A stretch of DNA of 29,010 nucleotides, taken from positions 1 to 29,010 of IMG/VR virus record IMGVR_UViG_3300035661_000269, one strand, 5' to 3'. The notes below the pieces were generated by a model that was given only the letters and a program-made list of their open reading frames with translations, did no database searches and was not told the origin of the DNA. Positions 1-29,010 of this stretch are shown here, piece after piece. Positions within the stretch are counted from its first letter, which is position 1, and every line of letters starts with the position of its first letter. The position numbers were made by a program, and so were the translations under genes. Source of the DNA: a virus.

Positions 1-1
1 C

Positions 2-988
2 GAAAGTTTCAGTGTCATTAAATTTATAGCTTCTGCTAACGGGGTTGAATATGATATTGCTTTACCAAGACGAGATTCAAAGAATCCTAACTCTACAAGC
101 AGACAAGATGCTATTATTGCCCAGTCTGACCCTTATATGCCTATTGAAGAAGATTTAAAACGTAGGGACTTTACCATTAATGCAATAGCAGTAAAATTAG
201 GCGAAGATGGCGAACTCATATTTATAGACCCATTTAGAGGGCAATTCAATATTAAAACTCAGTCAATTAAAATGGTTGACCCTTCTGCTTTCGTTGAAGA
301 CCCATTAAGATTGTTGCGGGCAATCCAATTCGCTGCCCGATTTGACTTTGGTATAGAGTTTAATACCTATGAAGCAATTAGACGACATAATTATTTGTTG
401 TTGGAAATTTCAGGTGAAAGAATACTTGAAGAGTTTTCAAAAGTGATTTCAAAAGATGCAAATATTAGTTTGTTTTTCAGATATTTGGAAAACACAGATA
501 TGATGTTGTTGCTTACTGGACATAAATATACTCCAAAGATTGAGATGTATGTTCCAAAAATTAAAACGCTGCCTGAATTATTGTTTTCAATGATTACCGT
601 TCATGGTATTACTGAGATTGCAGATTGGTGGAAACAAGCATTACCAATCTCAGTCGATATGTATAAAGAAATTAAAGCGTTAGAAAAATTAACAAAAGTA
701 GAAGACGATATTTTGGTTAGTAGAACTAACTTTTTCAATGCCTGCAAAATATGGCCCGCAATTAAAGGTAGTTTATTTACTGAGTTTAATCCGGAGTTCA
801 AAAAATTCCATGATGGCACCTATCCTACAAGCCTTAAGGACCTGAACGTACCAGGTGAACGTCTTATGGAAGAGTTTGGTTTAAAAGGTCCTGCTATGGG
901 GGAGGCATATAATAATATGTTGTTAGCAATCTTTGAAGATAAAGTCAATTATAAAAATACCGACGAACTTTTAAAATTCATAAAATGA
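2..988 (+). CDS. cca: tRNA nucleotidyltransferase / poly(A) polymerase family protein, 5' end cut by the window edge
   Basis: The frame is open from base 2, so the true start lies to the left; 328 codons are visible. The family adds CCA to tRNA 3' ends, or A tails to RNA. Visible family signatures are a short stretch VEYDIALPRR near the left edge, which fits the strand carrying the third catalytic carboxylate, then RRDFTINA about 30 residues later, an FIDPFRG turn, and EDPLRLLRAIQFAARF of the helical neck domain. The GS...DxD nucleotide-binding motif must lie outside the window. An ATG at 137 is internal to the conserved domain and is not the start. The stop overlaps the next ATG as ATGA at 985-988. 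Phage copies probably repair or mature phage or host tRNAs during infection, which is inference. CCA-adding versus poly(A) activity cannot be told from this fragment. Confidence 0.88.
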   Translation, partial: ESFSVIKFIASANGVEYDIALPRRDSKNPNSTSRQDAIIAQSDPYMPIEEDLKRRDFTINAIAVKLGEDGELIFIDPFRGQFNIKTQSIKMVDPSAFVEDPLRLLRAIQFAARFDFGIEFNTYEAIRRHNYLLLEISGERILEEFSKVISKDANISLFFRYLENTDMMLLLTGHKYTPKIEMYVPKIKTLPELLFSMITVHGITEIADWWKQALPISVDMYKEIKALEKLTKVEDDILVSRTNFFNACKIWPAIKGSLFTEFNPEFKKFHDGTYPTSLKDLNVPGERLMEEFGLKGPAMGEAYNNMLLAIFEDKVNYKNTDELLKFIK

Positions 989-1083
989 AAACACAATTAA
1001 TGTTGTTAGCGTTTCAATATTTGAGTTTCTGCGTTTATGCAAAGTATGCCTATAAAAAATATCATAGCATACAAATAGTATGA
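985..1083 (+). CDS. Predicted 32-residue single-span membrane peptide
   Basis: A 32-codon frame starts at the ATGA overlap with the nucleotidyltransferase stop and itself ends in a TGA overlapping the next gene's ATG (ATGA at 1080-1083). After MKTQ the sequence is hydrophobic and aromatic (LMLLAFQYLSFCVYA) and ends in basic, Tyr-rich residues (KYAYKKYH), so a single membrane span or secreted leader is plausible. The double ATGA overlap is the main reason to believe it is translated, by coupling to both neighbours. No family is recognised. It could instead be only a coupling peptide that carries ribosomes to the next gene. Confidence 0.45.
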   Translation: MKTQLMLLAFQYLSFCVYAKYAYKKYHSIQIV

Positions 1084-1619
1084 GAAGACCTAAAGCTGAT
1101 GATATCAAAAACGAAACTCTGATTCATTATGGTGCAGACGTCTTTGATAAAAAATTATTTTTACCCATAGGAAAATCTTCTTGGCGTAAACCTACTGGTG
1201 GTTTATGGACTTCTCCTATCAATTCAAACTACGGTTGGAAACAATGGTGTAAAGATGAGCATTTTTACAAAAAGAATCTAAAAAAATCTTTCAAATTACA
1301 ACTTAAATCAAACGCAAGAATATTACTAATTCATTGTCTGTCTGATTTAAAAAGATTGAAGTCTAATTATTTATTGCCTCCACATTTAGTAAAGAAAACT
1401 TTCGGAGATGATTTCAATACACGTTTTCCTGACTTTGAATATTACTCAAAAAAATATGATGCCATTTGGCTCACAGAACAGGGTCGATGGAAAACTCGTT
1501 TAACACGTCCCTATACTCTCTATGGTTGGGATATGGAAACAGTATTTATAATGAATCCTAATTGTTTTAAAATAATTAGAAATCAAGATTCAAAATCAAA
1601 GTCAAATCCAAATCATTAG
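1080..1619 (+). CDS. Uncharacterised 179-residue protein, possibly of ADP-ribosyltransferase-like fold
   Basis: No family is recognised with certainty. Visible features are an IHYG segment at residues 15-18, a GGLWTS strand at 40-45, a YGWKQWC segment at 51-57, a DAIWLTE strand near 127-133, and a terminal strand ETVFIMNP at 153-160 followed by KII. An H-Y near the N-terminus, a G-x-WTS strand and a late E-x-V-F-x-x-NP strand is the order seen in ADP-ribosyltransferase and PARP-like folds, where the last Glu is catalytic. That is a shape-level guess only. The gene is coupled to the upstream 32-residue frame by ATGA. Its last 44 bases overlap, tail to tail, the 3' end of the minus-strand structural gene, so the two transcription units converge here with no visible terminator. 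Confidence 0.72.
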   Translation: MRRPKADDIKNETLIHYGADVFDKKLFLPIGKSSWRKPTGGLWTSPINSNYGWKQWCKDEHFYKKNLKKSFKLQLKSNARILLIHCLSDLKRLKSNYLLPPHLVKKTFGDDFNTRFPDFEYYSKKYDAIWLTEQGRWKTRLTRPYTLYGWDMETVFIMNPNCFKIIRNQDSKSKSNPNH

Positions 1620-3957
1620 ACTTTCTAATTGCAGGTGCTAGTTTAGCATACAACATTGGTTTCTCATCTGTATCTCCCTCAAGTAATATTGCTACCTCAG
1701 TAATAAACCTATCACTAATAAAAGTATTGTTAGGGTCGTAGGTTGGATTAGTTGAATCATTCCATTTACCTGCTGGTATAGATATTTCAACAAAAGACCT
1801 ATATTGATTAATTGAGTTCTTAAATGAAATATTTGCCAACGACCACAAACCTTCACCTGTTACTAAAGTATCCGCTACTGGGCTGCCTGATGCATAAGTA
1901 TATAAAGGATAATTTGTTTTAACATTATATGAAGGGTCTCCAGTTGTGTTAGAATTTTTATCATATGCTCCACTACCACCAATCTTTGCAACAAATGCTA
2001 AATAATCAGCTTTACTTATTACAATGTTTTGTAGACTTAATTGTAAATGAGTACTTGAAGATATTAATTGTCTTGGGAATGTTATTTCACTTAATGGTAT
2101 ACTTACAACATCAGTGAATCCTGTTACAAGGTTAGGATGATTTGAGTCTGCGTTCAAATACTTACCAATAATTATCTCAATATCAGATGCTGCATAACCG
2201 GTTGTGTTAACTACATCAATTAAAAACTTTAATGTATCAATTCCAAAGTTTAATTGTCCTGATGATGTATCATCTACCTTACCATTACTTGCAAAGTTAA
2301 ATTTAGTAACTTGAGAATATGGTGCCATAGATTTATAATGAGTACCTATCAATCTATATGTGAAGAAATATTTATATTCAGGTAATGTACCTAATACTAC
2401 TCCTGAACTTCCTGATGTACTTTTTACAAAACTTCCATTACCAATAACAGGTGTAGTTAAACTTACATCCCATAAAGTAAACTTGTTAGGGTCTGGTGGT
2501 AATGCTGGTCCATTAGGATAAACTAATTTAATATAATGAAATCCATTGGCTGATGATGAAATAGTACTTCCTCCAGTATCAGTAACGGTAACACCTGATA
2601 TAAATATAGCTGTTCCATCAACTAAATTATGTGGAGTGATTGTTGTAATCTCAATCGGTGAAGTATTAGTCACGTTAGTGATTTCAATATCTAATCCACC
2701 TCCTGAATTTTTTGTTGTATTACCAAAATTAGATTTTAACACAGGTGCTGGTAAAGTAAAGTTTCTGTTTGAATTGTAACTTAAAGCAGTTACAATTTCA
2801 GCATCATCAATTACTACTACTCTTAAGTCATAGAAGACCCAGCCAGCTCTATTTGCTAAAGTTGTATCCCAATCAAAATATAAACCAGAATAAGTACCTA
2901 TTGCTTTTGTATCATTAAAGATAGCTCCTTGATTTAATAATCTATTTGGTTTTAATAATTCAGGCATAGTTCTTGTATCACTCTGTACCATCACAAAAGG
3001 CAATATCACTTCAAACTCACCTTGTGTTGATAAAAATTTATCTTTAACCTCAGTAGCAATATCAAAAGAAATTATTGGTGTGTTATTTTGATTGATTATA
3101 CCATGCAATAAAGTAGTAAGACCTAAATTAACACTGCTTGAATAATTTAAATAGTTTTTTCTACCAGAAGGTTTTGTGGAATCCCCTGTATTATTATAAG
3201 GGTCTCCTAATAATTGTTCTCTATTGATTTCTATCTGTCTAAAAGTATCATAAAATAACTCTTTCTGGATGCCTGTGTTTAATCTATTTAACAATACTAC
3301 ATTATAAAAACCTGAAACTATAGGTTTGAAAGATTTGTCTAATGTAAGTTTATAAATCGTAGACGCACCGTTGATAGAATTAATAGTTACTATCTTTACT
3401 TTAAATTGATATGTTTCTGCTAATACACTTGCTGGTAAACTATTAACATCATCTGTATATGAGTCATTTGTTAATGTTCCTGATGCTTTTTGTAACACAA
3501 TATAATCACCAACTTTAGGAATGATGTTTACATCTTGTGTTGTTATATAAATCTCCTCAGAATTATTAGAAGTAAATTTAAATTGATATCCTGTTAATGA
3601 TGCTGCTTGGTCCACCGCTTGAAATTGCCCTAAAGGACTTGTATATACTTCATCCCAATAATATACTTTAGCAGTTGCGTCGTAAGTAAATAAACCTTTG
3701 GTTATTTTACCACTATTCGCAGTAATTTTTTCTGTTTTAAATGTTGCAGCATTACAACTCTTGGTAGTAATATCAAGAGGTATAATAGGATTACCTTTAT
3801 GCCATATTTTTCCGCCTTTAACATAATCATCTTGTAAATTAGGAAATAATGAACCACCTCCTGCCTGATAAGATAAATCACTTGTACCAGGAACTGGTAA
3901 ATCAAGTATATCTATTAACGTTGCTGGATTCGATTGTATGATTATAACGTCTGGCAT
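1576..3957 (-). CDS. Virion structural protein with an FCCH-like beta domain (tail or baseplate)
   Basis: This 793-residue protein is the last gene of the minus-strand structural block. It is rich in Ser, Thr, Asn and Gly with short beta-strand patterns and no signal peptide. Roughly residues 420-520 show the pattern I-x-I-TT-x-x-PHNL-V-x-G, then FISGV, then NKFTLW. This pattern resembles the FCCH-type beta domain found repeatedly in phage tail proteins, and it occurs also in the 1404-residue protein and the sheath here. The start is set by a TAATG overlap with the preceding gene's stop. The 3' end overlaps the convergent plus-strand gene by 44 bases. The exact role (baseplate, fibre or receptor-binding) is not known; its place after a collar fibre and beside other beta-rich proteins supports a tail-tip or fibre role. 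Confidence 0.8.
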   Translation of the reverse strand: MPDVIIIQSNPATLIDILDLPVPGTSDLSYQAGGGSLFPNLQDDYVKGGKIWHKGNPIIPLDITTKSCNAATFKTEKITANSGKITKGLFTYDATAKVYYWDEVYTSPLGQFQAVDQAASLTGYQFKFTSNNSEEIYITTQDVNIIPKVGDYIVLQKASGTLTNDSYTDDVNSLPASVLAETYQFKVKIVTINSINGASTIYKLTLDKSFKPIVSGFYNVVLLNRLNTGIQKELFYDTFRQIEINREQLLGDPYNNTGDSTKPSGRKNYLNYSSSVNLGLTTLLHGIINQNNTPIISFDIATEVKDKFLSTQGEFEVILPFVMVQSDTRTMPELLKPNRLLNQGAIFNDTKAIGTYSGLYFDWDTTLANRAGWVFYDLRVVVIDDAEIVTALSYNSNRNFTLPAPVLKSNFGNTTKNSGGGLDIEITNVTNTSPIEITTITPHNLVDGTAIFISGVTVTDTGGSTISSSANGFHYIKLVYPNGPALPPDPNKFTLWDVSLTTPVIGNGSFVKSTSGSSGVVLGTLPEYKYFFTYRLIGTHYKSMAPYSQVTKFNFASNGKVDDTSSGQLNFGIDTLKFLIDVVNTTGYAASDIEIIIGKYLNADSNHPNLVTGFTDVVSIPLSEITFPRQLISSSTHLQLSLQNIVISKADYLAFVAKIGGSGAYDKNSNTTGDPSYNVKTNYPLYTYASGSPVADTLVTGEGLWSLANISFKNSINQYRSFVEISIPAGKWNDSTNPTYDPNNTFISDRFITEVAILLEGDTDEKPMLYAKLAPAIRKSNDLDLTLILNLDF

Positions 3958-5135
3958 TACTTTTTACTTGTTTTAAACTGTGCTGAATAATTACCCAATG
4001 GTAATCTTACTTTATGTGGTCCTAATCCTGTCATAGCAGGCACTGCTAATGCATTATCTGCATCTCTAATTTCTAATATTACATTACACCTTGATTGAAT
4101 CTCATCTGCCCATGTTGGGCCAGACATAACTCTTGTTGTAGTCACGTGAGTTTGAGTATCTGTTACTCCCCAATCACCTGTTGAAGCATCTATTGTACCT
4201 GTTATAGTTAACTGCACAGTTGCATAGGTTGTAAATGGCGAATTTAATACAGTTGCATCAGATGTAATAGTTACATCAATTTGTGGTATAGTTACAGCAT
4301 TGTCTGGTACGTTAGAAATTGTTGTAATATAATAAATTGTTGTATCAGTATTAGTAGTAACCAAAGTTCTTGGGTCAACTAAATTATCTATTGCTTCATA
4401 TGTATTACTACTGCTTGTAAACCCAGTTGTAGTAAAATTAATTCTATATTCTAATTGTTTTAAGAACTGAATATGACAAATATCTGATGCTGTTGGAGTA
4501 ATAGTACCTGATGTTGTGTTATAGTCAACCCCTTCTACTGCTGTAACAAAATTATTTGAAGAATCTTTCTTAAACACTGTAATAACTTTACCTTGTTCTG
4601 CTCCTCTTGCTGATGAAGTATCAAAAGATAAGGTATCTCCTTGTGTAGCAACTTTAGTACTACCAGAAACTACAGAATTACTAACCAAACCAACTAACTC
4701 TTTTAATATAGCAACGGATTGTTGGAAAACATAATAACTAAATGTTTTTCCTGGCCCAACCCTTTGTACATCTATTTGTGTTGCATAATTTATTGTACCA
4801 TCAGAGTTATAAGGTATAACACCTCCGGTTGTAAATGTCTCATAAAGAGTTACAGTGTCAGAATTTTTTCCAGGTGCAGTATAAAATCTTTGTAATGACT
4901 GCTGATAAACATCATTCAAAGGAATATATATTGCATTTGCTCCTAATACACCATTATCGTTAGAAAATAGATTCGATGGAGTGTTAGAATCAGTTAACAA
5001 TCTATATGTATAACTTCTATTAGTAGAACCACTTGTGAAATCTCCAGTATCAATGTTTACATAGTTTGTTGCTTTGTTTACATTACCTGGACCAAAGTCA
5101 AAAAGTGAATCATAAAGTGAAAAAGGTCTTTGCAT
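3957..5135 (-). CDS. Uncharacterised virion structural protein, 392 residues
   Basis: No family is recognised. The protein is beta-rich, with many TT, SS and Asn/Asp-Gly turns. An N-terminal part (residues 1-130) contains a PLNDVYQQSLQRFY helix, the middle has a QSVAILKELVGLVS helix, and the C-terminal third alternates strands such as VTIPQIDVTITSD and YATVQLTITGTID, which look like an Ig-like or fibre sandwich. Both ends are TAATG junctions with neighbouring structural genes, so it is co-translated with the 222- and 793-residue proteins. A tail or fibre component is the best inference from context. Confidence 0.75.
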   Translation of the reverse strand: MQRPFSLYDSLFDFGPGNVNKATNYVNIDTGDFTSGSTNRSYTYRLLTDSNTPSNLFSNDNGVLGANAIYIPLNDVYQQSLQRFYTAPGKNSDTVTLYETFTTGGVIPYNSDGTINYATQIDVQRVGPGKTFSYYVFQQSVAILKELVGLVSNSVVSGSTKVATQGDTLSFDTSSARGAEQGKVITVFKKDSSNNFVTAVEGVDYNTTSGTITPTASDICHIQFLKQLEYRINFTTTGFTSSSNTYEAIDNLVDPRTLVTTNTDTTIYYITTISNVPDNAVTIPQIDVTITSDATVLNSPFTTYATVQLTITGTIDASTGDWGVTDTQTHVTTTRVMSGPTWADEIQSRCNVILEIRDADNALAVPAMTGLGPHKVRLPLGNYSAQFKTSKK

Positions 5136-5803
5136 TATACGTTAAATTGAATATATTTTTTATTTCCAGTAGTTTTACCTTCTATAGTAACCAAACCATT
5201 AAATACAGATGTTGAAGTAACCGCCACTGCACTTTTGCCTATCAAAACTGAACCATTTGTTAAATCTTTTGTTACCTGCCAACCTGTCGGTATTGCTTCT
5301 GAACCACTAAAGGTTACTGTTATATTGTATACCTCTTTTAATCTCATCGGTACTCCGTTTGCATCCAAATAATAGTCCAATAACGTCTGGGCAAATATTA
5401 TTGCACCTAATTTCGAGTCGCTAAATAATATTTTATCCCAATTATAACCATTATCTAACGATGGTGGTATTTTACCTTGTGTTAAATTTGTTGTTGTTGG
5501 ATAATTATAAAGGCTACTTACATTTCCTGTAGCATCAACAAATCTAACAAACCCAGTTACTGTACCAGTCAAACCTTTACCTGCACCATTATAAATTAAT
5601 CTATACTTTATACCTTCTGAGTTATATGGTGTATTTAACACTGCTGAATTATCCATATTTTGACTCAACTCATAATTCACATCAGAGTCACCCAAAATTA
5701 CGCAATTCAATTTATCTGTTGAGTTGCCAAGATTAGCTAGTAAAGCTCTATACTTCTCTTGAACCTTAATATCTACTGCTAAAACTGAATTATTTAAAAT
5801 CAT
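5135..5803 (-). CDS. Uncharacterised virion structural protein with C-terminal Ig-like domain
   Basis: This 222-residue protein has no recognised family. The N-terminal half includes DIKVQEKYRALLANLG, a probable helix, and a strand-rich stretch. The last 70 residues (YNITVTFSGSEAIPTGW, VLIGKSAVAV, GLVTIEGKTTGN, YIQFNV) have the alternating pattern of a small Ig-like beta sandwich. It ends in a TAATG junction with the 392-residue gene. The start at 5803 is preceded closely by TATATTTAAG and no Shine-Dalgarno sequence; the gap to the collar fibre gene is 21 bases. It probably acts with the fibre gene upstream, as judged from position only. Confidence 0.73.
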   Translation of the reverse strand: MILNNSVLAVDIKVQEKYRALLANLGNSTDKLNCVILGDSDVNYELSQNMDNSAVLNTPYNSEGIKYRLIYNGAGKGLTGTVTGFVRFVDATGNVSSLYNYPTTTNLTQGKIPPSLDNGYNWDKILFSDSKLGAIIFAQTLLDYYLDANGVPMRLKEVYNITVTFSGSEAIPTGWQVTKDLTNGSVLIGKSAVAVTSTSVFNGLVTIEGKTTGNKKYIQFNV

Positions 5804-5824
5804 TTCTTAAATATAAGTAATTTA

Positions 5825-6736
5825 TTACAATTTTATTATCTTGATAGATGCGAAAAAAGGTGGGCGGTTCTCATGCGCTGCACCAGTTCCTGAACTTCCT
5901 ATAGTTATTCCTGTAGTTGCACTATTTGTTGGTGTATTATTAGGAGCATCATTACCTCTACCTACTCTTGCACCACCTGCACCAGTATAACTATTACCTT
6001 GTGGTATGTTATGTATGTGTCCTGGGTCAACAACATCGTGTGTATGTGGTCCATTTTGGTCTGCCGTTAAAGCAACTGTTGCCAAACCACCAACTGCACC
6101 CATAATATAAGTTCCAACAGAACCATCTAAAGCAGGAGCACCAGAAGCTGGAACATTTGTAGAACCAGTTAAAAATCTACCTCTTAAATCTGGAACTGTG
6201 GTACCACTAAAAGTTCCACCGTTACAAACTGCGTATCCAACCATGTTATTTATACCCAAACCAGTACTATCAAAATTAGTATTCACATTACCGTACCAAT
6301 CTTGGATTACTCCCGTTTTAACACCGCTTGCTGAGGCTCTAGTAAAGTTTGTTAAATATTCACCTTGCCCTTCAGCGTAATAGCCTAATACCATTGCCCT
6401 GTTGAAATGGACATTTTGAGAAGTTAAATCTTTATAAGTAACTGGTGATGGAGGTAACACAGATTCTGACAATGTTAAATAGAATGGGTCTGTTCCTTGT
6501 TTAGGAAAAGAACCAGCAGCAACATAAAACACCTCACCTTGCCAAGTCACATAACCTTCTGTGTTTGTTACAGTTGTTGAATTACTTGAAATATTTATTC
6601 CAGATAGAATTACATTAAGGCTTGTATCCAAAAAAGATGCAAACGCTTTAAACCCATCAAAATATGCGGTTTGTAAAAGCTTCAAATCATCCAATCTTAA
6701 TCTATGCCCACCTGTTTTAGGTAAAAACTTCTTCAT
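5825..6736 (-). CDS. Short tail fibre with phage tail collar domain
   Basis: The 303-residue protein ends in a tail collar region of the T4 gp12 type. Residues 167-191 (GYAVCNGG...VPDLRGRFLTG) match the collar-domain core. HTH at 231-233 and HIH at 240-242 are the His-x-His pairs that bind metal along the trimer axis in gp12-like fibres. The C-terminal AHENRPPF at 287-294 is the usual closing motif of these domains. The N-terminal 40 residues form an amphipathic segment that may attach it to the baseplate. A Gly/Asn-rich stretch between 245 and 285 probably forms the receptor-binding tip. It has its own 34-base leader containing a promoter-like TTATTTAAA and no Shine-Dalgarno sequence. Confidence 0.9.
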   Translation of the reverse strand: MKKFLPKTGGHRLRLDDLKLLQTAYFDGFKAFASFLDTSLNVILSGINISSNSTTVTNTEGYVTWQGEVFYVAAGSFPKQGTDPFYLTLSESVLPPSPVTYKDLTSQNVHFNRAMVLGYYAEGQGEYLTNFTRASASGVKTGVIQDWYGNVNTNFDSTGLGINNMVGYAVCNGGTFSGTTVPDLRGRFLTGSTNVPASGAPALDGSVGTYIMGAVGGLATVALTADQNGPHTHDVVDPGHIHNIPQGNSYTGAGGARVGRGNDAPNNTPTNSATTGITIGSSGTGAAHENRPPFFASIKIIKL

Positions 6737-6756
6737 TTAGTTATATTATATATTCT

Positions 6757-6766
6757 TTTAAATAAG
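6757..6766 (-). promoter_or_regulatory. Promoter-like motif CTTATTTAAA upstream of the collar fibre gene
   Basis: On the minus strand CTTATTTAAA ends 21 bases before the fibre start and is followed by ATATATAATATAACTAA. It is one of eight similar intergenic elements in this window (core ATTTAAA). The TATAATA further downstream resembles the one before the sheath gene and might itself be a -10 element. Confidence 0.4.
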
Positions 6767-6770
6767 ATTT

Positions 6771-9700
6771 TTAATTGATAAAAATTAAATCGTCAGAAAT
6801 TCCTTCAATATCGTCATAAACCACAATATCTGTCTGATGTTCTAAATCGTAGTATAAATATACTGGGTTCAATACCACATTTTTAGGAATTGACTTTATT
6901 AAAGTTGCACAAGTAAATTGAGTTTGTAGTGCTCCACCTTTAAATGTGATGCTTCTATTATGAGTTCCATCAGAAAAATGGAATATTACACCATTTCCAT
7001 CACAGGCATAGTTATCTTGTATCCATTTATAATCTAATTCTATTCTAAAATTGTCTCCAACAATACTTGCCGATACGTTTGGATATGTTGCAGCAGCATT
7101 TATAACTCCTGCCATAGCTGCTAGTACATTTTGTTTATTTGGGTCCCAAGGTACAGTTGTTGCAGTTAAAATATAACCTGCACTTGCTGGTAACTCAATA
7201 CTAAACGTTACGTTATTCTCTATTGCCAAACCTGAAGTAATATTACTTTGGTTTTTATCAAATATTTTACTTGTAATATAAGATGTTGTTGTACCATTAG
7301 ATACTGGGCACTCACTAAATGCTCTTATGTATTGAAATTTGTCTACATTGAAAGAACTATTTTTAATATTTCTGCCAAACTCAAATATATTCACAACCAC
7401 AGGTAAAAATTGTTGTATAGTACCTCTGAATTTATTCTCAATTAAATCTAAAAATGATAACAATGAGTTATAAGTAAGAATCTGTGTTGAGTATAATTTA
7501 TATACATCTAATAATTTACCAGAAAAGTTTTTATACGTGTCAGTTTCGTGTAAATTCTTCTGCCAAGCAAAATCTTGGAAAACATCTTGTGATGTAAAAA
7601 AGTTTTGTTGGATTGAATCATAAAATTTTGTACCATTACTTTTAACGGACTTAGAACTTAAAGTTAAATTTTTAACTACGGTAATATTTTTTGTGTTTGT
7701 TTTTATTGTTAGTAAATAATTATAATCACTTAAACTAACATTTGGTAAAGCTTTGTTAAAAGTACAGTCAGTTGAAGTTTTATTTGTATTATCTGCTGTT
7801 GTATTACCAAACTCAAAAGAATATGTGTCTGAGTTATAATTATTATTATTAAAAATTTGGTCTTTAACGTTAAAACTATCAATTGCATTATTTTCAAACA
7901 CCTCAACTTTATTAAAATAGATATCAATGTTCACAGGAAGTCCTATAAACATATCCCACCATCTAATCCTATCATTACCAGTATTTGTTTCTGGTGCGCA
8001 AAAGTTTTTAACATCAATTACGGTATCTGTACAATTTTTAATATCCTTTTTAGGAATATCAAATGCCGTGTACATAATTGCCAAAGAATTTGTAATAGGG
8101 TCTTTCCAAGAACACAAACCTATCAATTTATAATCTTGATAAACCTCGACATACTTTGCTCTATATATTAATCTTAAAGTATGGTTTAATCCATCATCTG
8201 TAAATACATTTTCACATATTGTAACCCTTTCGCAATAGTTTGTTCCATTATTTTCAGAGTCCATTCTTAATCTAATAACTAAATCATTGCCTTCTAATCT
8301 TACAATTACATAAGGTGCTTGGTCTGTATAAGTTAAAACAGATGGGAATTTTGTTTGTAGTAAGTTAAAGTCCGTTGTAGGATTATTATCTATAGATAAA
8401 TATGGTTGGACACTATAATTTGAGAAATTCTCAGGCATTGGGTATCCATATCTAAAACCTTTCGTTAAAGGTAATGGATTAGGTACAGTCATTATACCAC
8501 CATTTGAATATGTTCCTGAAAACACACCATGAATTACAATTGTCTTTTTGTTTGGTGCATCAAACACAGGAAACTCTATACCATTGATATTTCCTATACC
8601 ATTAATTCCTGTAACTACAATTGAATCTACTACTCCATAAGGGTGATTCAGTAAAGTAGTGATAGTTGCTGTTGTATTACCATTTGACAATACAACGTTT
8701 GTTACCGTAGCAGATGCTTTATATTTAGCACTATCTATCAAATACATAGAGCATAAGTGAACGTTTGTTTCTTCTAAATTTTGTGCTACTCCTTTAACGT
8801 AACCACCTCTTGGTATCATATAGGTTACTGTATTACCAAAATATTTATCTGGGAAAGATAAAGGTAAAGCAAAATAATCAGCAGATTCGTTTTGAGTATT
8901 TGCAAATTCTCCATTATTAAATTTTACGTAGCTATATTTTTGCTTTCCGAAGAAATTTAATATTTGTTTATCTATTGCCTCGTTAGGGTCTGTCTTAATT
9001 GATACTTCCCTTAAGTTTATCTGAGACTCGTTATGTAATCTCATCTTATAAACATAAGGTTGATTTACTGCTGCTGTGATATTTGTTTTATTAATAAGAT
9101 AATCAGGGTCAATCTCAAAATGATAGGTTGGTACTGAAATCTTTTCATTATTAATTACCTTCACACCTGATTTTGCTTTTGTAAAAGTATCAAACGCATC
9201 AGATGTTGTTAAATGATAAGCAAACTCATTAAATACTAACAATCCTTCTGGAGCGCCTAACAAAGAAACTATTTTTTGTATAGTACCATGAGTACCTTTA
9301 GTCTTATATAAATAAAACAAAGATAGCAATAGTCTTTTTTGTCTTTCTTCTTGAATTTGTTTCAGAGTGAATCTATAATATTTGTTATTTACATCAACTC
9401 CTCCATTTAACAAATATGCTAAACCTGGTTCTGTCTGAATAACAAGTTTTGAGAAATCAATTGAGTCATCAGTAAATAAATCAAAACCATAATGCTCAGC
9501 ATATAGTTTATAATACTCAGGAGATAGCTGATTAAACTCAGTATAGTTTAAATGGTGAACGTACTTTAAGAATTTAATGTATACATACATCTGGTCAAAT
9601 AACCAGCCGGCAATTAATATAAACCTTTGGAAATAACTATCCTCTGTATCATTTATCTCACTTAATACATCTGCAGGAATAGCTCTTCTTACTAATTGGT

Positions 9701-10985
9701 TTGAATAAGTTTCATCTAAACCAGCTGCCTTTATTAATCTATACTCCATAAAAGTATTTGCGAAAGCAATATCTTCATCTGTACTGCTGCCATCTTTTAC
9801 ATAGAGTAAATTTTCATCTTGTAACCATTGTACAAAATCAATATCTGTTAATTCAGGATTAGTATCATTAATTGTGTTCTGAATATTATTAGTTACTATT
9901 CGTCTAGGCCAAGGTGTTGGGTTAATTGGACTTGGCGCTAACAACATATTAGCAATAGGACCTAAATTAAATTCATAATCGCTTAATATTGTCTTCGAAG
10001 GAGATAAAACAAACCCTGTATAGGAAACATCCAAACTATCTGTATAATTGATAAATTGGTCTGGAGTATAAATGCCTTCTACAACTATTTTATAACTATA
10101 TGGTCTACCATTATTTATAGTTGGGCTTTTTCTTACAATACCACCTGAGGTATAAGTAAAATTTAAAGTTAAAGGTTTGAGAGTTACCGCTTCTAATATC
10201 TCGAAAGTATTACTTGTTACATTTGTTGTTACAAAAACCTTATCGTTAATCTCAATGTCGGTGCCTATAATAACTGTACCTAATACTTCTTGGATATCTA
10301 TTACTTGCCCAACTAAATAACCATGGTTAGCAGTTGTAGTAACTCTAATGCTTGTGGAACCATTAATTATATTTGAAATACTAAACACCCCTGAACCATC
10401 ATACGGTGCGATTACCTTTTTTACCTGATATTCTATTCCGTTATTATCAAGTACTCTATAATTTGTCCAATCAATATCTTTTAAATCATCATTTACTTGA
10501 AAATTCCCGATATCTTTTATTGCTCCATCAGTGAATAAAAAAGAAGTTTCATTTTTTATAGTATCATTAAATACTTCTATTAAAGAAATGTTTAATGATG
10601 TATCTGCTATTAAAGTTTTATAAGGATAGTTCTCAATAATGTTCTTAATGTTGTAAGCAATTTCTGTATTCGCTGAACCAAAGAAAATATAATTACGCAT
10701 ATCTCTATAATCAACTAACAAAGTTGTAAGTTCATATAAAAACTTTTCAATAGTAACATCATCAAACTCAGAAGTATATTCTTCTGTTAATTGGTTTTTT
10801 AAAGAGTCTTTTATCTTTTTTAAAGTGTATGTTACTTTCTCCTGTTCGGCTTCTGTGGGCGTGTAGGTGATGTATTGGGGTACGTTTTTAAACACACCTC
10901 CAGGAGTTAATCCAGAATCAAAGAAAACAGAACTTTTAATACTATCTTGTCCTAGACCATTTTCTAATATAACTTTGCCTGCCAT
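6771..10985 (-). CDS. Large baseplate/tail protein with P2 gpI-like helix and laminin-G-like region
   Basis: The 1404-residue protein is the largest in the window. Regions in order: an N-terminal helical part (about 45-125); an FCCH-like beta domain at about 205-265 (TTTANHGYLVGQ, then TSNTFEI); a helical part at about 380-585 ending in LFYLYKTKGTHGTIQKIVSL, which matches the KGT-x-x-x-I pattern of P2 gpI-type tail proteins; a second FCCH-like domain near 760-830 (TTLLNHPYG, SIVVTGI); and a concanavalin/LamG-like stretch near 860-1010 (NHTLRLIYRAKYVEVYQDYKLIG). The rest is beta-rich. This mix suggests a baseplate wedge or tail-tip component that also binds glycans, which is inference. It starts in a TAATG junction with the GIY-YIG nuclease gene, whose own first residues resemble this protein's N-terminus. 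Confidence 0.82.
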   Translation of the reverse strand: MAGKVILENGLGQDSIKSSVFFDSGLTPGGVFKNVPQYITYTPTEAEQEKVTYTLKKIKDSLKNQLTEEYTSEFDDVTIEKFLYELTTLLVDYRDMRNYIFFGSANTEIAYNIKNIIENYPYKTLIADTSLNISLIEVFNDTIKNETSFLFTDGAIKDIGNFQVNDDLKDIDWTNYRVLDNNGIEYQVKKVIAPYDGSGVFSISNIINGSTSIRVTTTANHGYLVGQVIDIQEVLGTVIIGTDIEINDKVFVTTNVTSNTFEILEAVTLKPLTLNFTYTSGGIVRKSPTINNGRPYSYKIVVEGIYTPDQFINYTDSLDVSYTGFVLSPSKTILSDYEFNLGPIANMLLAPSPINPTPWPRRIVTNNIQNTINDTNPELTDIDFVQWLQDENLLYVKDGSSTDEDIAFANTFMEYRLIKAAGLDETYSNQLVRRAIPADVLSEINDTEDSYFQRFILIAGWLFDQMYVYIKFLKYVHHLNYTEFNQLSPEYYKLYAEHYGFDLFTDDSIDFSKLVIQTEPGLAYLLNGGVDVNNKYYRFTLKQIQEERQKRLLLSLFYLYKTKGTHGTIQKIVSLLGAPEGLLVFNEFAYHLTTSDAFDTFTKAKSGVKVINNEKISVPTYHFEIDPDYLINKTNITAAVNQPYVYKMRLHNESQINLREVSIKTDPNEAIDKQILNFFGKQKYSYVKFNNGEFANTQNESADYFALPLSFPDKYFGNTVTYMIPRGGYVKGVAQNLEETNVHLCSMYLIDSAKYKASATVTNVVLSNGNTTATITTLLNHPYGVVDSIVVTGINGIGNINGIEFPVFDAPNKKTIVIHGVFSGTYSNGGIMTVPNPLPLTKGFRYGYPMPENFSNYSVQPYLSIDNNPTTDFNLLQTKFPSVLTYTDQAPYVIVRLEGNDLVIRLRMDSENNGTNYCERVTICENVFTDDGLNHTLRLIYRAKYVEVYQDYKLIGLCSWKDPITNSLAIMYTAFDIPKKDIKNCTDTVIDVKNFCAPETNTGNDRIRWWDMFIGLPVNIDIYFNKVEVFENNAIDSFNVKDQIFNNNNYNSDTYSFEFGNTTADNTNKTSTDCTFNKALPNVSLSDYNYLLTIKTNTKNITVVKNLTLSSKSVKSNGTKFYDSIQQNFFTSQDVFQDFAWQKNLHETDTYKNFSGKLLDVYKLYSTQILTYNSLLSFLDLIENKFRGTIQQFLPVVVNIFEFGRNIKNSSFNVDKFQYIRAFSECPVSNGTTTSYITSKIFDKNQSNITSGLAIENNVTFSIELPASAGYILTATTVPWDPNKQNVLAAMAGVINAAATYPNVSASIVGDNFRIELDYKWIQDNYACDGNGVIFHFSDGTHNRSITFKGGALQTQFTCATLIKSIPKNVVLNPVYLYYDLEHQTDIVVYDDIEGISDDLIFIN

Positions 10986-11860
10986 TAAATATATTCAAAT
11001 TTAAATTGTTTTCTAAATAGCTTACTTGAACGTACATAACTAGCAATTGTATCACCAGATTTGTTATAAAAAAATCTATTTACTTCATTTGCACTCTCCC
11101 ATATTTTTTCTTCTCCTGTATAGATATTAATTTGTTTTACTTTTTTAGACCAAGACATTACTCCTTTTCTTCTATCTGAAATACTTTTTCTTAACTTCTC
11201 TGAACATATATAAAGTCCGTGTTTTTTTCTTGTTTCTGCAACTTTAGCTTTTCTTTCATCTGTGTGCTTAATGCCTTTATTCGATTGCGTAAAAAGAATG
11301 CTTACGTTATTTTTCATATACTCACTTCTTTTCTTTTTAAACTCATCGCTCATTCCTTTTCTTTTTCCTCTCATTTTGGTTTTCCATTCTTCGCAAATGG
11401 TTCTTCCTTTCAATGCTATACTAATTTTTTCTCTTACTTCTGGTCTTTTACTTACATTATTATCTCCCATTTGAGTTTTCATCGCAATTCTTAAATTTAC
11501 CAATTGTTTCTCTTTTATTTCGTTTGTTAAATTTACGCCATCTCCACCCAAAGTACCATTTGTCAATTTAAAACCCCATACTTTAAATTGACAAATCCAA
11601 TATTGTTCCCAAAATTGCCAATTAGAACTATCAACAAATTCTAATAATTCTATTTTAGGATATAAACCCTGTTTTAATAAAGAACTTATCCATTTTGTTC
11701 TATGAGTTGTTTGTTTATATTTAGCTAATTTTATATGTTGCTTTAATCTTTCATCTAATTCATGTATTGTTTTACCAATATATTTTGGTTCAGAAGTAAT
11801 TGGATGACTTAACATATAAATTTTTACTTGACCTAATCCGTCTTCGTTTACTATTGCCAT
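10985..11860 (-). CDS. GIY-YIG homing endonuclease with NUMOD motifs
   Basis: The 291-residue protein carries a GIY-YIG nuclease domain. K-I-Y at 13-15 stands in the GIY position, K-YIGKT at 26-31 in the YIG position, Arg38 is the likely catalytic Arg, and Glu85 in FWEQYWI is the likely metal-binding Glu. GGDG at 105-108 closes the domain. The middle has NUMOD3-type DNA-binding repeats (REKISIALKGR; KMRGKRKGMSDE). The end (KKVKQINIYTGEEKIWESAN onward) is NUMOD1-like. Such genes cut an allele lacking them and spread by repair. It sits between two structural genes with a one-base gap before it and TAATG after it, and it has no promoter of its own. Residues 1-11 (MAIVNEDGLGQ) resemble the start of the downstream protein (MAGKVILENGLGQ). 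Confidence 0.92.
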   Translation of the reverse strand: MAIVNEDGLGQVKIYMLSHPITSEPKYIGKTIHELDERLKQHIKLAKYKQTTHRTKWISSLLKQGLYPKIELLEFVDSSNWQFWEQYWICQFKVWGFKLTNGTLGGDGVNLTNEIKEKQLVNLRIAMKTQMGDNNVSKRPEVREKISIALKGRTICEEWKTKMRGKRKGMSDEFKKKRSEYMKNNVSILFTQSNKGIKHTDERKAKVAETRKKHGLYICSEKLRKSISDRRKGVMSWSKKVKQINIYTGEEKIWESANEVNRFFYNKSGDTIASYVRSSKLFRKQFKFEYI

Positions 11861-11861
11861 T

Positions 11862-12887
11862 TTATTTTAGTCTTTTTCTTGCTTCGTAAATATCTTTTTG
11901 GAATATTTGATATTTCTGAATTACATTACCATTAAAATTGCCACTTGCATCAATTGTGAAACCTGCTTTGTCATATATTTCGTAAACTCCCGTTTGTATA
12001 TCTCTCACAGTATCGTTTAACATATAAGAAACAAAAGTGTCTGCTTCGTATAAAATGTTTTTAAAATCTAACTGGACAATCATACTATCAAAATAACTTT
12101 CTCTTGGATATACTTTTAGCATATCCCCTATTAAAGGTGCTTGGTTGTCTACATCATATCCCAAAGAGTCTGGAGTAAGAACTAATTTTCCATTTACATT
12201 AGTATCTGTGAAACCAAAATCGTTTTCAGTAATTACTTTTGTTTGTTTTAATCTTGTTAATGTAGCATCCCATATTTCAACAACAGAGCCTATCAATCTT
12301 CCTTTTTGTGTATTTACACTTTCAAAATCCCAAATGGTTCCTAAAAAATCTGTTTTATCTATATCAATAACTGTTCTCTTTTTGTTTGTGTTAGCAACTC
12401 CTGTTATAGTATGATTAGGTTGATTAACTGCTATTACATTGGTTACAATACATTTAGGCTCTATTGTAATATAATAAGTACCAAAATCCTTTCTTATTTT
12501 TGAACCTCCGTTTGCTGCGATATCCGCTGTAGCAGTTAGAGTTGTTTGGAACTTACCAGCTGGTATTCTTAAAAAGTGGATTCTATTATCAATCTTCTGT
12601 AATTTTAATTCCGCTGTTGTAAAAAAATCAGTTAAAATACTATCTTTAATATACTTAAAATCAACAAACGCAGCATCGATAGTAGCAGGTACTGTAAAAG
12701 CTGCACTACCTATATAATCAGATGGAGCCTCAGTATCATTCTTTGCTGGAGAAAGATTATTATATGATTTTTCTCCTAACATTGAACTTTCTTCTTTTGT
12801 AAAGAAAGCTATTTGTGGTTTGGTAGGATTGATTAAAATAAATTTATCAACTGTATTGTCTAATAAAGTGTATGGTATAATTTTCAT
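11862..12887 (-). CDS. Uncharacterised baseplate/tail structural protein, 341 residues
   Basis: No family is assigned. The protein starts at a TAATG junction with the 448-residue gene. The N-terminal 130 residues include FTVPATIDAAFVDF and FLRIPAGKFQTTLTA. The middle (KRTVIDIDKTDFLGTIWDF, VVEIWDATLTRLKQT) looks like beta hairpins, and the C-terminus (IQKYQIFQKDIYEARKRLK) is a basic helix. There is no signal peptide or membrane span. Position between beta-sandwich proteins and the large baseplate protein suggests a baseplate component. The stop lies one base before the homing endonuclease start, which suggests that the nuclease gene was inserted exactly between this gene and the 1404-residue gene. 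Confidence 0.75.
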   Translation of the reverse strand: MKIIPYTLLDNTVDKFILINPTKPQIAFFTKEESSMLGEKSYNNLSPAKNDTEAPSDYIGSAAFTVPATIDAAFVDFKYIKDSILTDFFTTAELKLQKIDNRIHFLRIPAGKFQTTLTATADIAANGGSKIRKDFGTYYITIEPKCIVTNVIAVNQPNHTITGVANTNKKRTVIDIDKTDFLGTIWDFESVNTQKGRLIGSVVEIWDATLTRLKQTKVITENDFGFTDTNVNGKLVLTPDSLGYDVDNQAPLIGDMLKVYPRESYFDSMIVQLDFKNILYEADTFVSYMLNDTVRDIQTGVYEIYDKAGFTIDASGNFNGNVIQKYQIFQKDIYEARKRLK

Positions 12888-14233
12888 TACTTGCTAAAAT
12901 AAGAATCTCTTGAAAAATAAGGACTTGCATTCTGACTTCTTAAATGTGATGCCCCATCTTGTGAAACTTTAAATTTATAACTCAAATGAGAAGTCCTTGA
13001 ATACTCATTTGTTCTGTTTCTAAGAAATACTTCATATTGTTGTTCAGGGAAAAAGTATTCTGTGTTTATGTTAAAATATAACTTGTCTATATAAATAGAT
13101 ACCGGGCTCCAAGGAACCATTTCAAAACCATCCATAGATACAACTTTATATTCATAATTACTATCCAATACATTACCGTATCCTCTAATTTGAGATACTA
13201 CAAAGAATGGCATAACATCTCCATGTCTTACTATATTGTGAGTATAAGGTGTTGTCATGTAAAAATATAAATTACGTAAATCATATTCTTCTGTATTAAA
13301 AATTTGGTTCGGACTTTGTACCTTAACTAATTTTTTATACTGAATATTACCATCAATTTTCCAAACTACAGTGATATGTTCATTCTTTAAATTATTTCTA
13401 GGAATAGCTGGCGTTACGTTAATATAATACACGCCAGTATCCTGATGAATCACAGCTGGTGTACTAGTGGAATTACCATCTGCTGTTGTTACCTCGGCAG
13501 TTAATGTACCAGTAAAATCTGCTTGAGTTTTATTTAGTAGATATAATTTATTTGTTGTTCCACCATAACAAAAACTATGACAATCTTTAACTTCGTCTTG
13601 AATAAAGAATTCCAAATAAGGTTGGAATATTGTTTTGGTATATTTACTATGAATAAATTTTGTATATGTAGTAACATCGTTTTCGTGCGATGTAATATTT
13701 AAAGTATATTTAGGAGAAGGGTTATCTAACGTGTTAACAAAATTATTAATTGATGAACTTACGTTGAAATTTAAATCTTCGTTAATTGTGTTTAAATCAT
13801 AAGTAGTAACAGATGTAAAAGTAACTCCTGACCATAAATTACCAGTTTGTCTATTTAACCAGTTTGATACTCCTGTAAAGTTCTTTAGCTTTAAGAAAGA
13901 ATAACCATCTCCCTCAGCAAAATCTTCTACAAAAGAAGATACTGTAACATTTTTTAATTTAATACCTGGAGCAAATAGAGTTCCTGCATCCCAAAGCTGT
14001 AAATGAGATTGGAAATCATAAATTTTCAATTTGTTAAAAAGCCATTCTGGCAAATCAAATGAAAATACCAACTTAGATTCTCCTTTACCATCCATCAGTT
14101 CCATGACTGGGTTAGCGCCGGCATTGGTTTGCTCACTCCATGCAATAGAGGAATAAGAGTTATTGTTACTATTATAATCATAATAATGAAAAATAGTATT
14201 CTGCTTGGTTGGGTAAAGTCTGAAGTATGACAT
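12887..14233 (-). CDS. Uncharacterised beta-rich virion protein, 448 residues
   Basis: No family is assigned. The first 130 residues (MSYFRLYPTKQNTIFHYYDY, then KLVFSFDLPEWLFN, LQLWDAGTLFAPGIKLKNVT and VEDFAEGDGYSFL) follow the order of DNRLRE-like beta sandwiches, where a protected hydrophobic core strand is followed by a W/F-x-E-G loop. This is a resemblance only. The remaining 300 residues are beta-rich with little helix. It follows a 69-base intergenic leader with a promoter-like ATTATTTAAA and no Shine-Dalgarno sequence, and it ends in a TAATG junction. A baseplate or fibre adaptor is a reasonable guess from context. Confidence 0.75.
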   Translation of the reverse strand: MSYFRLYPTKQNTIFHYYDYNSNNNSYSSIAWSEQTNAGANPVMELMDGKGESKLVFSFDLPEWLFNKLKIYDFQSHLQLWDAGTLFAPGIKLKNVTVSSFVEDFAEGDGYSFLKLKNFTGVSNWLNRQTGNLWSGVTFTSVTTYDLNTINEDLNFNVSSSINNFVNTLDNPSPKYTLNITSHENDVTTYTKFIHSKYTKTIFQPYLEFFIQDEVKDCHSFCYGGTTNKLYLLNKTQADFTGTLTAEVTTADGNSTSTPAVIHQDTGVYYINVTPAIPRNNLKNEHITVVWKIDGNIQYKKLVKVQSPNQIFNTEEYDLRNLYFYMTTPYTHNIVRHGDVMPFFVVSQIRGYGNVLDSNYEYKVVSMDGFEMVPWSPVSIYIDKLYFNINTEYFFPEQQYEVFLRNRTNEYSRTSHLSYKFKVSQDGASHLRSQNASPYFSRDSYFSK

Positions 14234-14254
14234 TTAAAAAACTATGGGTTTTTC

Positions 14255-14264
14255 TTTAAATAAT
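14255..14264 (-). promoter_or_regulatory. Promoter-like motif ATTATTTAAA upstream of the 448-residue gene
   Basis: Reads ATTATTTAAAGAAAAA on the minus strand, ending 22 bases before the ATG at 14233. The G-AAAAA continuation is shared with the element upstream of the 196-residue gene. No hairpin terminator is seen in this 69-base gap. Confidence 0.4.
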
Positions 14265-14302
14265 AACCACACATAGTACTTTTAAATCTAAGTTAGAATC
14301 AA

Positions 14303-14665
14303 TTAAGAAACAATTCCGCCATTTGAGCAAATCAACAATCTGCTATCTCCTAATGTGGCCTCTGTGTCGTTTACGAATAATAAAGTTATAGGTGTTTGGT
14401 CATCACTATTAATTATAATAGAATTTCCTGTTAAGTCCCAAGATGCAATTTCATCTAATGAAAAGTGTGCAATTATATTTCCAAAAGAAACAACTTTTAC
14501 CGATTTTCCTTGTACATTTGTTTTAATATCTAGTCCATATAAACCAGTAATCACATTATCTGGCGGTGGTGTCACAGTAGTAGTTGGAGCTACACCTAAA
14601 AGCTGATTTTGCTTTGTGCCCATCCATTTAAATCTTCCGTTTGAGTATGAACTAGAAAAGGCCAT
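14303..14665 (-). CDS. Small virion-associated protein, 120 residues
   Basis: The protein opens MAFSSSYSNGRFKWMGTKQN, has a TTTVTPPPDN linker at about residues 29-38, then an apparently compact beta domain (SVKVVSFGNIIAHFSLDEIA, NSIIINSDDQ, ITLLFVNDT). No family is recognised. It starts at a TAATG junction with the 147-residue gene, so it is probably made together with it and with the 196-residue protein. A structural or decoration role is inferred from position alone. Confidence 0.68.
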   Translation of the reverse strand: MAFSSSYSNGRFKWMGTKQNQLLGVAPTTTVTPPPDNVITGLYGLDIKTNVQGKSVKVVSFGNIIAHFSLDEIASWDLTGNSIIINSDDQTPITLLFVNDTEATLGDSRLLICSNGGIVS

Positions 14666-15108
14666 TATGTTACTATGATTTGAGGTTTAATATTTGTGTT
14701 AGGTAATTTGAAACCACCGTTTGCTTTGGTAGTAACCTCTATTTCCGCTCTGTAAAATCCCACTTGTTGTAAATCAAATTCCTGCCAAATGTATGTAACC
14801 TCTCCAAGATGTTTATTAGTCACTACCATATTTCCTTTCATAACCAAATCATCAGTGCTATTATAAATGTATAAAGAAATTGTGCAATCAGTTAAATCAT
14901 ATCCCATAGCATCCCCAAACTGCTCTCCTCTCTTTCTAATAAAGCAAGAATAGGTTGGTAATAAAGAACCTAACTTAATATTAAATTTCTGGTTAGGTAA
15001 TACAAGAAAAGGTGAGGAGTCATAAATTTTTTTACTCTCCCAACTATCTTTATCTACTAAATTTTCGATATCATAGTCAACTCTTTTCTGTACTTCCTTA
15101 AAATCCAT
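14665..15108 (-). CDS. Baseplate-type Ig-like protein (resembles BppU N-terminal domain)
   Basis: Residues from about 40 onward show LPNQKFNIKLGSLLPT, then YDLTDCTISLYIYNSTDD, then GEVTYIWQEFDLQQVGFYRA and a closing strand PQIIVT. An interval of a polar strand, a DLT-x-C-T-I strand, and a later G-x-V-x-Y-x-W-x-x-x-D-x-x-x-x-G-x-Y-x-A-E pattern is typical of the N-terminal Ig-like domain of BppU-like baseplate upper proteins. That match is by eye. Both ends are TAATG junctions with adjacent genes. It probably links receptor-binding parts to the baseplate. Confidence 0.72.
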   Translation of the reverse strand: MDFKEVQKRVDYDIENLVDKDSWESKKIYDSSPFLVLPNQKFNIKLGSLLPTYSCFIRKRGEQFGDAMGYDLTDCTISLYIYNSTDDLVMKGNMVVTNKHLGEVTYIWQEFDLQQVGFYRAEIEVTTKANGGFKLPNTNIKPQIIVT

Positions 15109-15698
15109 TATAGTTCTGATATAATTTCGTTAATTCTTAATACTTGAACTCTCAACCAAGATAATTTCTCGGCAGAAATCACTTTATGCTGTTCTTGGAA
15201 ACCTAAAACTATAAAACCAGACCAAGGATTCTTCTTTTTATAGTTTTGAGTTTTAGCAACTATAACTGTATTCATTCCAAACGAACGATACAATTCTGCT
15301 AATTTGTCATTAATGCCACCTTCGTAAGTAACTATAATGGGTTCATCCTTTGGAGCATCTCTTAACTGAGACATTTGACGTTTAAACGCTATTACTGGAA
15401 CTTTTTGTAATTCAAGAATAATATCATCTACACCATCAGCATTTGACTCAACCATCATAGAAAGATTTTTTAAACTATATCCATCAAATGTTTTTTCTCC
15501 ATTATGGAAAGAAAAATAAGATAATCTATATGGATTAAACTCTTCTTTGATTTGTTGTATAATTGGATTTAATAAATCTTCATAGTCTTTGTCTGATAAA
15601 TCTGGCTTCTTTCTATCTTTCCATTGTTTCTCGGCCCATAATCCAAATAAGGTAGCACCAGCTGTAATGAGACTCCCTACGATATTACCATAATCCAT
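15108..15698 (-). CDS. Membrane-anchored GAF-like protein, 196 residues
   Basis: Residues 5-22 (NIVGSLITAGATLFGLWA) form one likely N-terminal membrane span or signal anchor, followed by a basic/charged stretch. The rest looks like a GAF-type sensory fold: YRLSYFSFHNGEKTFDGYSL contains the FHNGE signature, then a MMVES strand, then a closing GFIVLGFQEQHKVISAEKLS and a last amphipathic helix. GAF-like proteins with an HNG motif do occur in phage structural regions, but their function is not settled. The gene has a 92-base leader with a promoter-like GATATTTAAAG 46 bases upstream and no Shine-Dalgarno sequence; it ends in TAATG. It may be a lysis or membrane-associated protein rather than a virion component. 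Confidence 0.65.
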   Translation of the reverse strand: MDYGNIVGSLITAGATLFGLWAEKQWKDRKKPDLSDKDYEDLLNPIIQQIKEEFNPYRLSYFSFHNGEKTFDGYSLKNLSMMVESNADGVDDIILELQKVPVIAFKRQMSQLRDAPKDEPIIVTYEGGINDKLAELYRSFGMNTVIVAKTQNYKKKNPWSGFIVLGFQEQHKVISAEKLSWLRVQVLRINEIISEL

Positions 15699-15743
15699 TC
15701 TATTTATTTTTTGTTAATTATAAGTTTGATATTACAATTTTTC

Positions 15744-15753
15744 TTTAAATATC
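15744..15753 (-). promoter_or_regulatory. Promoter-like motif GATATTTAAA upstream of the 196-residue gene
   Basis: Minus-strand GATATTTAAAGAAAAATT lies 46 bases before the ATG at 15698, inside the 92-base gap that follows the portal gene. The gap holds no clear hairpin. Confidence 0.45.
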
Positions 15754-15790
15754 GTAAAAAATCTTTTTCTCAAACATGGAACTCAAAAAA

Positions 15791-18442
15791 TTAATCTAAA
15801 ACTTCCCTACTACCCAAGTCTCTCAGTGTTTTTTCAACGTTTGATTTCACTTTAGATTCATTTAATCTTATTGCTGCTCTTGCTACTTCTATCTGTTTTT
15901 TACTAGCTTTTAATTTAGGGGTTAACTGTGCTAACTCCGCATCTATTTTTTTCGATAAAATACTTTCAATAGACTTTGCCTCAAACTGTAAATCTTTAAA
16001 TACATCATCTGCTGTATCCAAACCTTTCATTTTTGCCTTTTTCTTTTCTGGGTCTGGTTCTTCATAAAAACCATTTTCTTTTAATTGGTTTAGTTTCCAA
16101 ATTAATTTTTTCTCAATCATCTGATTTCTAAATGTCTGAGCAATTTCCTCATCAGAGAATTTTAAAATATTTCTTAAAACCTCTGTATAAGACATAATAG
16201 AAATACCACCACTATCGTCTAATGCTTTCTGGGCAGCATCCATTCTCAATCCTAACAACTCAAGTTTTGTCTTCTCTTTTAACGTAGAAGAATTATTCAT
16301 TTGAATTTCAAAGGATTGCATATCATCTTTACTGTATCCGTTTAAATGCAAATGCACTAATGCAATATGTAACAATCCTTCTATAAAATATGTTTGATAT
16401 TGAGATACCGCGTTATTAAACCTTAAATCTTCTTGCGATAATGCTGATTTATTACTGTTGTGTACAAAAATTGTAGAGTCTAATGCAAAGTTGTGATGCT
16501 CTTCAATCTCTAAGTCATAAACAAACTCAGGATGTTCTAATTCAAAAGTTTCATTTAATAAAACTGTAATTTCTGTATCGAATATATTTTTAATAGAATC
16601 TCCTACTACTAACTCATCTGCTCTTTTATATGTCATAGTAGAGGCCATTAAAAATGGGTGATTATCTGTACACTCAACAGATTTGCCATTTGATAAAGTT
16701 ACTCTATGCAACCAATCAACCTTTTTTGTTTGCTTACACCAAAGTATTTTACCATCTGTAACATAACCATATTCGTTACAAGATAAAGCATACATTTTTG
16801 CTGTCTCATTTTTTTCAAACGCAGCAGCAATATCTTTAATTGCTATTGTACCTTCGTTTGTTCTTACTAAAGTATCTTGTCTAAGACACAAATCTTCTTC
16901 AAAAGTCAAATAAGACTTAGGAATTAACAATCCTGCGAACAAATCATCTTTAATAATCTTGTAATCTTCAACCTGGTCAAGGTTACTAGCACCTTCTAAC
17001 ACAGATATATCTGATACATCACCCTCATAGGTAGGCAAATAATAATTCTCTTCAATTGAGATAGGATTATATTTAAAGTCAATCTCTCCTGTAGTAGGGT
17101 TAGTTAAAGGTTTCTTATGTAAATTCTTTTGAATCTCATTTGAATATCTTACCGCAGCATCTGGGTCCATACCAGTTGTATCAATCTTGTGTAACAACCT
17201 TTGTGGTGCTCTTACTATACGATAGATAACCAATGCTTCACGCATCAATACAATACGTCTCCATGTATCAACAATACTTCTTAAAATTGATTGTCCATAA
17301 GGTTCAGATTCAATATCTTCTACGTTTCTCCAATGCACTAACTCCCATGGTTCAAACTGAATGCCAGAACCGTAACCATGCCAGTGATATTTGAAATCAT
17401 CCAAGTTTTCTGAGTTATCCAACAATTGAATACGGATAGCTTCCGGAGGTAAATAAATTAAATCGGTTACACCCACACCCTTTCTTGCCTGTAAAAAAGA
17501 ATATGTGTTACCATACTTCAACATAGACCTTACCAAATGATAAGATTTACTGTTTAATTTTAAATTTCTATCAAAACACTCTTCTAAACATTGTTTTAGT
17601 CCTAAATCATCTGAAATGATTTTGATAATCTTACCATCTTCATCTTTATTACAGTTATGAACTACAACGTGGAATAAATCTGTTAATTTTATTGTAAAAT
17701 TATGATTAGGGAAAATATTTATTAAATCATAAACGTCCTGTTCTTCCTCACACTTTGTAATACTTAATATAGCAGTAGAATTAATTCTATCTTTTTTGCA
17801 ATTACAGCTTGGGTCAATCTCTTGGTAATAACTCATAATTAAATCACCAACCTTTAAATCGCCTAATTCTCTATATTGTTTATCTGCACATAAAATTTTA
17901 TGGTTTATTGTACATTTAAATTTAGCTACTTCTTTTTTATCAAACTCTTCCATATCCTTAGGGATATTTCTTGCTACAACTACTTCATATACCTCTTTTT
18001 TGCCATTATGTTTAATACCATGGCAAGTATTATAGGCAATTCTACCGGCTTCAATATCAAAAGCCTTAACTGAGAAATATAATTTCTTAACTGGGTCCTT
18101 TAAAACATCATCAATAGTTATATCTCCTCCTCCTACGTTTATAACGGTATCTCCTGTCACGCATATTTCCTGGCTATATAATCTTAAAGCCGCGTTAATA
18201 ATCGGGAAGGTCGAGTCCATACGGCGATATTCGTCATATAATTCAAGGTGTCTTAAATTCCAGTTCTTTGATTGCAGATATTGCCTGAAAACCTGAATCT
18301 GTTGTTTCTGGCGGCGGTCGTCTTGTGTTTGCGGAGAATTAAACACATTTATTTTGTCCGTACTAAAATTAATCAGGTCCTGATTCTGTACCCTTTTAAA
18401 AAAAGAGTTCACCTGGTTAAAAAATCCATCATTTTTTGCCAT
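15791..18442 (-). CDS. Portal protein (T4 gp20 type) interrupted by two inteins
   Basis: The 883-residue precursor is a myovirus portal protein, the dodecameric ring through which DNA enters the head. Extein parts are residues 1-93, 264-518 and 663-883, giving a 569-residue spliced protein, near the size of T4 gp20 (524). Family signatures include YRRMDSTFPIINAALRLYSQEI, the MLKYGNTY core, LPPEAIRIQ, WELVHWRN, PYGQSILRS, WRRIVLMREALVIYRI, RAPQR, and the SNKSALSQEDLRF junction. The C-terminal 120 residues are charged and helical. Two inteins, annotated separately, sit exactly at conserved extein positions. The gene has its own leader with a hairpin, a TATATTTAAA element and a TATAATA, and no Shine-Dalgarno sequence. 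Without splicing the reading frame would still be continuous, so this is not a frameshift. Confidence 0.95.
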   Translation of the reverse strand: MAKNDGFFNQVNSFFKRVQNQDLINFSTDKINVFNSPQTQDDRRQKQQIQVFRQYLQSKNWNLRHLELYDEYRRMDSTFPIINAALRLYSQEICVTGDTVINVGGGDITIDDVLKDPVKKLYFSVKAFDIEAGRIAYNTCHGIKHNGKKEVYEVVVARNIPKDMEEFDKKEVAKFKCTINHKILCADKQYRELGDLKVGDLIMSYYQEIDPSCNCKKDRINSTAILSITKCEEEQDVYDLINIFPNHNFTIKLTDLFHVVVHNCNKDEDGKIIKIISDDLGLKQCLEECFDRNLKLNSKSYHLVRSMLKYGNTYSFLQARKGVGVTDLIYLPPEAIRIQLLDNSENLDDFKYHWHGYGSGIQFEPWELVHWRNVEDIESEPYGQSILRSIVDTWRRIVLMREALVIYRIVRAPQRLLHKIDTTGMDPDAAVRYSNEIQKNLHKKPLTNPTTGEIDFKYNPISIEENYYLPTYEGDVSDISVLEGASNLDQVEDYKIIKDDLFAGLLIPKSYLTFEEDLCLRQDTLVRTNEGTIAIKDIAAAFEKNETAKMYALSCNEYGYVTDGKILWCKQTKKVDWLHRVTLSNGKSVECTDNHPFLMASTMTYKRADELVVGDSIKNIFDTEITVLLNETFELEHPEFVYDLEIEEHHNFALDSTIFVHNSNKSALSQEDLRFNNAVSQYQTYFIEGLLHIALVHLHLNGYSKDDMQSFEIQMNNSSTLKEKTKLELLGLRMDAAQKALDDSGGISIMSYTEVLRNILKFSDEEIAQTFRNQMIEKKLIWKLNQLKENGFYEEPDPEKKKAKMKGLDTADDVFKDLQFEAKSIESILSKKIDAELAQLTPKLKASKKQIEVARAAIRLNESKVKSNVEKTLRDLGSREVLD
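16457..16888 (-). other. Mini-intein 2 in the portal protein (residues 519-662)
   Basis: A 144-residue HINT splicing domain. Block A starts at Cys519 (CLRQDTLVRTNEGTI). Block B is ECTDNHPFLMA (His595 the expected catalytic His) followed by LVVGDSI. Blocks F and G are FVYDLEIEEHHNFALDS and IFVHN, ending in His661-Asn662, with Ser663 as the +1 residue. Splicing joins FEEDL to SNKSALSQED, a conserved stretch of T4-type portals. It is too short to hold an endonuclease. It uses a Ser at +1 where intein 1 uses Cys, so the two were probably acquired separately. Confidence 0.93.
17654..18163 (-). other. Mini-intein 1 in the portal protein (residues 94-263)
   Basis: A 170-residue HINT splicing domain. 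Block A begins at Cys94 (CVTGDTVINV). Block B has TINHKIL (His181 is the expected catalytic His) followed by LKVGDLI. Block F/G has VYDLI, HNF and FHVVVHN, ending in His262-Asn263, with Cys264 as the first extein residue. Splicing would join SQEI to CNKDEDGK, restoring the portal sequence. There is no homing endonuclease domain between blocks B and F, although a Cys-rich PSCNCKK loop at 211-217 is odd for the family. Positions were checked codon by codon: TGC at 18161-18163 and AAC at 17654-17656. Confidence 0.92.
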
Positions 18443-18460
18443 TTCGTAGTATCGTATTAT

Positions 18461-18499
18461 AAAAAGAAAAGTATTCTATTTTTTAAATATAGAATACTT
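18461..18499 (-). terminator. Hairpin terminator-like element between the membrane protein gene and the portal gene
   Basis: A perfect 11-base stem, AAGTATTCTAT paired with ATAGAATACTT, encloses a 9-base loop. On the minus strand it is followed by TTCTTTTT. It would end transcripts of the 143-residue gene. Its loop contains the ATATTTAAA element, so the same DNA may serve as terminator and promoter. Confidence 0.6.
18482..18491 (-). promoter_or_regulatory. Promoter-like motif TATATTTAAA upstream of the portal gene
   Basis: Lies 40 bases before the portal ATG at 18442, inside the loop of the inverted repeat at 18469-18499. A TATAATACG follows nearer the start, an alternative -10 element. Confidence 0.4.
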
Positions 18500-18525
18500 C
18501 CCGTGCAAATCAAAATTGAGGCAGT

Positions 18526-18957
18526 TTATAACTTTTTCTCTTCTTTAATTTCTTCCTTAACCTCTGGTTCCACTTTAATTTCTTCCTTTTTCTTTTCATC
18601 GCAATCTACACATGGGTCTTTAACCTCTGGTGTTGTAGTTCCAGTTGTTGTGGTTGTAGTTGTAGCGGGTGCTTGAGTGGTTGTGGTTGCGTTATCCGCA
18701 GGAACACTGTTTAAAAGCATTGTATCTTTATCTTTTGATGACTTAGAAGACCCAAAGTAGAAATTAACTATAGTACTCAATAAAGTACCAGCTAAAAACC
18801 CTAAAATAGTATCAGCATATCTTTGATTTTCTTTAGGAATAGACATAAATGTGATTGCAGTAATATAACCAAACACAAATAGTGCAGATAATATTGCAAA
18901 TAAGTTCATAAACATATTTGTATTGTATTGAGATTTCTTTTGGTCTTTATTTGTCAT
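18526..18957 (-). CDS. Two-span membrane protein, candidate holin
   Basis: The 143-residue protein has a short polar N-terminus, a first membrane span at about residues 16-38 (MNLFAILSALFVFGYITAIT), a short loop (PKENQRYADT), and a second span at about 50-68 (ILGFLAGTLLSTIVNFYFGSS). The second span ends in GSSKSSKDKD, the pattern of a widespread group of small phage proteins often annotated as holins. The rest is low-complexity: a Thr-rich run at about 89-110 and a Glu/Lys-rich tail, with a C-VDC pair. It lies 9 bases after the 559-residue gene and upstream of the portal hairpin. Lysis timing by pore formation is plausible; the long Thr/Glu/Lys tail is unusual for a holin, and it could be a virion membrane-contact protein instead. 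Confidence 0.68.
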   Translation of the reverse strand: MTNKDQKKSQYNTNMFMNLFAILSALFVFGYITAITFMSIPKENQRYADTILGFLAGTLLSTIVNFYFGSSKSSKDKDTMLLNSVPADNATTTTQAPATTTTTTTGTTTPEVKDPCVDCDEKKKEEIKVEPEVKEEIKEEKKL

Positions 18958-18966
18958 TAGTTTATT

Positions 18967-20646
18967 TTATAGTTGATTTACTTTTTTCCCAGTTAATCTA
19001 GTAATATATCTTACATAGTCATATCCTCCTGTATCCACCAAATAATCATATGCATCAAACCCTACTAAAAAACATGATTGCCCATTAAGTTCAGGTATCA
19101 TATTAATAGCATGGTCTATTGCTTCAATACTTTTTTCGTCTATTTTGATTAGATTTTTTAAAAAATAAAACGCTTCATCACTTAACATATCAATATTTGT
19201 TTCATATTGTCTAGGGATATTAGTTAATAAACCAGATGGTTTTCTATACCACATTGCATTCTTTGTTTCTTTCGAAAACGCAAACTTACAATACTCAGCA
19301 TCATATACTTTTTCAGGCGCAGGTTTTTTTATACCACCCAACATTCCATTACTAGAAATTCCACCACCAAAAGTTTCTTCTTTTAAAATAACTTTCTTAC
19401 CAGTATATTTTTCTAATAATTTAGTTAATATATTTACCTCGTTCTTTTTTATCATTGGTTTATTTTTCTTTGATTCAATTAATACAAACATTTCATCAAA
19501 CACATCATAAATATCCTCAGAAGCAATATTGATTTGAGGCAAAGCATAATACTCATTACCATTAGCACCTACTTCTTTACCAATTAATCCTTTACTTTCC
19601 ATGAACTCTAATGCCTTTGATATCACTTGCATCTCAGTTTTGTTTAATTTTTTGTCTGTTGTAGGAATGTAATAAACATCGTCTAATAATTTACTATGGA
19701 TGTATTTAGATGCTGCCAAAGCATTTGAACTTTGCCATTTTGCTCTATTGCTTTCTTTTAATGATTTTGATTCTCCCATTTGTTTACTTTTTGGATTTTC
19801 ACTTGCTATTTCTTCATCTGTCTTTGGATTCTCCATCTTTAAATTGCTATCAAATTTATTTACTCTGTATCTAGTATCTTTACCATTTACAGTTGGTTCT
19901 GTTTGACCGTCTTTTACAAACTTTTGTTTTTCTGTACCAGTATATTTAGAAAAGAATTCCGCACCTTCTGGAGTCATACCTGTGATTTGTATTTTTGCAT
20001 TAGGTCTACTCTGTCTTAATATATCAACCATCTTTGTTGCGATGGTTGCTCTCTTATATCCTGGTCTTACAGAAATTTTATCTATAAAAATTAAATCATC
20101 TGTAACCTCACCATCAGCCATAGCTAATATATGTTCTGTTCCTTTATAGTTTTTATTTTTCTTCCAAACATCTTTGATAGGTGCTGATTGAAAATCATAT
20201 CTTCTTTTAAAAGGAAACATTAATAAATCTATCTCACCATTCTGTGATGCTAACTTCTTTGCATTCTCAGCTGTGTCCATAAAATATATCCACATACTAC
20301 CTGCTGCATACATAAAGTTACTTTCCTTTGTTATAAATAGAACTATATTTTCTTCTACCTCATCAAGAGTTAAATTTTTTAACTCTTTCTCTCCACCAAA
20401 TACTTTCTTTCCCACTTTCTCAATATCAGGCATCTCATTTAAAGATTCTGCTTCTGGTAACACCTCACTGTTATTATTATTCATCCAGTTATTGATATAA
20501 TCCATATCATCTTCGTTCAAGAAATTACCTGAATCATCATCAGTTATATTGTCATATTCTTCAGTAGTCAATCCATATCCGCACTTAGCGCATCTTTCAT
20601 TCCTAATTGTTTTACCACAATCTGGGCAAAGTGTATAATTAGCCAT
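18967..20646 (-). CDS. Zinc-ribbon and GNAT-like protein carrying the LLEKYTGKKV tag
   Basis: Regions of this 559-residue protein in order: a zinc ribbon at the N-terminus (Cys7, Cys10, Cys19, Cys22); an acidic Asn-rich linker (30-75); a GNAT acetyltransferase-like domain at about 95-265, with FIDKISVRPGYKRATIATKM near 187-206 in the acetyl-CoA-loop position; a linker with SLKESN at 295-300; a helical domain; the shared tag LTKLLEKYTGKKVILKE at 407-423; and a C-terminal domain ending in ITRLTGKKVNQL, a half-copy of the tag. The GNAT loop lacks the usual G-x-G, so activity is uncertain. It joins the 479-residue gene by TAATG. Its place next to the portal and the tag suggest packaging into the head. 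Several (L/I)xE sites (SLNE 68-71, SLKE 295-298, LKE 421-423) could be protease targets. Confidence 0.78.
   Translation of the reverse strand: MANYTLCPDCGKTIRNERCAKCGYGLTTEEYDNITDDDSGNFLNEDDMDYINNWMNNNNSEVLPEAESLNEMPDIEKVGKKVFGGEKELKNLTLDEVEENIVLFITKESNFMYAAGSMWIYFMDTAENAKKLASQNGEIDLLMFPFKRRYDFQSAPIKDVWKKNKNYKGTEHILAMADGEVTDDLIFIDKISVRPGYKRATIATKMVDILRQSRPNAKIQITGMTPEGAEFFSKYTGTEKQKFVKDGQTEPTVNGKDTRYRVNKFDSNLKMENPKTDEEIASENPKSKQMGESKSLKESNRAKWQSSNALAASKYIHSKLLDDVYYIPTTDKKLNKTEMQVISKALEFMESKGLIGKEVGANGNEYYALPQINIASEDIYDVFDEMFVLIESKKNKPMIKKNEVNILTKLLEKYTGKKVILKEETFGGGISSNGMLGGIKKPAPEKVYDAEYCKFAFSKETKNAMWYRKPSGLLTNIPRQYETNIDMLSDEAFYFLKNLIKIDEKSIEAIDHAINMIPELNGQSCFLVGFDAYDYLVDTGGYDYVRYITRLTGKKVNQL
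19378..19434 (-). repeat. Shared peptide tag, copy in the 559-residue protein
   Basis: Encodes residues 405-423, core LLEKYTGKKV followed by ILKE. One of four related copies in different proteins (see the finding on the shared tag). Confidence 0.75.
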
Positions 20647-22085
20647 TAAAAAGAACTATAAATTAATTTATATGCTTCAATGCCATAAGTTGATTTTACT
20701 TGCTGCAACATTTCTTTTATAATTGCATTTCTTTCACTTATCATTTCTAGACTCAATACTTGTCCTCCACCGCTTGCTCGTAATATTGCTTTTATTTGTT
20801 TCATAGATTCTTCATCCCTTAAAAAACTCGCCAATTTAAGAGCCGATGCTGAGTTATTATTAATTGCTGTGTTATCTGCAATCTGAGATGCTAATATTTT
20901 TACATCTTCTGGAATAGAAGATTTGCTACTACCACCTATTGACCTATCAGAATATTGTTTTGAAGATGGGTCATCACCATATCTATCATCACTATCGTCA
21001 TCATATCTATTTTCCTTTAGTTTAACAGATTCATTTCTTTGAGTTTTGCCTTTTAAATAAGCATCTGCATTTCTTTGAGTTATTGCTGCATCATTACAAA
21101 TTTCTAAAGTATATCCATCATTACTTTTATAAATCCATTTTGTATTTGGGTCAAATTCAGGACCAGTACTATTCTCAAAATTAAAAATCTTACTTCCACC
21201 TTTTGGGCTTCTCAAATTATATGAGGTTGCAAAAGGAATATATTTTTCGCTTCCAGAAAATGTCTGAGTACTTTTATCATATGTTAATTTTGCTTTAACA
21301 AAATCTAGATTGTTTGCCTCTTTTAATGATTTTTTATTTCTGATTACTGATTCATTTCTTTTATTAGTTGGGCCTAACCATCTTTGAAGTTTTTCTATAG
21401 TATCTCCTAAACTTGATTGGTCTAAATCTAATTCATCAGAAACAAAACCCCAACGGTCATAAGAAATATGTGCTGTTTCATTTCCGCCTTTAACAACTAT
21501 CATCTTTTCATTACCATCCCATTTTTCTTTTGCATACTCTCCATTATCCATCTGGCATTGAACACCTAATTTTTGTAATCGCTTAAGTAGGAAAGCATTA
21601 TTTTTAATAATCTCATCTGATGTTGGACCTGCACCACCTTTGTAAGGTCTATATCCTTCTCTTAATACAACTTTTTTGCCAGTATATTTTTCTAGCAAAC
21701 GGCTGAGCATATCAATCTGCTTTGATTCAACTATAGTATACTCTCCACGTAAGGTTCTTTCGGCCTCTCTTTTACAATCACCCAAACTCATTTTCATTCC
21801 TGAACCTGCGTTCTTCTTATTATATTCATAGGCTTCTTTACCTTCCTCTGCTACTTTTTTAGCAAAGTCTTTTTTACTTATTTTAGGCTTCTCAGCTTCT
21901 TTAATAGATTTTTTCATTAGTTTTTCAATTCTTATTTTTAAAATACCTTTTCCGTTTATAGTGGGTAAACCATGTTCATCTTCTCCTATCTCTTTCACAA
22001 CTTCTTTATGGTTTTTCCATTTTCCCGTAAGTATAACGTCCCCAATATTCACGGGAATATTAATTCCATCTTTATTTTTAGACAT
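20646..22085 (-). CDS. Probable internal-head/accessory protein with a GDxILTGK N-terminus and the shared tag
   Basis: A 479-residue protein with no enzyme signature. The N-terminus (PVNIGDVILTGKWKNHKEVV, then HGLPTINGK and ILKIRIEKLM) matches a small beta domain common in T4-like phage proteins near the capsid genes, usually as GDTILTGRFKNK. Residues 123-143 hold the shared tag, core LLEKYTGKKV then VLRE. NESV-x(n)-LKE occurs twice, at 244-256 and 351-358, the first followed by AN and a small domain. The C-terminus is Ser/Asp-rich then helical. The start overlaps the end of the GIY-YIG nuclease gene by eight bases; the end is a TAATG junction with the 559-residue gene. It is best viewed as a processed internal protein, by inference. 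Confidence 0.75.
   Translation of the reverse strand: MSKNKDGINIPVNIGDVILTGKWKNHKEVVKEIGEDEHGLPTINGKGILKIRIEKLMKKSIKEAEKPKISKKDFAKKVAEEGKEAYEYNKKNAGSGMKMSLGDCKREAERTLRGEYTIVESKQIDMLSRLLEKYTGKKVVLREGYRPYKGGAGPTSDEIIKNNAFLLKRLQKLGVQCQMDNGEYAKEKWDGNEKMIVVKGGNETAHISYDRWGFVSDELDLDQSSLGDTIEKLQRWLGPTNKRNESVIRNKKSLKEANNLDFVKAKLTYDKSTQTFSGSEKYIPFATSYNLRSPKGGSKIFNFENSTGPEFDPNTKWIYKSNDGYTLEICNDAAITQRNADAYLKGKTQRNESVKLKENRYDDDSDDRYGDDPSSKQYSDRSIGGSSKSSIPEDVKILASQIADNTAINNNSASALKLASFLRDEESMKQIKAILRASGGGQVLSLEMISERNAIIKEMLQQVKSTYGIEAYKLIYSSF
21657..21719 (-). repeat. Shared peptide tag, copy in the 479-residue protein
   Basis: Encodes residues 123-143, core LLEKYTGKKV followed by VLRE then GYRP. Confidence 0.75.
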
Positions 22086-22971
22086 TATTAGTTTTTTTAC
22101 AAGAACATTTTTTAGAACAATATCTTTTTATATACTTAGTTGTATTTTTACTACTTCGTAAAAATATCAATGTAAATACATTATCGCAATTTAGACATTT
22201 TTGTAAAATCTCTATCCTTTCTTTAGTTAACGTTTTACTAGTTTTTTCTCTTTGCTCTGTTGAAATTATTTTACCTTTATGAATATTCCTCATTTTTAAA
22301 ATACTGCTTTCTGAATGCTTTCTTCCTGTCTGAGACATACTCATTTTCTCTTTTGTTTCTTTTGAATGTAAAACTAACTTTTTTCTAGAACCATTTTTAT
22401 ATTCTAACTTTAATCTATCAGAAATTTTCTTACGAGTCGAATCTGTACATATTTGATACTTACTTTTCTCTTTTATTTTTTGCTTAGTAACGTTGCTTAA
22501 AGATTTACCTACTCTAGCGTCACTCATTTTAAATAAGGTCTCTTCTGAATATACATCTTTTCTACCTTTATTCCATGGTACTCGACTTACTTTATCATAA
22601 GATTCTTTTATTCTATTGCAACTTATATCAGATAATTTAAAATCTCTAATTCCGCCCGTTTTTAAATTGTAAGTGTCCTTTCTATTTACCCATTCTTCGT
22701 CAACGTAGAATTTTTCTTTTTCAATCATATCTTCTTTCGTAATACAATACTCAAGTATTTCTTTTTTAAAGTTGTGTTTACCATATTTTTTTATTGCTTT
22801 TATCATAGAATTTCCAGAACCCAAATACCCATCACCAATGTCTTTTGTTTGATGGAAACCTCTGTATTTCTTTCCATTAATTAAATTCGTGGTTTCATAT
22901 ATTAAAAACAATTCCTGTAATTTCTTACCAGTTAAAATTGTATCTCCTTTATTGATGTCTAGTTTTATCAT
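22078..22971 (-). CDS. GIY-YIG-type homing endonuclease with NUMOD3 repeats and C-terminal zinc finger
   Basis: The 297-residue protein has a variant GIY-YIG domain: LIYETTN at 23-29, KKYRGFHQT at 34-42, and DGYLGSGNSMIKAIKKYG at 47-64, the form found in phage Seg-like nucleases. MIEKEKFY at 82-89 supplies the likely catalytic Glu. NUMOD3-like DNA-binding repeats follow (DARVGKSLSN, RKHSESSILKMR). A C-terminal Cys cluster (CLNC, YCSKKC) is a probable zinc finger. The start overlaps the 221-residue gene's TGA as ATGA; the end overlaps the 479-residue gene by eight bases; there is no separate promoter. Residues 1-16 (MIKLDINKGDTILTGK) resemble the beginning of the downstream protein (VNIGDVILTGK). 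Confidence 0.88.
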   Translation of the reverse strand: MIKLDINKGDTILTGKKLQELFLIYETTNLINGKKYRGFHQTKDIGDGYLGSGNSMIKAIKKYGKHNFKKEILEYCITKEDMIEKEKFYVDEEWVNRKDTYNLKTGGIRDFKLSDISCNRIKESYDKVSRVPWNKGRKDVYSEETLFKMSDARVGKSLSNVTKQKIKEKSKYQICTDSTRKKISDRLKLEYKNGSRKKLVLHSKETKEKMSMSQTGRKHSESSILKMRNIHKGKIISTEQREKTSKTLTKERIEILQKCLNCDNVFTLIFLRSSKNTTKYIKRYCSKKCSCKKTNNV

Positions 22972-23633
22972 TTACCGCCTGCTTTAGAAATTTTATCCTC
23001 TTCTCCTGGTGGTACAGCATCAACTAAATAGACAGAAGTCCTATTATATAATTGTGCTTCCTTTTCCTCATAAGACGCTTGTAGGTTATTAATAAAAGAT
23101 TTTATGTTTGTAGGGTTTCTATTGATTTTTCTATTCCAAGAATTTCCTATTTCTAATGTATACCCAAAGTAACTAATTAAATCCTCTAAAGTACCAACCA
23201 CATATCTTGTTCTATCGTTTCTAGTTCCATCAACTTTTTTAACTATAAAAGTTTTTGGTGCTTTTGGTTTTCTTTTAAAAGATGAACCTGTTCCTCCCAT
23301 ACCTGAAAAACTTTTTCTATTTGCAAGATTTACCGAAGCTCTACCTGCCTCATCATCTTCGCTTTTAGTAGGTCCAAAAGAATGTACTTCATCTTCTGCC
23401 AACACAACCTTTTTACCTGAATATTTTTCTAATAATTTAGTTAAAGCCTTTAATTGCTTTGCTTCTTCCATTTTATTCATAGGAAATCTTTTTATAAATT
23501 CTTGATATTCCACATCAGGGTCTATTCTTTGTTTAGACCCATATTTTTGTATAAGGAACTTTACAAAATTTAATCTTCTGTTTGAATATTCATCAATTGC
23601 GTGTGCCTGTACATCAGACAAATGAGACATCAT
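22968..23633 (-). CDS. Probable internal-head/accessory protein with the shared tag, 221 residues
   Basis: N-terminal helices (1-55, DEYSNRRLNFVKFLIQKYG) lead into the tag at 61-80 (LTKLLEKYSGKKV then VLAE). A Gly/Ser/Lys-rich linker (85-125) follows. The C-terminal domain (about 127-204) holds YVVGTLEDLISYFGYTLEIG and INRNPTNIKSFINNL, a small domain seen in other myophage proteins but with no assigned function that I know. The start is ATGATG, preceded by a 38-base gap without a Shine-Dalgarno sequence; the second ATG is an equally good start. It ends as ATGA with the homing endonuclease. Confidence 0.74.
   Translation of the reverse strand: MMSHLSDVQAHAIDEYSNRRLNFVKFLIQKYGSKQRIDPDVEYQEFIKRFPMNKMEEAKQLKALTKLLEKYSGKKVVLAEDEVHSFGPTKSEDDEAGRASVNLANRKSFSGMGGTGSSFKRKPKAPKTFIVKKVDGTRNDRTRYVVGTLEDLISYFGYTLEIGNSWNRKINRNPTNIKSFINNLQASYEEKEAQLYNRTSVYLVDAVPPGEEDKISKAGGK
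23394..23453 (-). repeat. Shared peptide tag, copy in the 221-residue protein
   Basis: Encodes residues 61-80, core LLEKYSGKKV followed by VLAE then DEV. Confidence 0.75.
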
Positions 23634-23671
23634 ACATATATCTATCTACTGATAAATCCATTTAAATAAAA

Positions 23672-23881
23672 TTAAGCATTAGGAGTTGGAGTACCACCTG
23701 GTAACACAGATTTACCTCTTCTGGTTACAAAGTTTTTAACTATAGTGTCTTTCTTCTCATAATCAGAAGCATGACCTATTGCTTGTATTGCATCAGATGC
23801 AACTGTAGCGTCTGTTACTTCTTTAGCTGTTATAGTTTTTACCTGAGTAATGAAGGTACTGTCATATAAAATGTCTGCCAT
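23672..23881 (-). CDS. Small protein of unknown function, 69 residues
   Basis: The sequence is MADILYDSTFITQVKTITAK followed by an Ala/Thr/Asp-rich helical stretch and a basic, Pro/Gly-rich tail (FVTRRGKSVLPGGTPTPNA). No family is recognised. It starts at a TAATG junction with a tiny upstream frame and is followed by a 38-base gap to the 221-residue gene. Its position after the tail tube gene suggests a minor tail, neck or head-completion role; that is context only. Confidence 0.6.
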   Translation of the reverse strand: MADILYDSTFITQVKTITAKEVTDATVASDAIQAIGHASDYEKKDTIVKNFVTRRGKSVLPGGTPTPNA

Positions 23882-24006
23882 TATTTTCTTTTATTAAATT
23901 TATCAATAAGTTTGTTTACTGTATTTTTTATAAAGTCTTGTATGTTAGATGCCATCTGAGATGAAATCTTAAAATTCTTTATAAATATTTGTACTTTCTG
24001 CCACAT
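23881..24006 (-). CDS. Tiny basic amphipathic protein, 41 (or 24) residues
   Basis: An open frame from ATG 24006 gives 41 residues, and an internal ATG at 23955 gives 24 (MASNIQDFIKNTVNKLIDKF plus NKRK). Its TAA overlaps the next ATG as TAATG, the junction type used by real neighbours throughout this block. The ending NTVNKLIDKFNKRK is an amphipathic basic helix. A promoter-like motif ends 17 bases before 24006 and 68 before 23955; other genes use 17 to 50, so the longer form fits slightly better. No family is recognised. It could merely carry ribosomes to the 69-residue gene. Confidence 0.45.
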   Translation of the reverse strand: MWQKVQIFIKNFKISSQMASNIQDFIKNTVNKLIDKFNKRK

Positions 24007-24022
24007 TAAACAGTATTTTATT

Positions 24023-24032
24023 TTTAAATATT
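24023..24032 (-). promoter_or_regulatory. Promoter-like motif AATATTTAAA downstream of the tail tube terminator
   Basis: Minus-strand AATATTTAAAAATAAAA follows the strong hairpin at 24061-24092 and precedes the small-gene group (41-, 69-, 221-residue). It would restart transcription after the terminator. Confidence 0.45.
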
Positions 24033-24053
24033 GGTTTTATCTTTATTTGGGGC

Positions 24054-24092
24054 AAAAAATAAAGGGGATAGATTTTTAAATCTATCCCCTTT
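24054..24092 (-). terminator. Strong rho-independent-type terminator after the tail tube gene
   Basis: A 15-base perfect stem (AAAGGGGATAGATTT with AAATCTATCCCCTTT) and a very short T-rich loop, starting 19 bases after the tube gene stop. On the minus strand it is followed by ATTTTTTG. It is the clearest terminator in the window, as expected after a highly expressed tube gene. It is nearly symmetrical and could also act on plus-strand transcripts. Confidence 0.85.
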
Positions 24093-24111
24093 AATATAAT
24101 GTCTAATATTA

Positions 24112-24606
24112 TCAAAACTCCTGTGTGAAATAATCATAAGCTATTTGCATACTGATTCTTGCTTCATCACCATCTGACTCCATATCCAAATCTCCCAAAT
24201 CTAACTCAGCAATAAAACAACCCCAAAGAATATATTTCTGATGTGCATTACCGCACTCATCTTCCATATACAAAGTTAAGTTCTTTTTATACACTGCTGC
24301 GTAAGAACCACAACCAGTTACTGGGTCATAGTGTTCTCTCTGCCATGCTAATAATTTCTGAGCAACTGAAGGACCAGCAATATCTCTGAACTCAATAGTG
24401 ATGTTCTCAAATTTAGTTGGACCTTTATATTTAAACTCAGCATTTTTATACTTCACCGCTTTAACAGAGTTAGTTTGCTTAGGTCTTGCAGCTTTCACTT
24501 CAAATCTTTCAGACAAATTCATTTCTGGCGGAAATATGATAGACCAAAGGTCTTTACGTAAAACTGGAAATTCGTTGGGTATACCCGAAAACATCGCTGT
24601 TGGCAT
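24112..24606 (-). CDS. Tail tube protein (T4 gp19 family)
   Basis: The 164-residue length matches T4 gp19 (163). Family pattern visible: FEVKAARPKQTNSVKAVKYK, then GPTKFENITIEFRDIAGPSV, AQKLLAWQREHYDPVTGCGS, YKKNLTLYMED, then YILWGCFIAELDLGDLDMES and a final ISMQIAYDYF strand. These proteins form stacked hexameric rings inside the sheath, through which DNA passes. A strong hairpin terminator follows. A nuclease gene lies just upstream (seven-base gap), separating tube from sheath, which are adjacent in T4. The start has no Shine-Dalgarno sequence (TAAAATAATGCC context). Confidence 0.9.
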   Translation of the reverse strand: MPTAMFSGIPNEFPVLRKDLWSIIFPPEMNLSERFEVKAARPKQTNSVKAVKYKNAEFKYKGPTKFENITIEFRDIAGPSVAQKLLAWQREHYDPVTGCGSYAAVYKKNLTLYMEDECGNAHQKYILWGCFIAELDLGDLDMESDGDEARISMQIAYDYFTQEF

Positions 24607-24613
24607 TATTTTA

Positions 24614-25351
24614 TTATTTAGTTGTTGTGTTTAATAGTTCTTCTTTTAAAACATTTCCTGATTTAATATCAATTACTAATATTCTAACAGGTTTTAAAAG
24701 ATTTGCTGTTTCTTTAATCTTTAAATATTGTTTATTATTTATCTTTTTCAATAATGAATACGTGTACGTAGATTTAACCTCTATATACTCATCTTCAAAC
24801 TCAAAATCAGGTGAGTAAAATCCATACTTAGTACAAACCGTCCTTGCTTTAATAGGCAACTCTTTATTTTCTTTAATTAATCCTTCTATATATAATCTTT
24901 CACAATTACCTTGACAATTTAATCCGTTTATGTTAAACCATTTATTGTATGATTGTTTCTTTTGTAATTGTTCTAATTTATCAGGATTATTTTTATAAAA
25001 TTCAAGTCTGCTTGCAGTTGTCCTTATTTGAATTTCTAATTTTTCTTTCTCTGATTTGTTATGAAGAAATCCTCCTTTCTCTTTATGTAATATACTTAAT
25101 CTTTGATTTTTACATTTCTGACAAATAGTATTATCTCTTAATCCTGAAGCACAATCATACTTTGATTTATATTCTATAATCTCAAAACAATCTTTATTGC
25201 TACACTTCTTAGATAAAATATTTGGTAACTCTTTATTTTTCTTACAGTTAGTACAACTGGAATTCATCTTTTTATGATATCTATATTTATCATAATTATT
25301 ATATTCAATGATAACGCCACACTCAGGGCAATCTCTAACTAAACTTCTCAT
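24614..25351 (-). CDS. Zinc-finger PD-(D/E)XK nuclease, probable homing endonuclease
   Basis: The N-terminal 85 residues carry Cys pairs of successive zinc-binding knuckles: C8/C11 with C33/C36, and C50/C55 with C77/C80. A basic helical linker follows, then another pair at C146/C150. The catalytic region is at 150-195: ERLYIEGLI, then GFYSPDFEFEDEYIEVKST, in which Asp182 and Glu191-Val-Lys193 form the PD-(D/E)XK core. A late helix and IKSGNV strand close the fold. Such zinc-finger nucleases in phage structural blocks are usually mobile homing enzymes; a DNA-repair or Vsr-like role is the alternative. Unlike the two GIY-YIG genes it has its own leader with a promoter-like motif and a hairpin, and no N-terminal mimic of its neighbour. 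Confidence 0.83.
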   Translation of the reverse strand: MRSLVRDCPECGVIIEYNNYDKYRYHKKMNSSCTNCKKNKELPNILSKKCSNKDCFEIIEYKSKYDCASGLRDNTICQKCKNQRLSILHKEKGGFLHNKSEKEKLEIQIRTTASRLEFYKNNPDKLEQLQKKQSYNKWFNINGLNCQGNCERLYIEGLIKENKELPIKARTVCTKYGFYSPDFEFEDEYIEVKSTYTYSLLKKINNKQYLKIKETANLLKPVRILVIDIKSGNVLKEELLNTTTK

Positions 25352-25362
25352 TCTTTAAATGA

Positions 25363-25387
25363 ATAAAGACCCATTACAGGTCTTTAT
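25363..25387 (-). terminator. Hairpin between the promoter-like motif and the nuclease start
   Basis: Nine-base perfect stem ATAAAGACC with GGTCTTTAT and a 7-base loop, lying 11 bases upstream of the nuclease ATG. The tail TTTATTCATTT is only moderately T-rich. It may terminate transcripts from the 96-residue gene, or mask the nuclease start and keep its expression low. Confidence 0.55.
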
Positions 25388-25400
25388 CTTTTTATTATAC

Positions 25401-25410
25401 TTTAAATATT
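25401..25410 (-). promoter_or_regulatory. Promoter-like motif AATATTTAAA upstream of the PD-(D/E)XK nuclease
   Basis: Minus-strand AATATTTAAAGTATAATAAAAAG, ending 50 bases before the nuclease start. TATAATA follows directly and could be a -10 element. Confidence 0.45.
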
Positions 25411-25426
25411 ACTAATACATTTGTTT

Positions 25427-25717
25427 TTAAAATCTTTTTGGTAAACCTGCTGCTTTATTGTAGTTGTCTGTTGGAATCTCTTCACCGTTTCTAACCCATT
25501 GATAAAAATCTTTTACAAAAAATTCTATATCTGCTTGTTCTGACATAGGGTTTATTATAGAAATATATTTATCAACCTTTTGATGTAATGCTGCTTGAAC
25601 TTTTCTTATACCAGCTTTACCAATGTAATCTTCTTTTATCAATTCAACCTTTTTACCAGAATATTTTTCTAGCAATTCAGTGAGTGCTAGAACTTTTTTA
25701 TTTTTTTCCATTGCCAT
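25427..25717 (-). CDS. Small head/accessory protein carrying the shared tag at its N-terminus
   Basis: In this 96-residue protein the tag occupies residues 9-29 (LTELLEKYSGKKV, then ELIKE), so it is almost at the N-terminus, as would be expected of a targeting propeptide. After the putative cleavage point comes DYIGKAGIRKVQAALHQKVD and a helical C-terminal region (FFVKDFYQWVRNGEEIP). This is the simplest protein bearing the tag. The start at 25717 lies directly after a hairpin and T-rich stretch, with no Shine-Dalgarno sequence; a second ATG two codons on is equally possible. No family is recognised. Confidence 0.72.
   Translation of the reverse strand: MAMEKNKKVLALTELLEKYSGKKVELIKEDYIGKAGIRKVQAALHQKVDKYISIINPMSEQADIEFFVKDFYQWVRNGEEIPTDNYNKAAGLPKRF
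25631..25693 (-). repeat. Shared peptide tag, copy in the 96-residue protein
   Basis: Encodes residues 9-29, core LLEKYSGKKV followed by ELIKE then DY. Confidence 0.75.
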
Positions 25718-25754
25718 AAAAAATTTAAAGGCAGATAAATTAATACCTGCCTTT
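25718..25754 (-). terminator. Hairpin terminator after the sheath gene
   Basis: Eight-base stem AAAGGCAG with CTGCCTTT around a 12-base loop, followed on the minus strand by AAATTTTTT that runs straight into the ATG of the 96-residue gene. It begins 8 bases after the sheath stop. Partial read-through would reduce expression of the 96-residue gene relative to sheath. Confidence 0.65.
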
Positions 25755-25761
25755 TTATAGT

Positions 25762-28533
25762 TTAGTTATTATAAGAAATAGCACCGTCTTGTAAAACGAA
25801 GTCTACAATGATTCTTTCTACTGGGTATAATGGAACAATCTCAATCACTCCATATAAAGTAGTTCTATCATTCAACTCAGCTCTATCCACAACCTTAACA
25901 TCAAAGGTATCGATACCATTCAACTTCTTAATTCTATCAAAGATAGGACGAACTGTTGTTACAAATGCGTCAGAAGTGATTTGTCCATTTAATTGGAACA
26001 ATAAAGGTCTCAATGTCTGGTTCAAGATTTTCTTAGCATAGCACAATAACAATCTATTGTGAATGTAAGACAATGCTGACTTACCTTCTTGTGTAGTTCT
26101 TACACCTGCAATCTCCCATCCAGAACCTGAGAAATAAGTGATTGGATTAATATTAGCTGGTGCTAATAAATTTCTATCATCACCTACTAATCTTCTACGA
26201 GCTCTTACAATGTTGTTTGTAACAGTTCTAATAGAACCTCCTGGTGGCTGCCATACGTTCTCGTTTGTTGCTGTATAGGTAATAGTACCCAAAGCAATAA
26301 TTGAAGGTGGCATCCATACTGGTTTTTTATTAATTTGGTCATCAATCTGAATCCATGGGAAATACACCGCTGCATCATTGCTTTTAAAGTTAGAATTTTG
26401 TAATACACTGATAGCATTGTTTGTATCTGCCGCAGGGTCATAACTGAAATCTGGGATATACAAAGCATCTCCTCTTTCTTGAACCATATCTAATACTAAT
26501 GAAGCCGCATTTGGATGGGTATCAAAGAAGAAATCTGGAGTTGTAAGAACTGTGAAATCAGAATCAATTGTTTCTTTGTCTTTCAACAAATTAACTGCTG
26601 TCTGTAAAGCTAAATAATCTTTACTTCCTACAGTATCCCAAGTTCTTATGCTATAAGCATTCCAACCATCAAATCCACCATAGAATGCTACTGTGAATTT
26701 GTTTCTTCCATATACTGCTGAACCTGTTACTGCTTTACCCAATGCATCTTTATAGATGTTTGTTGCTGCAAAATTAAATACTGCAGATTGTGCGGTTGCA
26801 AATACTGTGTTGTTATTAGGATTAAGATGGAAACCTTTTCCAGCAACACCTGTACCTGATTTATATGCTAACTGTGATGGAGATATTTTTCTAAAACAGT
26901 TTATTGAGTTATTAGCAATACCTAAAGTTTGTTTAGGAATACTTTGACTTACATTGAAATCAGTAGTCCATGCTACATCTAAAAATTTATTACCAGAAAC
27001 ATTAGGATATCCCAATACACCGAATGGTAATAAATTAGGTTGTAAATCTTCATCGATATTCATCTCAATAAAGATAAATTTACTATTCAATGGGAAACTT
27101 TCACCATCACCAATTCTTCTTTGAACGAAGTTATTTGATTTAGGGTCTAAAGTTAGATTAGAAAAAGTTTCCAATGCTGATGCACCTGTATCTTCTGTTG
27201 ACTCAAATCTTTTAACAACTAAGTCAAAAGAACCATTTCCGTTATTTGTTGTTGGATTGATATTTTTAATCTCAACTTTGATTTCAGTATTTGCTGATTC
27301 ACCATCAGAGATAGACCAAAGTCTAAATAATCTTTTGAAATCACCATTTGTATCTCCATCACTCACAAACCATGGAGTTAAAGGAGTTTGATATACTACA
27401 TCAGTGAAATCTAACACTTGAGTTTCAAAAGTTGGATAATTATAATTACTAATTATCGGAGTACCAGAACCATCAAAGGTTACTGTTCCAGTATAAGTGT
27501 AAGGTACATCTGTTACTTTATCTTTCAATGTGATTGTAGTAGTACCAGAACCAAAAGAGATTGTGTTAACTTTCCAAACATCATTTACTGTGATTGCTCC
27601 AGCACCTGCTACTCCTGAAATACTTACATAATCATTTATTGCTAAAAATGCTGTTGAATCACCTGCTACTAACACTTGAACAATATTACCAGCACCTTTA
27701 TTAACATTAGTAATTGCTGTTGTATGAGTTAAAGTATTAATACCAAAATTCATAACTCCTGTTGTTAATGTTAAAGTATTAGCAGGAGAAGAACTTCCTG
27801 GGGCATAATAACCTAAAGAACCAGTAGCTGAAGTTCTTTGCTTAATTGATGGAGTTACAAAGTCAACCCAAATAGATGCTATTGCATTCTTAATCTTTGG
27901 AGTCTTTAATGGGTCTGTACCAAATTTCTTTACAATATAGTCAGCACTTTCTGGTCTCAAAGAACAAGTGATAGTTTCTGTAGAAGAATCGCCATAAACA
28001 ATCACCAAATTAAATAAATAATCTGTTGCTGCAGTTACGCTTGCTCCACTTACTGGGTCTAAGTAAGTTACAGTTGCAACACTTACGGTTGATACTGCTG
28101 CTCTTCCAGTTACGGTTGTTGGTCTTTTCTTTAACACTGCTGCTAACGCTCCAACGCCTGAAGTCAAAGGACTTGTTCCAGTAACCTCAGCTGCTGAACC
28201 ACTAATGCTATGTAATATTGCGAAACCAACTGTGTCAGTATAACCTTCTAAACCAAGTAATCTGATTTCTTTATAGTTATTACCTTGTTCAAGATATTGT
28301 TTTGCAAAATATGAAGTTGGATAATCAGGATTAAGTTCTCCCAATCTAAAAGCTCTATCTTCATAGGTTGAAGAAGTAGAAATTTCAAACGCAGGACCTT
28401 TCTCTGTTAAACCAATTGCTGCTGCACTAAAACCTCCAACAGATTGGGTAACCACAGTCAAGTCAATCTCTCTGAAATATACACCTGATGCTTGGTCTGC
28501 AATCTTTGAAGTATCTGTTATTTTTGTTCCCAT
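25762..28533 (-). CDS. Contractile tail sheath protein (T4 gp18 family), enlarged
   Basis: The N-terminus (SGVYFREIDLTVVTQSVGGF, AAIGLTEKGPAFE, PTSYFAKQYLEQG, IRLLGLEGY) and C-terminus (GVRTTQEGKSALSYIHNRLL, ITSDAFVTTVRPIFDRI, LYGVIEIVPLYPVERIIVDF) are typical of myovirus sheaths. At 923 residues it is well above T4 gp18 (659). The extra length lies mainly in the first half, including an FCCH-like beta domain at about 268-340 (AINDYVSISGV; TTITLKD). The added domains would sit on the outer surface of the tail, where they might decorate it or bind cell surfaces (inference). The leader has AATATTTAAA 49 bases upstream, then CATATAATATAAACTAAA, and no Shine-Dalgarno sequence. A hairpin follows the stop. 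Confidence 0.94.
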   Translation of the reverse strand: MGTKITDTSKIADQASGVYFREIDLTVVTQSVGGFSAAAIGLTEKGPAFEISTSSTYEDRAFRLGELNPDYPTSYFAKQYLEQGNNYKEIRLLGLEGYTDTVGFAILHSISGSAAEVTGTSPLTSGVGALAAVLKKRPTTVTGRAAVSTVSVATVTYLDPVSGASVTAATDYLFNLVIVYGDSSTETITCSLRPESADYIVKKFGTDPLKTPKIKNAIASIWVDFVTPSIKQRTSATGSLGYYAPGSSSPANTLTLTTGVMNFGINTLTHTTAITNVNKGAGNIVQVLVAGDSTAFLAINDYVSISGVAGAGAITVNDVWKVNTISFGSGTTTITLKDKVTDVPYTYTGTVTFDGSGTPIISNYNYPTFETQVLDFTDVVYQTPLTPWFVSDGDTNGDFKRLFRLWSISDGESANTEIKVEIKNINPTTNNGNGSFDLVVKRFESTEDTGASALETFSNLTLDPKSNNFVQRRIGDGESFPLNSKFIFIEMNIDEDLQPNLLPFGVLGYPNVSGNKFLDVAWTTDFNVSQSIPKQTLGIANNSINCFRKISPSQLAYKSGTGVAGKGFHLNPNNNTVFATAQSAVFNFAATNIYKDALGKAVTGSAVYGRNKFTVAFYGGFDGWNAYSIRTWDTVGSKDYLALQTAVNLLKDKETIDSDFTVLTTPDFFFDTHPNAASLVLDMVQERGDALYIPDFSYDPAADTNNAISVLQNSNFKSNDAAVYFPWIQIDDQINKKPVWMPPSIIALGTITYTATNENVWQPPGGSIRTVTNNIVRARRRLVGDDRNLLAPANINPITYFSGSGWEIAGVRTTQEGKSALSYIHNRLLLCYAKKILNQTLRPLLFQLNGQITSDAFVTTVRPIFDRIKKLNGIDTFDVKVVDRAELNDRTTLYGVIEIVPLYPVERIIVDFVLQDGAISYNN

Positions 28534-28581
28534 TTTAGTTTATATTATATGATTTTGAAATAAATCAAGTAGAATTTTTAT

Positions 28582-28591
28582 TTTAAATATT
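28582..28591 (-). promoter_or_regulatory. Promoter-like motif AATATTTAAA upstream of the sheath gene
   Basis: Ends 49 bases before the sheath ATG and lies just after the terminator at 28613-28645, the classic place for a promoter of a new unit. A TATAATATAAACTAAA lies right next to the start, as before the collar fibre gene. Confidence 0.5.
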
Positions 28592-28612
28592 GACCCTTTC
28601 TGAGTTCACGAT

Positions 28613-28645
28613 AAAAAAAGCTATCCAAGTTTATCCTGAATAGCT
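28613..28645 (-). terminator. Rho-independent-type terminator after the right-edge gene
   Basis: Minus-strand stem AGCTATTC with GGATAGCT (eight pairs, one G-U), an 11-base loop, then seven T. It would end transcripts of the gene at the right edge before the sheath unit. Confidence 0.78.
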
Positions 28646-28661
28646 CTTCCTTGATTTATAT

Positions 28662-28671
28662 TTTAAATATT
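28662..28671 (-). promoter_or_regulatory. AATATTTAAA copy located before, not after, a terminator
   Basis: Lies between the stop of the right-edge gene and the terminator 17 bases further on, so if it is a promoter it would make only a short RNA of a few tens of bases. It also reads as a mirror element on the plus strand. Confidence 0.3.
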
Positions 28672-28686
28672 TGATTAAATCTTTTT

Positions 28687-29010
28687 TTAATTTCTTAATG
28701 CTTCGATAATCCCTTCCAAATCCTCGGCCCATTGCTTGCCTAATAACTGTTTAGGACTTCCTTTTGTATTAGTTTGTGGTAAATTCTCCACTTCGTCATC
28801 TAACCAACCATCTACCTGCCATGGTGTAGTATCCTGCAAAGAATCAACATCACCTTTATCTAATTTCACTAAAATATTCTTACCAAAAGTTGTTTTACAT
28901 ATTGGTTCATACTTAAAATCTCTATGTGCTTTCTTTTTAGCAACAAAATTGATTAGAGTAGTTATATAATGAGCTATAGGAGAATGATTATCCTTCATAT
29001 AAGGAGTTTC
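28687..29010 (-). CDS. Uncharacterised protein, N-terminus cut by the right window edge
   Basis: The frame is open to the last base (ETPY precedes the first Met at 28998), so the gene probably starts outside the window and at least 107 codons are visible. Visible segments are IAHYITTLINFVAKKKAHRD, KYEPICKTTFGKNILVKLDK, a WQVDGWLDDEVENLPQ stretch, and a C-terminal helix GKQWAEDLEGIIEALRN. No family is recognised. It is the gene upstream of the sheath and has its own terminator, so it belongs to a separate transcription unit. In T4 a terminase gene (gp17) precedes the sheath, but nothing seen here proves that identity. Confidence 0.7.
   Translation of the reverse strand, partial: ETPYMKDNHSPIAHYITTLINFVAKKKAHRDFKYEPICKTTFGKNILVKLDKGDVDSLQDTTPWQVDGWLDDEVENLPQTNTKGSPKQLLGKQWAEDLEGIIEALRN

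Follow-up and report, generated by a model that had tools for sequence, protein, structure and literature searches.

How did the gene of a phage portal protein come to carry two in-frame inserts, and would they be removed from its product? The question is raised by a 29,010-base IMG/VR fragment (the window, i.e. the whole stretch of DNA analysed), in which positions 15791-18442 of the minus strand encode a stop-free precursor of 883 aa. The ORF was matched by Portal_T4 (PF07230, E=1.7e-48) and by the PHROG portal family (E=2.8e-45), and the PF07230 match together with the alignment to gp20 assigns it to the T4-type portals (gp20). Intein_splicing (PF14890), which belongs to the evidence for the second insert, was detected in the same ORF with E=4.4e-15 and 56.3 bits (cut-off 35.8).

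From its N-terminus, the minus-strand gene consists of extein 1 (portal residues 1-93; 18164-18442), mini-intein A (170 aa; 17654-18163), extein 2 (portal residues 94-348; 16889-17653), mini-intein B (144 aa; 16457-16888) and extein 3 (portal residues 349-569 and the stop; 15791-16456). Extein 2 was delimited by portal alignment, and exteins 1 and 3 by alignment with intein-free portals. Intein A corresponds to residues 94-263 of the precursor, with the junctions SQEI/CVTGDT...VVVHN/CNKD, and intein B to residues 519-662, with the junctions FEEDL/CLRQDT...FVHN/SNKS (slashes mark the splice points). The predicted spliced joins are SQEI-CNKDEDGK at A and FEEDL-SNKSALSQEDLR at B. The initial annotation, in which mini-inteins of 170 and 144 aa were described in one portal, was right in every number and coordinate; the range that it gave, 16457-18163, begins with the last base of B and closes with the first base of A.

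Both inserts have Cys at position 1 of block A (CVTGDT in A, CLRQDT in B), Thr-x-x-His in block B (TINH and TDNH, respectively) and a terminal His-Asn followed by the +1 nucleophile, HN/C in A and HN/S in B. The complete splicing residues and the different +1 residues, Cys and Ser, had been noted before and were read again at the junctions. The AlphaFold2 models of A and B showed the HINT fold with mean pLDDT values of 87.6 and 85.5, respectively, and the best PDB match of each in Foldseek was the Ssp DnaB mini-intein. No endonuclease family was matched by Pfam in either insert, which supports the earlier statement that these mini-inteins cannot home by themselves. The joined exteins form a continuous homologue of intein-free portals. 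Judged by sequence, A and B are class-1 inteins, predicted to be splicing-competent. Assignment to class 3 was rejected since both carry Cys1, and a split intein with a freestanding endonuclease (Dassa type) was rejected since the portal is a single continuous ORF.

It is highly probable that A and B are two class-1 mini-inteins that entered a hotspot gene in separate invasions, as HNH homing inteins whose endonuclease was later deleted, and that they were retained, with splicing kept, because the portal is essential. In each of these two invasions, the endonuclease of an HNH-endonuclease homing intein would have been lost and the HINT splicing fold preserved. Each intein would then remove itself post-translationally by an acyl shift at Cys1, transfer to Cys+1 or Ser+1, and cyclisation of Asn assisted by the penultimate His. 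The product would be a portal of 569 aa, which makes up the head vertex, and splicing would have to be complete before the ring is assembled and DNA is packaged.

Apart from the window, IMG/VR contains seven distinct members of this portal clade, four of them intein-bearing and three without inteins. L004 contains intein A and a B-type mini-intein six codons downstream of site B (B+6), L005 (identical to L006) contains A and B, and L010 contains a mini-intein at A, a full-length HNH intein at a third site, C, and a mini-intein at B. In L018 (3402-8918), one portal ORF of 1838 aa includes full-length HNH inteins at A, C and B; they are 429, 406 and 425 aa long, so that intein exceeds portal in that ORF. 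Site A of the window is thereby shared with L004, L005, L010 and L018, and site B with L005, L010, L018 and L063. The full-length inteins at the same sites as A and B are 408-429 aa long with an HNH motif, and HNH_3 was matched in the L018 A intein and in L063. The portals of L007/L009, L008 and L011 are free of inteins and have 571-577 aa, which fits the spliced size of 569 aa expected earlier from removal of A and B. The comparison of portal alleles that had been proposed resulted in clade portals with two, three or no inteins. Recurrence at identical sites in independent contigs (L004, L005/L006, L010, L018), together with the uninterrupted L007, L008 and L011, excludes chance inserts.

The +1 Cys of the A-bearing portals is Val in the intein-free members, and the +1 Ser of B is found in all portals of the clade, intein-free ones included. 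The portals of the window, L004, L005 and L010 group as a clade in the portal tree (100/99). L018 falls with the intein-free members, so that inteins were gained or lost inside the portal clade, although a single clade of all intein-bearing portals was disfavoured only marginally (p=0.06).

In the full-length site C intein of L010 (4207-8325), Ala or Ser instead of Cys apparently follows VLPV, and a block F Cys (VYCM) is present; by these residues it may belong to a non-canonical class. VYCM also occurs in the site C intein of L018. Intein-like domains outside the portal were observed in the records of L004 (G001:89749-90117), L018 (G004:21706-22683) and L043 (G006:29910-30881), in ORFs of 838, 647 and 556 aa, respectively. 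The search of genome contigs by portal alignment gave no relative as a cellular source, and intein A had no match in cultured phages. The 60 T4-type portals of cultured phages sampled across 2386 matches were uninterrupted over the matched part, which mostly covers residues ~215-370 or more and usually leaves site A outside.

Further intein-bearing portals were reached by scanning with the two inteins as queries. A total of 45 inteins were delimited in 24 T4-type portal genes of uncultured phages, with up to three per gene. The main set comprises 41 inteins with junctions set by hand, in 22 portal genes and at 15 positions; the published genomes of two huge phages contribute four more inteins, one at site A in LR756511 and three in LR756508, and with them three further positions. 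Since sites in divergent portals can be placed only to within one or two residues, the number of positions is about 15-18. When loci were recovered by portal motif only, 8 of 27 IMG/VR loci (7 distinct viruses) had portal inteins, and on this proportion, inteins will often break up the portal genes of uncultured phages when these are annotated automatically. The inteins fall into two length classes: those of 139-173 aa have no endonuclease, and those of 297-488 aa mostly carry HNH_3, with LAGLIDADG at two positions. Two site A inteins of 232 aa each lie between the classes. The tree of the 41 inteins clusters by site, with 16 changes compared to a mean of 30.2 after shuffling (0 of 200 shuffles were as low). 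A and B are located in different parts of this tree, which supports their earlier reading as separate acquisitions. The T4-type portal of uncultured phages is an intein hotspot; no earlier report of such a hotspot was found in the part of the literature covered by the search. In the portal L142 of LR756508 (a phage of 484 kb), one of the three inteins, of ~139 aa, apparently starts with His (LCL/HEQSR), indicating an unusual N-terminal junction or class.

The mini-inteins at A form one clade (100/99). All four sequences share the scar motif DP[SA]CxC, which occupies the place of the HNH domain in the full-length A intein of L018, and all four also keep a Cys ahead of TxxH. By path, the L018 intein is nearest to these mini-inteins, and a single clade uniting it with them is not rejected (AU p=0.47). 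The B mini-inteins of this portal clade likewise form one clade (100/100), and four B-type mini-inteins of the clade share a scar of their own. B-type inteins as a whole use the registers 0, +1, +3 and +6. A single clade of all register-0 B inteins was rejected (p=1.4e-4), whereas the B mini-inteins plus L018 as a clade (p=0.22) and the register-0 mini-inteins as a clade of their own (p=0.42) were not. On the first two of these values, the B mini-inteins may derive from full-length inteins of the same site, which is a weaker point of the preferred reading. The six-codon shift of L004 lies inside the register-0 clade in the best tree. Register and clade do not coincide, which means that the loop was invaded again or that inteins moved between registers; the trees demonstrate a minimum of one register change, in either direction.

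An intermediate stage was found at the third site in a distant clade. The site C intein of L033, 173 aa long, retains the start of the HNH endonuclease segment, and a short VV repeat (VV/VSVE) marks the point where this remnant is fused to the C-terminal part of the splicing domain. From its sequence, the L033 intein gives a direct picture of an in-frame endonuclease deletion. Phe replaces His ahead of its terminal Asn. L022 has no intein, and the loci (L033 4713-6917, L022 4713-6398) are 97.6% and 99.0% identical in the flanks of the insertion and ~98% identical over 10 kb; apart from the intein, the two portals differ by one residue in 562. The junction has four substitutions in a stretch of five bases, a cluster with a chance probability of 3.5e-6. 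They resemble co-conversion, in which recombination carries the flanks of the donor along, and the difference between the loci would be either a gain in L033 or a replacement in L022. The same-site full-length HNH inteins and the intermediate at site C sustain the earlier suggestion that the mini-inteins are relics. The intein life cycle can thus be seen in one virion gene, from full-length HNH inteins through a form whose endonuclease is truncated to mini-inteins, and alleles without any insert occur as well.

Dependence on freestanding nucleases nearby, which had been offered together with the relic reading, was not supported. The three candidates in the window, all on the minus strand, are GIY-YIG or unclassified: a homing-endonuclease-like gene (nuclease 1; 10985-11860; phrog_314, E=4e-9), a GIY-YIG homing endonuclease with NUMOD3 (22078-22971; phrog_314, E=3e-37) and a nuclease-like gene adjoining the tail-tube gene (nuclease 3; 24614-25351; no family above the cut-off). 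In the three records compared, homologues of nucleases 1 and 3 were found in G001 only, that of nuclease 3 likewise by the tail tube, and partial homologues of the GIY-YIG gene in G002 and G003 only. None of the three is present in every mini-intein-bearing relative, the records being fragments, and L005/L006 have A and B without homologues of nucleases 1 and 3. As the homologues do not track the inteins, trans-homing by these nucleases was rejected as an explanation.

The broader proposal, that the mini-inteins still spread with an endonuclease supplied in trans by a same-site full-length intein of a co-infecting phage or by a freestanding nuclease, is unlikely, although several results point towards mobility. 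Full-length alleles exist at the same sites in relatives, and the ~98% identical L022 and L033 differ by one mini-intein with a co-conversion-like junction. Intein B and the B+6 mini-intein of L043 are 42% identical, compared to 29% for their portals, and within the clade the portals are mostly at least as similar as the inteins. Since the L043 intein is closer than its portal, simple vertical descent for all inteins was ruled out and horizontal transfer must have occurred at some time. However, the transfer of B is possibly older than the endonuclease loss, and the identities of intein A parallel those of the portals within the clade, as under vertical descent; those of intein B follow them less well. 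Two past invasions followed by endonuclease loss remain the preferred reading.

Aligned to T4 gp20, B, B+1 and B+6 correspond to positions 391, 392 and 397. Site B of the window is therefore in the loop equivalent to the gp20 tunnel loop (374-398), which narrows and gates the DNA channel, 28 A wide (PMC4493910). Within the domain limits of the same source, site 320 maps to gp20 358 in the channel loop (350-359) and site C to gp20 329 in the clip domain. Because unspliced inserts at these sites would block the DNA channel, and insert B is in the loop that lines it, splicing must presumably come before ring assembly and packaging. That the HINT domains are inactive and stay as domains of the virion portal is scarcely credible. 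The Phe of the related L033 intein is in line with such a loss, but no A or B mini-intein of these divergent phages has lost Cys1, TxxH, the terminal His-Asn or the +1 nucleophile, and the channel would be filled if each of 12 subunits kept a domain of 144 aa in its tunnel loop.

The location of B, B+1, B+3 and B+6 in the tunnel-loop equivalent, which would leave an unspliced ring with scarcely any passage for DNA, also bears on a second proposal. It takes up the earlier suggestion of assembly conditional on cell state: the inteins would be retained as a switch in which redox-, metal- or temperature-dependent splicing makes portal maturation and head assembly conditional. DP[SA]CxC and the Cys before TxxH are retained in four of four A mini-inteins, and in the two-intein DnaB of M. 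smegmatis one intein is inhibited by oxidation (PMC6195587). However, a few conserved Cys in four sequences are weak evidence, three relatives manage without any intein, and the L022/L033 pair indicates that the intein is dispensable in that clade. Insertion into a conserved loop is also expected from the preference of endonucleases for conserved sequence. Such a switch is very improbable. The related idea, that the tunnel-loop inteins act as an assembly checkpoint, with the CxC of intein A conferring redox or metal sensitivity and the mini-inteins kept for function after the loss of homing, is improbable as well; if true, the precursor would have no usable DNA channel until splicing.

Constraint by the host protein is probably enough to explain retention. 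Since an essential portal would tolerate loss of the insert only through a precise deletion, selection would preserve splicing, and mini-inteins would persist without homing. In comparison with L004, dN/dS values of 0.43/1.46 for A and 0.48/1.81 for B were obtained, a rough guide with synonymous sites near saturation; no stops were present and all splicing residues were kept. The low dN relative to dS and the kept residues fit constraint from an essential host protein, with no need for a function of the inteins. Two questions are made testable by these loci: the continued spread of endonuclease-free inteins, and the effect of inteins in the DNA-gating loop on head assembly.

Elsewhere in the window, a motif of ~20 aa, LTxLLEKY[TS]GKKVxL, occurs in four different proteins as DNA repeat family D1 (19373-19456, 21652-21735, 23389-23472 and 25629-25712, minus strand), each copy being followed by [LI]xE (LKE, LRE, LAE and IKE). 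By resemblance, it is a candidate peptide for capsid targeting that carries a prohead protease site of the T4 type. A phage-encoded CCA-adding tRNA nucleotidyltransferase-like gene was observed at 137-988 (plus strand), and no tRNA was detected in the window by ARAGORN.

Portal inteins have been recorded in mycobacteriophages (PORT, cluster C1; Kelley et al. 2016, PMC5050341). They are likewise inserted in a phage portal, which does not imply the same site; two endonuclease-less inteins in one T4-type portal and the many sites are features of the present set, none being found for mycobacteriophages in the sections of that paper covered here. Two dissimilar inteins also interrupt DnaB of M. smegmatis, but DnaB is a cellular helicase and its DnaBi1 is a class-3 intein with demonstrated redox control, whereas A and B are class 1 by sequence (PMC6195587). 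Prp8 is, similarly, an essential protein invaded at many sites with inteins clustering by site; it is eukaryotic and has 7 sites, compared to ~15-18 in T4-type portals, where several registers are used in one loop (PMC6805012). In crAss-like phages, two inteins (Hint-Hop) are present in one packaging gene, which encodes the terminase TerL and not the portal, and the inserts there were found mainly via their endonuclease domains (PMC7886860). The Ssp DnaB mini-intein (1mi8, 6frh) and other mini-inteins are alike in size and predicted fold (TM 0.66-0.85 by normalisation), although the Ssp DnaB mini-intein is only ~20% identical to A and B and resides in another host protein. The window contains an element of a kind already known, most likely with an ordinary mechanism, but in a setting richer than could be seen from its sequence alone: the sites are many, endonuclease loss is represented as a series of stages, and one pair of alleles differs by the presence of an intein.
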